Shown: positions 1 through 64,000 of the stretch, piece after piece
Numbering within the stretch: the stretch's first letter is position 1
Layout: the number at the start of each line of letters is the position of its first letter
Source: a virus
DNA length: 64,000 bases
Strand: one strand, 5' to 3'
IMG/VR virus record: IMGVR_UViG_3300018411_000019
Location: 43,314 to 107,313 of that record
The notes under the pieces: generated by a model
Seen by the model: only the letters and a program-made list of their open reading frames with translations
The model's database searches: none
Told to the model about the DNA's origin: nothing
Program-made: the position numbers and the translations under genes

Positions 1-353
1 TCAACCATGGCCCCAATAGACCAGAGACTGTACTGGGTACCGAACTGACGAATGAAAGCCGTGCGGAAGGATTCAGTGCTAGGTGTGAAAGTGCCAGCAA
101 GCGCTTGCTCGTATGCCCATTTGTTGATCAGTAGCAGTTTACCGGCGAGTACCGGGTCGACCTGCTGGTTCACGCCGTCCTGGGTGCTAGAGAAAACCAC
201 CAGCATGTGACCAGCAGCAGCTGCTGTGTTGAGGTATTCCTTCTCACGGGCATAGGTCAACGCCATGGGGGAGAGTTCACCCACCGGAGCCACTTGAGCC
301 CGCGTGTTGTCGATCAAGGCCGAAATGACACTGAATGCCTTTAGCTTATACAT
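1..353 (-). CDS. Hypothetical protein, 3' end cut by window edge
   Basis: Translating the reverse strand from the ATG at 353 gives 117 codons without a stop down to the window edge, so only the N-terminal part is visible. The protein begins MYKLKAFSVISALI and contains an alanine-rich stretch (NTAAAAGHMLVVFSS) followed by DPVLAGKLLLINKWAYEQ. A GGGAG ribosome binding site lies just before the start. No family was recognised. It is transcribed away from the IscB unit, so the gap to the right holds the 5' region of this gene and the start of the omega-RNA. Confidence 0.75.
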   Translation of the reverse strand, partial: MYKLKAFSVISALIDNTRAQVAPVGELSPMALTYAREKEYLNTAAAAGHMLVVFSSTQDGVNQQVDPVLAGKLLLINKWAYEQALAGTFTPSTESFRTAFIRQFGTQYSLWSIGAMV

Positions 354-479
354 GTTAATCTCCCGCCCAAGGGCGTAATTTATGAAGGTCGATTAAGACA
401 AACGATCATATGATTCCAAGAAATGATGTCAACCGCCCCATCCTTTTAACCGAAGATAATCTGCTGGTATAGAGGTTTA

Positions 480-689
480 GTTGACCAGACCCAGGTTTGT
501 AATAGAACCTACGTTACCCAAGAATACATAGGTACTCCGGGATGGCCGAGCCAGTCCCGGACTCTACGCCGAGCTGTTAAACAAGCCTGTGAGGCAGGGT
601 TAGTGCAGTCAGGATACAAAACCTTGGGATAACATCGTCGAGGCTCACGTTACACCGACTTAGATCGGATAGACTAAGGGGAAACCCTA
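480..689 (+). ncRNA. Putative omega-RNA (HEARO-type) of the IscB nuclease
   Basis: The roughly 210 nt directly upstream of iscB are non-coding and highly structured. Visible hairpins are AGGTT/AACCT at about 493-510, a near-perfect stem TCCGGGA-TGGC/GCCA-TCCCGGA at 536-561, GCCT/AGGC near 585-597, CCGA/TCGG near 655-668, and a GGG-GAAA-CCC hairpin ending two bases before the iscB start codon. Known IscB systems have their guide RNA in exactly this position, with the guide at the 5' end and a scaffold that runs up to the ORF. The 5' boundary given here is an estimate; the guide would be the roughly 16 nt at or just before it. Confidence 0.7.
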
Positions 690-2039
690 ATGAAGGTAAC
701 ACCTACTAACTATGTTCTCGTCCTTGACACGAGACGCCGAGCGCTCATGCCCTGTCATCCGGCTAGAGCTAGAGAACTTCTAGGTAAAGGTAAAGCAGCG
801 GTATTTCGACGCTTCCCTTTTACCATTATCTTAAAAGACCCGGTGGGCTCCATCCCTCAACCTACGGCAATCAAGATCGATCCGGGCAGCAAGACCACCG
901 GGATCGCAGTCACTGTCAAAGGTAAACGCGGCGAACGTTGTATCATGGGTGTCCATCTGGAGCACCGCGGTATCACAATCAAGAAGAATCTGGTCAGTCG
1001 TGCTACCTGCCGACGTAACCGTCGTAATCGTAAGACGCGTTACCGTAAACCCCGATTCCTCAACCGAACTCGACCCGCCGGATGGCTCCCACCCAGTCTA
1101 ATGCACCGGGTGCTGACGACTCTGACCTGGGTGAAACGACTCTGTCTAGCGAGTCCTGTCTCCAAGATCGAGATCGAACATGTGTCCTTTGACACCCAGA
1201 AGATGCTCAACGGGTCGATCAAAGGCAAAGGGTATCAGCAAGGTACACTGCAAGGCTACAAGATCCGTGAGTACCTACTCTATCGGTACAACTACATCTG
1301 TCAGTATTGTTCGGGTATCTCCAAGGATAAACGTCTGGAGACTGAACATGTCACTCCCAAGGCTCAAGGTGGATCGAACTCGATCACCAACCTGACCCTG
1401 TCCTGCCATACCTGTAACCGCGACAAGGGCAATCGCACTCCTGTCCAGTGGGAATGGTCCCTCAAGGGCAAAGGGGATGTGCTCAGTGCAGCGAGACGCA
1501 AAGGCTGTCGCCGAGTTGCCCAAGGTAAGAAACCACCTCTCAGAGATGCAGCAGCCGTCAACAGCACAGCTAAACGGTTGATCCAAGAAGTCCGTGAAAT
1601 CGGACTGCTCTCGGTAGAACGTCCAAGCTACATGACGAAATACAACCGTCATCGTCAAGGGTATCCAAAGGATCACTTTATCGATGCAGCGGTACTGGGT
1701 GGTGCCTGTGACATTGTATACATTCCGAAGGGGATGAGACCGTTGACTGCAAAAGCATTGGGACATGGTTCGAGACAGATGTGTCGGGTAGATCAGTATG
1801 GTTTCCCTAGAACCTTAGCTAAAGGTCCTTCTATGGTCTGCGGATACCGGACCGGCGATATAGTCGAAGCCAAAGTACCCAGAGGTAAATATATCGGTGC
1901 GTATGTAGGACGTGTAGCTGTAAGAAGTAGTGGCCAATTTGTCATTACAACTGACGTTGGTAAAATCACCACCCGTCAACGTCACGTCAGTCGGTTACAG
2001 CACAATGACGGTTACCGCTACGCGCATCAACCCACATAA
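690..2039 (+). CDS. iscB: IscB RNA-guided nuclease
   Basis: A 449-aa protein with the full IscB domain order. The N-terminal PLMP-type domain is at 8-47 (RRALMPCHPARARELL). RuvC-I with Asp64 (KIDPGSKTTGIAV) follows, then an arginine-rich bridge helix at about 104-126 and RuvC-II around Glu161/Glu163 (IEIEHVSFD). The HNH domain at 204-245 has CxxC pairs at 204/207 and 239/242 and His220, and RuvC-III has His329 and Asp332 (DHFIDAAVL). A C-terminal target-interaction-like region of about 110 residues ends the protein. All expected catalytic residues are present, so the enzyme looks active. IscB proteins use an omega-RNA to cut double-stranded DNA and are the ancestors of Cas9. No transposase gene is adjacent, which fits a solitary homing-type element. 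Start ATG follows the omega-RNA 3' hairpin. Confidence 0.93.
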   Translation: MKVTPTNYVLVLDTRRRALMPCHPARARELLGKGKAAVFRRFPFTIILKDPVGSIPQPTAIKIDPGSKTTGIAVTVKGKRGERCIMGVHLEHRGITIKKNLVSRATCRRNRRNRKTRYRKPRFLNRTRPAGWLPPSLMHRVLTTLTWVKRLCLASPVSKIEIEHVSFDTQKMLNGSIKGKGYQQGTLQGYKIREYLLYRYNYICQYCSGISKDKRLETEHVTPKAQGGSNSITNLTLSCHTCNRDKGNRTPVQWEWSLKGKGDVLSAARRKGCRRVAQGKKPPLRDAAAVNSTAKRLIQEVREIGLLSVERPSYMTKYNRHRQGYPKDHFIDAAVLGGACDIVYIPKGMRPLTAKALGHGSRQMCRVDQYGFPRTLAKGPSMVCGYRTGDIVEAKVPRGKYIGAYVGRVAVRSSGQFVITTDVGKITTRQRHVSRLQHNDGYRYAHQPT

Positions 2040-2097
2040 CTCACTTCTTAACGGATCATACGACCCTTGTCACTATTCGACAAGAACCTCTTGGAAT

Positions 2098-2571
2098 ATG
2101 TCCATGCCCATAGCCACGCTATTCAAATTGGCAAAGGCCCTGTTCTTGTTCATCAGGGAGATGTGGCTGCGCGACCGTACGTTTCGACAGTTCATCCATG
2201 AGAACTTGTCGCTTATCGTGATGTCGATGGGCTTTGTAATCATGTCCGTGTTCTTTGTTCACGTCTACATGATCGTCAAAGACCAAGAAGCGCAGATTTC
2301 ACAATACCAATTTGAAAATTCACGTTTGAGACTCGCCTATGACACCGAGGTACCTCTACTTCGTGAGCAGGTAACGCTATATAAGTCTCGCTATCTCGAG
2401 GCCGTAGCGGCCGCCTCACACGCCGCTGACCCGAAACCACCACCTAAGCCTAAGCACACCCCAGGAAAGCCGATTAACCCCCCTCCAACTCCTACCACTA
2501 CCGATAGACCCGTCACGACTCGCGGTCCTTCTACGGACTTAGTCGAGAGATGGAAACGACTCCGTCAATAG
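2098..2571 (+). CDS. Single-pass membrane protein, possible i-spanin
   Basis: A 157-aa protein with a cytoplasmic-looking basic N terminus, one transmembrane segment at about 37-60 (LSLIVMSMGFVIMSVFF), a helical, probably coiled-coil stretch at 61-100 and a proline/threonine-rich tail (PKPPPKPKHTPGKP) at 113-145. An inner-membrane anchor with a periplasmic coiled coil is the layout of i-spanins, and the next gene encodes a lipoprotein, which fits an o-spanin partner. This is inference from architecture only. The first ATG of MSMP was chosen; the second Met is equally possible, as no strong Shine-Dalgarno is present. The open frame upstream overlaps iscB and is not expected to be translated. 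Confidence 0.65.
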   Translation: MSMPIATLFKLAKALFLFIREMWLRDRTFRQFIHENLSLIVMSMGFVIMSVFFVHVYMIVKDQEAQISQYQFENSRLRLAYDTEVPLLREQVTLYKSRYLEAVAAASHAADPKPPPKPKHTPGKPINPPPTPTTTDRPVTTRGPSTDLVERWKRLRQ

Positions 2572-2579
2572 GTTAATTC

Positions 2580-2936
2580 ATGTCAAATACTCATACATCT
2601 CGAGGTGGCCGTTTCGTAGGTTTATTCTGGTTAGTGGTCAGCCTCGGCTCCTGCTCAGTAGTCCAGTACAACATCACCAATAATCAGGCCTTTGGTCTGC
2701 AGCAAATTGTCGATGATGAGAGCGATTGCCACAAGTTCGAACGCACCATACGACTAGGGCACCACAAGCCTGTGGTTCCGGATATAGACATCTCCAGGCT
2801 GTCAACCGAACAGCTTAATGATGTCCTTCTCACCTTGACGGAGGATCTGGTGACCTTCATTGAAAATGAGGAAGCCTTTTTGAAACAGGACATTGCCCGT
2901 CATCAGGACAAGTGTCAAAGTAACCACTCCAGGTAA
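2580..2936 (+). CDS. Small lipoprotein, possible o-spanin
   Basis: A 118-aa protein with a signal peptide (GRFVGLFWLVVSLGSC) and a lipobox LGSC with the lipidated Cys at residue 25. The mature part is charged and mostly helical, ending in a long helix that includes TEDLVTFIENEEAFL. It starts 8 nt after the preceding membrane protein gene, so the two are probably translated together. Gram-negative phages often encode an inner-membrane spanin followed by an outer-membrane lipoprotein; this pair could be that, but the mature part is larger than classical Rz1 and not proline-rich. The family was not recognised. Confidence 0.65.
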   Translation: MSNTHTSRGGRFVGLFWLVVSLGSCSVVQYNITNNQAFGLQQIVDDESDCHKFERTIRLGHHKPVVPDIDISRLSTEQLNDVLLTLTEDLVTFIENEEAFLKQDIARHQDKCQSNHSR

Positions 2937-2981
2937 GATGGTGTTTTCAAAAAAGGATCTTAGATATTAGATGGAGCAGAT

Positions 2982-4529
2982 ATGGATCGCCAACACCAAC
3001 ATAATCATCATCATCATCTCGAAGGTTCAGCAGTCATGTCGGGAGTAAAAGAATCGGAATCCATTCCAGTGTGTAAGGGGGTTTTGTACGCCGACGGTGG
3101 GTTCTACAGCACTGAGAAGGCAGGCGGATGGGGTGTGCACGGCTACGTCTACAGCGTAGACAGCCTTCCGACCAAAGGGAGTGGACATCCTAAATCCACC
3201 CCTACTGCAAATGGCTACAGCGAGACCAAAGCTGAGGACAAGGCAGTCAACGTCCTTAACTACGTCGATACGTTCGGTGGCGTACCTAAGGCTAAAGACA
3301 ACAATCACACAGAGCTGATTGCTGCCAGACAGGCATTGGAATATGCGCTGGAAAAGGGATTAAGCCACACCCTTATTTACTCAGATTCAGCTTACGTGGT
3401 CAAAGGGGTCAACGAGTACATCGACCGCTGGAAGCAAAACGGCTGGCGCACCCGTGCCGGTGAAGACATCGCCTGCAAGGAAGATTGGCTTAAAGTTGAT
3501 TCCTTGCTAAATCGCCACAAAGACCTGAACAATGAAATCCAGCTCGCGTGGATCAAGGGTCACAACGGCCATACTGGTAATGAGATGGCCGATCAATGGG
3601 CAGGTAAAGGTAACTGCATCGGCGTCAATGGCTACAACCTGACCTACAAGCTCGAACAGAAACCCGAAGGGTATTGGAAATCGACGGTGAACCATAACCG
3701 ACTCCTGGACCAACCTAAATGGTACTTTAGTTCCGACCAGACTGATCGTCGTATCAGTGCCTGTGGCCGTCATGTGTACTGGACAGGTCAACACGGCGAC
3801 GACGAAGACGTGGCCAAGCCACAGTCTGATTCATCCAATGCCGTCCTTTATCTCAAGGAGAAGATTGAGGTTCTGGAAAAGGTTCGCGCGCATTTCATCG
3901 AGCAGGATACCCACCAAGTGGGACACCTTTTTGTCGGTGTCCTGCGCAACATCCTAACCGCCACCATCGCCGAGGATATTACCCGTTTTGGCATGTCGGT
4001 TTTTCGCAAGAATAAGGCCAACATGGGACTCGTGAGTCAGAAGAAATTGCCGGTGATTCACCACGTTACTCCAACCGGTCTGGCGTATTACAACGTCGAG
4101 AACCTGGAGAATATGACCACCATCCTCAATCAGTTTCTCGATGGTGACAAGTCCCTGATCGCGACCGATCTGACTGACCTACTATATGAAGCCGCGGAAA
4201 AGAAGGGTGTAAAGTCGTTAAAGCTTCGCAAGGAGATCACCAACACGGTGAAACACCTCGATGTGAACGTCAACTTCAATACATCCTTTGCCCGTGAGCT
4301 GAGGGCGATGGAAGAGGTCCCGGTTGAACGCACCAAGGTACGTTTGATCATGGGCTCTGACATCATCGGACGCAATGCCCTATCGGCGCTTGGTGACAAC
4401 GTCCAACGCGTGACAGTCCTTACATGGCGTGAATCTGAAACAGTGATTCGTTATGCGACAGTCATTGAGACGGAGCACGATATCGGACTGTGGGCAAACC
4501 CGTTCGGCAACTTTAAACTGGTACGATAA
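2982..4529 (+). CDS. RNase H1-like protein with large C-terminal extension
   Basis: A 515-aa protein whose first 210 residues form an RNase H fold: Asp38 (LYADGGFY), Glu111 (NHTELIAARQAL), Asp135 (YSDSAYVV), a histidine loop (KGHNGHTGN) and Asp204 (EMADQWAGKG). All four metal-binding acids are present, so cleavage of RNA in RNA-DNA hybrids is expected, for example removal of primers or R-loops. A roughly 45-residue insertion sits between the first and second strands. Residues 215-515 have no recognised domain. The N terminus is naturally histidine-rich (QHQHNHHHH). The start is supported by GGAG about 8 nt upstream; an internal Met19 is a weaker alternative. Confidence 0.85.
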   Translation: MDRQHQHNHHHHLEGSAVMSGVKESESIPVCKGVLYADGGFYSTEKAGGWGVHGYVYSVDSLPTKGSGHPKSTPTANGYSETKAEDKAVNVLNYVDTFGGVPKAKDNNHTELIAARQALEYALEKGLSHTLIYSDSAYVVKGVNEYIDRWKQNGWRTRAGEDIACKEDWLKVDSLLNRHKDLNNEIQLAWIKGHNGHTGNEMADQWAGKGNCIGVNGYNLTYKLEQKPEGYWKSTVNHNRLLDQPKWYFSSDQTDRRISACGRHVYWTGQHGDDEDVAKPQSDSSNAVLYLKEKIEVLEKVRAHFIEQDTHQVGHLFVGVLRNILTATIAEDITRFGMSVFRKNKANMGLVSQKKLPVIHHVTPTGLAYYNVENLENMTTILNQFLDGDKSLIATDLTDLLYEAAEKKGVKSLKLRKEITNTVKHLDVNVNFNTSFARELRAMEEVPVERTKVRLIMGSDIIGRNALSALGDNVQRVTVLTWRESETVIRYATVIETEHDIGLWANPFGNFKLVR

Positions 4530-4543
4530 ACATAGGGGCTTCT

Positions 4544-4924
4544 ATGTATAGATCTGTTGCGATTAATCAGTCCTACGGATTTTGGTCCACGCTTAAACGC
4601 ACGCTGTTCATGGCCAGTCTGTACTTCCGTCTGATCCGTAACTACGATCCCGACGAGTCGCTGCTCAATGAGTTCAACCAGTTGTTTTACCTCGTTGTCA
4701 ATCCCCAGTCGTTATCCTTCCCCGCGATGATCTGCCGCATGTTGTGGCGTGAGAAGACCGTGGATCAGGTGATAGGGTATTGTGAGCGTGGCGAACTCAA
4801 AAAGGCGGTGGAATTAGTGTATGGAAAAATGCCTCGTTGGCTCAGGTACCTGGATCGAGAAACCATGGTGCGTGATGCAGAGAGTGTCATTGCACGAACT
4901 CGCCGGCGTAAACGCTTTGCTTGA
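4544..4924 (+). CDS. Hypothetical protein, 126 aa
   Basis: An unrecognised protein, mostly helical by inspection, with a hydrophobic-aromatic N-terminal third (FWSTLKRTLFMASLYFRLIR) and a very basic C terminus (ARTRRRKRFA). It follows the RNase H-like gene by 14 nt with an AGGGG ribosome binding site and ends just before a symmetrical terminator at a convergent junction. It is likely the last gene of the transcript that starts near the iscB locus. Confidence 0.75.
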   Translation: MYRSVAINQSYGFWSTLKRTLFMASLYFRLIRNYDPDESLLNEFNQLFYLVVNPQSLSFPAMICRMLWREKTVDQVIGYCERGELKKAVELVYGKMPRWLRYLDRETMVRDAESVIARTRRRKRFA

Positions 4925-4933
4925 AACGGCATA

Positions 4934-4960
4934 GATGGGAGGGACTGGCGCCCTCCCATC
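4934..4960. terminator. Bidirectional hairpin terminator
   Basis: A 10-bp stem, gatgggaggg paired with ccctcccatc, lies between two convergent genes and is flanked by ggcata on the left and ttatgc on the right. The symmetry suits termination from both sides. Confidence 0.7.
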
Positions 4961-4978
4961 GACCTTATGCGCGATGCA

Positions 4979-5806
4979 TTATTTTTTGATCTCTTTCAGG
5001 CTGTCTTTCAGCGCTTCAGAGAACTGACGCAGGCGGTACAGCAACGAGCCGTACGCTTCCATTTCCTTGGCAATCGACAGGGTAATGCCGATCAGTTCAT
5101 TCACTGCAGTACGGGAGGCACGGCCCTGTTCTTCTACGAGGGGGAGGATCTTGTCAGCTAGGACCATGGCACGGTTGGTCAGGTCCAGGGCGTTCTTGGC
5201 CGGATGGGCCTTATCCAGCGCCACGGCCTCATTGAGGTTATTGTGGGTGGTGGCGATGTCTTGAGCACGTTCGATCACAGCACCCAGAGTACGATGGATG
5301 TGGTTGCTCTTGGGGTCAAAGAAGGTCTGACCGATGGAGACCATGGCATCGTTGAGCCCAACACTCACAGCACCGTTGTGGCCCAAGCCACTGGAGGACT
5401 GCAGCATGTTGGGGTCATTAATGATCCGTCCGAGGGTGACATTGAACGACTTGATCATGGCTTCGATCTGGACCGCCTTGGTGGTGGCATCCAACAGTGC
5501 AGCACTGTAAGGTACCCACTGACCGATAAAGCTTTCCGGTACGACGATGGTCTTGTTCGAGGCATCGACAAAACCAACCTTACCTACAAAGCCAACCATG
5601 TCACGTGGGAGCATGGCTGCGAGGTTGAGGGTAGGGAGTGTCATCTTACCGAAGAAGCCACTGGCCTTACGGAAGAACTGACCCATGCGTTGACGCGGAT
5701 CAAGGGTGATGCCACCTGCGGCTGATTCCATCGCGACCACGCCTGCCAGTCGTTCAAGGTCTTCCAGGCTGCACGTGTCAAGCGACTGGTAATATTCAGG
5801 ATTCAT
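4979..5806 (-). CDS. Hypothetical protein, probable virion component
   Basis: A 275-aa protein starting MNPEYYQSLDTCSLEDLERLAG. It is rich in small residues, with a central helical part (ALLDATTKAVQIEAMIKSF) and a long C-terminal helix (LRQFSEALKDSLKEIKK). No catalytic motif is visible and no family was recognised; length and composition resemble structural proteins of jumbo phages. The internal Met was chosen because GGAG lies upstream of it on the minus strand; a longer frame reaching 5872 lacks a binding site. Confidence 0.7.
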   Translation of the reverse strand: MNPEYYQSLDTCSLEDLERLAGVVAMESAAGGITLDPRQRMGQFFRKASGFFGKMTLPTLNLAAMLPRDMVGFVGKVGFVDASNKTIVVPESFIGQWVPYSAALLDATTKAVQIEAMIKSFNVTLGRIINDPNMLQSSSGLGHNGAVSVGLNDAMVSIGQTFFDPKSNHIHRTLGAVIERAQDIATTHNNLNEAVALDKAHPAKNALDLTNRAMVLADKILPLVEEQGRASRTAVNELIGITLSIAKEMEAYGSLLYRLRQFSEALKDSLKEIKK

Positions 5807-5889
5807 AATAAGGTCCAACTCCAAGTTAAAGAAAAGCAGTTTTCCATATCGATTTGTACTAACAACCTTCATCTGTCGGAAACCAACAC

Positions 5890-7452
5890 ATGAGCACCAG
5901 CCCTTTCGCGAAGTTTAAGAAGGCCGCATCCATTCGTCCCATGTGGAACATCGGAGCACTCTTCGACATCCAAACCGGTAAATACTACAAAGGCAAGCAC
6001 GGCGAATCTATCCTCTGCGGTGGTCTGAACCACTTCACTGGCGTAGCCGGTTTGCCCAACATGTTCAAAACCGTGATCTCGCTATTTCAACTAGGTTCTG
6101 TGATGAACCGGGTATCGTTAGCCATCATGATGGCACATGATTCGGAGAACACACTGTCTCCGGGTCGAATTCAGAACGTCTTTCGACAGTTCCCGGAGCT
6201 GTTTGGCACTGATCTGGTCGACGGTGGACGGCTCCTGTTTACCGACGCCACCGTGTACAACGGTAACGAGTGGTGGAACGTCATGCGCGAGTATGCCAAT
6301 GACCGGCGCAACGACAAGTCCATTCTGGTCACCACCCCGTTTGTCGATGAGAACACCGGCGAACTGATCAAGGTCCCGAGTCCGACACTGAGCTTCCTTG
6401 ACTCACTGTCTGGTCTGCAGACCGAAGGCATCATGAACATGTACGAGAAGGCCGATGTCGGCCACAAAGACCTGAACATGGTGGCGATGAAAGGCGCTGG
6501 GGCTAAGAGTCAGCTGATCGACCAAGTCACTGGCGTAACCGGCGGGTCTGGTCTGCACATCCTGATGACAGCACACGTCGGACAAGAATACCAGCTGGAC
6601 ATGTACAAGCCGAACGTCAAGCGCCTGAAGTTCCTCAAAGGGGACCTCAAGCTCAAGAAGGTACCGGAGAACTTCAGCTTCCTGACGGCGAACTGCTGGT
6701 ATTGCGTCTCTCTGATGCCGATGCTCGATGCCGACAAGGCCCCTGAGTTCCCGCGTGACGACGAAGACGATCTGAAGGGCGATACCGACCTGATCTGCAT
6801 CAACCTTGTCAACCTGCGTGGCAAGTCTGGTCCATCGGGTATCCCCTTTGAGGTGGTGGTGTCCCAGTCGGAAGGACTTAAGCCCGAGTTGACCGAGTTC
6901 ATCTACTGTAAGGGGTATGAGTACTATGGGATCAGTGACAAAGATGGCAACAAGGCCAAAGGCAAGCCTAACTACCGTCTCGATCTGTATCCTCAACAGA
7001 ACCTAACCAGGAAGACGACCCGTCGTCTGTTGGAGACCGATCCTCGTCTGCAGCGTGCCATGAACATCACAGCTGAGCTGTGTATGATGCGTAACCTGTG
7101 GCATGACCTGCCAGAAGGCCTCCTGTGCACGCCTAAAGAGCTTTACAGCGATATCGTGGCCGCTGGCTACGATTGGGACTTGCTGCTCGATACGCGCGGT
7201 TTCTGGCTGCCTCTGGAGGAGAAGGGAACTTACGCCGATATCCCGTTCCTCTCCACCATGGACTTGCTGAACATGCGAGCTGGGACCTACCGTCCTTACT
7301 GGTACGACAAAGCTGTCTCGGCTAAGGCTAAAGCCAGCGGCGGTGTCGCCAGTATACAAGAAGCCTCAGCTGGCACTGACAGTGGTACTAAGCTGACGCC
7401 TAAGGCGTTGCTCGATAAGATCAAGGATCGGCAGGCGGCTAAAGCCAGCTAA
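5890..7452 (+). CDS. RecA-superfamily ATPase (UvsX/RecA-like)
   Basis: A 520-aa protein with an unusual P-loop at 51-61 (GVAGLPNMFKT), where the usual GKT is replaced by FKT with the lysine kept. A Walker-B-like strand ends in Asp170 (TLSFLDSLSGL), and a HILMTAHVGQ strand at 221-230 corresponds to the sensor region of RecA proteins. This layout fits a recombinase or a related hexameric ATPase that acts on phage DNA in recombination-dependent replication or repair. The C-terminal tail (from about 475) is rich in Lys, Ala, Ser and Thr and likely flexible. Assignment rests on motif order, so a helicase-like or packaging-associated ATPase of the same superfamily remains possible. Confidence 0.65.
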   Translation: MSTSPFAKFKKAASIRPMWNIGALFDIQTGKYYKGKHGESILCGGLNHFTGVAGLPNMFKTVISLFQLGSVMNRVSLAIMMAHDSENTLSPGRIQNVFRQFPELFGTDLVDGGRLLFTDATVYNGNEWWNVMREYANDRRNDKSILVTTPFVDENTGELIKVPSPTLSFLDSLSGLQTEGIMNMYEKADVGHKDLNMVAMKGAGAKSQLIDQVTGVTGGSGLHILMTAHVGQEYQLDMYKPNVKRLKFLKGDLKLKKVPENFSFLTANCWYCVSLMPMLDADKAPEFPRDDEDDLKGDTDLICINLVNLRGKSGPSGIPFEVVVSQSEGLKPELTEFIYCKGYEYYGISDKDGNKAKGKPNYRLDLYPQQNLTRKTTRRLLETDPRLQRAMNITAELCMMRNLWHDLPEGLLCTPKELYSDIVAAGYDWDLLLDTRGFWLPLEEKGTYADIPFLSTMDLLNMRAGTYRPYWYDKAVSAKAKASGGVASIQEASAGTDSGTKLTPKALLDKIKDRQAAKAS

Positions 7453-7462
7453 TTATTTGACA

Positions 7463-7492
7463 CGCCCGTATACGCAAGTGCTTGTACGGGCG
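7463..7492 (+). other. Long intergenic hairpin
   Basis: CGCCCGTA pairs with TACGGGCG around an inner CAAG/CTTG stem. It lies between the ATPase gene and the next ORF and has no following T-run, so it may be an RNA processing or stabilising structure, not a terminator. Confidence 0.5.
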
Positions 7493-7523
7493 ACACCCAA
7501 ATGAAGATACGAGGAAAACGACC

Positions 7524-7808
7524 ATGTCGAATACTGTAGTGTCTGCCGTCATCGACATGTTGGCAGATAAGAATCCCCATGCGGCAACGCGATTTACCCA
7601 GAACTTTCGTGACAGTGCCGCTGATGACCATGCGGCAATCGTTGCGCTCAACCGTTACTGGCGTGACCAGTTGATGGGCCTTCACACCTCCACCATATCT
7701 GCTCGCACCTGCTTGGTCGATGATATGGCGCCACGTGACTGGCTGCGTCACTTTGGTCGGTTGGTGTTGCCGATCATCGTCAATCACAACCTGCCAGTCG
7801 TTCACTGA
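7524..7808 (+). CDS. Hypothetical protein, 94 aa
   Basis: A small unrecognised protein, MSNTVVSAVIDMLADKN, with a helical character and a hydrophobic C-terminal end (LVLPIIVNHNLPVVH). GAGG lies at a good distance from the ATG, and the gene sits between the RecA-like gene and the possible polymerase fragment, 10 nt before the latter's start. Confidence 0.7.
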   Translation: MSNTVVSAVIDMLADKNPHAATRFTQNFRDSAADDHAAIVALNRYWRDQLMGLHTSTISARTCLVDDMAPRDWLRHFGRLVLPIIVNHNLPVVH

Positions 7809-7818
7809 GGTCTCTGCT

Positions 7819-8526
7819 ATGGCCAGTCGTCAAGAAGTCACTGCCTTCATCGTAGAGTCGCTGGCAGGCATCATTCCTGGTGATCGGTATAATGCCGATC
7901 TGGCCGAGAAGCGCCTCAATGCCATGGGTGATGAGGAATTCGATCAGTATATTCGGGCACTGGCTAAACCCAGTACCGAAGATGAGCGAGTGCATCAGGA
8001 AATCATACCGTTCTACTCCCCTAACCTGAAAGACCCCCGCATCACCATGGAGAGTCTGATGCAGGTGGCGGAGAAGATTAAACACCCGCTCTTTGAGCGC
8101 ATCTGGCTGACTGACCCTCAGACCAACGAGACCTTCCTCACGCCGCATAGCTACCTGATTCTGGACATGATGGTCCGTCGTCAGGCCCAGATGCTGACCA
8201 AGAAATCTTCGATCCCAGAAAACACTCGCCACGTTGACGAGATGACCGGTCAGGTGACAGGTAAGTCTAAGGGCTCTAAGATTTCCTTCCCAGAGTTTCA
8301 ATCACAGCTATCGCAGGGGTTGGAACAGACGCTGGTGGAAGAAGTCAAGGTACGAGCCGGTGACCGCATGGCACAGGTCGAGTTTGATCGGCAACTGATC
8401 GAGAACGGTGAAGCGTCTCTGGAAGATGTCACTGCAGGCGGCGGTGTGACCAAGTCTACATCCAGCGTGGCCAACTGGTTGCGAGGGATGATGATCGATA
8501 ACAACCTGGATGATGTGGGCCCATGA
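7819..8526 (+). CDS. Possible C-terminal part of phage RNA polymerase beta
   Basis: A 235-aa protein whose second half resembles the C-terminal clamp region of bacterial RpoB. The stretch SKISFPEFQSQLSQGLEQT, followed by a VKVRAGDR motif, lines up by eye with the conserved [20 protein letters not shown] and LTVKSDD segments. In phiKZ-type phages both polymerases have a separately encoded beta C-terminal polypeptide, and the large beta gene in this window stops before this region, so a split-subunit partner is expected somewhere in the genome. The alignment is my own and short, so this is a tentative call. GAGG supports the start; the stop overlaps the next start by 4 nt. Confidence 0.5.
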   Translation: MASRQEVTAFIVESLAGIIPGDRYNADLAEKRLNAMGDEEFDQYIRALAKPSTEDERVHQEIIPFYSPNLKDPRITMESLMQVAEKIKHPLFERIWLTDPQTNETFLTPHSYLILDMMVRRQAQMLTKKSSIPENTRHVDEMTGQVTGKSKGSKISFPEFQSQLSQGLEQTLVEEVKVRAGDRMAQVEFDRQLIENGEASLEDVTAGGGVTKSTSSVANWLRGMMIDNNLDDVGP

Positions 8527-9008
8527 ATACAGCCGACAACGATAAGCTTATCCTGGATAAGTTGCTGATAGCCGTCAAGGATTGGAAACGGATCTTCCTT
8601 TCCGATCCGGTCAATGAAGCATTGGGGCTTGAAGAAGTCCTGACCGAACACCTGGTTCGACTCCGTCGCATTCGCTGGTATGCCATTGGTGGACCCGTTG
8701 CAGTCGAGAAGCTATGGCGCGAATACGTCGAGGTGGAAGACTACACCGGTGAAATGAAAAACGCCATTCTGGATTTTTACATGAATGGTGCGACCTACAT
8801 GTGGCTGGCGACTCCGGCCGTACAGTTGCAGAAAGAGTCGTTCATCGGTCATCTCTGCAACGTGCTGGCATGGGTGCGCTCAAGTCCACTGGTACCCGAA
8901 TACGTGCGTGAGTACGCTCACGATTACGACTCATTCCAGAAGCTGCTGAAAGAGAATCACTGGATCTTGTTGATGATCCTGCTGTCGATCACCCCTGTCG
9001 ATCAGTAA
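8523..9008 (+). CDS. Hypothetical protein, 161 aa
   Basis: An unrecognised, largely helical protein. It starts inside the stop region of the preceding gene (ATGA overlap), which points to coupled translation with the possible polymerase fragment. It has a hydrophobic C terminus (HWILLMILLSITPVDQ) that could be a membrane-associated helix. Confidence 0.7.
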   Translation: MNTADNDKLILDKLLIAVKDWKRIFLSDPVNEALGLEEVLTEHLVRLRRIRWYAIGGPVAVEKLWREYVEVEDYTGEMKNAILDFYMNGATYMWLATPAVQLQKESFIGHLCNVLAWVRSSPLVPEYVREYAHDYDSFQKLLKENHWILLMILLSITPVDQ

Positions 9009-9020
9009 TCTTTATAACGA

Positions 9021-9035
9021 TACATTATCAAGTTG
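9021..9035 (+). promoter_or_regulatory. Shared 15-nt promoter-like motif
   Basis: TACATTATCAAGTTG, an instance of YACATnRTnnnnnTG, 15 nt before the start of the 266-aa gene. Seven further instances in this window also precede transcription units. Confidence 0.5.
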
Positions 9036-9049
9036 TTGATGAGGTCCTT

Positions 9050-9850
9050 ATGTCCCCTGATAGCAGCTACGTTCTCCTCTTGGATCTCGATGCGCTCATG
9101 GATACCCGCATGGGAACTCTGATGCTTCTTGATCCGGAGTTGAGCAAGACTCTGTCGCCTGAGAAGTACCGTGCCCGAACCATGGATGATTTCGAAGAGA
9201 TCACCGATGGCCGTGTCACCAACAAAGCGTTCCAGGAACGCTACGCCAAGCGCGACTATGACGTCTTGCGGCGCTCTATTGTCACCGGGGTCCTGCCGGT
9301 TCTTCTGACGTACATCGCAGGTCTTGAGGAACGTCTGGTTAGACAGGTGGATGTGGCCGGCATTCGGATCGACCTAAACATCTGGCCGTACAGTCTGCCC
9401 GGTCCCCTGATCGAGATGTACAAGAACTGCCTTACAGCTCTGGTTCCACCTTACGTCGAGGTGCATGTTGTCTCCCACTCGCCTGAGTCGCTGTCTCCGG
9501 AGGCCCTCAGTCGTCAGTACAGTGGGTGGGTCACTTACCACTTTCACCCGTGGCTGGAGCTGCACAACGAAACCCTGCTGGTTAAACCCATTAACGGGGT
9601 TTCGGTCATACTCCCCAAGCTCTACTACCGAGAGCTTGGGGAGGAAGATGAGCTGACAGGGGAATTGCAGGGGGCTGATCGACACGGGCTACTGGAGCTG
9701 GTGATGGAAGATTACATCCACCTGGAGCATATCCCGGTAAGTGATTTTAGCTTCATCGTCCCCGGCACTTATCGTCTACCGGAAGATCAGTCGTCACCGG
9801 TCAAACGCGAGGCTTCAGAGGCTTCTACCGAAGTCACGAAGTCGTCGTAG
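9050..9850 (+). CDS. Hypothetical protein, 266 aa
   Basis: Begins MSPDSSYVLLLDLDALMDT, an opening strand ending in DLDALMDT that recalls HAD-like or nucleotidase folds, but later catalytic motifs of that fold are not evident. The later part includes VPPYVEVHVVSHSPESLS and a Ser/Thr/Glu-rich tail. It has a GAGG binding site and a promoter-like motif of its own. The last 64 nt overlap the 3' end of the convergent gene. Function unknown. Confidence 0.7.
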   Translation: MSPDSSYVLLLDLDALMDTRMGTLMLLDPELSKTLSPEKYRARTMDDFEEITDGRVTNKAFQERYAKRDYDVLRRSIVTGVLPVLLTYIAGLEERLVRQVDVAGIRIDLNIWPYSLPGPLIEMYKNCLTALVPPYVEVHVVSHSPESLSPEALSRQYSGWVTYHFHPWLELHNETLLVKPINGVSVILPKLYYRELGEEDELTGELQGADRHGLLELVMEDYIHLEHIPVSDFSFIVPGTYRLPEDQSSPVKREASEASTEVTKSS

Positions 9851-10302
9851 TTTACCGGTTGTGTACCTTGGGTTGTTACGTCGGGCACCAGCACCGGAGC
9901 GGGTAATTCCGCCTCCGGTCGCTGGACCGGCGGTATCGACTGGCCAGTTGCCAGATCGAGAAGGAACGGGTTCTTCCCACCGAGCATACGCAGCAACTCA
10001 TTCTGGGCTTGCGCCAGGCGTTCAGACTCGCTGACCTGCCGCTCATCGACATCGATCTTGCGGGTAGTCAGGGCAGCTTGATCAAGGTCACGCAGGACTT
10101 GCAAGAGGGTGTTTGAATCTTTATCGACACTCGGAACGCCACTCTTGAGGTGTTTCTGAACCATCGCCAGGCGGATGCTCTGGGTGGTCTTGATGACATC
10201 GGATGGGTCGACCGATGCATTGATGTTCATCGGCATCTCGGTCAGATATTCAGCATCAGTAACAGGCATCAGATCCCCTTCGAGGGGATTTATCTCGGAC
10301 AT
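9787..10302 (-). CDS. Hypothetical protein, 171 aa
   Basis: The frame extends to 10434, but the ATG at 10302 has a good GGAG eight bases upstream and gives MSEINPLEGDLMPV. The middle is helical and charged (TTRKIDVDERQVSESERLAQ), followed by LLRMLGGKNPFLLD and a proline/valine-rich tail. It could be a small DNA-binding or packaging protein, but no family was recognised. It converges on, and overlaps by 64 nt, the 3' end of the gene to its left. Confidence 0.65.
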   Translation of the reverse strand: MSEINPLEGDLMPVTDAEYLTEMPMNINASVDPSDVIKTTQSIRLAMVQKHLKSGVPSVDKDSNTLLQVLRDLDQAALTTRKIDVDERQVSESERLAQAQNELLRMLGGKNPFLLDLATGQSIPPVQRPEAELPAPVLVPDVTTQGTQPVNYDDFVTSVEASEASRLTGDD

Positions 10303-10366
10303 GGTAAAATCTCCAGGAAAAGACAGTAATCCATAGGATCTTGTGAGAAGTACGTCAGGAACCCAC

Positions 10367-10849
10367 ATGCTGACTTCAATATTCCCATGGTGGCGGCGTA
10401 AAAAACCAGCCTCCATCACCCAAGGCCTCACCATTTATGAACTCATCCAATTTCATCTAGGAGAACTCCATGAACTGAACCTGAAGAAATTCTCACCCGC
10501 AAAGGCCCAGTCCACAATGCTTGCATGTACCACCCGCAACTTAGAGGAGCTGGAGAAATTACTCATCGAAGCGTCTATCTTTGTCAGCAAGGGACAGTAT
10601 CTTCCTGAATCATGGAAAGGTCGATCCACCCGAAAGCGTGAGACATCGTTAGACCACTACATCACAGAAGACAATGACCTCATCCACCCACTGGACTGGA
10701 TTGAGTTGCAACGTCACCACATCCTTAAACTCACGGACGCTATCCAGAAAATGGATCGAGCTGATGCTGAGTACTACCAACGTAAAACCAACTTTATCAT
10801 TGAGGATCTGAATGCTCTGGTTGCGGCCAGTCGTTTGTGTCTGAAGTGA
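10367..10849 (+). CDS. Hypothetical protein, 160 aa
   Basis: The ATG giving MLTSIFPWWRRKKP was chosen because AGGA precedes it; a GTG 24 nt earlier is possible. The protein is helical with repeated Leu/Glu patterns and probably forms coiled coils. It is divergent from the 171-aa gene, so the short gap between them must hold both promoters. No family recognised. Confidence 0.65.
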   Translation: MLTSIFPWWRRKKPASITQGLTIYELIQFHLGELHELNLKKFSPAKAQSTMLACTTRNLEELEKLLIEASIFVSKGQYLPESWKGRSTRKRETSLDHYITEDNDLIHPLDWIELQRHHILKLTDAIQKMDRADAEYYQRKTNFIIEDLNALVAASRLCLK

Positions 10850-10868
10850 TCCACCTAGGTACTTAACC

Positions 10869-11453
10869 ATGAGCAAAGAGCAACAACGCATGATGGAGGA
10901 TCGGGATAAGCTGCTGAATGAAGCAGGTAATCCATTGACCTACCTCTTTCGTAAGATTCTTCGTGACTGGCCTGCAGGATCGGGAGACTGGCCCAGCGGT
11001 GTGGAAGCCAAGAATTGGAACATGCGTCTCACGCGCTTTCTAAACAGCCACCTTAGCCGGTGTCCGAAGAACCCCAAGGACATTGGCCAGGAACGCAACA
11101 ACTTTAACCGGGCAATTTCCAAGACCCAGATGACCTTCAAGACGTTTCAGAAGGCCCTTCAGATTCTTGGACCACTCAAATATAGTATGAGTGTCACGTT
11201 GCTGCTCCGCAACGGCGAGGAGATCACCATCTCCACACCGATGTTTAAGAACCCATATGCGATCATCGATGAGCTGTCCTCGGCTGTCTCTAACACAGGC
11301 ATGTCACCGGAAAACGACATCGAAGACTACGATCAGGACCAAGACCTGACCGCCGATGCTGTTGACCATTCAATCGATCAGATCCAAATCCCAGAAGGCA
11401 GCGAAGGTCAGGCGTTTGTTACCCGCCGCCGACGGACGTACCGCAATGACTAG
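10869..11453 (+). CDS. Hypothetical protein, 194 aa
   Basis: Unrecognised. The N-terminal 100 residues are basic and helical and contain FRKILRDWPAGSGDWPSG. The C-terminal part is acidic (ENDIEDYDQDQDLTADAVD) and ends in a basic tip (RRRRTYRND). It follows the previous gene by 19 nt. Confidence 0.7.
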   Translation: MSKEQQRMMEDRDKLLNEAGNPLTYLFRKILRDWPAGSGDWPSGVEAKNWNMRLTRFLNSHLSRCPKNPKDIGQERNNFNRAISKTQMTFKTFQKALQILGPLKYSMSVTLLLRNGEEITISTPMFKNPYAIIDELSSAVSNTGMSPENDIEDYDQDQDLTADAVDHSIDQIQIPEGSEGQAFVTRRRRTYRND

Positions 11454-11503
11454 AACGACCAAGTCGCGTGCTGCCCACCTATAGGTTTTACAGGACCACT
11501 ATA

Positions 11504-12067
11504 ATGACCCTCGACGCATTGCAAAAACAGGACACCCAACCCATCCAACCGAAAAACGATGGGATTGACCACATCAATGTCTATTCGCGTGGTGCCACTG
11601 CACTTGGCCGTGCATTGTCCAATCTGTCGGACTGCAACATTGAGCACCCCTACTTCGGACACTTCCGGACACTGGAAGGCCTGTGGTTCTACATGAAGAC
11701 CGGTTTCAAAGATGATTCGTTCCGGATTGTGAAAGGTATGACCGCTCGCGATCAAGGCAAGCGGATGCCGAGTGATTACTATCCCCTGTTCAGCAAGATG
11801 TTCAAGCTGGGGATGCTCGAAAAACTCGAACGCAATCCCCAACTGCAACGTGATCTGGTCGAGAACGAACTGCCCTTGGCGCACTATTACGTGTACCATA
11901 CCAAAGTCATTGTCCAGGATCGCCATCAGTGGCAGCTGGACTATTGGGCACTGTTGCGCTCGGCACTGAAGAGCACCGGCTCGTTGAACGTCATCCGTCA
12001 GGAACTGCAAGAGGAAATCAAGTACCACCTCAGCAACCCGAAAGAATGTCCGAAAGACGACATCTGA
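11504..12067 (+). CDS. NADAR (YbiA-like) family protein
   Basis: A 187-aa protein with the pattern of the NADAR fold: INVYSRGATALGRALSNL, then IEHPYFGHFRTLEGLWFY, then FRIVKGMTARDQGKRM. This corresponds to the family order of an initial strand, a 'LSN' turn, an aromatic-Glu helix (T-x-E-x-x-W/F) and the charged 'A-x-x-x-G-K/R' helix. NADAR proteins act on ADP-ribose or related nucleotide conjugates, including removal of ADP-ribose from modified bases, and occur in phages and defence loci. A role in countering NAD-based or ADP-ribosylating host defence is inference. AGGA precedes the ATG; a hairpin terminator follows. Confidence 0.6.
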   Translation: MTLDALQKQDTQPIQPKNDGIDHINVYSRGATALGRALSNLSDCNIEHPYFGHFRTLEGLWFYMKTGFKDDSFRIVKGMTARDQGKRMPSDYYPLFSKMFKLGMLEKLERNPQLQRDLVENELPLAHYYVYHTKVIVQDRHQWQLDYWALLRSALKSTGSLNVIRQELQEEIKYHLSNPKECPKDDI

Positions 12068-12079
12068 CACACCGGATGC

Positions 12080-12117
12080 GGGGCCTTAGGGCCCCTCTTC
12101 CTCCTTTTCTTTTTTGT
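12080..12117 (+). terminator. Rho-independent terminator
   Basis: GGGGCC-TTAG-GGCCCC stem-loop followed by a pyrimidine-rich tract with a six-T run, between the NADAR-like gene and the next virion gene. Confidence 0.8.
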
Positions 12118-12134
12118 TTGTTCGAGATCCAGTC

Positions 12135-13142
12135 ATGAGCCTGATTTCCATTCCATTATTTAAGACGGACAATACCGAAAAACTTGAAGTGGCTGACGCA
12201 TACGACGTGGCCAATGAACGCCCCATCAACAAGATTTACCAAGCCAGTAAGAAGAAAGCTGGCGAGCTTTACTTTCGAGCCGGGGGTGTCAATGGTGTCA
12301 CAAGTGGCCTGACTAACATTCTTCTGTCTAAGCAAGCCGGTGCCAGTGGAGCACAGCTACTGGAACAGGGACTCGGGATGTTTGGGACCAGTTCAACTGG
12401 TCTGCTGCGTACAGTGGGCGGTGGTGTACTGGATAAGGCCGCCAAGTTCATCGACCTTGACCCAGCCCTTGCCAGTAAGATCAAACGTACTTCCGATGGG
12501 CTACTGACCACGGTTACCAATGGCAACTTGAAAGACATCAGTCAGTATGGCAACGTCGCCAGTCTGATGGGTGATCTGAGCGGTAATCCTGAAATATCCA
12601 GGATGATCAATGTCGGTTTTGAGTCTGCAGTCTGGGGTGCAGCCTTCACTGAAGCCAATAGCTTCGGCACGTATGACTACTACGAGTCAGTAAGGAGCCA
12701 TGTAGACCCTGACGTGTACCATCAGGCGGTTATCTACTCGTTACCCTCCGTAGCTACCTCTGGGTCGGTAGATGCGCTTAAACAAGCGCTGAGGGCCTTG
12801 AATCCCGAAGTCATATTGGCCAACCAGCCAGGCTTCATTGAGATGTTCTTCAGTCAGTTCAAGTTACCCGAACCACACCCGACTGACATGGCAGCCTTCT
12901 CCAACGACCTGGTCGAGAACCTGACCCTGTTGGACCCCCACTGGTACATCCACTCGGCTGACACCACACCTGTGGTCTACGATCTCAAATACCTGACCAA
13001 GGTCACACCGGATGCGTTGCGGGTACTCTCTATCCATCCGGTCATCGGTCCTCTTGTTCAGATCGCGCCTAATTTCCAAGCGGTCTCAGTGGCCGAAGTG
13101 ATCCGTTCACAATTCCCAAAGATGGTCACCAATCTCAAATAA
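12135..13142 (+). CDS. Probable virion structural protein, 335 aa
   Basis: A protein beginning MSLISIPLFKTDN with a low-complexity Gly/Leu/Ser-rich stretch (GASGAQLLEQGLGMFGT) and a helical C-terminal half. No enzymatic motif was seen. Position next to the two large minus-strand virion genes suggests a structural role. The frame extends a little upstream to a TTG, but the ATG is the natural start. It ends at a symmetrical terminator shared with the convergent 696-aa gene. Confidence 0.65.
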   Translation: MSLISIPLFKTDNTEKLEVADAYDVANERPINKIYQASKKKAGELYFRAGGVNGVTSGLTNILLSKQAGASGAQLLEQGLGMFGTSSTGLLRTVGGGVLDKAAKFIDLDPALASKIKRTSDGLLTTVTNGNLKDISQYGNVASLMGDLSGNPEISRMINVGFESAVWGAAFTEANSFGTYDYYESVRSHVDPDVYHQAVIYSLPSVATSGSVDALKQALRALNPEVILANQPGFIEMFFSQFKLPEPHPTDMAAFSNDLVENLTLLDPHWYIHSADTTPVVYDLKYLTKVTPDALRVLSIHPVIGPLVQIAPNFQAVSVAEVIRSQFPKMVTNLK

Positions 13143-13152
13143 GCGCATAACA

Positions 13153-13174
13153 GGGAGGGGCAGCTGCCCCTCCC
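13153..13174. terminator. Bidirectional hairpin terminator
   Basis: A perfect palindrome, gggaggggcag followed by ctgcccctccc, between two convergent genes, enclosed by outer gcataa and ttatgc. Confidence 0.75.
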
Positions 13175-13187
13175 CTTATGCTGGATG

Positions 13188-15278
13188 TTACTGTCTGTCG
13201 GTGGCCATCGAGATAGCCTTGGCACCTTCGCCAAGCAGACCCGACATCGCCCACATGGCTGCACGCTCTGGCGACTGGGTGTCGTCGAATGCAGCTTGCT
13301 GACGCGCCAGTCGCAAAGCCCATTTACGCACGATGTTGATCTCAGCCTCCAACGGAATGCCAGCCAGAATCGACAAGTAGTCCGTGTAGTTGTTATCGTC
13401 ATCGTACGTTGAACCCAGCATGACCGATGCAATGTTCTCACCGACCTGCCCACCCTGAGAGAAGTCATAGCCATTCAACCAACCGATAGAACCACCTACC
13501 GCGTAACCGGCCGCCTGGATGGCCTTGTCCGAATACTCGAACGACGGGTTGATAGGCATGTTGACTGCACTGGTCAAATCAATCAAGCCCAACTGGACAT
13601 CGACACCCAAGAAGGCGCCATTGTTGGTCCAGCCCACATCACCCACGCCACGAGTAAAGGTCACCGAATCCACAATGGCCAGACGCGAATGCGCACGACC
13701 TTGAGCAAAGTACTCAACGAGGAACGGGGAAGTGTGAGAAGATTTACCGGTGGACAGTGGAACCGCCATGGCAAAGATGCAACTCATCGGCAGAATCAAG
13801 TTCTGTAGACGAGAGATCGGATCACCATAGGGCGAACGCAATGGAATGTTCAGCGACAGTTTGTTGAAGTCACAGCTTGAACTGTCCCAGACCTTAGGGA
13901 TATCCACATAGGCAGAACCGGCCAACTGGGCTAGGCCTTGAATACCCAGTCCTGTAGCAGTACCTGACATGAAACCCTTGAAGGCTTCTACCGCACCGCC
14001 GATGATCCCGGCTCCATCAATGTTGCCATCGAACATGCTGAATCGGGTTTCACGGGCACTGGCCGAGATGCTGTTGATCTGGCTGCTGATTGACGGTTCC
14101 TTGGTGCTATTATTGAACGACTCGGATTGCGTTCCGGTGAAGTCCACCCGCAGGCTCAGGAACTCGGAACCCATTCTGGCTTCTGCCATAAATGCATCGG
14201 CAGTACGCTCAACGATGCCGTCTTCCATTCGGCCGACTTTCTCAACCTTAGCCTCAGCGAGGAGTTCTTCGCCTTCCTTGATTTGCCCGAGCATCTCACT
14301 TTTTCGCCAGATCTCCACGTAGTTGTCTAGCGTGGCATCCATGTTGTTGACGCCTGTGATGACATCATTCATGTCATCGCCGTACATGCGTCGCTTAAAG
14401 ATGGCCTGAATCTCTTCTTTAGAGTTGACCTTATCCAATTCACCATTGAGTAATTCGCGGCGATGGTTGACCAGACGCTGACCACGTTGAGCCACGGCAA
14501 ATACGTCGATACCGCCATTCTTCCGGTAGATCGATGGGATCATCCGGTGCATGTTCTTAATATCGTTCTGGTCGATGCCATTTTCTTTGTTGTAGATGGG
14601 TTTGTTACCCTCGAACAAAGGTCGTTCGATGATGCCCATGTTCGCTGCAATACCGTTAACCATCGAGCTGACTGCTTGCCAGTAAGGCAACATGGCAGGT
14701 TTGAGGTAGTAGTATTTTGACGCCGGCCGACGCAGGAAGAACCGGATGGCTTTACCGGCCACACCTGCAACCATGATGAACGGCATCAGTGGAATCGTTG
14801 CCACTGTACCTACTGCCCAGCCCAAGGTGTAGAAGAACCCTGGTGCACGACCAGTCCGCGCCATGGACGAGGCAGGAACCGAGTAATAGTTGGTGTAGAA
14901 CTGAGTCAGGCTGTTGAACTGCGGAAAGCCCATGCGAAAGTGTACAACCTGCATGTTGTCGTCAATCTTCTCGCTGTAGGTACGACCCATGCCATTACAC
15001 CCTTTCGGGTCAGTGCTGTGACTGCGCGATACCTTCGGGAGCAGGGTCGATGATCCTCGACCGTGCTGATTGGTAAACAGGTTGTGTTTCAGGTCTGCAT
15101 ACCGAGTGAACTGAGGGAGAGGGTTGATGACAAAGTTTCCACCTAGGGTGGTGTCGTTGGCCTTCTGCATCGAGGTGGAATAAATTCGGTTGACGACCGC
15201 AGCATTACCCCCGATGATGGTATCGGCAGGCAGCAAGAAGGCTGATTTAACCCAACTGTCGTCGAGGATATTGTCCAT
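13188..15278 (-). CDS. Large virion protein, 696 aa (phiKZ gp182 position)
   Basis: An unrecognised protein with one or two hydrophobic segments at about 148-180 (GWAVGTVATIPLMPFIM, VAGVAGKAI) and a C-terminal domain rich in glycine and beta-prone residues (GVGDVGWTNNGAFLGVDVQL). It lies directly downstream of the 2103-aa transglycosylase protein on the same strand; in phiKZ the gene at this place is a virion protein, and I infer the same here from gene order. It has its own start after a terminator, so it may be transcribed separately from the giant gene. Confidence 0.7.
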   Translation of the reverse strand: MDNILDDSWVKSAFLLPADTIIGGNAAVVNRIYSTSMQKANDTTLGGNFVINPLPQFTRYADLKHNLFTNQHGRGSSTLLPKVSRSHSTDPKGCNGMGRTYSEKIDDNMQVVHFRMGFPQFNSLTQFYTNYYSVPASSMARTGRAPGFFYTLGWAVGTVATIPLMPFIMVAGVAGKAIRFFLRRPASKYYYLKPAMLPYWQAVSSMVNGIAANMGIIERPLFEGNKPIYNKENGIDQNDIKNMHRMIPSIYRKNGGIDVFAVAQRGQRLVNHRRELLNGELDKVNSKEEIQAIFKRRMYGDDMNDVITGVNNMDATLDNYVEIWRKSEMLGQIKEGEELLAEAKVEKVGRMEDGIVERTADAFMAEARMGSEFLSLRVDFTGTQSESFNNSTKEPSISSQINSISASARETRFSMFDGNIDGAGIIGGAVEAFKGFMSGTATGLGIQGLAQLAGSAYVDIPKVWDSSSCDFNKLSLNIPLRSPYGDPISRLQNLILPMSCIFAMAVPLSTGKSSHTSPFLVEYFAQGRAHSRLAIVDSVTFTRGVGDVGWTNNGAFLGVDVQLGLIDLTSAVNMPINPSFEYSDKAIQAAGYAVGGSIGWLNGYDFSQGGQVGENIASVMLGSTYDDDNNYTDYLSILAGIPLEAEINIVRKWALRLARQQAAFDDTQSPERAAMWAMSGLLGEGAKAISMATDRQ

Positions 15279-15291
15279 GGGTGACCTCTTA

Positions 15292-15331
15292 AAAATAGAA
15301 AAGAGAGTGAGGGGATTGCTCCCCTCACTCT
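15292..15331 (-). terminator. Rho-independent terminator after the giant virion gene
   Basis: On the minus strand a 10- to 12-bp stem (GAGTGAGGGG paired with CCCCTCACTC) begins right after the stop codon of the 2103-aa gene and is followed by CTCTTTTCTATTTTT. Confidence 0.8.
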
Positions 15332-15335
15332 GTGG

Positions 15336-18300
15336 TTACGCCATCCGCCCTACGGAGACCGTCCCTTTCGGAGCGGGTCGTGTGGCATTGATACTGGGGT
15401 TCTGTCGAGTGGTGGAATTGGCCATCAGCTCACTTTTACCGGAGGTGACTCCGGGTGTGGGCATGGCACCACCTTTGACCAGACTGACCAAGGTGATCAG
15501 TTGCTCCAGCTGCGATTCGTTAACACTGATCAGACGACCGATGTTAGCTTCAGCACCACCGAATGTATCGGCATTGGCTCGAGTCTGCGGGGCAGTCTGA
15601 GCTTCTGCAGTACGTGCAGCCACGGCCAAGGGTGCAATGGTAGACTGGGTCTGCCGTGCGTCGGCCTGTTCGGTGAGACTGGTCGCGGAAGGTGCACTCT
15701 GGTTCTCTGCCACAGTATTTGTTGCAGGTGCTGTTTCAACAGGCTTAACCATCGATGGCATTGTACCATCGGCGGTAACTGCCACTGACTCAGTTGCCGC
15801 AGTTGCCTCCACTGAACCTGCGGCTCCTCCAGCATTGCCTGCGGCGGTTTCGCTGGCAGCGAGTACAGGCGAACCTGTCAGCAGCCCTTGGGCCACTTGA
15901 CCTGCGTCTTGTTTCCGATGCTTCGTCAACTTCTTATCGAAGTCGTTGTAGACATCAGCCACGGTACGCGGTTGGCCACTGCGACTGTAGAAGATCGCGG
16001 GGTTTGATCTTGCCTGAGCTTGCCCTACATGGTTGATCGCAAGATCGCCCGGAGGTGCTCTCAAGAATTTCCTCGCCCCACCTGGACCTAGGAAGTGTGC
16101 CAAGTAGACGTCAGTGTCCGTGATGCCACGGTTCACCGCCTTCTTGATGGTGTTGATGTTTTCCCGGATATACTCAAGGCCCAACAGGGCGTTTGCCCGT
16201 GGATCGTGCTGCGTGGTGCCAGGGTTGATGCCGTACTTACCTGCATACTTACCCATCAGTTCTTTCCAAGTACCGCTGATGACCTGGTAGTAACTGGCAG
16301 CCGAAGAGAGCACACCGGCGGAGGGGTTGCGCGGGTTCTTGTATGGCAATGCATTAGGTCTGTAGTTAGATTCAACACCGGCAATACTAGCAGCCAGTGC
16401 TGGATCGACCCCGACCATGTTGGCAGCTGCCATCAAGGTAGCCCGGTTCGCTTCCCACCCATCGCCTTGCGGTTCTGGGATGTCGTTGATGTTACCGCCT
16501 GTGCCACCACCAGGATGGCTGACGGGTGTTCCAGTCTTCAGTGTCGATGCACCCCCAGGTGCAGCGGGTTGACCGCTGCTGTTGATAGACCCCTGTTGTT
16601 CAGACTTACTACCAAGTCCGAAGAAGTCCTTTGTCTTCGACCACCAACTACCCCCATTCTCCTTTTGAGATTCTGGGGTCGCAGAGCCGTTCGGGCCATT
16701 GCCTTGTCCCGGTGCGCTCGGCCGGTTGGTTTGGGTGGGATCTTCAGCCAGGAGTTCACCATTCTTGCCGCGGGTGCGGCCCTTATGAATGGCTTCCTGT
16801 TCCGACAGGACTTTGTCCTTAATCTTCAAGCTGAGGTTGTACAGGGGTTCCTTGACCGAGTCACTGTCCTCATTGAGGTAGTAGCCGGGCCATGGGCTCG
16901 CTGTAATCTCCCAGACCGAGATACCGGCATTGTCCCGTGCCGTGGCCGTTTCACGGAGCACTTCCATCAACTGCTCAGGTGCCAGTCGGTCATCGGCAGT
17001 TTGTGCATCGATGTTAGCGCGTGCCCTCACCCCAGTGCAGAAGGCCAGGTATGCCGGCAGGAAACGACGATGGAACCAAATATAGCACCGATCAACCTCT
17101 TCCCCGATGGGGGCGAATATCTTCTCTGCCATCAACATCCCGGTATTAACATCAGCCAGTTCAGCTTGGCCATCCTTGTTGTAGCGTGTGGTAGCAAAGC
17201 AGTAAGCTTCAAGTGCAGCCAATTGATTGACTTTACTTTCGACCATCTCGGTCAGGCCGTAGACACGATAACGGACAGACCGCCCGTCAGTCAAATCCTT
17301 AGCCGATTTATTGATCGCAGCAATCACTGCCGCACCTGCACCCATGATGGCAGTGGCGCCAGCCGGGTCGTAGCTTGCCTTCACCATCCCAGTGACATTG
17401 GCCGTCGTGGTCTTGCTCTGGCTATTCAGCGGTTGTGGCGGTGGAGTAGCCGGGGTGGTCGATGGGCTTTGCAGTTCTGCTTTGGCTTTCGCTGCTGCTT
17501 CCTTGCGTGCCGCACCATCGTGACCGGGGGACATCCCTGCAGCGGCTGCGTTTGTCTTGGCCACGGTATCGACTGTAGACTTCACAGCCTTGGCTTCGAT
17601 TTCTCGCTTGACATCCTTGACAATCTTTTCCACGTCCCTGGCATCCATTTCCAGCTCATCATCCTCGAACGGACTGACCATGGCATTAAGGACTTCGGAG
17701 CGCTCACTCATGGCGACCTTACCCACAAACTCCAGCGCCACCTTACCGGTCAGCTTCTCGTCGATCTTGACTAGGTCAAGCGACTTGTTCAGCATGTGGT
17801 AGTTGCCAATCCAGTTCAAGTACACCGCCGCAAAACGACCGGTCACAAACGCCTTGACGCGCTGGAACAGTTCGTTCTCTGCGGGTGGGACATCCATGTT
17901 GATCTTGAACATCTGGGCAATGGGTTCGAACGACATGCTCTGCATGTCCACTTGCGCCTTCCCGGTTGGGTCAACGGTCGTGTACTTGCCCACGTACTCT
18001 TCCAGTTGCAGCAGGGTCTTCAGTTCAGCCGTGTCAGGTTTCGGATCGATACCGTACTGTGCCATCCGAAGACGCGTCAGTGGCGGAACCTTCTCCTTGA
18101 CGAACGAGTACACCATGGCACCCCCGGCTATGGCAGCACCCCCGATCGCCAGCCCTGCGAGTACCGGAGCACTGACCAGACCAGCCGCACCCAAGAGAGC
18201 ACCGGCGGCCATGCGAGCACCTGTCCCCAGCACAGTACGGGTCAGGGGATTAGTCAGGAGGCGCCCAGCAAGCTTGGTTGCACCCCAGGCTCCCTTACCC

Positions 18301-21300
18301 ACGAGCTTGGTTGCACCCCAGCCCAACTTAGCCGCGCCGCCGATTCCTTTAGCGCCCAGCTTCAATCCTTTGCCGACGATCCCCATCTTATCAAGCGCCC
18401 GTCCCCCAAAGTTCATCAGCTTACCGAGTTTACCGGTTCGCTTAGCACGCCGCTTATTCTCGCGGTCTTTATTACTCTCGCCATCGCCACCCCCTAATAA
18501 GCCGCCGAGGCCACCCCCTAATAAGCCGCCGAGGCCACCCAACCATCCAACACCACCGCCTTCTTCGCCTTCCCCACCTTGGAGTTTGGCCATCAGTGCA
18601 GCAAGCGGACCACCTTTACTAAAGAGTCCACCGATGCCATCGGATTTTCCTTTGATCTTGTCCTTAAGATCATCTTTCATTCCTTTGGCTCTCGAAGCCA
18701 GATCCTGGAACGATCCCTTACGGACTTTCTCGCGGGTGACTTCCTGCAAGGTCTGGTACTGAAGCTGCACGTTGCGCAGCGCCAGCGTCAACATGTCCTC
18801 GTTATGGTCTCCGGTCAGCTCACTGGAAACATCAGCACCCAGCTCACCTTTGAGCCTGCGCATCAGACGATTCATGCGAGGTCTGAAGGTACGCTTCTGG
18901 CGCTTCAGTTCCTTGCCTGCCTGGTCCAGGTGGGGGCTGGCTGCAGTTGCCAATTTGTTGGACTGATCGGTGATATACCGGGCTGCCTCACTGGTCATCT
19001 GACCGGCCTTTGAACTGGCAAACCTGAACTTAAGGTCTGCAGCGCGCTTGATCAGCTTCCCTTTCTTGTCAGCGATGTAACCGCTTTCCATGAAGTCGTT
19101 GTACCGCATGACTGTCTTGCCCTTGAGGTCGACGACATCGCCTTTAATCTCCTCCCAGTGCTTGAGGATCTCACCGGTGGCTTTGTCACGGTACTCGCCA
19201 GCTTTAAGCTTGGCTTCAGTGATCAATGGATGATCATCGCCTTGGAGCCAGATATCCCTACCCAGCTCCTTGGCTTTGTCGAATTTTTCATTACCGCGTT
19301 TCCAGACATCGGATGCCCGATCACCGGCAACATTGCGGTAATGCCTGAAGCGTTCGGAGAGGTTCTGGGTAGCCCCTTGCACCTTTCCTGCCATCCCTTC
19401 CATGGCCCCGCGCTGACTGCAGCACATTCCTTTTGTACTGAGTTGCTTGAGTAGCTCAACTGTCTCACTGTGAAAATCTCGCGATTCACGGATCAAAGTC
19501 AGGAGGGTGGATTTATCCCCTAGGTAACGCTCTAGTCCGGTCTTTCGACCGAGGCTCTGCGCCGCGCCAGCGGAAGATACGTCAGCTCGAACAGCCCGCG
19601 AGGCATGATCACCAGCAGGATCAATAAGCTTTGCAATACTACCAGGCAGGAGATCACGCAGATTAACGTCATCCTTGCGACCTTGCGGAGTTCCTGTTTT
19701 ACCTGATTCAGCGTCGGAGTCGCCATCGAGAATGTTGCTCCAATATTTGTTGAAATCAATGGTGTCTTCGCGGCCATCCCGGCGTATGAAGCCAAGTTCT
19801 CTAAGGGTGTCTTTACCAAATAGGTCTCCGAGGATGCGGGTCTTGTCGCCTATCGCAGGTACCATGCTGGACATGCGATAGAAGTGATCGGCAATGTCAT
19901 TGAAGCGCTTACGTCCCTCGATGGACATGTCAGTGCGCTTGCCGTTCTCATCCAACCCGAATGCATCGATTACCGCTTCGGTGATTTCCTCCACCACCCC
20001 CAGTTCTTCACCTGGGTAGTTGTCGGGATCGGACAACCGGTCGGGTTTCAGGTCGCGTCCGTTAGCCAACTCATCGAGCAACTTCAGTTTGAGCACTCGC
20101 TGTGCGCGCGTAGACATCCCGTCGGCGCCAATCATCTTCAGGAAGTCATCCGCGGCAGCGCGTAGACTTTCACGTTCTTGACGTGGCATCAGCGTGCGTT
20201 GGATATCCTTCAGTTGATCTTTGCGGCTAGTGAAACCACCCCGAGCAAGGTTATAGACCTGCTTCTCGCCCTCTTCACCTCGAGCGAGGGTTTTGGTCCA
20301 GTGAGCAATTTCAGACAGGTAACCTGGAATCACTTCGATCAATGAACGGCGTGAGAGTTTATCAAACGTCGCCATCTCATCGAGGGATTCAATCGAATCC
20401 CCACCAGTTCGTGCATCCAGACTAAATTGCGGCAAAAAGCTCTTGAAGACTTTGCCCATCACTGACTTGAAGCCATAGCCTTCGTTGTCAGATTGACTTT
20501 GCGCGTATTCGTTGACTTTCTGCGGCAGGCCGCTGAATGCACCTCTGAGTTTCTCACCACCCATTGCGATACGCTTGTTCTTCGCCAGGAATGGCGAGAT
20601 GAACATCGATGCGTGATCGCGAGCTGCCCCGGCGGCAGTCGCGCCGAGGGTCTGACCTGCCAGATAGCTCTTATCCATGCCCTCGGTCATGCTGCGGGCA
20701 TCCTTGACTGGATCAAGGAAACCGCTGACCATGCCCTGGACGTTGGACATCATCTGTTTGGTGTAATTTTGCGACCAATTGGAAATCGTGTTAAGACCAT
20801 TTCCCATGAGTCGTTGTCTGGCCATCTGACCAAACATTTCACTGCCACGAATCTTAACTGCCTCAGGGAGCGCGGTGTTGTGGCGGATGGTTTCAAGTAA
20901 TTGTTGTTGTTTCTGTGTCGCAATGGACATCATGTCCGTCAGTTGCTTGGTGGTCGCGTACTGACGGTAATTCAGTTCCAGCATCTTTTGCTGGTAACGA
21001 ATAGTGACCTTGTCCTGATACCCAACCAACCGTGCCATGCTGCGATTGATGGCATTGAGGGCTTGGATGTTGGACTTAAAGCGAGCCTGTTCAAGCGCCT
21101 TGCGTTCGACGTTCTCAACTGCATCCTGATCAGAACGCTCTTCGTCGGCAGCGGCCTTGGCCTTGAAGATCTCAGCCAGCGCAGCCAGCTCACTCTCTTC
21201 CTGTTCTCGACGGTACTGGGCTTCGGAGGTGACCTTGTAGTCTTCACCTTCCTCCAGGGCGTTGTTCAGGCGGTCTGCGACTTTCTTAGGCAGAACCTTA

Positions 21301-21647
21301 TTTCCCAGAAGGTTCATGGCCTTTCGACCAAAACTCTTACTGCTGCGAACCAGTTCTGGAGAATCCCCGGCTACCTTATCGTATAGTGAGCGGGTGTCGG
21401 TTGCGATATTCTCGAGTGTGTCAGCTGCCAGCGAATACCCTTCAGGCATTGCCAGCGACATAGCGGTCCTGAGGCTGGATACACTGGTCAATTCGTTTTT
21501 AGCGCCGTGTACTACGCCTTTGAGCACACGCTCGATGGGTTTGCGGGAAGAGCTATCCTCCACACCTTCGCCATCAAATTCAGGGACGTCGAAGTCGAAA
21601 CTATCGAGGTCGAGGTCGTCCAAATTGATTTCGTCTTTCTTAGCCAT
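15336..21647 (-). CDS. Giant virion protein with lytic transglycosylase domain (phiKZ gp181-like)
   Basis: A 2103-aa protein. Near the C terminus, at about 1735-1900, is a goose-lysozyme/SLT fold: VDPALAASIAGVESNYRPNA with the catalytic Glu, then AASYYQVISGTWKELM, ANALLGLEYI and VYLAHFLGPGGARKFL. The enzyme would cut the peptidoglycan glycan chain during DNA injection. The first 1000 residues are helical and charged; around 1040-1190 there are Gly/Leu repeats (LGGLLGGGLGGLLGGG) and a strongly hydrophobic segment (GLAIGGAAIAGGAMVYSF). The last 200 residues are Ala/Thr/Pro-rich. Size, domain and position next to the polymerase beta' gene match phiKZ gp181, a tail-associated virion protein. Start is supported by GGAG. 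Confidence 0.88.
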   Translation of the reverse strand: MAKKDEINLDDLDLDSFDFDVPEFDGEGVEDSSSRKPIERVLKGVVHGAKNELTSVSSLRTAMSLAMPEGYSLAADTLENIATDTRSLYDKVAGDSPELVRSSKSFGRKAMNLLGNKVLPKKVADRLNNALEEGEDYKVTSEAQYRREQEESELAALAEIFKAKAAADEERSDQDAVENVERKALEQARFKSNIQALNAINRSMARLVGYQDKVTIRYQQKMLELNYRQYATTKQLTDMMSIATQKQQQLLETIRHNTALPEAVKIRGSEMFGQMARQRLMGNGLNTISNWSQNYTKQMMSNVQGMVSGFLDPVKDARSMTEGMDKSYLAGQTLGATAAGAARDHASMFISPFLAKNKRIAMGGEKLRGAFSGLPQKVNEYAQSQSDNEGYGFKSVMGKVFKSFLPQFSLDARTGGDSIESLDEMATFDKLSRRSLIEVIPGYLSEIAHWTKTLARGEEGEKQVYNLARGGFTSRKDQLKDIQRTLMPRQERESLRAAADDFLKMIGADGMSTRAQRVLKLKLLDELANGRDLKPDRLSDPDNYPGEELGVVEEITEAVIDAFGLDENGKRTDMSIEGRKRFNDIADHFYRMSSMVPAIGDKTRILGDLFGKDTLRELGFIRRDGREDTIDFNKYWSNILDGDSDAESGKTGTPQGRKDDVNLRDLLPGSIAKLIDPAGDHASRAVRADVSSAGAAQSLGRKTGLERYLGDKSTLLTLIRESRDFHSETVELLKQLSTKGMCCSQRGAMEGMAGKVQGATQNLSERFRHYRNVAGDRASDVWKRGNEKFDKAKELGRDIWLQGDDHPLITEAKLKAGEYRDKATGEILKHWEEIKGDVVDLKGKTVMRYNDFMESGYIADKKGKLIKRAADLKFRFASSKAGQMTSEAARYITDQSNKLATAASPHLDQAGKELKRQKRTFRPRMNRLMRRLKGELGADVSSELTGDHNEDMLTLALRNVQLQYQTLQEVTREKVRKGSFQDLASRAKGMKDDLKDKIKGKSDGIGGLFSKGGPLAALMAKLQGGEGEEGGGVGWLGGLGGLLGGGLGGLLGGGDGESNKDRENKRRAKRTGKLGKLMNFGGRALDKMGIVGKGLKLGAKGIGGAAKLGWGATKLVGKGAWGATKLAGRLLTNPLTRTVLGTGARMAAGALLGAAGLVSAPVLAGLAIGGAAIAGGAMVYSFVKEKVPPLTRLRMAQYGIDPKPDTAELKTLLQLEEYVGKYTTVDPTGKAQVDMQSMSFEPIAQMFKINMDVPPAENELFQRVKAFVTGRFAAVYLNWIGNYHMLNKSLDLVKIDEKLTGKVALEFVGKVAMSERSEVLNAMVSPFEDDELEMDARDVEKIVKDVKREIEAKAVKSTVDTVAKTNAAAAGMSPGHDGAARKEAAAKAKAELQSPSTTPATPPPQPLNSQSKTTTANVTGMVKASYDPAGATAIMGAGAAVIAAINKSAKDLTDGRSVRYRVYGLTEMVESKVNQLAALEAYCFATTRYNKDGQAELADVNTGMLMAEKIFAPIGEEVDRCYIWFHRRFLPAYLAFCTGVRARANIDAQTADDRLAPEQLMEVLRETATARDNAGISVWEITASPWPGYYLNEDSDSVKEPLYNLSLKIKDKVLSEQEAIHKGRTRGKNGELLAEDPTQTNRPSAPGQGNGPNGSATPESQKENGGSWWSKTKDFFGLGSKSEQQGSINSSGQPAAPGGASTLKTGTPVSHPGGGTGGNINDIPEPQGDGWEANRATLMAAANMVGVDPALAASIAGVESNYRPNALPYKNPRNPSAGVLSSAASYYQVISGTWKELMGKYAGKYGINPGTTQHDPRANALLGLEYIRENINTIKKAVNRGITDTDVYLAHFLGPGGARKFLRAPPGDLAINHVGQAQARSNPAIFYSRSGQPRTVADVYNDFDKKLTKHRKQDAGQVAQGLLTGSPVLAASETAAGNAGGAAGSVEATAATESVAVTADGTMPSMVKPVETAPATNTVAENQSAPSATSLTEQADARQTQSTIAPLAVAARTAEAQTAPQTRANADTFGGAEANIGRLISVNESQLEQLITLVSLVKGGAMPTPGVTSGKSELMANSTTRQNPSINATRPAPKGTVSVGRMA
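18486..18540. repeat. In-frame 24-bp tandem repeat
   Basis: The unit gccaccccctaataagccgc plus cgag occurs twice in tandem with a partial third copy, inside the giant virion gene. It encodes a repeated eight-residue Gly/Leu unit, so copy-number change would keep the frame. Confidence 0.85.
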
Positions 21648-21717
21648 GGTCTAGATACTCCACGCAGGCTTTAAATAAGATTAGCCTTCTTTCATACCAA
21701 CTGTTGGAAATCCCACT

Positions 21718-23723
21718 ATGAATTACGCAGAGATTCCGGCCAAGGTCTGGCCAATGGTCCTGACTAAAGAACGGGTCAGTCGCTTGACCCCGGTCACCAG
21801 CCTTGATATCTACGACGGGGCCAGCAGTGAATTTCACGATGAGGGACTGTATTCAACCCGGATCTTCGGTCGGGTGGGTTCAGATCAACGCGAAACCACC
21901 TTTTCCTACATTAACCTCAAGGTCCGGGTGTTTCACCCCAAGATCTTCAGGGACCTGATGAGCCTGAAAGGTATTTACCGTGGGATCGTCAGTGGGCGGG
22001 AGACCGCCATTTTTGACCCGGTGTCCAAGGATTTCATTGCAGACAAGTCCGAGAAGGCTGAAACCGGTTACAGCTTCTTTGTTCGTCACTTCCATGAACT
22101 GCAGCTGCGCAAGAGCAAGTCGCCAACCCGCCAGATGCGCGTTGAGTTCATTAATCAGTGGCGTGATACCGCATTGGGGCAGTACTTGCCGATTATTCCG
22201 GCTGGGATGCGTGACCTTGAGATCAGTGACAACGGTGTGGTCTCTAAGAACGAGATCCATGACTTGTATTACCGGGCACTGTCAATCAGTAACACCATCC
22301 CGATTAGCAGTGACATGGAATCACCCGCCCTGGACATTGCCCGTAACGCACTGACCAACTGCCTGATGGAAATCTACGACCTCATCGAAGGTATGCTGTC
22401 CGGTAAGAATGGTCTGATTCTGGACAAGTGGGCCAGCCGTCGGGTGACTTACGGTACCCGGAACGTCCTGACCGTAATGGACACCTCCATTGCCAACTTG
22501 GATGACACTAATGCACCGGGTTTCGATGCCACGACCCTTGGCCTGTTTCAGGTCATCAAGGGACTGACCCCAGTCACCATCCACCATCTGCGTAACCTGG
22601 TAGAGCCGCTGATCAACCCAGGGGAAGGTCAAGCCCGCCTGATTGACAAGGAAACCCTCCGTCCCAAGTGGGTAACTCTGTCGCCTGAAACCCGTGATCT
22701 GTGGACCACCCGCGATGGATTGGAGCGGATCATCGATCGCTACCAGATGATGGATGTGCGTCATCGGGCTATTGAGGTGGAGGGGAATTATCTGGCCCTG
22801 ATCTATAAAGGTCCGGACATGACTTTCAAGATCTTCCACGATCTGCATGACATGCCTGCCGAGCTTAACCGTGATCATGTCCACCCCATCAACTTGGTGG
22901 AGTTGCTCTACCTCTGTGGTTACAAGCACTGGAACCGGTATTTTGCCCAGATCAGTCGTTACCCCATTTCCGGTAACCGCTCGATCTATGCGAGCCGCAT
23001 CTATGTCAAGACGACCATCGTGGGTGAGAAGCGGACTGAACTCGACGATAACTGGGAACCCTATCCAGAAGATCATGTCGCCCTTGAGTTTCCATTGACT
23101 GGATCGACGTCCTATATGGACAGTCAGTCACCACATTCCGCCAAACTGGTGGGATTGCAGGCGGATTAACAAGTAAAGTCCCCTCCATCCGAAATGATGG
23201 AGTGATTTCTCTCTAATTGCTGGAACCCCCTAAAGCTGTCCCACCACTGCGAGCCGAAAGGCAAAGCCATGGTCTGAAAACGGGACGGATGTACAATGGG
23301 GAACCGTGGACTCTAAGAGTCCCTTTAGCAGCCAAGCCCCTAAACCAAACGGCATGGGGAAGGTTCAACGACTAGGGGGTAGCGCCCCGTAGGAACAAGC
23401 GTTCCGAAATGGGAGACACCTGACCACCTCAGGGTGAAGGTGAAGATATAGTCTCGACATCTAGGGAAAGCCTGGAGCAGTGCTTGAGTGCACGGGGTAG
23501 AGCGTTGCGGCTCTACCCGAAGATACCGTTTGACGGAGACACTGGTTCTGCAACCTTGGTGATGAGTAATGAAGCCTTGGATGAAAACGACAAACTGCTC
23601 AGCAGTCGCCAGTATTGGGTCGACACTGACGGCAGCCTGCTTTCCTCCTACAACTACGACACCATCAAGTACGTGATTGCCAACATGACGGGTCGCTTCA
23701 AACACGGCCGGGCAAAAGCCTAA
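21718..23723 (+). CDS. Virion RNA polymerase beta' N-terminal subunit, split by a group I intron
   Basis: The spliced product is 547 aa: exon 1 at 21718-23166 (483 codons) and exon 2 at 23529-23723. Exon 1 ends ..GLQAD and exon 2 begins FDGDTGSA, so joining them restores the catalytic beta' motif (A)DFDGD with Asp483, Asp485 and Asp487, which bind the catalytic magnesium. Unspliced RNA stops at a TAA right after Asp483. In phiKZ the virion polymerase has four parts (beta and beta' each split); this corresponds to gp180, which in phiKZ also neighbours gp181. The N-terminal part is divergent from cellular RpoC. The gene diverges from the giant virion gene. No strong Shine-Dalgarno is visible before its ATG. 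Confidence 0.88.
23167..23528 (+). ncRNA. Group I intron 1, no ORF, in RNA polymerase beta' gene
   Basis: A 362-nt self-splicing-type intron. The conserved elements are P (aattgctgg, 23215), Q (tttagcagcc, 23324), R (gttcaacgacta, 23363) and S (aagatatagtc, 23443). TGCT of P pairs with AGCA of Q to form P4; GACTA of R pairs with TAGTC of S to form P7. Exon GGAT (23163-23166) can pair with GTCC at 23178-23181, giving the U-G pair at the 5' splice site. The terminal G at 23528 precedes exon TTTGAC. The boundaries restore the protein frame exactly. No endonuclease gene is inside. Confidence 0.9.
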
Positions 23724-23752
23724 GTCGATATGTGAGCGCCAGGAGATTTAAC

Positions 23753-26700
23753 ATGGCTGTAATGTTTCTTTACGAGCGCTATGAAAAGCTGTTCGGTATT
23801 CGACGCTTGGGTGGTCTGGAAAACCCCAAGGTCAGGCCGATCAGTCGCTTTGCGCTACCGCGTGGTACGGTCTACCACTACATGCCCGTCACCGAGACTG
23901 AACTCGGCCCGGCCAATGACGACCCTGCCATCAAGGCGGCCCAGCGGTTGGTCTTCATTGATCATGTATCTGATCTGTTGGTTAAAGACGGCAATCCCCG
24001 GCCGACCTATAAGCTGATTGGTCCGATGATTCAGCAGTATCGGCGTGAGCACATGTTCATCCGACCGATGCGCGATTACATCGGTAGCACCAAAGAGCTG
24101 ACCAACATGGTGGTGGTCAACTACGCCATGATCGGACACATGTACAAGTATCAGCGTTCGGCTCTGAGTCGGTGGTGGTACTGGAAGAACATTCGTTCCA
24201 CGCAATGGGAGCGGATCAATCAGCTGAAGACTCCTCACGAACGTCATCATCTGGTCGTGATGGATGTCCCTCAGAGCCTGCCAGCCCTGTCGGATCTGCG
24301 TAAAGCAGAGCGCAACATGACGCCGATGTTGATGAAAGTATTCAACTCACGTGAGCGTCTGGATCTGCTGGATCTGTGGATGTGGTTGGGCGAACACCGT
24401 GCCAAGGCGCCAATGGCTAAGTTGGACGAATCGCGCCTACATGAGATCGAACTGCTTATTCGCCGCGAGACTGGGTTCCTGACCATCAACTTGGGCTTGC
24501 TCAATAGCTGGCGTAAAGCAGGTGCCGGTGTCTCTATGGAATCTCTGACCATCGGTGAACCGGACCCTGAGTTTGACTTCGAGGAGACCTTTGATCGGTA
24601 TGTCTCGATGGAGAACAATGGTGACATGACGCTGGATGAGGACATGCAGGTTTCGATGGAAGCTGCGGCTGGCATTGACCCCAAGATCATCCAGTTGCGC
24701 TTCCTGAAGATGTTGACACGGGTTGTTGCTCAGACCAGTACAGTGCAGGCCGAAGTTGATCCGGATTTGCTGGAGGAATCCCCTGAAGCAGGCGAGGTGG
24801 ACCCTGAAGAAGCGGCTCAGGCCAAGGAAGAAGCTGACGAAGAAGCCCGACTGCTGGAGGAGTCAACCACTCCCGAACTGACCATCGACGAGGTGGAAGA
24901 AGAACTGGCTGAAGAACTCGATGAGCCAGCGACCGACAATACCGACACTGTACTCACCGATGAGGACGGGGAGCTGGTGATTGAGGCTGACCAGGATAAA
25001 CGCGAAAGCGTCGGTCAAGTGGTCGGTACCAGCAACATCGCACACACCCTGACTAGCAGCATTCAGGCTAAGCTCGATGAATTGGTGGACAAGGACCTGT
25101 ATACCGCTGCCCAGTACCGTCGGATGCAGCGTCTGGCCGAGTCGTACAAGACCATGCCCGATCCGTGGAACACAGGGAAGACTGTGGAAGAGTCGCTGGT
25201 CATCACCGATGAAGATCAAATCCTCTCGGCAGCTGACAACTACCCTAAGACTGACGCGGTGCGTGACGAATCCATGTTGCAATCCACCGTGGAGCAGATG
25301 GACAGTCAGTACATCGAACGGGTGATGAAAAAGGACATTCTCAATGCGGTGATGTCCGTTCAGAAAGCCGGTGTAGCAGTTACTGGGTATAAGGTAGAGG
25401 TGGTGCAGGATGCGGTCAGTCACTATGAGATCCACAAGATCCAGTTGACTCCTGTAACGGGAAAACCTTCGACCATCTCGTTCCGGGTGCCGGTCGTTGA
25501 CAAGCGCGGGGTGTACATCTCCAACGGTCAACGGTATCGGTTGCGGACTCAGAAAGCGGATAAATAATTTCCAGTAATCGTTAAAGCACGGGGACATGTG
25601 TTCGACCCCAGTAAAATCATTACACCGGAAACGAATGTTCGCGTGATGCAGTAATGCGTCACTAGCAAACCTACCTAATTGCGGGAAAACGCCGTTAAGG
25701 TCATTGGCTACCACTTGCTCCAGGAAACTGAGAGTAACACTCATCCCAGTAATGGAAGCGATGAGCATGGTAAAAACGTCAACGATAGGCGCAACCGACG
25801 CAGCGAAGTCCCTAACGCCCTACAAGGCCATGGGATGTGCTCAGAGGCCATCGAAAGCTACATCCGTACATACGGACTAATGACATCTGCATAAAGCCAG
25901 GTGGTGGCTCTTAGGAGTCTTTAAAGCGAGTAGAGTACCTGTTCATTAAGAATGGGGAAACGGTAGGCATCCTACAACTCAATAGAGTGCTGAGGATGAA
26001 GATATGGTCCAACCAGATGGGGTTGATTCCCATCAGAAAAGTTAACCCCACCCGTGTAGCACTGACCAGCTACTACAGTAAGTTGTTCATCGAACGCTCT
26101 CAGCGCTCTGTGTTCAACTACGATGCCTGGATCGGTAAGCAGATTGTCGCCAAGGGTCTGGATAAGACCGATAACGTCATCAACAATGTAAAGGTCGCTG
26201 ACGTAGCGGACTTCGGACTTGACCTGCCCACGATTTACACCATCATCGGCAGCCGTGTGATGTCCTTTGAGTCGAATGGACAGTACTGGTTCGATTACAA
26301 GAACCGCCACCGCAGCCGTGTATTGGACATGGTACAGGTCGAAGCGCTGGAGAACAAGCATCCTGGGATGGTGGTCTGCGGTAAGCGCGACAACGGTTAT
26401 GTACTGGTGGACCGTGACAATGCTTTCTACCTGGTTAAGGGTAATGAACAGGTTGAAGAGCTGGGTCATGTCGAAGAGCTGTTTAACCTGAACCGTGAAA
26501 AGGCCCCGGTGGGGATGGCTGAAATCAGCATCTTCGGTAAAACCATGCCGGTTGGAATCGCACTGGCGTATCTGGTCGGGTTTGATCGGTTGCTTGAACT
26601 GACCAAAGCCAGCTTCCGGACGGTCCCTGTTGGAACTAGGCTGCAGATGGGGCCGGATGAGTACGCGTTGAAGTTCCTGGATGAAACGGTGGTGCTCGAC

Positions 26701-29700
26701 AAGACCGACGACAAAGTCAGTATGATTTTCGCCGGGTTCGTGCACTATCACAAGCAGATCAAGAGCTTCAGTCGCCATAGCTTCAATGCCAAGGATGTGT
26801 ACTTCACGGTATTGGACGCCAACGGCATCGGGTTGCGGTATTTGCGTGAACTGGACCTGATGAACGCCATGTGGGTCGATCCGATCACCAAGGGCGTACT
26901 CGAGTGGATGAAAGAACCCACCGAGTATGTGCCATTGTTGCTACGGGCTGTCGAGCTGCTGATCAACCGTTATGTCCCAACTGTTGTGGAAGGGGCGGAA
27001 GGTCTGATCGATGGTCTCGAACGAGCCAAGGGCTATGAGCGGATTCCGGGAGCAGTCTATGGGGAACTGGTGCGTTCGATTCGGGTGTATAACTCGCGCA
27101 GTGCATCGAGCAACTCTCAAGTCACCATGAAGCCCCATGAAGTCTGGACCAACATCGTCCAAGACCCGGCGTCGGCACTGGTCGATGACATCAACCCGAT
27201 TCAGAACCTCAAGCAAAAGGAGATCATCACGTACGGGGGTCGCGGTGGACGGAGCAGCCGCTCGATGACCGCAGAATCTCGCCTGTACAAGGAAAGTGAT
27301 ATTGGCTTCATCTCTGGGGATACAGTGGACTCGGGGGACGTGGCGGTCATCACCTACATGTCACCGAATGCCAACATCACCAGCATTCGCGGTACCGTTC
27401 GCAAGTACGACAAGGAAAAGGATGGTTCGGCTAACCTGCTGTCGACATCAGCTTTGATCTCACCGTTCTCTGACCGAGACGATTAATGTTTGCTGTATAG
27501 TAATGAATATAGTACTCCTATTGTATGTCATGATAGGAGTTGCACATGAATCCAATCGAGTTAGAGGACTATCCAGGTTTCTATGAAATTTCTGGATATA
27601 GTCGTTATGGGATTTCCATAACTGGGGAAGTAATTAGGCGGGCAGATGGGAAATATCTGCAAGGAAGTCGAAATCCGAAGGGTTACTTTAACTTTCGATT
27701 AATTGGGGACAATGGAAAGGTGTTAACTTGGGGTCGACACAGACTCATGTGCTTCGTCTTCAAACACCCAGGATACCCAATAGATAACCTAGTGGTCAAC
27801 CACAAGAACTGCATCAAGGGCGATGATTTCCTTGATAATCTCGAGTGGGAGACTTATACAGGTAACGCTGAACACGCTGGTTATAACCAATTGACCAGTA
27901 AATGCGTTCCCGTCCTTGTCAGGGACTCGGTAACTGGTATTGTTATTGAGTTTCCAAGTGCTATCAAATGCGCACTTAATCTAGGTTTGACAAAGGACGC
28001 TGTACTGTGGAGGATAATGTCTAAGGGACAGAAGGTATTTCCCGATGGACGGCAGTATAAACGTCTCCATGATGAAGAAGATTGGTTCATTCCTGGAAAG
28101 GAATTAAGGAAGACATTCCCGGACCGCAATGGCAAAGTAGTTTTAGTGAGAGAACTTCTAACAGGGAAAATAAAGTCATTCTCGAAGCTTAAAACGCTCG
28201 CTATGCTCCTAGGAACCAATCAATCGAAGTTGACACTATGGTTAAAACAAGAAAACCAGCCAGTACTCCCTGGATACATTCAGGTAAAATTGGCTAGTGA
28301 TCCTAAACCATGGCGACACGTAGAAGACCCCTACTTGGAATTGGATTTGTACACTAAGAAAAGGTCTGTCGTAGTAATTGACGACACGTGTGAGTCAATT
28401 GAGATATTTCCTCAATGTACAGATGCGGCTAGGAAATTCGATATCTCGCCAACTCTTCTTGATTACAGACTCAAGCGCCCAGATCGGGCGTATGGGGATG
28501 GATATAGATTCATGTACTATTCGGACTATGCAGCCCGTAACAATGGTCCGGTTAATCAGTAATGGTTAACTGAGCGTCCTCTAATTGCTGGGACATCCTT
28601 AGAGCCTCACTACCAAAACGGAGATCGAAAGATCAGACGGTCATGGTTAGAAAAGTGTGAGGATTGGGTAATCAGCAGCCAAGCACCTAAGTCTTCGGAT
28701 ACGGTGATCGGGTTCAACGACTAAGGCCTCGTCAGCCTGTACACTCAAGTGAGTGGAAATGTGGACTACCCTACAGTGAGGGTAAAGATATAGTCTCGAC
28801 ATCTGGGGAAAGCCCAGAGCTGCACGTAATGGTGCGGGTTAGGCTTAACGAACCTAACCGAAGACATCGCCAAAACGCGTCAACTTCATCGGCATCCAGC
28901 AGTCTCACGTAATCGCTGCACAGGGTTACCGTGAGTCACCTATCAGCACCGGTTACGATCACATTCTGGCCCATCGGGTCGATGAGATCTTCGCCGTGCC
29001 TGCTTCTAAAGCAGGTGAAGTGGTTGAGCAGAGTGACGAGCATCTGGTGGTGGCGTATGAGGACGGGACGTTTGAACACGTTGATCTGACCACGCAGTAT
29101 GGCATCTCGGCCGGTTCGGTCTATCCGCAGCGACAGGCTACAACCCTGAAGCTGGGCGACAAGATCGAGAAGGGCGACATCCTCAAGTACAACGCCGGGT
29201 TCTTCAAGCCCAGCCGGTTCCATCCCAAGCAGGTACAGTGGATGGCAGGGGTGATTGCCCGGACAGCTTTGATGGAAGCGTCCTATACGCTCGAGGACTC
29301 CTCGGCCATTGATGATTGGTTGGCTGAGCAACTGGGATCGGAAGTCACCAAGGTCAAGACCATTGTTGTTCGGTTTGACCAGACAATCCGTAACTTGGTC
29401 AAGGAAGGCGACCACACGGACATCGCAACTATCCTATGTACGATCGAAGACGCTGTAACAGCCGAATCCGGCTTGTTCTCAGACGACGATCTGGATACCT
29501 TGCGCCTAATGTCATCGGCAACACCTTCGGCAGGCGCTGTAGGTGAAGTCTCGAAGATCGAAGTCTTCTACCATGGTGACCCGGACGACATGTCGGATTC
29601 GCTTTTGGAGTTGGCGTTGGCTCACGACAAGCGTCGCCGTAAGGTGGCCAAGCGGCTGGGTAAACCGGCAGCCAGTGGGCAAGTGGATCAGTCATTGCGT

Positions 29701-29994
29701 ATTGATGGCAACGGTCTCGAACTCGATCACATGGCAATCAAGGTGTACATCACGCACCGTGAAGGAATGTCGGTAGGGGACAAGTTGGTATTTGCCTCCC
29801 AGATGAAGAGTGTTGTCGGTCACCGGTTGTCGGGGATCAATGAGACCGAATCGGGACGGACAGTCAACGCAGTCTTCGGTGCCAAGTCGGTCATGGACCG
29901 GATTGTATTGTCCGCACTGTTGTCTGGCATGACCATCTCGGTCTTGACAGCGATTGGTGAAAACGCTGCCGCGATGTGGATGGACGGTAAATAA
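23753..29994 (+). CDS. Virion RNA polymerase beta subunit, split by two group I introns
   Basis: Three exons, 23753-25561, 26023-27483 and 28870-29994, join in frame to 1464 aa. Landmarks of RpoB are visible: NGQRYRLRTQKAD joined to LIPIRKVNPTRVALTSYY across intron 2; the segment RDD joined to PKRVNFIGIQQSHVI across intron 3 (cellular DDANRALMGSNMQRQ), followed by ESPISTGYD; and late in the protein IKVYITHREGMSVGDKLVFAS, which matches the KVYIAVKR..GDK region. A strongly acidic insert lies at about 345-430. The usual C-terminal clamp segment is absent, consistent with a separately encoded C-terminal polypeptide as in phiKZ gp178/gp149. AGGAG precedes the start, and a terminator follows the stop. 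Confidence 0.88.
25562..26022 (+). ncRNA. Group I intron 2 in RNA polymerase beta gene
   Basis: A 461-nt intron of a different subtype from the other two. P is aattgcggga at 25677, Q is cgacgcagcg near 25796 (UGCG pairs with CGCA), R holds GGACTA at 25874 and S is aagatatggtcc at 25999; GGACTA and TGGTCC form P7. Splicing after GCGGAT and before TTGATT joins ..QKAD to LIPIRKV, a join expected from the RpoB family. A 71-codon open frame inside looks non-coding. Intron 1 also follows GCGGAT and precedes TT. Confidence 0.82.
27484..28869 (+). ncRNA. Group I intron 3 carrying an HNH endonuclease gene
   Basis: A 1386-nt intron. Core elements after the ORF are P (aattgctgg, 28583), Q (atcagcagcc, 28671), R (gttcaacgacta, 28712) and S (aagatatagtc, 28785); GACTA/TAGTC form P7. 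Exon GACG can pair with CGTC at 28575. The endonuclease gene sits between the 5' splice site and the catalytic core, in a peripheral loop. The core is closely similar to intron 1, including the stretch following S (tcgacatct.gggaaagcc). Splicing joins GAC GAT to CCA AAA CGC and restores the conserved DD-P-x-R segment of beta. Confidence 0.9.
27546..28562 (+). CDS. HNH homing endonuclease, intron-encoded
   Basis: A 338-aa protein with an N-terminal NUMOD4-like module (LEDYPGFYEISGYSRYG), an HNH_3-type nuclease core at about 62-110 (GRHRLMCFVF, VVNHKNCIKGDD with His86, FLDNLEWETYTGNAEHA), and C-terminal NUMOD1-like DNA-binding repeats (e.g. CTDAARKFDISPTLLDYRLK). Such enzymes cut intron-less alleles and so spread their intron. 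The ATG follows AGGAG by 7 nt; a TTG two codons upstream is less likely. Its codon use is more A/T-rich than the surrounding polymerase gene, as expected for a horizontally acquired element. Confidence 0.9.
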   Translation: MNPIELEDYPGFYEISGYSRYGISITGEVIRRADGKYLQGSRNPKGYFNFRLIGDNGKVLTWGRHRLMCFVFKHPGYPIDNLVVNHKNCIKGDDFLDNLEWETYTGNAEHAGYNQLTSKCVPVLVRDSVTGIVIEFPSAIKCALNLGLTKDAVLWRIMSKGQKVFPDGRQYKRLHDEEDWFIPGKELRKTFPDRNGKVVLVRELLTGKIKSFSKLKTLAMLLGTNQSKLTLWLKQENQPVLPGYIQVKLASDPKPWRHVEDPYLELDLYTKKRSVVVIDDTCESIEIFPQCTDAARKFDISPTLLDYRLKRPDRAYGDGYRFMYYSDYAARNNGPVNQ

Positions 29995-30004
29995 CGTGAT
30001 CGAA

Positions 30005-30040
30005 GGCCAGAGATCTTCAAGGGTCTCTGGCCCTCCTTTT
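30005..30040 (+). terminator. Rho-independent terminator after RNA polymerase beta
   Basis: GGCCAGAGA pairs with TCTCTGGCC, followed by CTCCTTTTAC, 10 nt after the beta stop codon. Confidence 0.75.
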
Positions 30041-30068
30041 ACAGCTTCACAAAACAGGGTTTTCTCTC

Positions 30069-30263
30069 ATGAGCACCAATACTACTTTTGACAACCTGTC
30101 GGTGTTGGCGAACGCCGTCGACATCGGCACCGAGATCATCGGAAACGTCTCCGGCAACATGATCTCCAACCGTCTGGAAGGTACCACGCTGAACGATCGC
30201 ACGATCGCAGCTATCCTGGCTGCCGAACTGAACAATGTAATCGAGGGTCGCGAACATGCTTAA
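30069..30263 (+). CDS. Small hypothetical protein, 64 aa
   Basis: Begins MSTNTTFDNLSVLANAV; helical, with no recognised motif. Its stop overlaps the start of the following 449-aa gene by 8 nt, so translation is coupled and the two products may act together. Codon use resembles that of the strongly expressed structural genes. Confidence 0.75.
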   Translation: MSTNTTFDNLSVLANAVDIGTEIIGNVSGNMISNRLEGTTLNDRTIAAILAAELNNVIEGREHA

Positions 30264-31605
30264 CCGTATCGCCATCGAAGCAGCCCTGCCAGTGGCTCAG
30301 CGTTTGGCTGAGCGTAAGCTGCGCGTGCTGCCGAGCGAAGGTAGCCCTTTGCTCAGCCTGACCATGACCACTGAAACCGCCTTGGTGGAAAACGCCCTGG
30401 CCCTGAACAGTGATGTCACCACTGTACTGCAAGAGCGTTCCAACAACGACCTTCATCGCCTGGCCAAAGCCGACATCATCAAACTGGCTTCGCTGTCCAT
30501 CTCCCGTCTACATGACATGACGCGCAACGTCATTCTGCCGCACATCAAGGACGTGGTTCCGCGTGTTCAGGCCTACGTCAGTGCCCGTCGGGTCGAGGCC
30601 TCCCTCCCCTACACCGTGGAGATGCGTGAAATCCCTGCCGTGTACAGCAACCCTGTTCTGAAGCAGCTGTATGAGCGCTACCCGACTGCCAGTCAGTTGG
30701 ACACTCCCGCTCGCAACCTGTGCCCGGTCGAACTGGACCGAGTCAAGGACCTCTGCAAAACCGGCATGGCTGGTTTCGACGAAGAACTGGCTGTGATTCT
30801 GGGGCTGGGCAACGACGAAGGCTATGCTGAAGTTCAGCAAGTGCTGTCGGGTCGCAAAGGTGTACAGGCACTCCACGTCGATCACCTTCCTGGTGTTCTG
30901 GTGGCCGCTCAAGCCATCTACGGTGAACCCGAGCCGGGTGTTAACCTGACACTGGTCGAGTACAACGATCTGGTCAACCGCCTGCTGGCCAAAACTGCCC
31001 AGTTGATTCGCGGTGCCCAGTTGCGTTACGAAGCAGCCGACAAGGCTGGCACCCTCTATGCCACAGGTCGGGATTCGCTGACCACTGTTGCAGTGATGGG
31101 TCGCGTCTACCGCCAGATGTTGGACCAGGGTCTTACCCCGGAGGCACTGATCGGTAACGAGATGGCCGGCCGTCGGTTCAGTCAGGGTCAGCTGATCGAG
31201 AACAAGACCGCTCTGGAACAGATCTACACCCGTGAGATGAACCTGCGCAGCCTCAAGGTACAGTCTGAAATGACCGGCATTGTGCGCGATGGCGTGCGCC
31301 AGATCGTCAATGGTGAAATCGTTGAGAAAGACCTCGGCGAGGACATGGCCGATGCGCAGCGTAAGCTGGTCGATCTGTGCAGCAAGATTCACGAGAAGTG
31401 CTGTGATGATCTGAATCAACTGATCACCGAAATCATCTGTGAAGTTTTCTACCCGAAGACCGATGCCCTGACCTTCATCAACCTGATGAATCGTGTTGGT
31501 GCGCAGATGGAGGCCGATACTGACCCGCGCGAAGTGGCGCTGATGGCCACCGTGAAGTACATCAGCCACTGGCAAGCGCGCCAGCTGGGCCTGATTCAGG
31601 CGTAA
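30256..31605 (+). CDS. Probable virion protein, 449 aa (phiKZ gp177 position)
   Basis: A predominantly helical protein with no recognised catalytic motif (MLNRIAIEAALPVAQRLAER at the N terminus, ALMATVKYISHWQARQLGL at the C terminus). It follows polymerase beta in the order seen in phiKZ, where genes 177, 176 and 175 are head-related; assignment to that family is inference from synteny. Well-optimised codons suggest an abundant product. Confidence 0.7.
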   Translation: MLNRIAIEAALPVAQRLAERKLRVLPSEGSPLLSLTMTTETALVENALALNSDVTTVLQERSNNDLHRLAKADIIKLASLSISRLHDMTRNVILPHIKDVVPRVQAYVSARRVEASLPYTVEMREIPAVYSNPVLKQLYERYPTASQLDTPARNLCPVELDRVKDLCKTGMAGFDEELAVILGLGNDEGYAEVQQVLSGRKGVQALHVDHLPGVLVAAQAIYGEPEPGVNLTLVEYNDLVNRLLAKTAQLIRGAQLRYEAADKAGTLYATGRDSLTTVAVMGRVYRQMLDQGLTPEALIGNEMAGRRFSQGQLIENKTALEQIYTREMNLRSLKVQSEMTGIVRDGVRQIVNGEIVEKDLGEDMADAQRKLVDLCSKIHEKCCDDLNQLITEIICEVFYPKTDALTFINLMNRVGAQMEADTDPREVALMATVKYISHWQARQLGLIQA

Positions 31606-31658
31606 TGGCAATTGTGGTCGGTGGGGCGACTCACTGACCCTCTCAAGGATATCTCACC

Positions 31659-32390
31659 ATGAGCATTTCATCTTCCCGATACATCCGTGATGCAGCTCGG
31701 GTACACAAGGCCCTTTCTCGCACCGATGAAGGGTCGTACGTGGCATTGAAGCCACTGAAGGTCCAGATCCCAGCACGCTTTCCCCAGCGTGAACTGGCGG
31801 TCTTCGAGGAAGAGATCACCTTCCTGGGGTTTTGCGCCATCATCCTCGACGATACGTACTACATGGCTTCGAAGATCTGTGCACCCATCCGGAGTGAACC
31901 CACACTGGTGGGCAGTGTAGTCGTTGATGAGGTGGAGTACATCGAGATGCAGTACGAACCAGGTGATAGGGTCATTGCCAGTGAAGATCTGGTGATGATC
32001 GACAACCTGCTCTACCGCATTTACGATGAGTTGATTGCGAAAGGACGTGTGCCATGGTACCTGACTTACCGCGAACTCGGTGGGATGTTTTCCACCGCTC
32101 GTAAACACGCCGGCGTCAGGGTCGGTAAGACCCCCACGGTGATGGAGATCATCGCCAGCACCATTTGCCGTGACCCGTCCGATCTGAGACGGTTCTACCG
32201 GGAATCGGTGGAAACCTATGAAGATATTGACCAGAATCCTCCGACCATCATTCCACTACGTAACGTAAGCTATGGTGCGAATAACACCATTGCGAAGTTG
32301 GCAGGTAGTCGGTTTGATGAAGGTATGACCAGTGCGATTGTGAACCCAGGTGACCGGGTTGAGCGCACTGAACGAATTCTGCGAACTTGA
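31659..32390 (+). CDS. Probable virion protein, 243 aa (phiKZ gp176 position)
   Basis: Begins MSISSSRYIRDAARVHKAL. It contains a mixed alpha/beta region (EEITFLGFCAIILDDTYYM) and EVEYIEMQYEPGDRVI, but no motif I can name. It lies immediately before the prohead protease gene, so a head assembly role is plausible. Confidence 0.7.
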   Translation: MSISSSRYIRDAARVHKALSRTDEGSYVALKPLKVQIPARFPQRELAVFEEEITFLGFCAIILDDTYYMASKICAPIRSEPTLVGSVVVDEVEYIEMQYEPGDRVIASEDLVMIDNLLYRIYDELIAKGRVPWYLTYRELGGMFSTARKHAGVRVGKTPTVMEIIASTICRDPSDLRRFYRESVETYEDIDQNPPTIIPLRNVSYGANNTIAKLAGSRFDEGMTSAIVNPGDRVERTERILRT

Positions 32391-32403
32391 GTTGAGGTTC
32401 CTC

Positions 32404-33192
32404 ATGGAACGTATTGTTTATCAGTGTAACGTGTTGCAGGGCATCAACAAGGCAGGGGACCTTAAGAAGCTCGACAACGGCTATTATGAAGTACGTTTGG
32501 GTGCCCTTGGGGCATTCAATGCTCTGGGCTGGCTGTACAGCGAGCCAGAAGGTCGGCGCCTCATCGAGGGCTCCGGTGGCCTGATGCGCCTGATCGATGC
32601 AGGTCGTCTGCGTGGCGAGTGCGGTCATCCGCGGTTTCGGCCGGGTATGAGTCAGTTGGAATGGTTCGGTCGTGTCAATGACATCTATGAACCTAACGTC
32701 TGCGTCCATATCCGCCGGATTCGTCTGGAGCCGGGTGTCGATGAACGGGGCCGTGGCGTGACCATGGTGGTGGGCGAAGTCAAAGCCTCTGGTAAAGAGA
32801 GCATGTGGCTTGACCGTCAGCTGGAGAACCGGGATGAGGACGTATGCTTCTCAATCCGCTCCTTCACCGATGACAAGGTCATTGGCGGCATCAAGACCAA
32901 GTTGCTGAAGAAGATCGTGACCTGGGATTGTGTGAACGAGCCTGGGATCGCCAAGTCTTCGAAATACGGCACCGCCTCGCTGGAAAGCCTCGCCCAGGAT
33001 GCTAATGGGGATATCCCGATGGCTGAACTGGAAACTGCGTTCTACATCGACGCACTTCGCCGCGAAGCCCAAGCGATTCCGACAGGTGTAGGTGAGGGCA
33101 TCGGCTTTGAAAGTCGCGCCAATATGTTCAGCCTCATCGCTGAAGTTGAACGTCCCATCCGGGCCTACGTACCCTCCAGCTGGAGATGGTAA
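32404..33192 (+). CDS. Prohead maturation protease (phiKZ gp175 / T4 gp21 type)
   Basis: A 262-aa protein with the sequence pattern of phage prohead serine proteases. A candidate catalytic His75 lies in GECGHPRFRPGM. A beta strand (GVTMVVGEVKASG) follows, and then the candidate nucleophile Ser150 in DVCFSIRSF, an S-x-R arrangement like that of the T4 gp21 family. The enzyme cleaves scaffold and propeptides inside the capsid, typically after Glu in small-x-Glu sites. The neighbouring genes encode acidic-propeptide, helical proteins that would be its substrates. The start ATG overlaps the end of the upstream frame region closely, and the stop abuts the next start. Confidence 0.75.
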   Translation: MERIVYQCNVLQGINKAGDLKKLDNGYYEVRLGALGAFNALGWLYSEPEGRRLIEGSGGLMRLIDAGRLRGECGHPRFRPGMSQLEWFGRVNDIYEPNVCVHIRRIRLEPGVDERGRGVTMVVGEVKASGKESMWLDRQLENRDEDVCFSIRSFTDDKVIGGIKTKLLKKIVTWDCVNEPGIAKSSKYGTASLESLAQDANGDIPMAELETAFYIDALRREAQAIPTGVGEGIGFESRANMFSLIAEVERPIRAYVPSSWRW

Positions 33193-34515
33193 ATGAACGA
33201 CACATTCCACAATGCCTTGGTGGATGCGTCTGAGCGGGTAGAGGCAGAAGCGACTCTGGCACCGGCGCTTGCTACGCTCTCTGAGCTGGCAGACATCGAT
33301 GCCAGTCGCATCACCCTAGAGAGCTGCATTGAGCAGCTCACTATGGCTGACGGCTCAATTGTCGATGTCCTGGAAGCTGAGCAGACCTACCTGGAATGGC
33401 GGGCTTCCCACTCCGACCTCTTGTCTGGACAGAGTCGTGCCCAGACCGGTGAGGCACTGATTGATGAGATTCGTGACGCCGTGGCGGTGCTAAATAACCC
33501 TGCCATGGAATCGAACCTGATCCAGAACCTCAAGCGCAGTTTCCACGCCATGAGCACGTCCCTTCGGACCTTTGGCAAGAACCTGGTCGACATCAAGACA
33601 AAGCTTAACGTCAACCGCTCAAGAATTGCAGAAAACCCTGTCATGCTCAGTTCTGCCAGTACTTACTCCTTCTTGACTCGGGATAACAAACCGGTCAACA
33701 AGATGAGCTCCAGTATTGACCAGGACCTTAAATTCATTGAAGCGTGCGAGTCCAAGTACCAGATGCTCTTTGAGCGTTCCACGGACATGGGCAAGAAGTT
33801 TCGTGAAGCGGCTAACAGCGATTCCAACGAAGTTATTCGTGAGGCCATCGATTTCTTCGATGAGAACATCCTCGACCGCACCGAGTTCAATGACCTGACT
33901 CGTTTCAAGTTGCTGGGCAATCGTACGGTGGTCATGGATAAGCGAGGTTACCCCCAGTTCAAGAAGTCGCCGATACCGTGGTCGTTTACCTCCAAGGAGG
34001 ACGACGAACACAACCTTCCGACCATGTTGGCCAAAAAGAAGATCCACGGATTTTCCATTGGCGGGCCGATCACCGCTGTGAAGGGTGTGGTAGGTCTGAA
34101 TTCCGTGGTGGCCAAGAAAAAAGTAGCCGAACAGATCAAGGCTTCAGGTGGTGAAACCGAGGTCAGTGATTTCGTCAGGGTAATTGACAAAACGCTGGCG
34201 CTGAACACCCGAGCTGTCAAGTTCGCTCAAATGGCGGCTGCCATGAGTGAAAAAGTCCAGCGGCTTTCTAGCGACATGGACGATGCGTACAATCATGTGA
34301 ACACCGAGAAAACCCAGCAGGAAAACGTAACTCGCCTTCGTGAGCTGCGTGCCCTGCATCGTGCGGCTCGGCGCAGCGTGTCTCAGTACATGTTTCTGGG
34401 GAAAGCCATCGCTACCATGATGGAAGACCATTCCAATTACGTGTACCGCAACGTCACACTCATTGCCCATGATGTGTTGAAACAAACCTCCAAACTTCGC
34501 AAGGAAAAGAAGTAA
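33193..34515 (+). CDS. Probable inner-head protein, 440 aa
   Basis: A helical protein with an acidic, Ala/Glu-rich N-terminal portion (ERVEAEATLAPALATLSE) and a basic C terminus (KQTSKLRKEKK). Such a layout, directly downstream of the protease, is typical of jumbo-phage internal head or inner-body proteins made with a propeptide. GGAG precedes the ATG, which directly follows the protease stop. Function beyond this is unknown. Confidence 0.65.
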   Translation: MNDTFHNALVDASERVEAEATLAPALATLSELADIDASRITLESCIEQLTMADGSIVDVLEAEQTYLEWRASHSDLLSGQSRAQTGEALIDEIRDAVAVLNNPAMESNLIQNLKRSFHAMSTSLRTFGKNLVDIKTKLNVNRSRIAENPVMLSSASTYSFLTRDNKPVNKMSSSIDQDLKFIEACESKYQMLFERSTDMGKKFREAANSDSNEVIREAIDFFDENILDRTEFNDLTRFKLLGNRTVVMDKRGYPQFKKSPIPWSFTSKEDDEHNLPTMLAKKKIHGFSIGGPITAVKGVVGLNSVVAKKKVAEQIKASGGETEVSDFVRVIDKTLALNTRAVKFAQMAAAMSEKVQRLSSDMDDAYNHVNTEKTQQENVTRLRELRALHRAARRSVSQYMFLGKAIATMMEDHSNYVYRNVTLIAHDVLKQTSKLRKEKK

Positions 34516-35753
34516 TGAAAAACAGCATTCTGTCTCAGGCACTCAACGTGTCCCTCGAAGACCTCGAAGTCACCGAAGGCACCATGGAGCTGCTGGAAGA
34601 GCACCAAGCGGCCGCAGGCGATCTGACTCCTGAAGTCTACGTCGATGAACGCATCGAAATGGAACAGGACGTTGATGTCCTGGAAGAAGCCGCTACCCAG
34701 ATCGAGAACAACGAGACCGTCAGCCACGAGCAACTGGATCAGGTAGCACATCTGGCCAATGCCGTCATGGGTCGCTATGGCGTCAGCTTCGAAGGCACCG
34801 GCCTCGAGTCTTCGGAAGACCCTGCTGCACGCGCCAGCCAACTGGTCGCCCAGATCCGTGATGTCAACGCATCGCTGGAATCGAGCATGAACGTGGCGAT
34901 GGAATCCTTCGCGCTGCGCGACATGTGGGACAGCGTTGGCATGATCAACCGCGAAATGACCGGTCTGCGCGATGCCATCTCCGTACTGAAGAACTACGAC
35001 GGCCAGACCAAGATCCGTCTGGGCCTCATGTACCGTGCCTTCACCGTTGACGGCGAGATCGCTGAAAACCTGTCGAGCGCGGCCGGTGACACCGCCAAGA
35101 TCGTCGACGATCTGGTCAGGATGGGCAGCGAAGCAATCGATGCCGCCAAGAAGGCTGCTGCTATTGCCAGTACCGTGAACTGGAAGGACGAGGAAGCCGC
35201 TCGTGCCGGCATGGGTAAGATTGCCGCCCTGCGCAACCCCACCAAAGACATCCTGCGCGCATTCCGCCAAGCGTTCACCATGTCCAACCGCAAGATCACC
35301 AGTAAAGAATTCACCATCAAGAAAGGTGAGCTGCTGAAAGAGTGGAGCAAGGGTGGCACCATCAAGGTCAGTGGCTCGCGCATGACCACCTTCGAGAAGG
35401 TCGATTTCTGGCTGCTGACGGGCGGTAAGCTCAGCGTCCTGATCAACGGTACTGTCAAGCGCAAGATCGACGTGAAGGCGCTGGTACAGGGTCTGGAAAA
35501 GTTCCAGGCTGCTGCTGCCAAGACTCAGGCCATCCGGAACGCTGCGCCGAAGAAATGGCGCGAGCACGAGAAGCTCGTCAAGGACCTCAAGGCTGAAGTC
35601 ACTGGTTCTTCCGAAGCCAGCGCCACTCGTCGCGCCATCAGCGAACTCGATCGTCTGGGCTGGCAGTGCCTGAACGGCGCGTTCACCATCATTGCTGGTG
35701 TGATCCGTGAGGTCAACTCCATCAACGGTAAAGTCGCCGACAAGATGCGCTAA
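34515..35753 (+). CDS. Probable inner-head protein with acidic propeptide, 412 aa
   Basis: Residues 1-85 are very acidic (EVYVDERIEMEQDVDVLEE), while the remainder is basic to neutral and helical. A possible maturation site of the small-x-Glu type is SFE near residue 92 (YGVSFEGTG). Codons are strongly optimised, suggesting high expression. The start overlaps the previous stop (TAATG). A UUCG-loop terminator follows. Inner-body identity is inferred from context and layout. Confidence 0.65.
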   Translation: MKNSILSQALNVSLEDLEVTEGTMELLEEHQAAAGDLTPEVYVDERIEMEQDVDVLEEAATQIENNETVSHEQLDQVAHLANAVMGRYGVSFEGTGLESSEDPAARASQLVAQIRDVNASLESSMNVAMESFALRDMWDSVGMINREMTGLRDAISVLKNYDGQTKIRLGLMYRAFTVDGEIAENLSSAAGDTAKIVDDLVRMGSEAIDAAKKAAAIASTVNWKDEEAARAGMGKIAALRNPTKDILRAFRQAFTMSNRKITSKEFTIKKGELLKEWSKGGTIKVSGSRMTTFEKVDFWLLTGGKLSVLINGTVKRKIDVKALVQGLEKFQAAAAKTQAIRNAAPKKWREHEKLVKDLKAEVTGSSEASATRRAISELDRLGWQCLNGAFTIIAGVIREVNSINGKVADKMR

Positions 35754-35768
35754 GCGTCCAAACATACG

Positions 35769-35788
35769 GGGAGGGCTTCGGCCCTCCC
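35769..35788 (+). terminator. UUCG-loop terminator
   Basis: GGGAGGGC-TTCG-GCCCTCCC followed by TTTATGCC, closing the head cassette. Confidence 0.8.
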
Positions 35789-35833
35789 TTTATGCCGCCT
35801 GACAGTTTATTCGATTCCAGTATTTTTCAACGA

Positions 35834-35848
35834 TACATGATAACGGTG
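35834..35848 (+). promoter_or_regulatory. Shared 15-nt promoter-like motif
   Basis: TACATGATAACGGTG, preceded by TTCAACGA and followed by AGATACC, 36 nt before the 139-aa gene. The same 15 bases recur at 39090. Confidence 0.6.
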
Positions 35849-35883
35849 AGATACCCTACCCCTGATCTAATGGAGATCTAATC

Positions 35884-36303
35884 ATGTCCGCTAAAACTAA
35901 AGAAGCCCTTAAAGACATTCTGGTCCGCAAGATCGAAAGCGAAAAGGGTTACGTGATCTCCATCGATGCTGCTGCCGAAAAGCAGATGATCGCGATCAAA
36001 GACAAGATCATCGAATTGACAGGGTTCAATGAAGATGATCTTACCGAGAGCGATATCGCTGAAGCCGGCATGTTTATCGACATGTTCAGCAACAAGCTGA
36101 TCACAGGTCACGTCCAGAAGAGCGCCCACCCTGGGCGTCACGACGGCGTGCTGGTGGCCATCGCCCCTGAAGAGTTTGCCGCTGCCATGGCAGCGGTGGA
36201 AGAAGCCCATGCCGCCGGTGGCTTCACTCGCGGTGCCGTACTGACTGTTGCCATCCTCACCGAAGCTCTGGTTGAGCTGGGTGAGTTTCGCCGTTTCGAT
36301 TAA
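35884..36303 (+). CDS. Hypothetical protein, 139 aa
   Basis: A soluble alpha/beta-looking protein (MSAKTKEALKDILVRKIESE) with optimised codons. It is the first gene of a unit that starts with the shared promoter-like motif and continues into two tiny membrane protein genes. No family recognised. Confidence 0.75.
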   Translation: MSAKTKEALKDILVRKIESEKGYVISIDAAAEKQMIAIKDKIIELTGFNEDDLTESDIAEAGMFIDMFSNKLITGHVQKSAHPGRHDGVLVAIAPEEFAAAMAAVEEAHAAGGFTRGAVLTVAILTEALVELGEFRRFD

Positions 36304-36314
36304 GGAGTCGTCCC

Positions 36315-36440
36315 ATGAAAGAATTCATTCTGATTGCTGTAGGTGCTGGCATTGGCTACCTGGTCAAAGCCAAGATCGAAGAAAACAAAAAGCTTAAAGA
36401 CGAACTCAGTTCTCTTAAAGCGCGCATGGAGAACAGGTAA
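36315..36440 (+). CDS. Tiny membrane-anchored protein, 41 aa
   Basis: Translating from the ATG gives MKEFILIAVGAGIGYLVKAK followed by a charged helix (EENKKLKDELSSLKARMENR). An N-terminal hydrophobic segment of about 15 residues is followed by a coiled-coil tail. AAGGAG lies upstream. The stop overlaps the next start (TAATG). Too short for family recognition, but the ribosome binding site and coupling support expression. Confidence 0.65.
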   Translation: MKEFILIAVGAGIGYLVKAKIEENKKLKDELSSLKARMENR

Positions 36441-36574
36441 TGGAAGGCTTCAATCCCTTGATCGATGCAGCAATACTGACCGGCTTCTTGGCTGTCATAA
36501 CGGCGATATCCTACGTTGGGCACCGTTATGGCCAATACAAGAAAAGTAAACTGCGCGGCGCAACCCGCGTATAA
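36440..36574 (+). CDS. Tiny membrane protein, 44 aa
   Basis: Reads MEGFNPLIDAAILTGFLAVI, then TAISYVGHRYGQYKKSKLRG and ATRV. One transmembrane helix spans about 9-27, followed by a basic cytoplasmic-type tail. Translation is coupled to the preceding 41-aa gene. Function unknown. Confidence 0.6.
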   Translation: MEGFNPLIDAAILTGFLAVITAISYVGHRYGQYKKSKLRGATRV

Positions 36575-36613
36575 CCCGCTCCATCCAAACCAAAACCTGT
36601 AAGGAGTTACACC

Positions 36614-36865
36614 ATGGCAATTGCAGAAACCCTCAAAGCGCTCAGTTCAGTTATTACTGATGCTATCAAAGAACATCCGGCCGTTGCCTGTGGCGTCGCC
36701 GCAGTCGCGGTAGTCGGCACCGGTGGGACCATCTGGTACCATAAGCGCAAGCAGACCAAGGTGATGGGTCAAATCACCATCACTCCGGAAGTCGCTGCCG
36801 TGGCGCTTGCTGCAGCGGCTGCCGTCACTGCAACAGCCGAGCCCGTCAAGGCTGAGGCCAAGTAA
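36614..36865 (+). CDS. Small membrane protein, 83 aa
   Basis: Begins MAIAETLKALSSVITDAIKE, then has a hydrophobic stretch AVACGVAAVAVVGTGGTIWY, the basic patch HKRKQTK, and an Ala/Val-rich C-terminal half ending EPVKAEAK. Probably one transmembrane helix, with the Ala/Val-rich part possibly a second. AAGGAG sits at a good distance. It is the last gene before a strong terminator and is the third small membrane protein in a row. Confidence 0.7.
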   Translation: MAIAETLKALSSVITDAIKEHPAVACGVAAVAVVGTGGTIWYHKRKQTKVMGQITITPEVAAVALAAAAAVTATAEPVKAEAK

Positions 36866-36875
36866 GCCCATCTGG

Positions 36876-36901
36876 AAAAAAGGACCTTCGGGTCCTTTTT
36901 T
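36876..36901 (+). terminator. UUCG-loop terminator
   Basis: AAAAAAGGACC-TTCG-GGTCCTTTTTT, 11 nt after the stop codon of the 83-aa gene. Confidence 0.85.
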
Positions 36902-36940
36902 CTTTGTCGTTTAAGATTCCATTGAACCCAAATACAGAAA

Positions 36941-36955
36941 CACATTATCCACTTG
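36941..36955 (+). promoter_or_regulatory. Shared 15-nt promoter-like motif
   Basis: CACATTATCCACTTG, in the 185-nt gap before the 155-aa gene. Its first 11 bases are identical to the copy upstream of phuZ at 57380. The rest of this gap holds the terminator to the left and A/T-rich leader sequence to the right, with no ORF. Confidence 0.55.
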
Positions 36956-37050
36956 CATCTAACGTTGTTCTGTAATAATTTACTGCAGCGGCTACGATTA
37001 TGCAATAGCACGTGTTGACAACGAACATCTTTACATCCTAGGAGAAACAA

Positions 37051-37518
37051 ATGAGCGACGCACTGAACAAAATCAACCAGCGCATCAAAGATCTGGCTAC
37101 CAAGGTTGAAGAGTCCATCTCTTTCGACGACGACGGTGCAGCGACCCTGCCGGAAACCTTCCTCGCCGACAACCTGATCGAAGGTGTTGACCTCGACACC
37201 GTCAAGCGTGTCCAGGATGAAGAAGCCAACTTCGCTGCCGGTCTGGCCCTGGGTCTGGGCAACGCCACCCTGCCGCTGATGAAGAAGAAGAAGGACCTCG
37301 AGCGTACCAGCGCCCACCTGTGCTTCGGCCACAACACCATCAAGGCGTCCATCGACCGCAAGATCATGACCCGCGCACCTGGCTCGACTGAAGAGAAGGA
37401 AAAGTGGGGCAACGTCGCAGTCAAACTGGAATCCGGTGCCACCGCCAAGCGCGGCGACCTGAAGCGCGTCAACCTGGGCATCGCTGAAAACTACGCCAGC
37501 ACCTTCGGCGGCAAGTAA
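37051..37518 (+). CDS. Hypothetical protein, 155 aa, probably highly expressed
   Basis: Begins MSDALNKINQRIKDLATKVE. It has a charged middle (LMKKKKDLERTSAHL) and no recognised motif. Codons are extremely biased to the preferred C- and G-ending forms, the binding site AGGAG is ideal, and the gene stands alone between the shared promoter-like motif and a 14-bp UUCG terminator. These features suggest an abundant, soluble early or middle protein, perhaps nucleic-acid associated. That role is inference. Confidence 0.75.
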   Translation: MSDALNKINQRIKDLATKVEESISFDDDGAATLPETFLADNLIEGVDLDTVKRVQDEEANFAAGLALGLGNATLPLMKKKKDLERTSAHLCFGHNTIKASIDRKIMTRAPGSTEEKEKWGNVAVKLESGATAKRGDLKRVNLGIAENYASTFGGK

Positions 37519-37528
37519 GCCCATCTGG

Positions 37529-37560
37529 ATCAGACCTGGTACTTCGGTACCAGGTCTGAT
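37529..37560 (+). terminator. Strong UUCG-loop terminator
   Basis: A perfect 14-bp stem, ATCAGACCTGGTAC paired with GTACCAGGTCTGAT around TTCG. Confidence 0.85.
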
Positions 37561-37611
37561 TATGTTCCTTCTTTCTTTCGTTCCATTCCTCTACTTAAGG
37601 ATCTGATTCAC

Positions 37612-38193
37612 ATGAACACCCTGCCACTTGAAGACCTCATTTCCAAACTCGCTTCCCTGCAGAAGGACCTGACTGCAGGTGGTTATGCCAAGCGCCTCAT
37701 GATGACCGACGACATCAAGGATTACCGTAAGCTACGTGAGCGTGCCACTGCCGAAAAGAATTTCTTCTTCTACGGCGCTGCGCTTCCTGATCGGCTGCAG
37801 GATATGCTCGATGGCCTGGTACGTGAACATAAGGCGGCATTGCTGGAATTGCTCACCCAGGATAATCTGACTGAGCATCAACTGGCGGTGGAATTCCATC
37901 AGGATCAGGATGCGTACCTATTTACCCTGCTCGGCAATGGCATGGGCTTCTACGTGAGCGCCCGTACGACGAAAGCTCGTGTTAAGCGCCCAGCCCCTAA
38001 GACGGTAGCCAAAGTCGTCGATAAGGCCCCTGCCAAACCGGCCGTGACCATGGCGGATCTGGTGAAGTCACTACCGCCTAAGGTTGAGAAACCCAAGGCT
38101 ACCGTGACGCCAGTCAAGGCCAGTAAGCCGCACAAGAAGCAACCCCCTGTCAAACGTCGCCAGTTCACCGAAATTCGCGTCATCAAGAGCTGA
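37612..38193 (+). CDS. Hypothetical protein with Lys/Pro-rich tail, 193 aa
   Basis: The N-terminal 120 residues look folded (MNTLPLEDLISKLASLQKDL). The C-terminal 70 residues are repetitive in Lys, Pro, Ala and Val (PAPKTVAKVVDKAPAKPA), a basic disordered tail that could bind DNA or RNA. No family recognised. It begins a three-gene run that ends at the terminator at 39028. Confidence 0.7.
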   Translation: MNTLPLEDLISKLASLQKDLTAGGYAKRLMMTDDIKDYRKLRERATAEKNFFFYGAALPDRLQDMLDGLVREHKAALLELLTQDNLTEHQLAVEFHQDQDAYLFTLLGNGMGFYVSARTTKARVKRPAPKTVAKVVDKAPAKPAVTMADLVKSLPPKVEKPKATVTPVKASKPHKKQPPVKRRQFTEIRVIKS

Positions 38194-38207
38194 TCAAGGG
38201 GTAGGCT

Positions 38208-38690
38208 ATGACCGGTCTACGGATGATGGAGGCAGCGCTCCTAGGGGCAATAGCGGCCATCCATTCAAAAGTCGATCAGGCATCCCGTGAGAACGATATC
38301 TGGATTTACCGCGACCTCTGTCCTGTTGTCGATGAGTTCGGTATGACGACAGGATACGAGGATCATGGAGATGAGGTCTGGATTACATTTTCGCTGAGTC
38401 CTGAGTTTGGCTTTACACATCGTCTACGAATTGGGTTTCACGAATGTGGGACAGAGTACGACCATTTCTTGATCGACTTAAACCTTGAGGTCCCCTTGAT
38501 CCTTATTCGGTCTGACTCTGAGATCGATCTGATCCACGACATCGGTACGGTGATTCATGCCATGGCCATGGTGGACCAAGAAGGCAACCAGGAAATGGAG
38601 AAACGCCGTCAAGCAGAAGCAGAAGCGGCTGAACGGGCTACCAAGCGCGCACGGTTTAAGGTGGTCGGGGGATCGGATGATCGTACCTGA
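38208..38690 (+). CDS. Hypothetical protein, 160 aa
   Basis: Starts MTGLRMMEAALLGAIAAIHS and ends in a Glu/Ala/Arg-rich helix (KRRQAEAEAAERATKRARF). The middle contains beta-strand-like segments (DEVWITFSLSPEFGF). Its 3' end overlaps the start of the next gene by 14 nt. In its pattern of helix, strand and helix it recalls the small proteins of the 60.6-64 kb cassette. Confidence 0.65.
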   Translation: MTGLRMMEAALLGAIAAIHSKVDQASRENDIWIYRDLCPVVDEFGMTTGYEDHGDEVWITFSLSPEFGFTHRLRIGFHECGTEYDHFLIDLNLEVPLILIRSDSEIDLIHDIGTVIHAMAMVDQEGNQEMEKRRQAEAEAAERATKRARFKVVGGSDDRT

Positions 38691-39027
38691 CTTCGATCAT
38701 GCCCTAGAAGCCGCTGTAAGCGCCATAGAGCACGATCTAGCATTAATCCCTACGATGCATGGTCAGTTGTTGGATCTACGCGCTATGTGCCATATAGAGA
38801 GCGTGGAGACCTTAAGGCAACTGATTCGGTCGGGTGGGTTTGGCATATTGCTTAACCGTGGTCGAGACGATGCCAGAAGGGTGTTTTATAGCACCGTCTT
38901 TGGCAGGGTGGTGAGATGTGCACCTGTAACCGGACATCGGATGATCGAGTCGATAAAGGGCTGGCTGGTATTGGACTGTCCTGTCGAGTTGTACTTCGAT
39001 GCACTGACCTGGTTGCCGTCGGAATAA
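38677..39027 (+). CDS. Hypothetical protein, 116 aa
   Basis: The ATG giving MIVPDFDHALEAAVSAIEHD was chosen, preceded by GGGG within the upstream gene. It has a helical N terminus and strands near the C terminus (SIKGWLVLDCPVELYF). No family recognised. It is followed directly by a terminator. Confidence 0.65.
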   Translation: MIVPDFDHALEAAVSAIEHDLALIPTMHGQLLDLRAMCHIESVETLRQLIRSGGFGILLNRGRDDARRVFYSTVFGRVVRCAPVTGHRMIESIKGWLVLDCPVELYFDALTWLPSE

Positions 39028-39062
39028 GAGAGGGGCTTCGGCCCCTCTCCCTATTTCTTTTT
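39028..39062 (+). terminator. UUCG-loop terminator
   Basis: GAGAGGGGC-TTCG-GCCCCTCTC followed by CCTATTTCTTTTTT. Confidence 0.9.
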
Positions 39063-39089
39063 TGTTTCGATTCCAGTTTATTTTAAAGA

Positions 39090-39104
39090 TACATGATAAC
39101 GGTG
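39090..39104 (+). promoter_or_regulatory. Shared 15-nt promoter-like motif
   Basis: TACATGATAACGGTG, identical to the copy at 35834 and also preceded by a CGATTCCAGT element, 32 nt before the 346-aa gene. Confidence 0.6.
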
Positions 39105-39135
39105 AACATACCCAACCCGCTACAGGAGCATCATC

Positions 39136-40176
39136 ATGTCTGCATCTCAAATCAAAGTTCGCTGTGAAAACCGTGTTGCCATGCCTCGCACTGGCAAGGT
39201 TGTTGACTTCTGCAACGCGCTTCAGATCGCCGAAGGCATTTACGATAAGCACGGGAAACTGGAGCCCCTCAATGACAAAGAGATCTTTACCGTACTGCGG
39301 GTGCAACAGTCCAAATGCATCGCACGAGTCACGGCTGATGCTGTGACTCCTGTAACATCGCGAGCAGGGTGCTTGTTTTTCCTGAATGACTGGCCAGAAG
39401 AGGGCTTTGTGTCAGCTGCGACTATCGATCATAAGTTCTTTTTCGAACGTGTGATCCCTGATCCGTTAACACCCCCTCAGTCCAACGCCACCCAGATCGA
39501 AGACATTCTGGATGAACTGGATGTTCCAGAACCCAACTACGATTACACTGTGGAGGTCAGTGGCGAGTTGAACGAGCGTTACCAGATCCAGTTCCAGAAT
39601 GAGCAGCAGGCCCAGATGCTCCGCTATCAAGAGACTGCCCCGTGGTACAAGGCAATCATGCAGATCATCGATCGGTTGGTGTTGGGAAGTGAAAGTCGTC
39701 GGGTCAAGGTGACATTGCATCCCAACATTCCGGGGTGCACAGACTATCACTATAACACCATCATCACCGTCGATGGTCATCGGATCGGGACCATGCTGGT
39801 CAACGGTAAGATCGTTCCGGCGCCACACCTTGACAACAGCTCCGATCGCTTTGGTCTGAGCTTTTACGTGGAGCTGATTGGTGCAGGTCCGGATGTGGTG
39901 CGGGGGGCTGCACCAAAAGCGCCGGTGCGCGATTGGATTCCCCAGATGAACCAGTTCGTGAGGGTCGAAGGTGAAGACGAACTCTACGTCATCGCCGATT
40001 ACGACCTGTATAAGAACATGTTCATCCTGACCATTGCTGACTCTGCACGGCGTGAACGTGAGGCCAGGTTCGGCGGCAGGAGTGATCGTGACTACCGGAT
40101 GACACGTGACAGCATGGAAGATCCACACATCCGCGTTGAACCGGGTCGTCTGCGTCCATTTACCCTGCGTTACTGA
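39136..40176 (+). CDS. Hypothetical protein, 346 aa
   Basis: Begins MSASQIKVRCENRVAMPRTG. The C-terminal half is rich in beta-strand-like segments and Asp/Arg (LYVIADYDLYKNMFILTIAD), ending RVEPGRLRPFTLRY. No named family is evident. It is transcribed alone from a promoter-like motif and ends at a bidirectional terminator facing the tail tube gene. A tail-associated or regulatory role cannot be decided. Confidence 0.7.
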   Translation: MSASQIKVRCENRVAMPRTGKVVDFCNALQIAEGIYDKHGKLEPLNDKEIFTVLRVQQSKCIARVTADAVTPVTSRAGCLFFLNDWPEEGFVSAATIDHKFFFERVIPDPLTPPQSNATQIEDILDELDVPEPNYDYTVEVSGELNERYQIQFQNEQQAQMLRYQETAPWYKAIMQIIDRLVLGSESRRVKVTLHPNIPGCTDYHYNTIITVDGHRIGTMLVNGKIVPAPHLDNSSDRFGLSFYVELIGAGPDVVRGAAPKAPVRDWIPQMNQFVRVEGEDELYVIADYDLYKNMFILTIADSARREREARFGGRSDRDYRMTRDSMEDPHIRVEPGRLRPFTLRY

Positions 40177-40180
40177 CAGG

Positions 40181-40234
40181 CGGCATAGAGAGGGAGCTTG
40201 CGCTCCCTCTCTTAGCTGTTTCTTTTTTCTTTGC
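40181..40234. terminator. Hairpin terminator, duplicated at 56422
   Basis: The stem AGAGAGGGAGC-TTGC-GCTCCCTCTCT is followed by TAGCTGTTTCTTTTTT. About 50 nt, including the cggcata leader, recur almost unchanged at 56422, again at a convergent gene junction. Confidence 0.85.
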
Positions 40235-40235
40235 T

Positions 40236-41102
40236 TTACAGCTTGATGTAGGTACGGTTGAATTCCGCAACCTGCTCGCTGAAGCCGACATTGTGCTTGG
40301 CGACATCCGCTTCCACACCGGACATGAAGGCCGGTTTCAGGTTCGGACTGGTGCCAGTCTTCGGCATTGCATCGAGCAACTGCTGAGCAAACCGATCAAC
40401 AGCGATACCGACCTGCTGCATGCCCGTGAAGGGAACAGTCAGGACCAGTTCTTCGCCGTCGGCGGTCTTGTCCCGACGACCAGTGAAATCACCGGCGGTA
40501 GTCGGGTACATGTTGGTCATCAGCCATGCCGAGTTGACCTTGGTGAAGGTCGGATCGGGTTCGAACGCGATGATCGACATGGAGTAGATGTCCGGCAGCA
40601 GGTCGGTCGGCGCATTGACGCGCGTGGCAATACCTGGAACCTTCGAATCCGGGTCCATGATCAGCTCGGTAATCCACGACTCCAGGAAACGCTGGACGGG
40701 ACGGCCGTACTTTTCACGGATGGACATCGACGGGTCGGACTTCTGACGCAGCACGTTGCTCGGCGTCTGTTGCATTTCACCAGCACCCGAGACCGGAGCC
40801 TCGACGCTGTTGACAGTCAGGGTACGGTTGAAGCCGTCCCAGGTCTGTGCATGCATTTCCACGATGCCTTTCAGCGCCCGGTAGTAGCTGTCCGGGTTAT
40901 CGAGGTACTGGAAGCCGCGCGGGGCCTGCAGGACTTTGATCACCAGGTTACGACGGACGTAATCGGTGTTGGCGTGGAAGTAACGCAGGTCAGACTGGTA
41001 GGCGTTCTGCCCACCAATTGCCAGGTTTACCATCGGCGAGTTGTTGAACTCGCCGTAACCCAGGCCATTGCCCAGGAGAGAGTCACGATGCCGGACGCCC
41101 AT
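40236..41102 (-). CDS. Tail tube protein (phiKZ gp30-like)
   Basis: A 288-aa protein immediately downstream of the sheath gene, sharing one base with it. It contains beta-strand-rich segments (TFTKVNSAWLMTNMYPTTAG, ELVLTVPFTGMQQVG) typical of tube proteins, and a size close to the phiKZ tube protein. Codon use is highly optimised, as expected for a major virion component. The tube is the inner channel of the contractile tail. Family assignment is from position, size and composition. Confidence 0.75.
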   Translation of the reverse strand: MGVRHRDSLLGNGLGYGEFNNSPMVNLAIGGQNAYQSDLRYFHANTDYVRRNLVIKVLQAPRGFQYLDNPDSYYRALKGIVEMHAQTWDGFNRTLTVNSVEAPVSGAGEMQQTPSNVLRQKSDPSMSIREKYGRPVQRFLESWITELIMDPDSKVPGIATRVNAPTDLLPDIYSMSIIAFEPDPTFTKVNSAWLMTNMYPTTAGDFTGRRDKTADGEELVLTVPFTGMQQVGIAVDRFAQQLLDAMPKTGTSPNLKPAFMSGVEADVAKHNVGFSEQVAEFNRTYIKL

Positions 41103-43156
41103 TATTCAGTCTCCTGTCCAGTACGACGACCGGCCACGATGGTCAGTACTTGCACCGTCTTCATGCCGTCGAACAGGCCTTCGATATCCGTGTGCCAGCT
41201 GTACCCACGCTGAGTGTCAGCCGGGGTGTAGTAGGACGACGGGGTGATGTTGGCGCGACCGTCATAACGGTCCTTGATCTGCTCTTCGATGAAACGGTCG
41301 ACGTTAGTCGTGTATTCATCAGCGGACATGCGGCTGTCGCCGGTGAACATGCGCCAGGCGAGTTCGCCGATGCGGTTCAGGTGGCAGCAGATGGCCATTG
41401 GGAAGAACGAGTTCAGCACCGAGGTGTTGTCGTGATAAACCGTCTGGATACCAGGGAAGAATACCTGGTTGCGGTGATCGAACGGCTCGGCCGAGCTGAT
41501 TCCATTCTGCCAGTCAGTGTTACGCGGTTTGACTGGACGGAACTTGGCATTGTGATCGACGAAACGAGTCACGACACGATAGATGCCGTTATCCGGCGCA
41601 TAACCGGACAGCATGCGAGCACCACCCATGTAGGTAGCAACCTTGGTCGCGAAGTCCACGGTGAACGGCAGGATACCGTCGTACATGGAATCGAGGTAGG
41701 TCCCGGCGTGCTTCATCACCACAGCACGGCATGCGCCAGTGTTGTAGAACTCAGACTCAGGAACCAGCGACAACGCGTTACGCAGAGCAGCACCGATGCT
41801 GGAATCTTCTTCCGGCGTGTTCAGGGGCTCGAGTACGTCCTGCGTAGCAGCCAATACCCAGGCGTCCGGACGAACAGCCATGATGTTGGCCATCAGCAGC
41901 TTGGTTTCCAGGGTGAAGCCGGTGTCAATGAAAGCCGACATCGGGAAGCTGGCGCGGTCGGAGTAGGCGATCTCGCCCTGACCGAATACGTTCAGTTCTT
42001 CACGCACAGCGGCGTCATACTCGGCAGGACTTACCGCACCGTCGGTACCGCCTTGCAGCCAGTGGGTGGCCGCTTCGCCGAACAGGGCACCGCCCTCGCT
42101 CGGACCTTCGATCTTGATGCTGTAGTACGGCACGCCATTGACGTCGACGCCGCCAAACAGGTTGATCGAATGCTCTGGGGTCACTTCACTACCGATCAGA
42201 CCGTAGTCTTGCTCGGTGGACAGAAGATTGTCCAGGACCAATTGCAGGTTGTCCTTGTAGACATGGAAGCTCTTCAGCGGGCCATAGCCGGTGAACACTT
42301 CCGGATCATTGTCCTCGAACGCCTTGAGGATACGCTTGTCGTGCGCGTAGTTGATCTTGGTCTTCGGGTCGACCACACCCTGCTTCAGGCTGAACTCGAC
42401 GAACGGCTCACCGTTCATGTTCATCAGCGGCGAACCAGTGCTGTTGCTGTTGGCACGCTCGAGGATCGACAGGCGATACAGGTAAGCGCCCTGCTCTTCG
42501 ATCAGTTCGGCGTTGGCCGGAGTCGAGGAGTTGGTGGTCGGTGCAACCAGACGGATGCCGAAGTTGGAGCCCTTGGCACCGAAGAAACGCGCTTCGATGT
42601 CAAACAGCGGGTACATGGTCGACGGCGCGCCGCTACCATCGACCATAGTGCCGGTGGTCGGTGTGCCTTGACGAAGAGCGGTTTCACCCGGCTCGTCGAT
42701 GTGGAAACGGACGCGATGGCCGTCGACGGTTTCACCGGTTTCAACCAGTTCACCATTGATACGCTTGAAGGTACCGTCGGCATTACGCTCGTACTGTGCA
42801 ACTTGATCAGCGATCACGTCAGCCCAGACACGCAGGGTGGCTACTTTTGCGCCAGCCGGTTTCATCCGACGGACAAGTGCCATGGCACCAGTTTGCAGAA
42901 CTTTCTGCAACATAGCGGCCTGGTGGCTCAGGAATGCAGAGCCGGCGTAGAAGTTATCTGCGCCATAAATGGAATTGAAACCATCGCCACTAACCAGACT
43001 GGCAGTGTCGGACGGACCCCAAGAGGTGAACAGCGGGCAGAACGGCAGGAAGATCGGCAGGTTGACGATCTCCAGCGGTTGGCCTTGGCCACTCACATCC
43101 TTGAAGCCGAGAACTTCAGTTCTCGGCAAAGATGAAGCCATCGAAACAGACGACAT
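41102..43156 (-). CDS. Contractile tail sheath protein (phiKZ gp29-like)
   Basis: A 684-aa protein. The C-terminal third has the sheath-type pattern FVDHNAKFRPVKPRNTDWQN, then LNRIGELAWRMFTGDSRMSA and a FIEEQIKDRYDGRANI segment, which line up with conserved C-terminal sheath segments where the subunit connects to its neighbours. Strong codon optimisation and the adjacent tube gene support this. The frame runs to 43282, but the ATG giving MSSVSMASSLPRTE was chosen because GGGAG lies eight bases upstream on the minus strand. The resulting length is close to the roughly 695 aa I recall for phiKZ sheath. Confidence 0.85.
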   Translation of the reverse strand: MSSVSMASSLPRTEVLGFKDVSGQGQPLEIVNLPIFLPFCPLFTSWGPSDTASLVSGDGFNSIYGADNFYAGSAFLSHQAAMLQKVLQTGAMALVRRMKPAGAKVATLRVWADVIADQVAQYERNADGTFKRINGELVETGETVDGHRVRFHIDEPGETALRQGTPTTGTMVDGSGAPSTMYPLFDIEARFFGAKGSNFGIRLVAPTTNSSTPANAELIEEQGAYLYRLSILERANSNSTGSPLMNMNGEPFVEFSLKQGVVDPKTKINYAHDKRILKAFEDNDPEVFTGYGPLKSFHVYKDNLQLVLDNLLSTEQDYGLIGSEVTPEHSINLFGGVDVNGVPYYSIKIEGPSEGGALFGEAATHWLQGGTDGAVSPAEYDAAVREELNVFGQGEIAYSDRASFPMSAFIDTGFTLETKLLMANIMAVRPDAWVLAATQDVLEPLNTPEEDSSIGAALRNALSLVPESEFYNTGACRAVVMKHAGTYLDSMYDGILPFTVDFATKVATYMGGARMLSGYAPDNGIYRVVTRFVDHNAKFRPVKPRNTDWQNGISSAEPFDHRNQVFFPGIQTVYHDNTSVLNSFFPMAICCHLNRIGELAWRMFTGDSRMSADEYTTNVDRFIEEQIKDRYDGRANITPSSYYTPADTQRGYSWHTDIEGLFDGMKTVQVLTIVAGRRTGQETE

Positions 43157-43346
43157 GTACATGTCTCCCATGGGAATAAATGAATCAACTTCCGCGCGAA
43201 GTTTACTTTGGCAGAGAGATGGTATGACCACGCCGCTATATAGAGTGACGTATACGGCAATCAAGGTGACTGATACCATCACCGCATACTATTCGATTCC
43301 GGTATTCCCTGACTTTGTTTAATTTTACATCCACACGAGGTTTATC

Positions 43347-44312
43347 ATGCTCACCAGCCCTTGGAACACCACCGTTTTGCGTAAGCATAAGCTCTCCACA
43401 TTGCTCAGTGAATTGGCCATGGCTAAGGCCACGGGCGGACTGATTCGTGATAGTGAGTCGGTGGTATTCGTCACACCGTTGGCAGAAAAAGTACCTGTGT
43501 TCGTCATGCCAGTTACCTCGGTCGAGTATGCTGAACGCAAGCTCGATGACAACGGTAGCGTGTTCATGGATGCCCGTTCGTTCATGCGTCGCGAACAACG
43601 CTCTGACACAGGGTTTGTGGTTGCCAACCAAATGCAGGCAGATTTCTTTTCGCGTATGGGTGACCTGACCGCCCTGTGGATCAAAGACCCATCCCTGCGC
43701 GAAGACTTCATGCGCACCAGCGATCTTCCGGCTCAAGTCTATATCAGTTGGCTCAGTCAATCGATTGCCAACAAGCTAGGCCTGGACCTGGATGTGGCCC
43801 GTGAAGTACAGATCATTACCGGTGCTTACTATGCCCAGCGTTTCTTCTCGCCTGAAGAAATGCTCTCCGATCGCGGCCGTGAGAAGCTGGTCAAACTGCT
43901 CCAGCGTTGGACTCGTGCCCCTATCCAACTGATCACCTCGATCGTGGATGACCTGCCGTACATGAGCCTGCTGGATGAGTATGTGGCAGCCCTGCACACC
44001 CACTTTGCCCAGAACACTCGGATCAGCCAGATCAATGTCGGCTTCCTGATCATGACTTTGGGGCGTTCGTGGTTCGGGTACGGTGCGCAAGAGATTGCTG
44101 CTGTCGCACTGGAATACCCGCCCGTTTACCTTGCGCTGGTGGAAGCGGCGTGCAATGCCAAGGTCTGGCGTAAGACCCACCTCGGTAAACTGGTTGAGCG
44201 TTTTGCCGTGGGACGTACAGGCGATGAGTTCAGTCGCTCCATGGAAGTGCTGGCCGGTAAGGTCAGGGCACCGGGTTCACCCAGTCGTCGCGCCAGCCTG
44301 GAAGCGTTCTAA
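43347..44312 (+). CDS. Virion structural protein, 321 aa (phiKZ gp28 position), with in-frame open extension
   Basis: A helical protein (MLTSPWNTTVLRKHKLSTLL at the start, RAPGSPSRRASLEAF at the end), divergently oriented from the sheath gene. Its place between sheath and the 855-aa gene matches phiKZ gp28. After the TAA at 44310-44312 the same frame stays open for 38 codons (GTAVGDDKGKLYQTT..TTFGQYLKDVVAGKR) until TAA at 44427. This stretch reads like a genuine C terminus, suggesting a recent nonsense mutation or stop-codon readthrough. ACGAGG precedes the start. Confidence 0.72.
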   Translation: MLTSPWNTTVLRKHKLSTLLSELAMAKATGGLIRDSESVVFVTPLAEKVPVFVMPVTSVEYAERKLDDNGSVFMDARSFMRREQRSDTGFVVANQMQADFFSRMGDLTALWIKDPSLREDFMRTSDLPAQVYISWLSQSIANKLGLDLDVAREVQIITGAYYAQRFFSPEEMLSDRGREKLVKLLQRWTRAPIQLITSIVDDLPYMSLLDEYVAALHTHFAQNTRISQINVGFLIMTLGRSWFGYGAQEIAAVALEYPPVYLALVEAACNAKVWRKTHLGKLVERFAVGRTGDEFSRSMEVLAGKVRAPGSPSRRASLEAF

Positions 44313-44445
44313 GGCACTGCTGTCGGCGATGACAAGGGCAAGCTTTACCAAACAACCCCCACTAGCGACAAGCCCATGAACACCACTTTCGGCCAGTACT
44401 TGAAAGACGTCGTGGCTGGCAAGCGCTAATTCGATAGGTGTCCAC

Positions 44446-47013
44446 ATGACCTCCGATGACTTTCTCATCAATCACGCCTACCAGCATGTCTGGTGTGCGC
44501 CGGAGCAGGACCGGCAACATATCCTGAGACCCTCAAGGATCAGTCCAAAAGTCGGTGCACGGGGCAGTATTCAGGTACTCTGGAACACTGTTAACCTGCC
44601 GACACAAGGCCCACGCTACCATGTGTTTCAGTTTGGCAACATCGCCCAGGGAACCTTGGGTCTGAAGTTCAAGCGCAACGTCTGGACAGCGGTCAGTAAT
44701 CAAATGGTTACTGACAGCATGGTGATTGAGGTCTATACCGAGCGGGGTCTCATGGTCCCGCGGTCGCAGATGTACTTTCTCGGGACCGAGGATGGCAATA
44801 TCGTGGTCGCCGTGCTGGCGCTGCCGGAGATTGGCGACTTCGGGACCGAGGATCTGTACTTCCGGTTTTACAGCAATGCTTTCTTCGATCGGGCTGATGA
44901 ACATGACCCCTATGAAGGCATTGAATACCTGTACAACGTGCCCCTGACTACCAGCCAGATTAACAGCCTGACCTTCCAGCTTCGCAGGATGCAGGAACGC
45001 TCAGGGCATGTTTTCATCTATGTCAATGGTTGGTTCACCAATGATGTCACCACCGCCACTGTGGGTAGAGGTGACCACGTCGAACTGGTACGTGACAGTT
45101 CGGTGGAACGGGTAGTGGAGTTTGCAGTTGCTGATCTGCCGGTATTTCTGTCAGAGCTGGACCAGAAGCAAAAGTACCTGCTACACCCGCCGCGAGTTGG
45201 CGACGATCTAATCCGTTACCGTGATGATCAGGATCTGTTCCTGGTGCACAAGCGAACCGCACACATTCAAAAGGGTGTTTACTACCACAAGAACCTGGAA
45301 GACTCTATCCGGATGGTCACCCATCAGGATTACTCGATCCCATCGATCTATGTGGACAGGATGTGTTCGTTGAACCCGAACTGGGCGCGCAGTAATCAGC
45401 TGACCGCTGTGATGGTCCAGCGTCGGTCGGGAATGGATAAGAACCTGGTAGACGAAGCCCAACACATCAAAGAGTTGTACAAGTTTGATGAGGATGGATT
45501 CCATTCGGCTATCATGGGATCGGAAGCTGTCGTGGATGTCTGGCGGGTAGAAGCCCTTGAGAAATCCATGTACACGGCCCTGATGCGTGCTCCAGCAGGT
45601 AAGATCACTCGTCAGATGGTAGAACAGGCGTACGGTTACAATGCCATCACGCGCATTGTAGCAGACACCCCACAGGCCGTCACCACGCCGAAGGGTTGGG
45701 TGGAGTTGCCGTTTGGACTGCGGGGCGAGAGTACAGTCTACGAGTACGACGGCCAAGGTGTGTTGCTTGGGTGGTATGTTAACCAGAACACGCAGTGGTA
45801 CGTTCCACGGTCTGAAACCTGTCGCTATATCGAGGCGATCGTGGGCAAGGGTGGTGCGATCCAATCAACAGTCTACGGGAAAAACCACAAGCCGGCGAAA
45901 GGTCTGACCTTTCGCTGCTACGTGTGCCCTATAGAGTCGGCCATCCCCACTGGGGAATGGCGCGATGTGACCGATGACCCGGCGTTCTACGATTTTCTCG
46001 ACGATACCGTTCTGTGGAAGGTCGACCCGGCGTTCTATTACACCGCGGTCAAGATGGACGACACCTTCCTGACGTACAACCTGGTGCTCGACTACCCGGA
46101 TGGCCTGCTGCGTTTCAGTCTGAACGTACAGGAACTGCGGATCAATGGCCTGCTGTACAACGGTCTGGTTGAGATTCCCTCTGGTTTGCTCGAGTTATGG
46201 CTGAATGGTCATCCGTTGATTGAAGGGTTGGACTGGCTGATGAATGGTCAGGAGATCTGCATCATCAACAAGGAGTGGCGTAACCAGGCCGGCACATCGA
46301 ACACCATCACAGTTCGCGCGACAGGGTTCTGCACCAAGGACATGGGGAGAATCCATGCTTCTGAGTACGGGTTTGTTGAAAACGGTCTGCTGAGTCGTAA
46401 CAACCGCTGGAACCTGCGGGACGATAAGGTCATTCGGGTGATTGCGGACGGGCGAATCTGGTCCCGTGATGAACTCAGCTGGGCAGAAGACAGGCCCGAT
46501 GTGATTCTGACTAACGTACGAAACGGTGCACCCTACCAGGTCACCGAGCCCCTGATTCCATTGCGTGGTTTGACGCATGAAGAATCGTACCGGTTAAGGG
46601 ATCGAGCGGAAGCCACCGACCTGCAGATTGAAAACTACATGACCGTGGTCGTCGGTGACATGCCGGCACAGGACGTCAATTTGATTCCACGCCGGCATCG
46701 TATCTACAGTCCGTTCGTCGCCAAGCTGATGCACGATCTCATGGATGGGTTCTTTGATCAGATCGAACTGACAGGCCACTACAGCGATGTCGAGGTACGC
46801 AAGTGGTGCGAGCCTTACGTCTGGTTGCTGCCGTATGAGCCGTCTGTTCGAGACTTCGATCAACGGTACATCGCCATCGAGGCACATGAACGGGCAGCCA
46901 AGCTTGAGCTGAACGTCTACCATTACAACTTCTTGGCGCGCGCTATTCGGGTGATGCTCAACGATAAGGTCGACATCACACACTCGATCACCATCGATCA
47001 CCCACCTGTTTAA
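44446..47013 (+). CDS. Virion structural protein, 855 aa (phiKZ gp27 position)
   Basis: A large beta-rich protein (VLWNTVNLPTQGPRYHVFQF, LLRFSLNVQELRINGLLY, LELWLNGHPLIEGLDWLM) with repeated strand-turn-strand segments, typical of tail or baseplate proteins. No enzymatic motif. It is followed after 42 nt by another large structural gene. Assignment to the phiKZ gp27 family is by gene order. Confidence 0.7.
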   Translation: MTSDDFLINHAYQHVWCAPEQDRQHILRPSRISPKVGARGSIQVLWNTVNLPTQGPRYHVFQFGNIAQGTLGLKFKRNVWTAVSNQMVTDSMVIEVYTERGLMVPRSQMYFLGTEDGNIVVAVLALPEIGDFGTEDLYFRFYSNAFFDRADEHDPYEGIEYLYNVPLTTSQINSLTFQLRRMQERSGHVFIYVNGWFTNDVTTATVGRGDHVELVRDSSVERVVEFAVADLPVFLSELDQKQKYLLHPPRVGDDLIRYRDDQDLFLVHKRTAHIQKGVYYHKNLEDSIRMVTHQDYSIPSIYVDRMCSLNPNWARSNQLTAVMVQRRSGMDKNLVDEAQHIKELYKFDEDGFHSAIMGSEAVVDVWRVEALEKSMYTALMRAPAGKITRQMVEQAYGYNAITRIVADTPQAVTTPKGWVELPFGLRGESTVYEYDGQGVLLGWYVNQNTQWYVPRSETCRYIEAIVGKGGAIQSTVYGKNHKPAKGLTFRCYVCPIESAIPTGEWRDVTDDPAFYDFLDDTVLWKVDPAFYYTAVKMDDTFLTYNLVLDYPDGLLRFSLNVQELRINGLLYNGLVEIPSGLLELWLNGHPLIEGLDWLMNGQEICIINKEWRNQAGTSNTITVRATGFCTKDMGRIHASEYGFVENGLLSRNNRWNLRDDKVIRVIADGRIWSRDELSWAEDRPDVILTNVRNGAPYQVTEPLIPLRGLTHEESYRLRDRAEATDLQIENYMTVVVGDMPAQDVNLIPRRHRIYSPFVAKLMHDLMDGFFDQIELTGHYSDVEVRKWCEPYVWLLPYEPSVRDFDQRYIAIEAHERAAKLELNVYHYNFLARAIRVMLNDKVDITHSITIDHPPV

Positions 47014-47055
47014 CTTCCATGGAGCACGGGGTCAATAGGCCCCGCGAAATAAACG

Positions 47056-48732
47056 ATGAGCACAATTTCTGACATTCCTCAGGTCGGTATTGTTGACCTT
47101 GACCGTGAGTGGAGGATCTGGAACATCACCCAGATCTTCACTGGTCTGCCGGGCACTGGTCTACACTGTCCGAACGTCGATGACCTGATCCTGGACCTGA
47201 CGTCGGGTTACTACCGCGTCACCACCATCGACATAACCACCGGTCGTAGCACCTACATCCCATGGGAGTTGCCTCCGGTCACCCAGAACAACGTGGTCAT
47301 CGATCAGTTGCTTGGTGTAGGTACTGGTCAGCAAAGTGAGACGTGGCGGGTCTACATTGACACACGTCAGATGCCCTTCTCGCTTCAAGTGGATGGTCGC
47401 CTGCACCTGTATCGGTCTGATGCGGACCATTACAAAGTCTTCCTGGGTACCGATCTCACCGACAACGGTGTAGTCGTCAGCGCCCATTACAATGCCTCCG
47501 GTGAATTCCTTGGGGAGAACATTCCACTGGAGCATGTCGGGACTGACAATATCAATAACTGGGCGATCTGGGCGCCAGCTGCCGGTAACACCAACCGCCG
47601 CCTCAATGACGGGGAAGTGGTGACTGTGGTGATGTATAATGCCACGGGGCACAAGCTTAGCCATTCGTCGATGCTGGTGCAGAACACCAGCCTGGTACGT
47701 CGCTCTGCTGCTGGCATGAAACGCATCCGTTCCATCGGCCTCAAGAGCCCGTATCTGTCCGATGCAGACCCAACCCAACTCGTGGTACCGATTAACGTCG
47801 ATCTGCGCACTGTGGGCGTTACAGGGGTCGTACGGTACAACTCCGGTGAAGAGATGGAAGTCCCCATCACGCTGGACGGCTCCGGTAAGATGAGTCTGCA
47901 CGGTCTGCGGTGGTTCACTCCGACGATTCAGTCTCACCCGCACAAAATGACCCTGAGCTACCGGATGAGTGAGGATGAATACTCTCTGGAACACGGGATC
48001 ACTGAGAACGGGTATATCACTGAAGCCTTCACCATCAAGGCGATTGCGGCAGATAATGCTTACAGCCTTCGTCTGTACGTCTTCCCGACGTGGAATGGTG
48101 CAGCAGGTCGGTATGACTTGGACTTCTGGTTGTTTAACATCGACCGGGACGTTTACTACCGCGTGCCGCGTAGCGTAATCGAGATCCCCGACAATGAAGT
48201 GGCCTTCGATGGCCAGGACTTTGTCTCCCGTCAACGGCTTAAGTTTGGTCTGAAACTGTCCAGCGTCGATCCGATCTTCACCGCTCACCGCTTTGTACAG
48301 GCGGCTGAGATCTCGCTGACCAAGGCGGGTGATCAGGCAGGTGACCGTTGGCAGATCAAATGTGATCCGTCGCAGGAGAAGTTCTACGGTCAAGGTATCG
48401 TGGCCAAGAACCGCTTCGTCAACACCAACCTGTCGTACCTGGATCTGAAGTCCGGTGCTACCAGCCTGGATACATGGCTGGACAAAGTGTACTGGCCTTT
48501 GAACCATTTGTATGACAGCACAAGTGAAGTCGCTGCTCCAGAGCCGACACACTTTGTGATCCATACCAAGACACGCGAGTACACCTTCCATCGTGATCAG
48601 TGGAACCAGGAGTTCCCGATTCTCAATGATGTTAAAGTTGGCGAGACTATTTACCTGCGATGGGTGCGCGAAACTGTGCAAGGTCCATTGCAGCTTGGGG
48701 TCACGGGCATGAGTGTGCAGCAAAGCAACTGA
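47056..48732 (+). CDS. Virion structural protein, 558 aa (phiKZ gp26 position)
   Basis: A beta-rich protein with segments such as YRVTTIDITTGRSTYIPWEL and DVYYRVPRSVIEIPDNEVAF. It is similar in style to the preceding gene product and probably part of the same tail or baseplate assembly. A weakly folded GC-rich spacer of 72 nt separates it from the terminase gene. Confidence 0.7.
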   Translation: MSTISDIPQVGIVDLDREWRIWNITQIFTGLPGTGLHCPNVDDLILDLTSGYYRVTTIDITTGRSTYIPWELPPVTQNNVVIDQLLGVGTGQQSETWRVYIDTRQMPFSLQVDGRLHLYRSDADHYKVFLGTDLTDNGVVVSAHYNASGEFLGENIPLEHVGTDNINNWAIWAPAAGNTNRRLNDGEVVTVVMYNATGHKLSHSSMLVQNTSLVRRSAAGMKRIRSIGLKSPYLSDADPTQLVVPINVDLRTVGVTGVVRYNSGEEMEVPITLDGSGKMSLHGLRWFTPTIQSHPHKMTLSYRMSEDEYSLEHGITENGYITEAFTIKAIAADNAYSLRLYVFPTWNGAAGRYDLDFWLFNIDRDVYYRVPRSVIEIPDNEVAFDGQDFVSRQRLKFGLKLSSVDPIFTAHRFVQAAEISLTKAGDQAGDRWQIKCDPSQEKFYGQGIVAKNRFVNTNLSYLDLKSGATSLDTWLDKVYWPLNHLYDSTSEVAAPEPTHFVIHTKTREYTFHRDQWNQEFPILNDVKVGETIYLRWVRETVQGPLQLGVTGMSVQQSN

Positions 48733-48804
48733 GTTAGGGTGCCTGGGTCTGTCGGGGGTAATTCCCCGATAGGCCTGGGTATGCCTTGGGATTGAGGTCC
48801 ATCA

Positions 48805-51024
48805 ATGGAAACTATTCTTTTTGCTAACGACTGGCAGGAGAAGTACCCCACCGCAATTTGGGATACCAAGACGACCAATACCTCCTTTTTGGGTTTCTCG
48901 GCCCTGCTGAAACACATGGGGGTTAAGAACCACCTGTTCATGCTGGCATTGCTTCAGCCTGATCTTCAAGGGGTCGATCCCTTTGATCCGTTACTCTCCG
49001 AGGAGATGAAACTCAAGATCAAGATCGAGTGTACGTTCAACCCTTGGTACTTCATTCGTGAAGTCATGCGGGTACCGCCGGCAGCAGGTGATACACCCAT
49101 CAAGCTGGAAGCAAACCGGGGTAACATCTCGCTGTGGTGGAGTTTCCTGAACCACATCGACTACTTCCTTGTGCAGATCCGTCAGACCGGTAAGTCCCTT
49201 AACTCGGACGGTATCTCGGTTTGGTACCAGGTCTTCGGCGCGCGCAACTCGCGTTCCAACTTGTTCACCAAGGGTGACTTGTACAAGGAACACATTGCAC
49301 GCCTGAAGAAACTCCGGGCATTGCTCCCTAAGTACCTGGTGAACATTGTCAAGAAGGACACGGATAACCAGAAAGAATTCACCAACATGTCCCAGGGTAA
49401 CCGGATGGTGGTCTACATCCCCCAGAAGGACGAAGAAGCGGCCCGTAACCTAGGTCGTGGTCTGACTGTACCCCACAACCACACGGACGAAATCGCGTTC
49501 CTGAAGAACGTCCACATCTCCTTGGGTGTTATGCTCGCAGGTGGTGGTGCGGCACGTGAAGAAGCGGCCCGCAACGGCCTACCGTACGGTAACATCTTCA
49601 CTACCACAGCGGGCGAACTGGACACCCCAGAAGGAGCCTATGCCTACGACCTCATGACCGGTGGAGCCGAGTGGAATGATCACTTCTACGACTGCACCAA
49701 TCGCACCGAACTGTACGAGGTGATTCGCAAGCAGTGCCGTAACAAAGATGCCATCCTGATCAACGGTACCTTCAACCATCGTCAGTTGGGTAAGACCGAT
49801 GCATGGCTCAGGACCAAGATTGCAGAATCTCGCCAGACCGGTGACGAGGTTCGGCGTGACTATCTGAACGAATGGACCTCAGGTAACGCCAAGAACCCGC
49901 TGACCAAAGACTTGTTGCGCAAGATCATGGCCAGTGTGGTCAAGCCCGAGTTCCTTGAAATCGATAAGACGGACTATTATTCGATTCGCTGGTATGTGCC
50001 AGAACGAGAAGTTCGGGAAGGTTTGCCGGGGCGTGAACTTGTCATGGGGATGGACACCTCCAACGCAGTCGGACGAGACAACATCACAGGGGTGATATTG
50101 GACACCAGTACTCTTGAGACGGTCGGGGCATGGACAGTGAACGACTCCAACCTCACGGTGTTTGCCATGTGGCTGGTGAAGTTCTTTATCCGATTCAAGA
50201 AGTTGACCTTGGTGCCTGAGTCGAAATCCACCTGGATAGGTATTCTGGACACCTTGCTGCTGACTCTGCCGTCTCACGGTATTGACCCTGCCAAGCGGAT
50301 CTACTCGACGTTGGTTGATGCCAAGGACCAATCGCCTGAGGACCGTAAGCGTTATCACGAGTACATTGGGGATCGGGATAATTACCGGTCGTATCGGAAG
50401 CATTTCGGTTTCCCAACGAACCAAGGGTTGCGTGAGATCATCTATGGACCCGTCTTGCAGGAAGCGGCCAAGAAGACAGGTTCACTGGTACGGGATGCCA
50501 AGTTGCAAGGTGAGCTGGCGCGGCTGGTGGAAAGGAATAACCGGATCGACCACCAGGCATCTGGACACGACGACCATGTCATCAGCTGGCTACTCTGTCA
50601 CTGGTTCTTGACGTACGGTCAGAACCTTGAGCATTACGGCATTACCTTGAGTGAGGTCAAACGACGCGTCTATGAGGCTGAACATAAGTTGTCCTGGGAT
50701 GAACAGCGCCGCTACGATAAACAGCAGCAGATTCGTGACGAGATCGCCCAGCTCAATGAACGGTTGTCCTCAGAGCGCAACGTCTACGAACGAACCAAGG
50801 TGCAAAACCGGTTAGACCTCTTGATGGCCAAGATCTCCGATGAGTTTGACATGGAGAGTGCGGCATCCATTGACCAGATCAAAGAGAGTAACCGGGAGCG
50901 GCAGATGATCGATACCCGATCGTTTGGGCCGGGTAGAGCCTTGGCCTTTGAGCGACCATTGAACCTTGACCTGCGCAGTCGAGGTCATTATCAGGCGCCC
51001 AGAGGCCAGGTCATGATTCGGTGA
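48805..51024 (+). CDS. terL: Terminase large subunit
   Basis: A 739-aa DNA packaging motor. ATPase domain: the Walker A variant RQTGKS is at 126-131 and a Walker B-like HTDEIAF with Asp228/Glu229 follows. RuvC-type nuclease domain: Asp417 (VMGMDTSNAVGRDN), Glu472 (LVPESKST) and Asp589/Asp590 (GHDDHVIS), all metal-binding acids present. It translocates DNA into the prohead and cuts the concatemer. The C-terminal 110 residues are helical and charged (QQQIRDEIAQLNERLSSER). Corresponds in position to phiKZ gp25. A bidirectional hairpin follows the stop. Confidence 0.93.
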   Translation: METILFANDWQEKYPTAIWDTKTTNTSFLGFSALLKHMGVKNHLFMLALLQPDLQGVDPFDPLLSEEMKLKIKIECTFNPWYFIREVMRVPPAAGDTPIKLEANRGNISLWWSFLNHIDYFLVQIRQTGKSLNSDGISVWYQVFGARNSRSNLFTKGDLYKEHIARLKKLRALLPKYLVNIVKKDTDNQKEFTNMSQGNRMVVYIPQKDEEAARNLGRGLTVPHNHTDEIAFLKNVHISLGVMLAGGGAAREEAARNGLPYGNIFTTTAGELDTPEGAYAYDLMTGGAEWNDHFYDCTNRTELYEVIRKQCRNKDAILINGTFNHRQLGKTDAWLRTKIAESRQTGDEVRRDYLNEWTSGNAKNPLTKDLLRKIMASVVKPEFLEIDKTDYYSIRWYVPEREVREGLPGRELVMGMDTSNAVGRDNITGVILDTSTLETVGAWTVNDSNLTVFAMWLVKFFIRFKKLTLVPESKSTWIGILDTLLLTLPSHGIDPAKRIYSTLVDAKDQSPEDRKRYHEYIGDRDNYRSYRKHFGFPTNQGLREIIYGPVLQEAAKKTGSLVRDAKLQGELARLVERNNRIDHQASGHDDHVISWLLCHWFLTYGQNLEHYGITLSEVKRRVYEAEHKLSWDEQRRYDKQQQIRDEIAQLNERLSSERNVYERTKVQNRLDLLMAKISDEFDMESAASIDQIKESNRERQMIDTRSFGPGRALAFERPLNLDLRSRGHYQAPRGQVMIR

Positions 51025-51026
51025 GA

Positions 51027-51059
51027 CGGCATAGAGAGGGGCGCCCGCCCCTCTCTATG
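51027..51059. terminator. Bidirectional hairpin terminator
   Basis: ATAGAGAGGGGCG pairs with CGCCCCTCTCTAT between the convergent terminase and 419-aa genes, preceded by the recurring cggcata sequence. Confidence 0.75.
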
Positions 51060-51066
51060 TTGGCCG

Positions 51067-52326
51067 TTACGTTTTACGGTAATGGTTCATACATACGGTC
51101 CTAATGACGATGTAAAGAACTACACCGGTGCGGATGGATTTCATCAGCGAATCGTTCTTGGTCTTGACTGCCTTCTTCACCACATCGTAACCCACGTCCC
51201 TCATTTCAAGCAACAGATCGTTATTGGCACGAGAGGCGGTGTAGAGGTTACGGAGCTTCCCTAGCAGCGTGGCGATGTCCTTGGTGTTGATGCTGTTGCG
51301 GTTAGACGCAATAAAGTCAAACAAGTGCTCCAGGGTCAGGTCCACCAAACGGGTGACGTTGGGATCGCCTTTGAGCTTGGAGGAGTGTTTGGCCATGTAC
51401 TCAAGGCACTCGAGCATGTTGTGCAAGGGCAGCTTAGGCATGGTGCCTGCGACGATCTCGGCAAGTTCCCGGATGATGAAACTGTTACGGTCTGCCATGA
51501 CTTCGTCGAGGTAGCGGCGGTACGTGGAGTAGACGTTCTTGCGATTGCGGACCATGACCTCCCCATCCATATTGATCGAGGTGTTCGAGGTGCTGCGGAT
51601 CAATGCCGTAGGATCACGGCGCACGATCTCGAACTCGTCGCGGATGTTCTTCAAGTAACCCTTGATCCGACCTTGGATGTCGTTGACCATGTAGATGATG
51701 CCGTAGTCATCGTCAAACTGCTGAAACGTCTTTTGCTTGAAATGTGGGGAATCCTTGGCCAAGGTAGCGGTGGCACGGTATTCCAACAAGGCACCCCAGC
51801 TTCCCAACTCCTTCAGTTTGTATTTCTTGGGGAGGCGAGCGTAGGTGGCTACCGCCACCGCTTCGTCGGCCTTATTGGGGAACCAGTAAGCCAAGATGGA
51901 GGTGATGAACTTGTACTGCAACACCAACAGGGCATCTACCATGGCCTGTTGTTTCTCAGACTCAGTCAGCTTGGATCGGAAGATCGCATGGACCAGCCAA
52001 AGGCACGACAGGTTCATGACGTTGGTCGATACGAAACGGACCTTCTTGGGGTCGGGTACCAGGGTGCTCAATTCCAGCAGTTCATCCTGCAGGGAGACAT
52101 CATCGATGTCCATCACGCTGGTGAACCATTCCAACTGATCGGTGCGGGTGAAACGAACGTCCTGTACGCCCATCAAATGTCCGCCGAAGAAAGCCACATG
52201 GTCTTCATTCTTGTTGGCGAAGTTTTGGCGGTACGTCTGCAGGCGCCGAATAAACTGGCGGTCGATGGTGATGTGTTGACATGCCGCATCAAACAACGAC
52301 TTCACGTTAGGGGGAGGCGTGGCCAT
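51067..52326 (-). CDS. Hypothetical protein, 419 aa (phiKZ gp24 position)
   Basis: A helical protein (MATPPPNVKSLFDAACQHIT) with a C-terminal hydrophobic segment (GVVLYIVIRTVCMNHYRKT) that could associate with a membrane. AGGA precedes the chosen ATG; the frame reaches 52350. It converges on the terminase gene. Position next to terminase suggests a virion or packaging accessory protein; no family motif was recognised. Confidence 0.65.
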   Translation of the reverse strand: MATPPPNVKSLFDAACQHITIDRQFIRRLQTYRQNFANKNEDHVAFFGGHLMGVQDVRFTRTDQLEWFTSVMDIDDVSLQDELLELSTLVPDPKKVRFVSTNVMNLSCLWLVHAIFRSKLTESEKQQAMVDALLVLQYKFITSILAYWFPNKADEAVAVATYARLPKKYKLKELGSWGALLEYRATATLAKDSPHFKQKTFQQFDDDYGIIYMVNDIQGRIKGYLKNIRDEFEIVRRDPTALIRSTSNTSINMDGEVMVRNRKNVYSTYRRYLDEVMADRNSFIIRELAEIVAGTMPKLPLHNMLECLEYMAKHSSKLKGDPNVTRLVDLTLEHLFDFIASNRNSINTKDIATLLGKLRNLYTASRANNDLLLEMRDVGYDVVKKAVKTKNDSLMKSIRTGVVLYIVIRTVCMNHYRKT

Positions 52327-52392
52327 GATAAGTCCTGCTGTGAGAATCAAAGGTGAATATCATACCGATACGAATGGAATATTCTTCAACCC

Positions 52393-52407
52393 TACATGAT
52401 CCAGGTG
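52393..52407 (+). promoter_or_regulatory. Shared 15-nt promoter-like motif
   Basis: TACATGATCCAGGTG, with TTCAAC just upstream (52385) and AATATAAC just downstream. Together these also resemble a -35/extended -10 arrangement with an 18-nt spacer. Confidence 0.6.
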
Positions 52408-52439
52408 AATATAACCCAAAATCGTAAGGAGATTTACCC

Positions 52440-52994
52440 GTGTCTACTCAACAAGATCTTTACGCCCCGAAGAACAACGACCACTTTGACAACACAGCTT
52501 CCACGCTGATGCTGGAAAGCCATACCGTCAAATCATCCATCGGTGGAGCCATTGGACAACGTGAAATGCAAGGGACTTTAAGTAGCCGGATTCGTAGTCT
52601 GACCCGCGATGTAGTCGAAGGGATAACTCAGCATGAATGGCGCGCCATGGCTATCGAGCACCCGGCATATCCGTTGATCTTTGAAGAACTTAAAGCCGCC
52701 CATGACTCCAAGATCCTTGATAAGGTCATGGATCGGTTGGAGGCCCTAGGATGCATTGTAACGTACGATCGGTCCACTGGCCAACTCACCCTAGGGTTGA
52801 ACATCAATAACCTCTGTAAAGGCTTCACAGAGCGTATAGAGATGATGGATGTGCGTAACAAGCGACTCATTGATCAAGCCAATGGCATTGGTCCTCTGGA
52901 TCGGTTCGTGGAACCCCAATCCAAGCTGCAAGTGGGCGACATCCAGATCAGCCCTACGTACTTTCTGACGTTCAACCTCAAGGACGATCAGTAA
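52440..52994 (+). CDS. Hypothetical protein, 184 aa, GTG start
   Basis: The GTG giving (M)STQQDLYAPKNNDHFDN follows AAGGAG and is the only good start. The protein is mixed alpha/beta with a region FIVTYDRSTGQLTLGLNINN-like near residues 105-125, and no named domain. A structured terminator follows. Confidence 0.7.
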   Translation: MSTQQDLYAPKNNDHFDNTASTLMLESHTVKSSIGGAIGQREMQGTLSSRIRSLTRDVVEGITQHEWRAMAIEHPAYPLIFEELKAAHDSKILDKVMDRLEALGCIVTYDRSTGQLTLGLNINNLCKGFTERIEMMDVRNKRLIDQANGIGPLDRFVEPQSKLQVGDIQISPTYFLTFNLKDDQ

Positions 52995-53003
52995 CCTACA
53001 CTT

Positions 53004-53079
53004 GAAACCCTGTCCGCTGATGTCTTAGTCAGCGGTCCCCCTTTCCATTTCTGGCTAAGATGGGCAGGGTTTCTTTTTT
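53004..53079 (+). terminator. Compound hairpin terminator
   Basis: AAACCCTG at the left pairs with CAGGGTTT at the right, enclosing a smaller CGCTGA/TCAGCG hairpin, and a TCTTTTTTG run follows. Confidence 0.7.
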
Positions 53080-53097
53080 GCCCCAGGAGGCACATTC

Positions 53098-53514
53098 ATG
53101 TCCAGCGATGTTATCGGACGCATTGAAACATTCAAGCAACTGGTAGACACCCTCTCGCGGTACACCAATAACACCATTCCCCCTGAGATTGAACGGCAGG
53201 TCTTTACCCGCTCCGCTCCAATGATTCAGTCGGTTGCGTGGTTCATGACCGGCTTCCATAGGGACCTGACGGCAGACATGTCTGTGGATGATATTGTCAA
53301 CCACCTGATGACTTGGCGTGGTGACATCACCCGGTTGCTCGCAGACAATGAGGTGTCGTTCGACATCATGGTGCGAGATAACGAGATCTGGGGATACATG
53401 AGCGATTATCAGTCGGGGATCGCCATCGGTCACTCCTTGACGAAGAAGGATGAACTCTTCCTAGACAAACTCATGCTGAAGGACCTCTACATCGCGCCGG
53501 TGTGGTTGAACTGA
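53098..53514 (+). CDS. Hypothetical protein, 138 aa
   Basis: Begins MSSDVIGRIETFKQLVDTLS with a CAGGAGG binding site. Soluble, alpha/beta, with an Asp-rich patch (TADMSVDDIVNHL). No family recognised. Confidence 0.7.
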   Translation: MSSDVIGRIETFKQLVDTLSRYTNNTIPPEIERQVFTRSAPMIQSVAWFMTGFHRDLTADMSVDDIVNHLMTWRGDITRLLADNEVSFDIMVRDNEIWGYMSDYQSGIAIGHSLTKKDELFLDKLMLKDLYIAPVWLN

Positions 53515-53530
53515 TTCATCTGACATAAAG

Positions 53531-53985
53531 CCCCTACACAGTCCCTCTCGAAGGCTGTGTAGGGGTACTTTGTCGGGTGATCTTTTTCTTTTACAATAGG
53601 GTCCATATTGGTATAGGTGTTTTTCGCCCCATTTGAAAAAAGGGGGGGGGAATTCGGCCAAAAAGACTCGTACTGTATCACTGGTATCCTGGGGGGTTTG
53701 GAGACTACTGATTTGTGATCCTGTAGCGTAGCGTAAGGGAGACAAATCACCAATGCTGGTAATGCTCTTAAGAGGGCGAAGCCCTCTATATACACTAAGT
53801 AAAACATATAACCATACCATTAATTGATACCGTAATTTATTACGATCCATCAGTAAGTTCAAGACCGACTGAGATCAGCGTGAGCGAGATCGAAGGAGGA
53901 GTTCCCCCAATCTACCAGCTTCTGGCTGGTTATTTATGCTGTCTCGCGGGAATCATATAGAACGATTCTATCTAGGGGAAGTCCT
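53531..53985 (+). other. 470-nt non-coding region with terminator and G-tract
   Basis: The left end is a terminator-like hairpin (CCCCTACACAG paired with CTGTGTAGGGG, 53531-53565) after the 138-aa gene. Then come a T-rich stretch, a run of nine G preceded by six A at 53636-53650, and A/T-rich sequence with a small palindrome (AGAACGATTCT near 53961). No convincing ORF, tRNA or copy of the YACAT motif was found. It probably holds the promoter of the 243-aa gene. Confidence 0.6.
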
Positions 53986-54717
53986 ATGGACAACGAAGAA
54001 ATTAAACAATGGCTAAGTCTTCAGCCTACTAACATCAAGTCTGCAGTTAAGTTCTCGCACATTGACGAAGCAGGACCCATGTACCACATGAGTCTAGACG
54101 GAGAGATCAGTAAGTTCATTCCCTTTGTCCCTAGACGTGCTGCCAATAAGGAAAACGTGTCAGTACCGAGGGTATCGGTGGCGCCTTCGATAATGGGCTG
54201 CTTCATCGGTTACATGGCCAGTTGGAAAGACATCGCTTGGCCTGGGGACAATGTCAAGAATAAGAAGTTTAAGAATGGCTGGTATCTATACGAACTCCCG
54301 TATGAGTACTGCATCAAGCCCAATAAGAAACTCCTGTTTGACCAGGAGAATTCCAATGAGCATTGGCTGGTGACCTACAGCCCAGCGACCCGTGAATACC
54401 GGCCAGTGATTGTAGCGAAGATGTTTTACTCTGAGCTTAATATCATGCCCAAAGCAGGATCGGTCCCAGAGTATCGGACCAAGCTGGTCATTGAGGTGCT
54501 GAGTGATCGGGGTATCTTACTGGGTGGTGATCGAACACTGGGTAAGGGTGCATGGATGGTAGAGGGTCCGCTACTTGAAGACCATGCCCGGTGGAATGAC
54601 CTGAAACCGTATTCCATTGCTCCGATCAGTGCGGCTCACTATGCGCTCCTGAAGGGCTACGTTGCTAGTATGCTGTCACTGGAGTCACTCAGCCCACCTG
54701 CTGCATTCAAATGGTGA
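53986..54717 (+). CDS. Hypothetical protein, 243 aa
   Basis: Begins MDNEEIKQWLSLQPTNIKSA. It has a beta-rich middle (GWYLYELPYEYCIKPNKKLL) and a C terminus (LESLSPPAAFKW) that looks like a conserved tail peptide. No catalytic motif. Separated from the next gene by 6 nt, so the two are probably co-transcribed. Confidence 0.7.
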   Translation: MDNEEIKQWLSLQPTNIKSAVKFSHIDEAGPMYHMSLDGEISKFIPFVPRRAANKENVSVPRVSVAPSIMGCFIGYMASWKDIAWPGDNVKNKKFKNGWYLYELPYEYCIKPNKKLLFDQENSNEHWLVTYSPATREYRPVIVAKMFYSELNIMPKAGSVPEYRTKLVIEVLSDRGILLGGDRTLGKGAWMVEGPLLEDHARWNDLKPYSIAPISAAHYALLKGYVASMLSLESLSPPAAFKW

Positions 54718-54723
54718 CCTGAC

Positions 54724-55137
54724 ATGTTCAATGTATTCGTATCACTGGAAGACGTACTGGCTCCGATAGGAGAATCTAAGGCACCTGTCGTTGGGATGCA
54801 GGTGGGTGACTGGGACGATAGCTTCATGAGCACGGTCAATCAGATTGTGGATCTAGGCTATGCGATCAAGGTCATTCCGACTGGTAGTGCGGTGTCGGCA
54901 GAGTCCCTGAATCCTTTGACCAGGGTGATGGAACCTGATGATGGCGAGCCCACGAGCGAACCTCAGGTGGTGTTCTATTACAAGGGCAAGGGTGCAGAAG
55001 ACATCTTGGAAGGTATTCCTGTCCTGACTGTCTCTGAGGGTAAGGTCCAGGTCAGTCACGAGGGCCGTGTAAAAGAATTGGCTGAATACCTGGGGATGTT
55101 GGATCATGAGGGGCCGGAAGATGAAAACCGTTATTGA
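54724..55137 (+). CDS. Hypothetical protein, 137 aa
   Basis: Begins MFNVFVSLEDVLAPIGESKA and ends in the acidic EYLGMLDHEGPEDENRY. It contains the pattern SVSEGKVQVSHEGRVKELAE-like near the C terminus. Unrecognised. The 3' end overlaps the start of the next membrane protein gene by 17 nt. Confidence 0.65.
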   Translation: MFNVFVSLEDVLAPIGESKAPVVGMQVGDWDDSFMSTVNQIVDLGYAIKVIPTGSAVSAESLNPLTRVMEPDDGEPTSEPQVVFYYKGKGAEDILEGIPVLTVSEGKVQVSHEGRVKELAEYLGMLDHEGPEDENRY

Positions 55138-55426
55138 ATGGTCGGTGGTGGCTGTCATCCTGTTCATGGCAGTGTTTCCCTACATCGGGTACTACCGTGA
55201 TAACAAGACGCTGAAGAACAGCCTCTACGACAATGGAGTGGGGTATATGGAAGTGTTCTTGAGCGCTGTCAAACACCGCTTCTTCGAGGTCATGGGGACC
55301 TTGGTGTTGTTGTTCTTGCTGTGTGCGTGGTCAGTGGCCATTGCACTGGCTTGTGCAGTCTACTTTACAGCTGTCGCTTTCGCGGCGATATACGCGCAAC
55401 GGCAGGGTTATAAAACGCGGATCTAG
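55121..55426 (+). CDS. Two-helix membrane protein, 101 aa
   Basis: The ATG giving MKTVIEWSVVAVILFMAVFP has GAGGGG about seven bases upstream; an ATG 15 nt earlier is in frame. One transmembrane helix lies at about 5-24 and a second long hydrophobic region (LVLLFLLCAWSVAIALACAV) at about 62-90, with a basic C terminus. Inner-membrane location is likely. Function unknown. Confidence 0.7.
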   Translation: MKTVIEWSVVAVILFMAVFPYIGYYRDNKTLKNSLYDNGVGYMEVFLSAVKHRFFEVMGTLVLLFLLCAWSVAIALACAVYFTAVAFAAIYAQRQGYKTRI

Positions 55427-55445
55427 TGGATTGATTCGAACATAG

Positions 55446-55467
55446 GGGAGGGGCAGTCGCCCCTCCC
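55446..55467 (+). terminator. Hairpin terminator
   Basis: GGGAGGGGC-AGTC-GCCCCTCCC, followed by TGTTATGCCGC, the same trailer seen at 35789 and 59303. Confidence 0.75.
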
Positions 55468-55513
55468 TGTTATGCCGCTTGCATGAAAATTTGATTCGAA
55501 ATAATTTCAACCC

Positions 55514-55528
55514 TACATAGTACTCGTG
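55514..55528 (+). promoter_or_regulatory. Shared 15-nt promoter-like motif
   Basis: TACATAGTACTCGTG, with TTCAACCC immediately upstream, 53 nt before the 124-aa gene. Confidence 0.5.
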
Positions 55529-55580
55529 ACATGGCAGAATAATCTACCTGTCTAACCATGATCTATCTAGGAGATCCACC

Positions 55581-55955
55581 ATGAGCATCGCCACTATGAA
55601 AGCCGAACTGACCACCATTGTTGAGAAAGTCATTGCTGGCCGTAAAGTTTCAGACCTTCTGAAAGACCGCGCCAACCGCCTGCTGGCCGTGAGTTCCAAG
55701 CACTACAACGAAGAGACCCTCGATAACGACATCATCGAGATGGTCATCGAGACCTTCAAAGCCAATCCGGAGTTGGGTAGTCACGACATGACCGTGGTCG
55801 ATGGTGTCATCTATCCGGTCATTATGGATGAGGAAGAAGCCAATCAAGTCATCGATCAACTCGGTGAAATGCTGGATCTGCACGAACCTCGTCAGTCTGC
55901 TACTCTGGCCTTTATCGTCAGATGGACGGCGGAAGGTTACTTCAAAGCTGCATAA
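55581..55955 (+). CDS. Hypothetical protein, 124 aa
   Basis: Begins MSIATMKAELTTIVEKVIAG. A helical, acidic protein with the segment EEEANQVIDQLGEMLDLH-like in its C-terminal half. It has its own promoter-like motif, an AGGAG site and no family match by eye. Confidence 0.7.
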   Translation: MSIATMKAELTTIVEKVIAGRKVSDLLKDRANRLLAVSSKHYNEETLDNDIIEMVIETFKANPELGSHDMTVVDGVIYPVIMDEEEANQVIDQLGEMLDLHEPRQSATLAFIVRWTAEGYFKAA

Positions 55956-56027
55956 CCCTTCCTCAACCGCTGCATCCAGGATAGGACGTCCTATCCTGGC
56001 TACCCCATTCCCGTAAGGAGCTTTACC

Positions 56028-56417
56028 ATGAACTTCGCTACCATTATCGACATCGTCGACATGTTGCTCATCGCCGCTATCATTTTGTTCGCTTTTGTCA
56101 TCCCTCTGATCAAGGGCTATCCGAAAGGTGAAGCTTTCACCACCCAGAATCTGAAGGAGTTCTTCCTGGGCTATGCGTACGGTTACAGCCGGGCGATCTA
56201 CAAAAGCTTTGTCAGCAATGGCAAGCTACGGATCGGTCGTACCCTGTTCCAGATCGCATTCATTGCCGGTGTCTATCTCATCGGTCTTGAACTCTATGCT
56301 GCCGCCCAGGTGATTATCATCGCCCTGGCCGCACCACTGAGCCTTTTCCCTGAACCGAAACTCTCGGCAATGGAGAAAATCATGCTGGATCGTGATATCT
56401 CTTTGATGGTCCACTGA
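56028..56417 (+). CDS. Membrane protein, 129 aa
   Basis: The N terminus (IIDIVDMLLIAAIILFAFVI) is a transmembrane helix. A second hydrophobic region (IAFIAGVYLIGLELYAAAQV) continues into VIIIALAAPLSLF, giving probably two or three membrane passes. AAGGAG precedes the ATG. It ends at the terminator that duplicates the one at 40181. Function unknown. Confidence 0.7.
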   Translation: MNFATIIDIVDMLLIAAIILFAFVIPLIKGYPKGEAFTTQNLKEFFLGYAYGYSRAIYKSFVSNGKLRIGRTLFQIAFIAGVYLIGLELYAAAQVIIIALAAPLSLFPEPKLSAMEKIMLDRDISLMVH

Positions 56418-56421
56418 CCGA

Positions 56422-56475
56422 CGGCATAGAGAGGGAGCTTGCGCTCCCTCTCTTAGCTGTTTCTTTTTTTCTTTG
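56422..56475. terminator. Hairpin terminator, duplicate of 40181
   Basis: The same cggcata leader, AGAGAGGGAGC-TTGC-GCTCCCTCTCT stem and TAGCTGTTTC tail as at 40181, here between the 129-aa gene and a convergent gene. Confidence 0.85.
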
Positions 56476-56488
56476 TTTCCGGTCTTTG

Positions 56489-57316
56489 TCATCTCCGGGA
56501 CCCAACAGTATAGCGAAGGAGTCTGCGATGCTGATCGCGGTTTGCCATCACCCCACGCTTGCGCCATTCATCCCGCAGGTATTCTTTGTACATTGTGGCA
56601 GCGTCAGCATACGAGTCGACGACTTCACGAATCCGGCCCAGCGAAGCACCGCCTCGGATTGCACCTTCGTCCAATGGAATGATGGTACGGTTGTAGATGT
56701 ACGCCCTGGTAGCCAGGATGCACAATTCCGAGAAAGCATCCGAATAGCTCATGGGGAGGTTAGCGAGGTTCGGATCGTGGGCAACCATACAGCGCAGGTA
56801 CATAATGCCTGGCACCCGGTTCATGTTGGTGACCATGACCACGTTATCTGCTACCAGTGTGCAGTACGCCGACTGCACCTGTGTCCAGGCGGCATTCGAC
56901 TGCATGAGCCCGGCAGCCGCTTCCAGTACCATCGAACGGTCTTCGGAGATCACCCCAACATTTCCGAGAGTATGGCCTTGACCATAACTGAGTCCATAGA
57001 CTTCGGTGATGCTTCGTCCTTGAGTCAGTTCTTTATCGATGGTGTAGACCATTGTCCAGTTATCGACCCGCTCACTCTTGACATTTTTCATCGGGATGAA
57101 CACCTCAACCCCCGAACAGAGGTTGATATCGATCATCACCTTACCCTCAATGATCTGGCGACGAATGATGGTGTCCATGCTGACGCCAGTGCTATAGTCG
57201 CGAATCAGACCATTCTTCGACGGGTCATAACGGGTCGGGGAAAAGGTGTAGCGCAACACTTCTGGCGGGATTTCAAACTTGATGGTGTCAAGTGCCCGCG
57301 ATAGATGATCGACCAT
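56489..57316 (-). CDS. Hypothetical protein, 275 aa, probable virion component
   Basis: The start MVDHLSRALDTIKFEIPPEV was chosen because AGGAG lies seven bases upstream; the frame extends to 57361. The protein has beta-rich segments (KVMIDINLCSGVEVFIPM) and a helical C terminus (ATMYKEYLRDEWRKRGV). The general style resembles tail or neck proteins. No specific family recognised. It diverges from phuZ. Confidence 0.65.
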   Translation of the reverse strand: MVDHLSRALDTIKFEIPPEVLRYTFSPTRYDPSKNGLIRDYSTGVSMDTIIRRQIIEGKVMIDINLCSGVEVFIPMKNVKSERVDNWTMVYTIDKELTQGRSITEVYGLSYGQGHTLGNVGVISEDRSMVLEAAAGLMQSNAAWTQVQSAYCTLVADNVVMVTNMNRVPGIMYLRCMVAHDPNLANLPMSYSDAFSELCILATRAYIYNRTIIPLDEGAIRGGASLGRIREVVDSYADAATMYKEYLRDEWRKRGVMANRDQHRRLLRYTVGSRR

Positions 57317-57379
57317 AGTTGTCTCCTGTCTGTTTAAGAACCCATACACACGATTGGCCACTCAAATATTTCATGGACA

Positions 57380-57394
57380 CACATTATCCATATG
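57380..57394 (+). promoter_or_regulatory. Shared 15-nt promoter-like motif upstream of phuZ
   Basis: CACATTATCCATATG, sharing its first 11 bases with the motif at 36941, and 55 nt before the original phuZ start codon. Confidence 0.55.
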
Positions 57395-57448
57395 CTAGCG
57401 ATCATAGCTTCATCAACTAATCGCTCAACCCCAAAGAGGAAACACAAG

Positions 57449-57520
57449 ATGTCTCAAGGTCTTTCTACTCGTCCTGTCGGCCAAGTGCGTATCTATTCGT
57501 GCGGGGTCATCGAGGAATAA
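57449..57520 (+). pseudogene. Orphaned 5' fragment of phuZ
   Basis: Codes for 23 residues, MSQGLSTRPVGQVRIYSCG followed by VIEE and a stop. Its first 19 residues match the start of the intact PhuZ downstream (MHNGLSARPVGTIRVFACG) at 11 to 12 positions and about 61% of nucleotides. It carries the original promoter-like motif and ribosome binding site (AAGAGGAAACACAAG). Homology ends at TGCGG, inside the Gly-rich nucleotide-binding loop. The last codons overlap the binding site of the endonuclease gene. This is the stump left when the endonuclease gene entered. Confidence 0.8.
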
Positions 57521-57523
57521 GCA

Positions 57524-58291
57524 ATGAACGACATAGTTCTTGCCCCATTGAGCGGCAAACCGACCAGGAAAGAACATTCATTTCCAGCGGCTTATGTCCT
57601 GACTCATCAGAAGACGGGCAGGGCATATGTCGGCAGCACGCACAACCTCTACACACGCATTAATCAGCACAAGAACCGTTTGAAAGACGGGACTCACCGG
57701 AACCCAAATTTACAAAAGGCTTATGATGACGATCCTCGTTTCGACCTGGGTTTCATTAAGGCTGAGAGTAAAGAAGAAGCTCTTGACATTGAACAGCATT
57801 TGCTTGACAGCGGCCATAGTCAAGGCAGACTGTTTAACGTCTCTACCGATGCTCGTCGAACAGGCTTAGGTGTCCCGGTCCCTGAAGAGGCCAAGAAGAA
57901 ACTGAGCGAAGCTGCTCGGCGCCAGTTTGCTGACGAGGCAGCCAGGCAGGTGCAGTCTGAGCGCTCTAAGGAACTGTGGAAAGATCCTGAATTCAGGGCT
58001 AAGCACGTTGGGCGCGAGCGATCACTTGATGAGTTAGAAAAGCTAGCTGCAGCAAGAACCAAGGCATGGCAAGATGAAGACAGTCGTGACCGACTCCTTG
58101 CACACAGACAGTCCCCGGAATTCAGAGCCCTTGTGGCAACGATAAACGCAAAACCAGTAACTGCCAATGGCGTTACTTACCCAAGTAACGCTGAGGCTGC
58201 TAGACAATTAGGTATTAAACCAGATGCTCTACGTGCCAGACTCAAGCGTCAAAAACTCAAAGAAACCACAGAAGGAAAACACCATGCATAA
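57524..58291 (+). CDS. GIY-YIG homing endonuclease inserted in phuZ
   Basis: A 255-aa protein. The GIY-YIG domain spans about 20-108: AAYVLTHQKTGRAYVGSTHN with Tyr24 and Tyr35, Arg45 (LYTRINQH), catalytic Glu90 (LDIEQHLL) and Asn105. A linker with NUMOD3-like features (PVPEEAKKKLSEAAR) follows, then a NUMOD1-like helix-turn-helix near the C terminus (NAEAARQLGIKPDALRARLK). It would cut an uninterrupted phuZ allele. The gene lies between the phuZ stump and the regenerated phuZ, overlapping the latter by 8 nt. GAGG precedes its ATG. Confidence 0.9.
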   Translation: MNDIVLAPLSGKPTRKEHSFPAAYVLTHQKTGRAYVGSTHNLYTRINQHKNRLKDGTHRNPNLQKAYDDDPRFDLGFIKAESKEEALDIEQHLLDSGHSQGRLFNVSTDARRTGLGVPVPEEAKKKLSEAARRQFADEAARQVQSERSKELWKDPEFRAKHVGRERSLDELEKLAAARTKAWQDEDSRDRLLAHRQSPEFRALVATINAKPVTANGVTYPSNAEAARQLGIKPDALRARLKRQKLKETTEGKHHA

Positions 58292-59267
58292 CGGTCTCAG
58301 TGCTCGTCCGGTCGGAACCATCAGGGTTTTTGCTTGCGGAGGTGGAGGGATAAACATCGGTCGTGACTACCTGACCCCAGGCCATTCGGCAGATATTGCT
58401 GACTTCCAAGTGGCCTTCGTCGACACCTCCGATTCCAACCTCACCGAAGGTCTGGAAAACAACACCTGGCTGTTCAAGGACCTCGACGGTTCCGGTAAGA
58501 TCCGCAACAGCAACGACAAGGTCATTGCCAAGGCAGTGCCTGACATCCTGCGTAAGTTCGCGCCGGCTGACATGAACATCGTGATCTTCACGGCGTCGGG
58601 TGGTACGGGTTCGGTCGCTGGCCCGCTGATCCTCAAACAGCTGCTGGAAGACGGTCACCAGGCCGTTGGTATCGTCACCGGTTCTCACGAGTCCATCAAG
58701 ACTGCCGAGAACACCATCGGTACCATCAAGTCGCTCGATGCCATCGGTCGCATGACCAACAAGCCGGTGGTTATCCATTTCGGCATGAACCGTCCGAATG
58801 TGCCGCGCTCCTCGATCGACCGTGAAGCCCATCTGATGATCAATGCCCTGGCAATCCTGTGCAGCCGCCGTAACCACGGCCTGGACACTGCCGACATCGC
58901 CAGCTTCCTGCAGTTCAACAAGTCGACCGATATCCCGGCGTGCTTGGCTCGTATCCACCTGTTCGATGACATCGATCAGTTCGAGAAAGTCCTGACCGAC
59001 CCGATCTCGGCCGCTTACCTCAAGCGCGAGCAGGATGACCCTCAGCCGAATGTCTTCGTGCCTTACAGCTGCGATGGCTTCATGCCGTCGTTTGCTCAAA
59101 CGTCGAAGAGCCTGTTCTTTGGTATCGAAAACCACTCCTTCGGCGCCCTGGCGCAGGAACTCGAAGGCCTGAAGAAGGAGATGGAGATGCAGCGTAAAAC
59201 CCGCTCTCAAGCTGTCTCGTTCTTCAGCGACAGCGATGACGTGTCCACTACCGGACTCGTGCTCTAA
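58284..59267 (+). CDS. phuZ: PhuZ-type phage tubulin
   Basis: A 327-aa tubulin/FtsZ superfamily GTPase. It has a Gly-rich first loop (FACGGGGINIG, 17-26), the G-box tubulin signature SGGTGSVAG at 105-113, and a C-terminal acidic tail (FFSDSDDVSTTG). In phiKZ-like phages PhuZ forms the bipolar spindle that centres the phage nucleus and moves capsids to it. The size is close to known PhuZ proteins. The start has AGAAGG upstream within the endonuclease gene; its first 19 codons replace those stranded at 57449. Codons from 58350 onward are more optimised than the endonuclease part. A 12-bp terminator follows. Confidence 0.92.
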   Translation: MHNGLSARPVGTIRVFACGGGGINIGRDYLTPGHSADIADFQVAFVDTSDSNLTEGLENNTWLFKDLDGSGKIRNSNDKVIAKAVPDILRKFAPADMNIVIFTASGGTGSVAGPLILKQLLEDGHQAVGIVTGSHESIKTAENTIGTIKSLDAIGRMTNKPVVIHFGMNRPNVPRSSIDREAHLMINALAILCSRRNHGLDTADIASFLQFNKSTDIPACLARIHLFDDIDQFEKVLTDPISAAYLKREQDDPQPNVFVPYSCDGFMPSFAQTSKSLFFGIENHSFGALAQELEGLKKEMEMQRKTRSQAVSFFSDSDDVSTTGLVL

Positions 59268-59274
59268 GTAATAC

Positions 59275-59302
59275 ACGACAGCGGGAGCAATCCCGCTGTC
59301 GT
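59275..59302 (+). terminator. Hairpin terminator after phuZ
   Basis: ACGACAGCGGGA-GCAA-TCCCGCTGTCGT followed by TATGCCGCC. Confidence 0.75.
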
Positions 59303-59336
59303 TATGCCGCCATCCCACATCTACGGAGACTCACCC

Positions 59337-60038
59337 ATGTCCAAGCAAGATCCCAACATTATCCTCGGCGTTGACGGTAAGCCGATGTACGAACTCATCA
59401 CCAAGCCCCATCAGGAGCAGGCGTTCATTCATAAACCCGTCTTCGGTAAGATCAACTTGCTGCGTGTAGGTTTCCTGTCGCCGGTGCCACCGCGTCATTT
59501 GAACAATGAGGCCTACATCCACGATTCCCGCCCAATTGCATGGCCACTGTACCATCCTTACTGGATCGTCCGCATGTCTGACGATGCCAACATGCTGATG
59601 GCGTATGTGGAAGAAATCGAGCATGTCAAGCTGTACTGGCCGGAAGCAACCGAGGTGACCGTATTCGAGGAGAACGTCACCCACTACTGCTTCAATAGCA
59701 ATTTCCCCGAACCTATCTGGCTCAAGGGCGTGCAAGACCCCAGTTTCCGGGTCGCACCACCCAAGACTGGCGCGTTCAAGATTACTGAACCTGAATCCGA
59801 CCTGTCGATCATCGGCTTCAGTGACGACACCGATTACGACATTCAGCTCAACTGCCACCAACTGGAATACGGTGTACATGAGCACGAGGCGTTTCAGCGC
59901 GAATACACCGACTGGACAGGACTCGAAGTCAACGTCTATCCGACCGAGACTCTGGAGGAAGCTGAAGCATATGCCCGTAAGCTTCTGAAGTTCGAGAATG
60001 CCGAAGACGGTAGCTTGCCGACCACCCTCCCTCTCTGA
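59337..60038 (+). CDS. Hypothetical protein, 233 aa
   Basis: The ATG giving MSKQDPNIILGVDGKPMYEL follows GGAG; an upstream in-frame ATG overlaps the terminator and is unlikely. It has beta-strand-rich segments (AYVEEIEHVKLYWPEATEVT) and no named motif. Well-optimised codons. Confidence 0.7.
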   Translation: MSKQDPNIILGVDGKPMYELITKPHQEQAFIHKPVFGKINLLRVGFLSPVPPRHLNNEAYIHDSRPIAWPLYHPYWIVRMSDDANMLMAYVEEIEHVKLYWPEATEVTVFEENVTHYCFNSNFPEPIWLKGVQDPSFRVAPPKTGAFKITEPESDLSIIGFSDDTDYDIQLNCHQLEYGVHEHEAFQREYTDWTGLEVNVYPTETLEEAEAYARKLLKFENAEDGSLPTTLPL

Positions 60039-60053
60039 TAAGGAAGACCTCTT

Positions 60054-60302
60054 ATGAATACTTCAGCACCAGAAGACGTAGAAAAACGGTCCAAGAAACG
60101 ACTGGTACACACCAGCCAACCCTTTTCGTCGACCATTGGTGCACTGGATATTGCTGAGGCCCTGCGTCAGTTTCCCGGTTGTGAATACGCGTACGTCACC
60201 GACGACAATCGGGTGGTGGGAATTTACGAATGCGACGATCTCGAACCTGATCAACAAGTGATGCCATGGCAGCAGCGTATCCTCGTTCCAAATTACCAGT
60301 AA
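60054..60302 (+). CDS. Hypothetical protein, 82 aa
   Basis: Begins MNTSAPEDVEKRSKKRLVHT. A small alpha/beta protein with an acidic C-terminal half (DDNRVVGIYECDDLEPDQQ). AAGGAAG precedes the ATG and it follows the 233-aa gene by 15 nt, so the two form one unit. Confidence 0.7.
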   Translation: MNTSAPEDVEKRSKKRLVHTSQPFSSTIGALDIAEALRQFPGCEYAYVTDDNRVVGIYECDDLEPDQQVMPWQQRILVPNYQ

Positions 60303-60315
60303 ATTTCTGAAGCCA

Positions 60316-60330
60316 TACATAATGAAGTTG
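60316..60330 (+). promoter_or_regulatory. Shared 15-nt promoter-like motif
   Basis: TACATAATGAAGTTG followed by ATATAGAC, 35 nt before the zinc-ribbon gene. Confidence 0.55.
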
Positions 60331-60364
60331 ATATAGACACCCTCAACTTTAAGGAGATTTGAGA

Positions 60365-60568
60365 ATGTGTTCCGTCTTTGAATGTGAGCGTTGCGGTAAC
60401 GCTGATTCCATCCATGCCACCCCACAGACTGGAATCGGGTATGAATGTCATCGCTGCAAGACCGGTGAATGGCATCACCTTTTTCAAGAAACCCGATATA
60501 GTTTCGAAATCCACGGCCCTGCTTTGAACAAGGTCAATCCGGACAATTCGTTCACCAGCTTCAGCTAA
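60365..60568 (+). CDS. Zinc-ribbon protein, 67 aa
   Basis: Two CxxC knuckles, Cys7/Cys10 (CERCGNAD) and Cys28/Cys31 (YECHRCKTGEWH), form a zinc ribbon typical of small nucleic-acid or polymerase-binding proteins. AAGGAG sits at a good distance from the ATG. It has its own promoter-like motif and terminator, so it is a single-gene unit. A regulatory role is inference. Confidence 0.75.
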   Translation: MCSVFECERCGNADSIHATPQTGIGYECHRCKTGEWHHLFQETRYSFEIHGPALNKVNPDNSFTSFS

Positions 60569-60576
60569 CCCGGTAT

Positions 60577-60602
60577 AGAGGGAGGACCTAGGTCCTCCCT
60601 CT
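60577..60602 (+). terminator. Hairpin terminator
   Basis: AGAGGGAGGACC pairs with GGTCCTCCCTCT and is followed by TACTTTTCTTTT. Confidence 0.85.
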
Positions 60603-60672
60603 TACTTTTCTTTTATGTCGCCTCAAATACCGGTAAAAACGAACAGCCCGTCCTTATCTTCTGAGGGGGGAC

Positions 60673-61023
60673 ATGACCATCCATTTAAACGCACCCAGCG
60701 TGCTCATATTCGACGTTTTTGCTTTAACCGATACCCTGGATAGGGGTGGGGAGTTCTCGCCTCTAGCGTGGCAATACGTCGTCGAGAGGGATCTGGTGGT
60801 TTTGGGTAATCTGACCGTTGTATCCAGCTACCCGAAGTGCCCATCTCTGACTGAGCAGTATCGACTTATTCAAGCCCTGCAAGCCAGGGATAACATCAAC
60901 ATTATCTCATCAGTCGGTCAGGTACTCATGGAGCACTTGGCACAGTACGTCATTTCGATTGAGATGACGACAACCGAACTGATTGTGACCAAACGAAAAC
61001 TGGTGACGGGAGTAGTCGTGTGA
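60673..61023 (+). CDS. Hypothetical protein, 116 aa
   Basis: Begins MTIHLNAPSVLIFDVFALTD, an opening strand ending in FDVFALTDT that recalls the start of HAD-type hydrolases, although later catalytic residues are not evident. Ends with a strand-like EMTTTELIVTKRKLV. First gene of a cassette of short overlapping genes that runs to the window edge; a GAGGGGGG site precedes the ATG, and the 3' end overlaps the next start by 4 nt. Confidence 0.65.
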   Translation: MTIHLNAPSVLIFDVFALTDTLDRGGEFSPLAWQYVVERDLVVLGNLTVVSSYPKCPSLTEQYRLIQALQARDNINIISSVGQVLMEHLAQYVISIEMTTTELIVTKRKLVTGVVV

Positions 61024-61622
61024 AGTTCATCATAGTACCCTTTACTGAGTTGCTCGCATATATTGAGAGCACCCTGGATTTATGGCCACACGGCCACAGA
61101 CTACCAGAAGACAAGCGAGAGCGTGACAATCAGCTGACCCTTGCAGCCGGTGAACTCTGTAAGAACCTGATATTGCAGTCAGTCAAACATATTCGGAATA
61201 AACCCGATCCGGTGGTCCAGCTGTTGCATGACTTGGGGTATCCGGTCAAATCCCTGTCGACAGAAGAACTCGACAACCTGATGATAGAGGTAGATGATCA
61301 TTACCTTTATCTTACGGTCCTGTTCGATGCGGTTGACGACAAGGTTCAGCCGTACCTTGAACGTAAGGTCTTCACCATGGTCGTTGAAGATGAGGACGTC
61401 CTCATTGAGGTGACCGGAGATTTGATCAACCAGCGGTATCAGGCTCTCAAGCGCAGCTTGAAGGACCGCACCCCGCCGAAGATCGGAGAAGATGAACTCA
61501 ATACGCAAGCCATGGCTGAGTACATCGACCGGATGGTGCGTGAAGTCCTTGGCTCGGTCCAATCACCAGCCATGCGCGACGAACTGAAGCTGATCTTCGA
61601 CCAGGCCATTAAACGCTACTAG
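61020..61622 (+). CDS. Hypothetical protein, 200 aa, GTG start
   Basis: The GTG start overlaps the previous stop (GTGTGA). It has a helical N terminus (FTELLAYIESTLDLWPHGH), a strand pair (DDHYLYLTVLFDAVDD and VFTMVVEDEDVLIEVTGD), then a long helical end. Unrecognised; shares the acidic-strand pattern of its neighbours. Confidence 0.65.
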   Translation: MKFIIVPFTELLAYIESTLDLWPHGHRLPEDKRERDNQLTLAAGELCKNLILQSVKHIRNKPDPVVQLLHDLGYPVKSLSTEELDNLMIEVDDHYLYLTVLFDAVDDKVQPYLERKVFTMVVEDEDVLIEVTGDLINQRYQALKRSLKDRTPPKIGEDELNTQAMAEYIDRMVREVLGSVQSPAMRDELKLIFDQAIKRY

Positions 61623-61641
61623 CGCCCTAGAGGAGACTGAC

Positions 61642-62082
61642 ATGGCTCGGTATCTACTTGGTGCCAGCGAGCTTGAGCAGAATATTGAAGCAATTGTCAG
61701 TGAGAACCTCGGCGTCTGTTTTGCAGCCGAGGTGACCAATGCCATGCAGCGTCTGGTTGACAGTTATAACCATTGCCAGACCGATGAGCTCCTTGATCGA
61801 CTGGCAGCGCCCTGGACAGACTGGCTTGAAGATTACGCTCCTCTTGACCGTATTGTTGAAAGCTTCACCCAGCTCGTGGAAAGCTGTATAAACCCCACCA
61901 CCGACATAGCCGTGCTGGACTACTTGCCCAAGGAAGAAACGCTTGTAGTCACTCAGCAACCTAAGCCTGCCCCAGACCCGGTTAAACACCTGAAGGACGA
62001 ATACCAGCATGCGACCATGCAAGGTGATTTCTACCCCGAACGGATACGTAGGGCTCTCGACGAACTGGCTGCGTACATTTAA
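61642..62082 (+). CDS. Hypothetical protein, 146 aa
   Basis: Begins MARYLLGASELEQNIEAIVS with a GAGGAG site. The first 90 residues are helical, followed by the strand PKEETLVVTQQPKPAPDPV and a short helical tail. Its 3' end overlaps the next frame by up to 74 nt. Unrecognised. Confidence 0.65.
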   Translation: MARYLLGASELEQNIEAIVSENLGVCFAAEVTNAMQRLVDSYNHCQTDELLDRLAAPWTDWLEDYAPLDRIVESFTQLVESCINPTTDIAVLDYLPKEETLVVTQQPKPAPDPVKHLKDEYQHATMQGDFYPERIRRALDELAAYI

Positions 62083-62500
62083 GCCCACGCCGTACAAGTA
62101 CTCACAAGTCACCGTTGATCCAGGCCCCAACACGGTCCGGTATGTGATGGTCCATTCTCCCATGGACCATGATGACTTCAAAATCCTGTACAGGCGCCTG
62201 GGTAAAATTGGTGTCATGGTGCCAATGGCCGAGATGGCCAACTGCGCCATGTCAGGCCTGAACGTCCTTGACACGCCTGCGGGCATGGCTTGGACTCGTC
62301 TGGTAGCCAAGGATGAGTATGCCGGACGTATCGATGAGATTAAACGTATCACCGAGAGACTCCATGAAGAATTTCATGGAGTGTTGTCATCCCAACCTTT
62401 CGCCTACAGGGTCGTCGAATATTGCGACGGTCTGATGGTATTGGAGGTTCGCGCCCGTGTCGACTGGGATAAGCTCAATTGCTATAAGGTTACCATTTGA
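62009..62500 (+). CDS. Hypothetical protein, up to 163 aa, start uncertain
   Basis: The open frame begins inside the previous gene; only codons from about 62070 look clearly unique, so the true start may be an alternative codon later than the ATG given. It contains NTVRYVMVHSPMDHDDFKIL and ends VEYCDGLMVLEVRARVDWDK, again an acidic turn followed by a hydrophobic strand. Unrecognised. Confidence 0.55.
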   Translation: MRPCKVISTPNGYVGLSTNWLRTFKPTPYKYSQVTVDPGPNTVRYVMVHSPMDHDDFKILYRRLGKIGVMVPMAEMANCAMSGLNVLDTPAGMAWTRLVAKDEYAGRIDEIKRITERLHEEFHGVLSSQPFAYRVVEYCDGLMVLEVRARVDWDKLNCYKVTI

Positions 62501-62912
62501 TGAGGCATTTCAGACGTTCGGTGAAACACTGGCCGAACGTCTAGGTGCCTCGGCACTCCTTTATGCCGCAATCGCCTATTACGTGTTCGATGATTCGTTC
62601 TTCGCCGAAGACCTCATCGATCACAACCCCGAACTTGCCGAACCCATCGTGGCATGGATGGAAGATCTCTATTGCGCGTTCGGCAATATCCTTTACCAAC
62701 TTCGAGTCTACTATGCCAAAGACACGTTTCATTCTGAATCGGAATCAACCTACCACTTGCTCAAAGTTAACTACGTCAGTACCGACGAAGACCTTTACGT
62801 CAGTGCCACCTGCGATCCGCGCTATTATCACCTTGAAAACCAGTGGCGAGTTCTTAGTGAACTTGACACACGTCTTACAGGCCAGCGGCATGTCGTTGGA
62901 AGAGCTATTTGA
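62457..62912 (+). CDS. Hypothetical protein, 151 aa, GTG start
   Basis: GGAGG at 62443 places the start at the GTG, 44 nt inside the preceding gene. It has a helical core (FGETLAERLGASALLYAAIA, WMEDLYCAFGNILYQLRVYY) followed by LLKVNYVSTDEDLYVSATCD. It shows the cassette pattern of helices, then an acidic pair and a hydrophobic strand. Unrecognised. Confidence 0.65.
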   Translation: MSTGISSIAIRLPFDEAFQTFGETLAERLGASALLYAAIAYYVFDDSFFAEDLIDHNPELAEPIVAWMEDLYCAFGNILYQLRVYYAKDTFHSESESTYHLLKVNYVSTDEDLYVSATCDPRYYHLENQWRVLSELDTRLTGQRHVVGRAI

Positions 62913-63153
62913 ATACCTCTCCACCGCACTGTCCGATTACCGGCACGATCGCTTCCCGGAACAGGTCCTATTGAATTCTCGCTACCCCGATAGCTACTCG
63001 ATGCAAATTCGAGATCACCTGAGCCAGTTAATCGACCAGCTGAATGGCCAAACGGAATTGATCCAACGGCAGGCCCAAGCTATCCGCCTAATGGGGGTAA
63101 ATCCCGATGATGATTCGGCCTACATTGAGATCGTCCCACTTCCAGATAAGTGA
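62857..63153 (+). CDS. Hypothetical protein, about 98 aa, start uncertain
   Basis: A GTG inside the previous gene gives (M)NLTHVLQASGMSLEELFE; an ATG 33 nt later is the alternative. Helical, ending in NPDDDSAYIEIVPLPDK. The 3' end overlaps the next frame by 47 nt. Unrecognised member of the cassette. Confidence 0.55.
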   Translation: MNLTHVLQASGMSLEELFEYLSTALSDYRHDRFPEQVLLNSRYPDSYSMQIRDHLSQLIDQLNGQTELIQRQAQAIRLMGVNPDDDSAYIEIVPLPDK

Positions 63154-63517
63154 CCGTCCAGCCCTGCCATTGGTGCTGATGGTCCCTGACAATAAGGAAG
63201 CCTTGCAGTCCATCCCTAAACCGCTGCTGTCCATTGCCGTTGTCTCAGCCATGCGAGGAGTTATTTACAACTGCCTCCCGGCTGAATATGGGAATGTATT
63301 GAGATTCTGGACAAGCTATAAGAACCCTGGCACCCGGTCCCGCGACCTCTCCGCAGTTATGGTTCAGGCAGAAGAAGCATTCGAGTCCGTGGTAGAGATC
63401 CTTGCAGATCTCTCCGATCATTTGAGTCTATATAACGACCAGGATCATTTAGTGATTGATTTGATCCGGTACGACCCTTATGATCAAGGATTTGTAGTGA
63501 GAATATCCGATGGCTGA
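63107..63517 (+). CDS. Hypothetical protein, up to 136 aa, start uncertain
   Basis: The frame opens inside the previous gene; alternative starts lie near 63170-63180 (LMVPDNKEALQ). The helical middle (AVMVQAEEAFESVVEILADL) is followed by DLIRYDPYDQGFVVRISDG. Its stop overlaps the next start by 8 nt. Unrecognised. Confidence 0.6.
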   Translation: MMIRPTLRSSHFQISDRPALPLVLMVPDNKEALQSIPKPLLSIAVVSAMRGVIYNCLPAEYGNVLRFWTSYKNPGTRSRDLSAVMVQAEEAFESVVEILADLSDHLSLYNDQDHLVIDLIRYDPYDQGFVVRISDG

Positions 63518-63845
63518 ACAAATTATCCTAATCGATGGGAGAGACATTTACACGGATTTTATTGACGACCTCTCACGGTTGATGGACCATTCCTACGACT
63601 TTGATGAGATCTTCTCCTTATACGGTGACTGGGCGCGCCGTGGCGAGCATTTCGTCGACGAATTCGCGGGCGGATTGTTTCCACCTGACTTGAGCGAGAC
63701 AGCCGATGATTTCGTGGGTCTGCGGAACGCCATGATCAACCTCTATTGTGCGGTGGATAGAGCCACCCGTGGACTGGATCGCCGATCCATTGCCCACATG
63801 GCTTACAGTGAACCTGACGAAACCATCGTAATCACCGCACGTTAA
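63510..63845 (+). CDS. Hypothetical protein, 111 aa
   Basis: Begins MAEQIILIDGRDIYTDFIDD, helical with many Asp and Phe (EHFVDEFAGGLFPPDLSE), ending AYSEPDETIVITAR. It has the same terminal acidic-strand pattern as its neighbours. Unrecognised. Confidence 0.65.
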   Translation: MAEQIILIDGRDIYTDFIDDLSRLMDHSYDFDEIFSLYGDWARRGEHFVDEFAGGLFPPDLSETADDFVGLRNAMINLYCAVDRATRGLDRRSIAHMAYSEPDETIVITAR

Positions 63846-63876
63846 ATCACCTTCCATTACATCATCGAGCAACGTG

Positions 63877-64000
63877 ATGATCCTTATTGGCATTTCTGAA
63901 GTTATTGCTGAGTTACTTCCCGAGGTGTGCCATTCTATTGACCCGGATATCCCACCTTCATCTGACCTCCCCCTTGAGGTACGCAAATACCTGCGTGCAC
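63877..64000 (+). CDS. Hypothetical protein, cut by right window edge
   Basis: Translating from the ATG gives MILIGISEVIAELLPEVCHS followed by IDPDIPPSSDLPLEV and continues open to the edge (41 codons seen). A GTG one codon upstream is an alternative. It appears to continue the cassette of short unknown genes. Confidence 0.5.
   Translation, partial: MILIGISEVIAELLPEVCHSIDPDIPPSSDLPLEVRKYLRA

Follow-up and report, generated by a model that had tools for sequence, protein, structure and literature searches.

How can a phage tubulin gene, phuZ, stay whole when a homing endonuclease gene has settled inside it? Homing genes without introns or inteins are thought mostly to be intergenic or to split the gene that they enter. 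The window analysed here (the whole stretch of 64,000 nucleotides) is part of a 107-kb viral contig from a jumbo phage akin to Pseudomonas phage pPa_SNUABM_DT01; no other annotated phage matched the window at the DNA level, and DT01 did so at 69.8%. Read 5' to 3', the locus consists of a 23-codon stump of phuZ, a GIY-YIG homing endonuclease gene and an intact phuZ with a second start. We consider it quite probable that phuZ was invaded by an intronless homing element made up of an endonuclease gene and a diverged 5' end of the target gene. The features of the locus are as follows.

57436-57439, plus strand: GAGG, Shine-Dalgarno-like by sequence, ahead of the stump
57449-57520, plus strand: stump ORF with product MSQGLSTRPVGQVRIYSCGVIEE, comprising 19 native phuZ codons, four non-phuZ codons and a stop codon
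57512-57516, plus strand: GAGGA, Shine-Dalgarno-like by sequence, in the stump tail just 5' of the endonuclease ATG
57524-58291, plus strand: GIY-YIG homing endonuclease gene, 255 aa, of I-TevI-like layout (PF01541, phrog_314; TIGR01453 just below its cut-off)
58270-58276, plus strand: AGAAGGA, Shine-Dalgarno-like by sequence, serving the replacement phuZ start and lying inside the endonuclease coding sequence
58284-58352, plus strand: replacement phuZ 5' end, codons 1-23, with start codon, N-terminus and GGGG loop codons, delimited by lineage comparison
58353-58362, no strand: right junction from donor-type to recipient-type sequence, placed by discriminating sites against L002 and L003
58284-59267, plus strand: intact hybrid phuZ, 327 aa (Pfam Tubulin; PHROG tubulin PhuZ, E = 4e-80)

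The first-pass annotation had read the 23 codons at 57449 as the original phuZ start, followed by an endonuclease gene whose end runs into a second start. Both readings hold. Nineteen of the 23 stump codons are phuZ codons, and the stump is 94% identical, over the 51 nt compared, to the native phuZ 5' end of L002, the closest relative. The gap between the stump and the endonuclease ATG is 3 nt, and the 3' end of the endonuclease gene overlaps the phuZ ATG at 58284 by 8 nt. The gene was also said to be kept whole, and the complete reading frame from that ATG to 59267 bears this out. The stump keeps its ribosome site and stops just 5' of the endonuclease ATG, so it probably acts as a leader; given the GAGGA in its tail, translation of the endonuclease is probably coupled to that of the stump.

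The endonuclease matches Pfam GIY-YIG (PF01541) above the curated cut-off (E = 3.8e-9) and the homing endonuclease family phrog_314 (E = 9e-17); with TIGR01453 (E = 2e-14) the score of 54.1 bits falls just below the cut-off of 56.05. The expected catalytic residues (Y24, Y35, R45, E90 and N105) are in place: these and H49 are invariant across 10 aligned proteins. The C-terminal region itself matched no named Pfam domain, and it aligns with the region that Pfam names as I-TevI-type (PF20987) in the related proteins of L051 and L052. A PDB sequence search with the protein returned chance matches only. These matches point to an I-TevI-like GIY-YIG homing endonuclease, with putative cleavage activity on the empty allele.

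To trace the origin of the two 5' ends, we compared the locus with uninterrupted relatives. In L002, phuZ is 97% identical to that of the window (protein), the flanking DNA is 95-98% identical (97.75% for the flank upstream of the stump) and the gene is uninterrupted, beginning MSQGLSTRPVGQVRIYACGGGGINIG. Over 51 nt, the new 5' end of the window is 82% identical to L003, 78% to L006 and 59% to L002. The stump thus matches the close empty relative and the new end another lineage, as expected from the first-pass proposal that the new end came from a divergent phage. No relative was found in which the second start is the ancestral, uninterrupted allele of the window lineage. The two 5' ends within the window had been described as similar but clearly different; this stands, with the stated nucleotide identity of about 61% recomputed as 59.6% (34 of 57 nt). 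On the whole, the earlier interpretation of the locus is supported.

The foreign tract is sharply bounded. Compared with L002, the hybrid phuZ has 27 mismatches in the 66 nt of nt 4-69 and 25 in the 915 nt of nt 70-984, a clustering far beyond chance (Fisher p ~1e-20). The gene body is 97.3% identical to that of L002, with 23 silent and two replacement codon changes. At sites that discriminate L002 from L003, the new tract has the L003 base at 17 of 23 and the L002 base at one of 23; in nt 70-102, the L002 base is found at 12 of 13 such sites. The left junction lies at the TGCGGGG codons and the right junction about 12-20 nt past TGCGGGG, in the region of nt 69-79 of the gene. Everything from the start codon to the surroundings of the insertion point has therefore been replaced. 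The AGAAGGA leader of the replacement start resembles the native 5' leader of L003 (AGAAGGAATATCTCCCATGAATAACGG).

These comparisons bear on whether the new end could instead be a tandem duplication of the phuZ 5' end, made in place at insertion and then diverged by drift or by escape from cutting. The protein is conserved and many differences are silent, as expected if the DNA alone had to change. The agreement of the new end with L003 at 17 of 23 sites speaks against it, as do the six sites where L003-L006 agree against L002, all of which carry the L003-L006 base; the amino acids TIR and part of the leader also follow the other lineage. We regard such a duplication as improbable. The replacement end is identical to no sequenced phage (best match, 82% over 51 nt), and some divergence in place of a tract acquired from elsewhere is possible.

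Empty phuZ alleles are present in L002-L006, L008, L009, DT01 and others. Among the phuZ loci of viral contigs, the gene is interrupted at the same codon in the window and in L007, which comes from a different data set, so that occupied and empty alleles of one fixed site occur in related genomes. The order in L007 is a stump (MSTGLSTRPVGTIRIFACGDNTGV, then a stop codon), an endonuclease gene and a new start (MTTTGLSTRPVGTIRVYACGGGGINLG), and its stump contains a purine-rich run (CAGGGGTGTAAGCGATG) ahead of the endonuclease ATG. L007 can likewise be paired with an almost identical relative whose phuZ is empty, L006 (97% identity across the flanks and the phuZ body). Seventeen of the 24 phuZ mismatches between them fall in nt 10-69, and the remaining seven are spread over the other 921 nt. 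In two separate pairs, window/L002 and L007/L006, the replaced stretch is thus the same and stops at the same point on the right (about nt 69).

Since the window contig is metagenomic, as are all contigs with interrupted alleles, an assembly that joined strains was considered. An artefact of this kind is very improbable, because a separate data set has the structure at that codon too and sister contigs show comparable arrangements at other genes (below).

Over their first 480 nt, the window and L007 endonuclease genes are about 92% identical (86-96% per 60-nt bin). The neighbours are less alike, at 76% for phuZ and 72% for the upstream gene. Because the endonuclease is far more alike than the genes that flank it, it has moved between lineages, and the comparison indicates horizontal transfer of the phuZ-site endonuclease. 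The two elements are not simple copies of one unit, since they diverge over the final third of the endonuclease gene and their replacement 5' ends are 71% identical. In both endonuclease pairs compared (window 57524-58291 with L007 4258-4956, and L051 with L052; n = 2 only), the end on the stump side was better conserved and the side adjoining the replacement gene end more diverged, as if the replacement end and the adjacent nuclease half had been exchanged together.

The likeness of the window endonuclease to group I intron endonucleases (TIGR01453), and the presence of two group I introns elsewhere in the window, raise the question of whether the insert is a group I intron, or an intein, that is spliced out. 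The stump ends in a stop codon and the downstream frame has a complete 5' end of its own, so that splicing the stump on would duplicate the N-terminus. Searches for group I intron RNA gave no convincing match at the window phuZ site, even with E values up to 5, and none in L007, L051, L052 and L096. An excised intron or intein is scarcely credible here.

By testing the flanks of GIY-YIG genes in related contigs, we found the same kind of architecture at the dCTP deaminase gene (dcd, PF22769), where the elements of G009 and G003 share one site. A further case involves an HNH endonuclease in an unnamed conserved gene of G002.

L051 1363-2309 (G009:C1:76309-77255): dcd element with new 3' end, endonuclease and displaced 3' end
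L052 500-2318 (G003:C1:71717-73535): composite dcd element with displaced native 3' stump
L072 3001-4400: dcd composite as in G003, without endonuclease
L096 7850-9700, minus strand: 5' case in the unnamed conserved gene of G002, with stump, HNH endonuclease and replacement 5' end

The G009 endonuclease carries an I-TevI-type DNA-binding domain and NUMOD3. The displaced dcd 3' end of G009 is 77-82% identical to the native ends of L056 and L060-L063, and 73% identical to the active end. The G003 composite begins with the native dcd 5' part, which ends in a short foreign C-terminus; an entire substitute deaminase gene comes next, then the endonuclease gene, and last the native 3' end that was displaced. 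In G002, the stump of 91 codons is 93% identical (nt) to the native gene of G003 and is followed by the HNH gene (phrog_374, E = 1e-74). The 5' end of the copy that follows barely aligns, and identity is 96% from nt 285, about 15 nt past the stump end. The replacement piece has a frameshift within a run of A, and the gene may accordingly be broken or mis-sequenced.

Architectures of the stump, endonuclease and replacement type were present at four of 15 GIY-YIG places in 12 records in a Pfam search. This count is a safer denominator than our rough endonuclease census, which gave false positives at the gene after phuZ and at 116-aa ORFs beside tandem paralogues. Six-frame self-comparison of related contigs left the phuZ, dcd and G002-gene cases alone after inspection; the other matches were rejected as tail-fibre repeats, tandem paralogues and antisense frames. 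No duplicated gene ends were found at seven GIY-YIG relatives in annotated phages, namely T5-like Gostya9, FLC6, Totoro, Joad, Bobb, NK1 and PhiPA3.

The recurrence bears on the strongest alternative, in which a free-standing intergenic endonuclease lay upstream of a donor phuZ, its flank was co-converted and repair at the short TGCGGGG match left the stump as an accidental scar. T4 endonucleases as a rule co-convert their flanks (PMC2988022). Other endonuclease genes do lie near phuZ (HNH genes upstream of it in L006 and L032 and, in the L006 and L007 contigs, a second GIY-YIG gene at a distance of about 2 kb), and the replacement ends differ between the window and L007. Accidental repair would have to explain, however, why stump codon and right boundary are common to two phages and why the order of stump, endonuclease and replacement recurs at other genes. 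None of the related viral phuZ loci turned out to be a donor in which the window endonuclease precedes an uninterrupted phuZ. We judge an accidental scar of this kind unlikely, and give a similarly small chance to its corollary that the replaced 5' end is hitch-hiking flank and not a built-in part. The recurrence with identical boundaries favours a replacement end that is integral to the mobile unit.

For an element with such a built-in gene end we propose the following mechanism. The mobile unit would comprise the GIY-YIG endonuclease gene together with a diverged phuZ 5' end, including ribosome-binding site and start codon. During a mixed infection, the endonuclease would cut empty phuZ in the conserved GGGG-loop codons, and the element-bearing phage would provide the template for double-strand-break repair. 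Repair would join the left end at the shared TGCGGGG and the right end a short way beyond the cleavage site, at about nt 69-79 of the gene. What had been the 5' end of the recipient phuZ would persist as the stump, a leader for the endonuclease, and the recipient's gene body would be fused to the donor 5' end. The resulting phuZ would be whole and, differing at so many positions, presumably safe from cutting; loss of the cleavage site near the Gly-rich loop was also supposed in the first-pass annotation. The phuZ, dcd and G002-gene cases together suggest a natural "cut, insert and repair" element for which splicing is not needed.

Outside phages, elements have been described that bring a diverged end of their target gene with them and leave the recipient's end as a displaced fragment, as seen here. 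In yeast (Torulaspora/Lachancea), WHO elements replace the 3' end of their target, FBA1, with cleavage and allele-specific resistance demonstrated (eLife 55336, PMC7282813). As in WHO, an endonuclease is combined with a diverged target end, an important gene stays whole and the old end remains as a displaced fragment; resistance in WHO comes from allelic differences rather than interruption, and we presume the same for phuZ. The WHO family proper is defined by a LAGLIDADG HO-like nuclease and the FBA1 target in the yeast nucleus, whereas the phuZ element has a GIY-YIG nuclease, resides in a phage and supplies a 5' end with start codon and ribosome site. Cleavage by WHO was demonstrated; that by the phuZ endonuclease is predicted. 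Replacement of the 3' end, common to WHO and mitochondrial mORFs, is seen in dcd of G009 and G003; in phuZ and the G002 gene it is the 5' end that is replaced. The mORFs form hybrid genes in Allomyces (atp6) and Glomus (atp6, atp9, cox2 and nad3) (PMC3630166). They too join an endonuclease ORF to a foreign gene end, whose identity to the native duplicate is 64-81%, and the Glomus atp9 mORF has a GIY-YIG nuclease as in phuZ; unlike the phuZ element, all replace the carboxy-terminal (3') end, and do so in mitochondria.

Among phage systems, T4-type endonucleases (SegF, SegG; MobE in Aeh1 nrdA) share with the phuZ element the absence of splicing, the co-conversion of flanks and entry into conserved gene regions. 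In the available part of PMC2988022 they are intergenic or split a gene into two pieces that must reassemble, and nothing there describes a replaced end of a gene accompanied by a displaced stump. The jumbo-phage endonuclease of the PhiPA3 gp210 intron targets a gene of a co-infecting relative, and a recoded target restored function experimentally (PMC11620839); unlike in phuZ, its gene lies within a group I intron and splicing keeps the host gene whole. The first-pass annotation knew of no described case in phuZ, and the open-access literature likewise gave no phage precedent for a carried gene end and no 5'-end version of any kind. In design, the phuZ element resembles laboratory home-and-rescue drives.

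Carrying a spare end of the target gene would give phage homing genes a third route. The 5' version must supply a start codon and a ribosome site, here within the endonuclease reading frame. The balance of the evidence leans towards an undescribed class of intronless home-and-rescue elements in jumbo phages, in which a GIY-YIG or HNH nuclease is joined to a diverged 5' or 3' end, or to a complete substitute gene (dcd of G003). Such elements would invade conserved codons of important genes and render their host phages resistant in co-infection. The phuZ alleles offer ready-made pairs, one sensitive and one presumed resistant. The element would also account for abrupt local mosaicism within the phage tubulin gene, for which a role as a species barrier among jumbo phages has been discussed (PMC12908238).

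Several further features were noted around phuZ and elsewhere in the window. In both L006 and L032, uninterrupted phuZ is immediately preceded by the HNH gene, and in G005 and G006 (L054, L046) the second GIY-YIG gene, about 2 kb upstream of phuZ, is 47% identical to that of the window. With these extra HNH and GIY-YIG genes, the phuZ neighbourhood is therefore an endonuclease hotspot. In L032 (2926-3034), the phuZ leader and first codons are 94% identical to the L007 stump region and the gene body is 69% identical; judged by these values, L032 is another sharp phuZ 5' mosaic, with no endonuclease inside the gene. A conserved ACATTATC motif (window 57381-57388) lies about 60-80 nt upstream of native phuZ, and is also found in L003-L008, L029, L031 and L032; it is possibly a phage promoter element. 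In the window the motif has kept its place ahead of the stump and the insert has no copy of it, so transcription of phuZ probably passes through the endonuclease gene.

At the other end of the window, a HEARO RNA (Rfam RF02033, 108 bits) at 428-653 lies directly upstream of a 449-aa ORF (690-2039), which we take to be a putative RNA-guided nuclease of the IscB/IsrB type with an HNH motif. The two group I introns (Rfam RF00028) are at 25622-26036 and 28517-28819, with an HNH-like ORF at 27540-28562. They sit in apparent consecutive parts of one large gene, perhaps a candidate virion RNA polymerase subunit.
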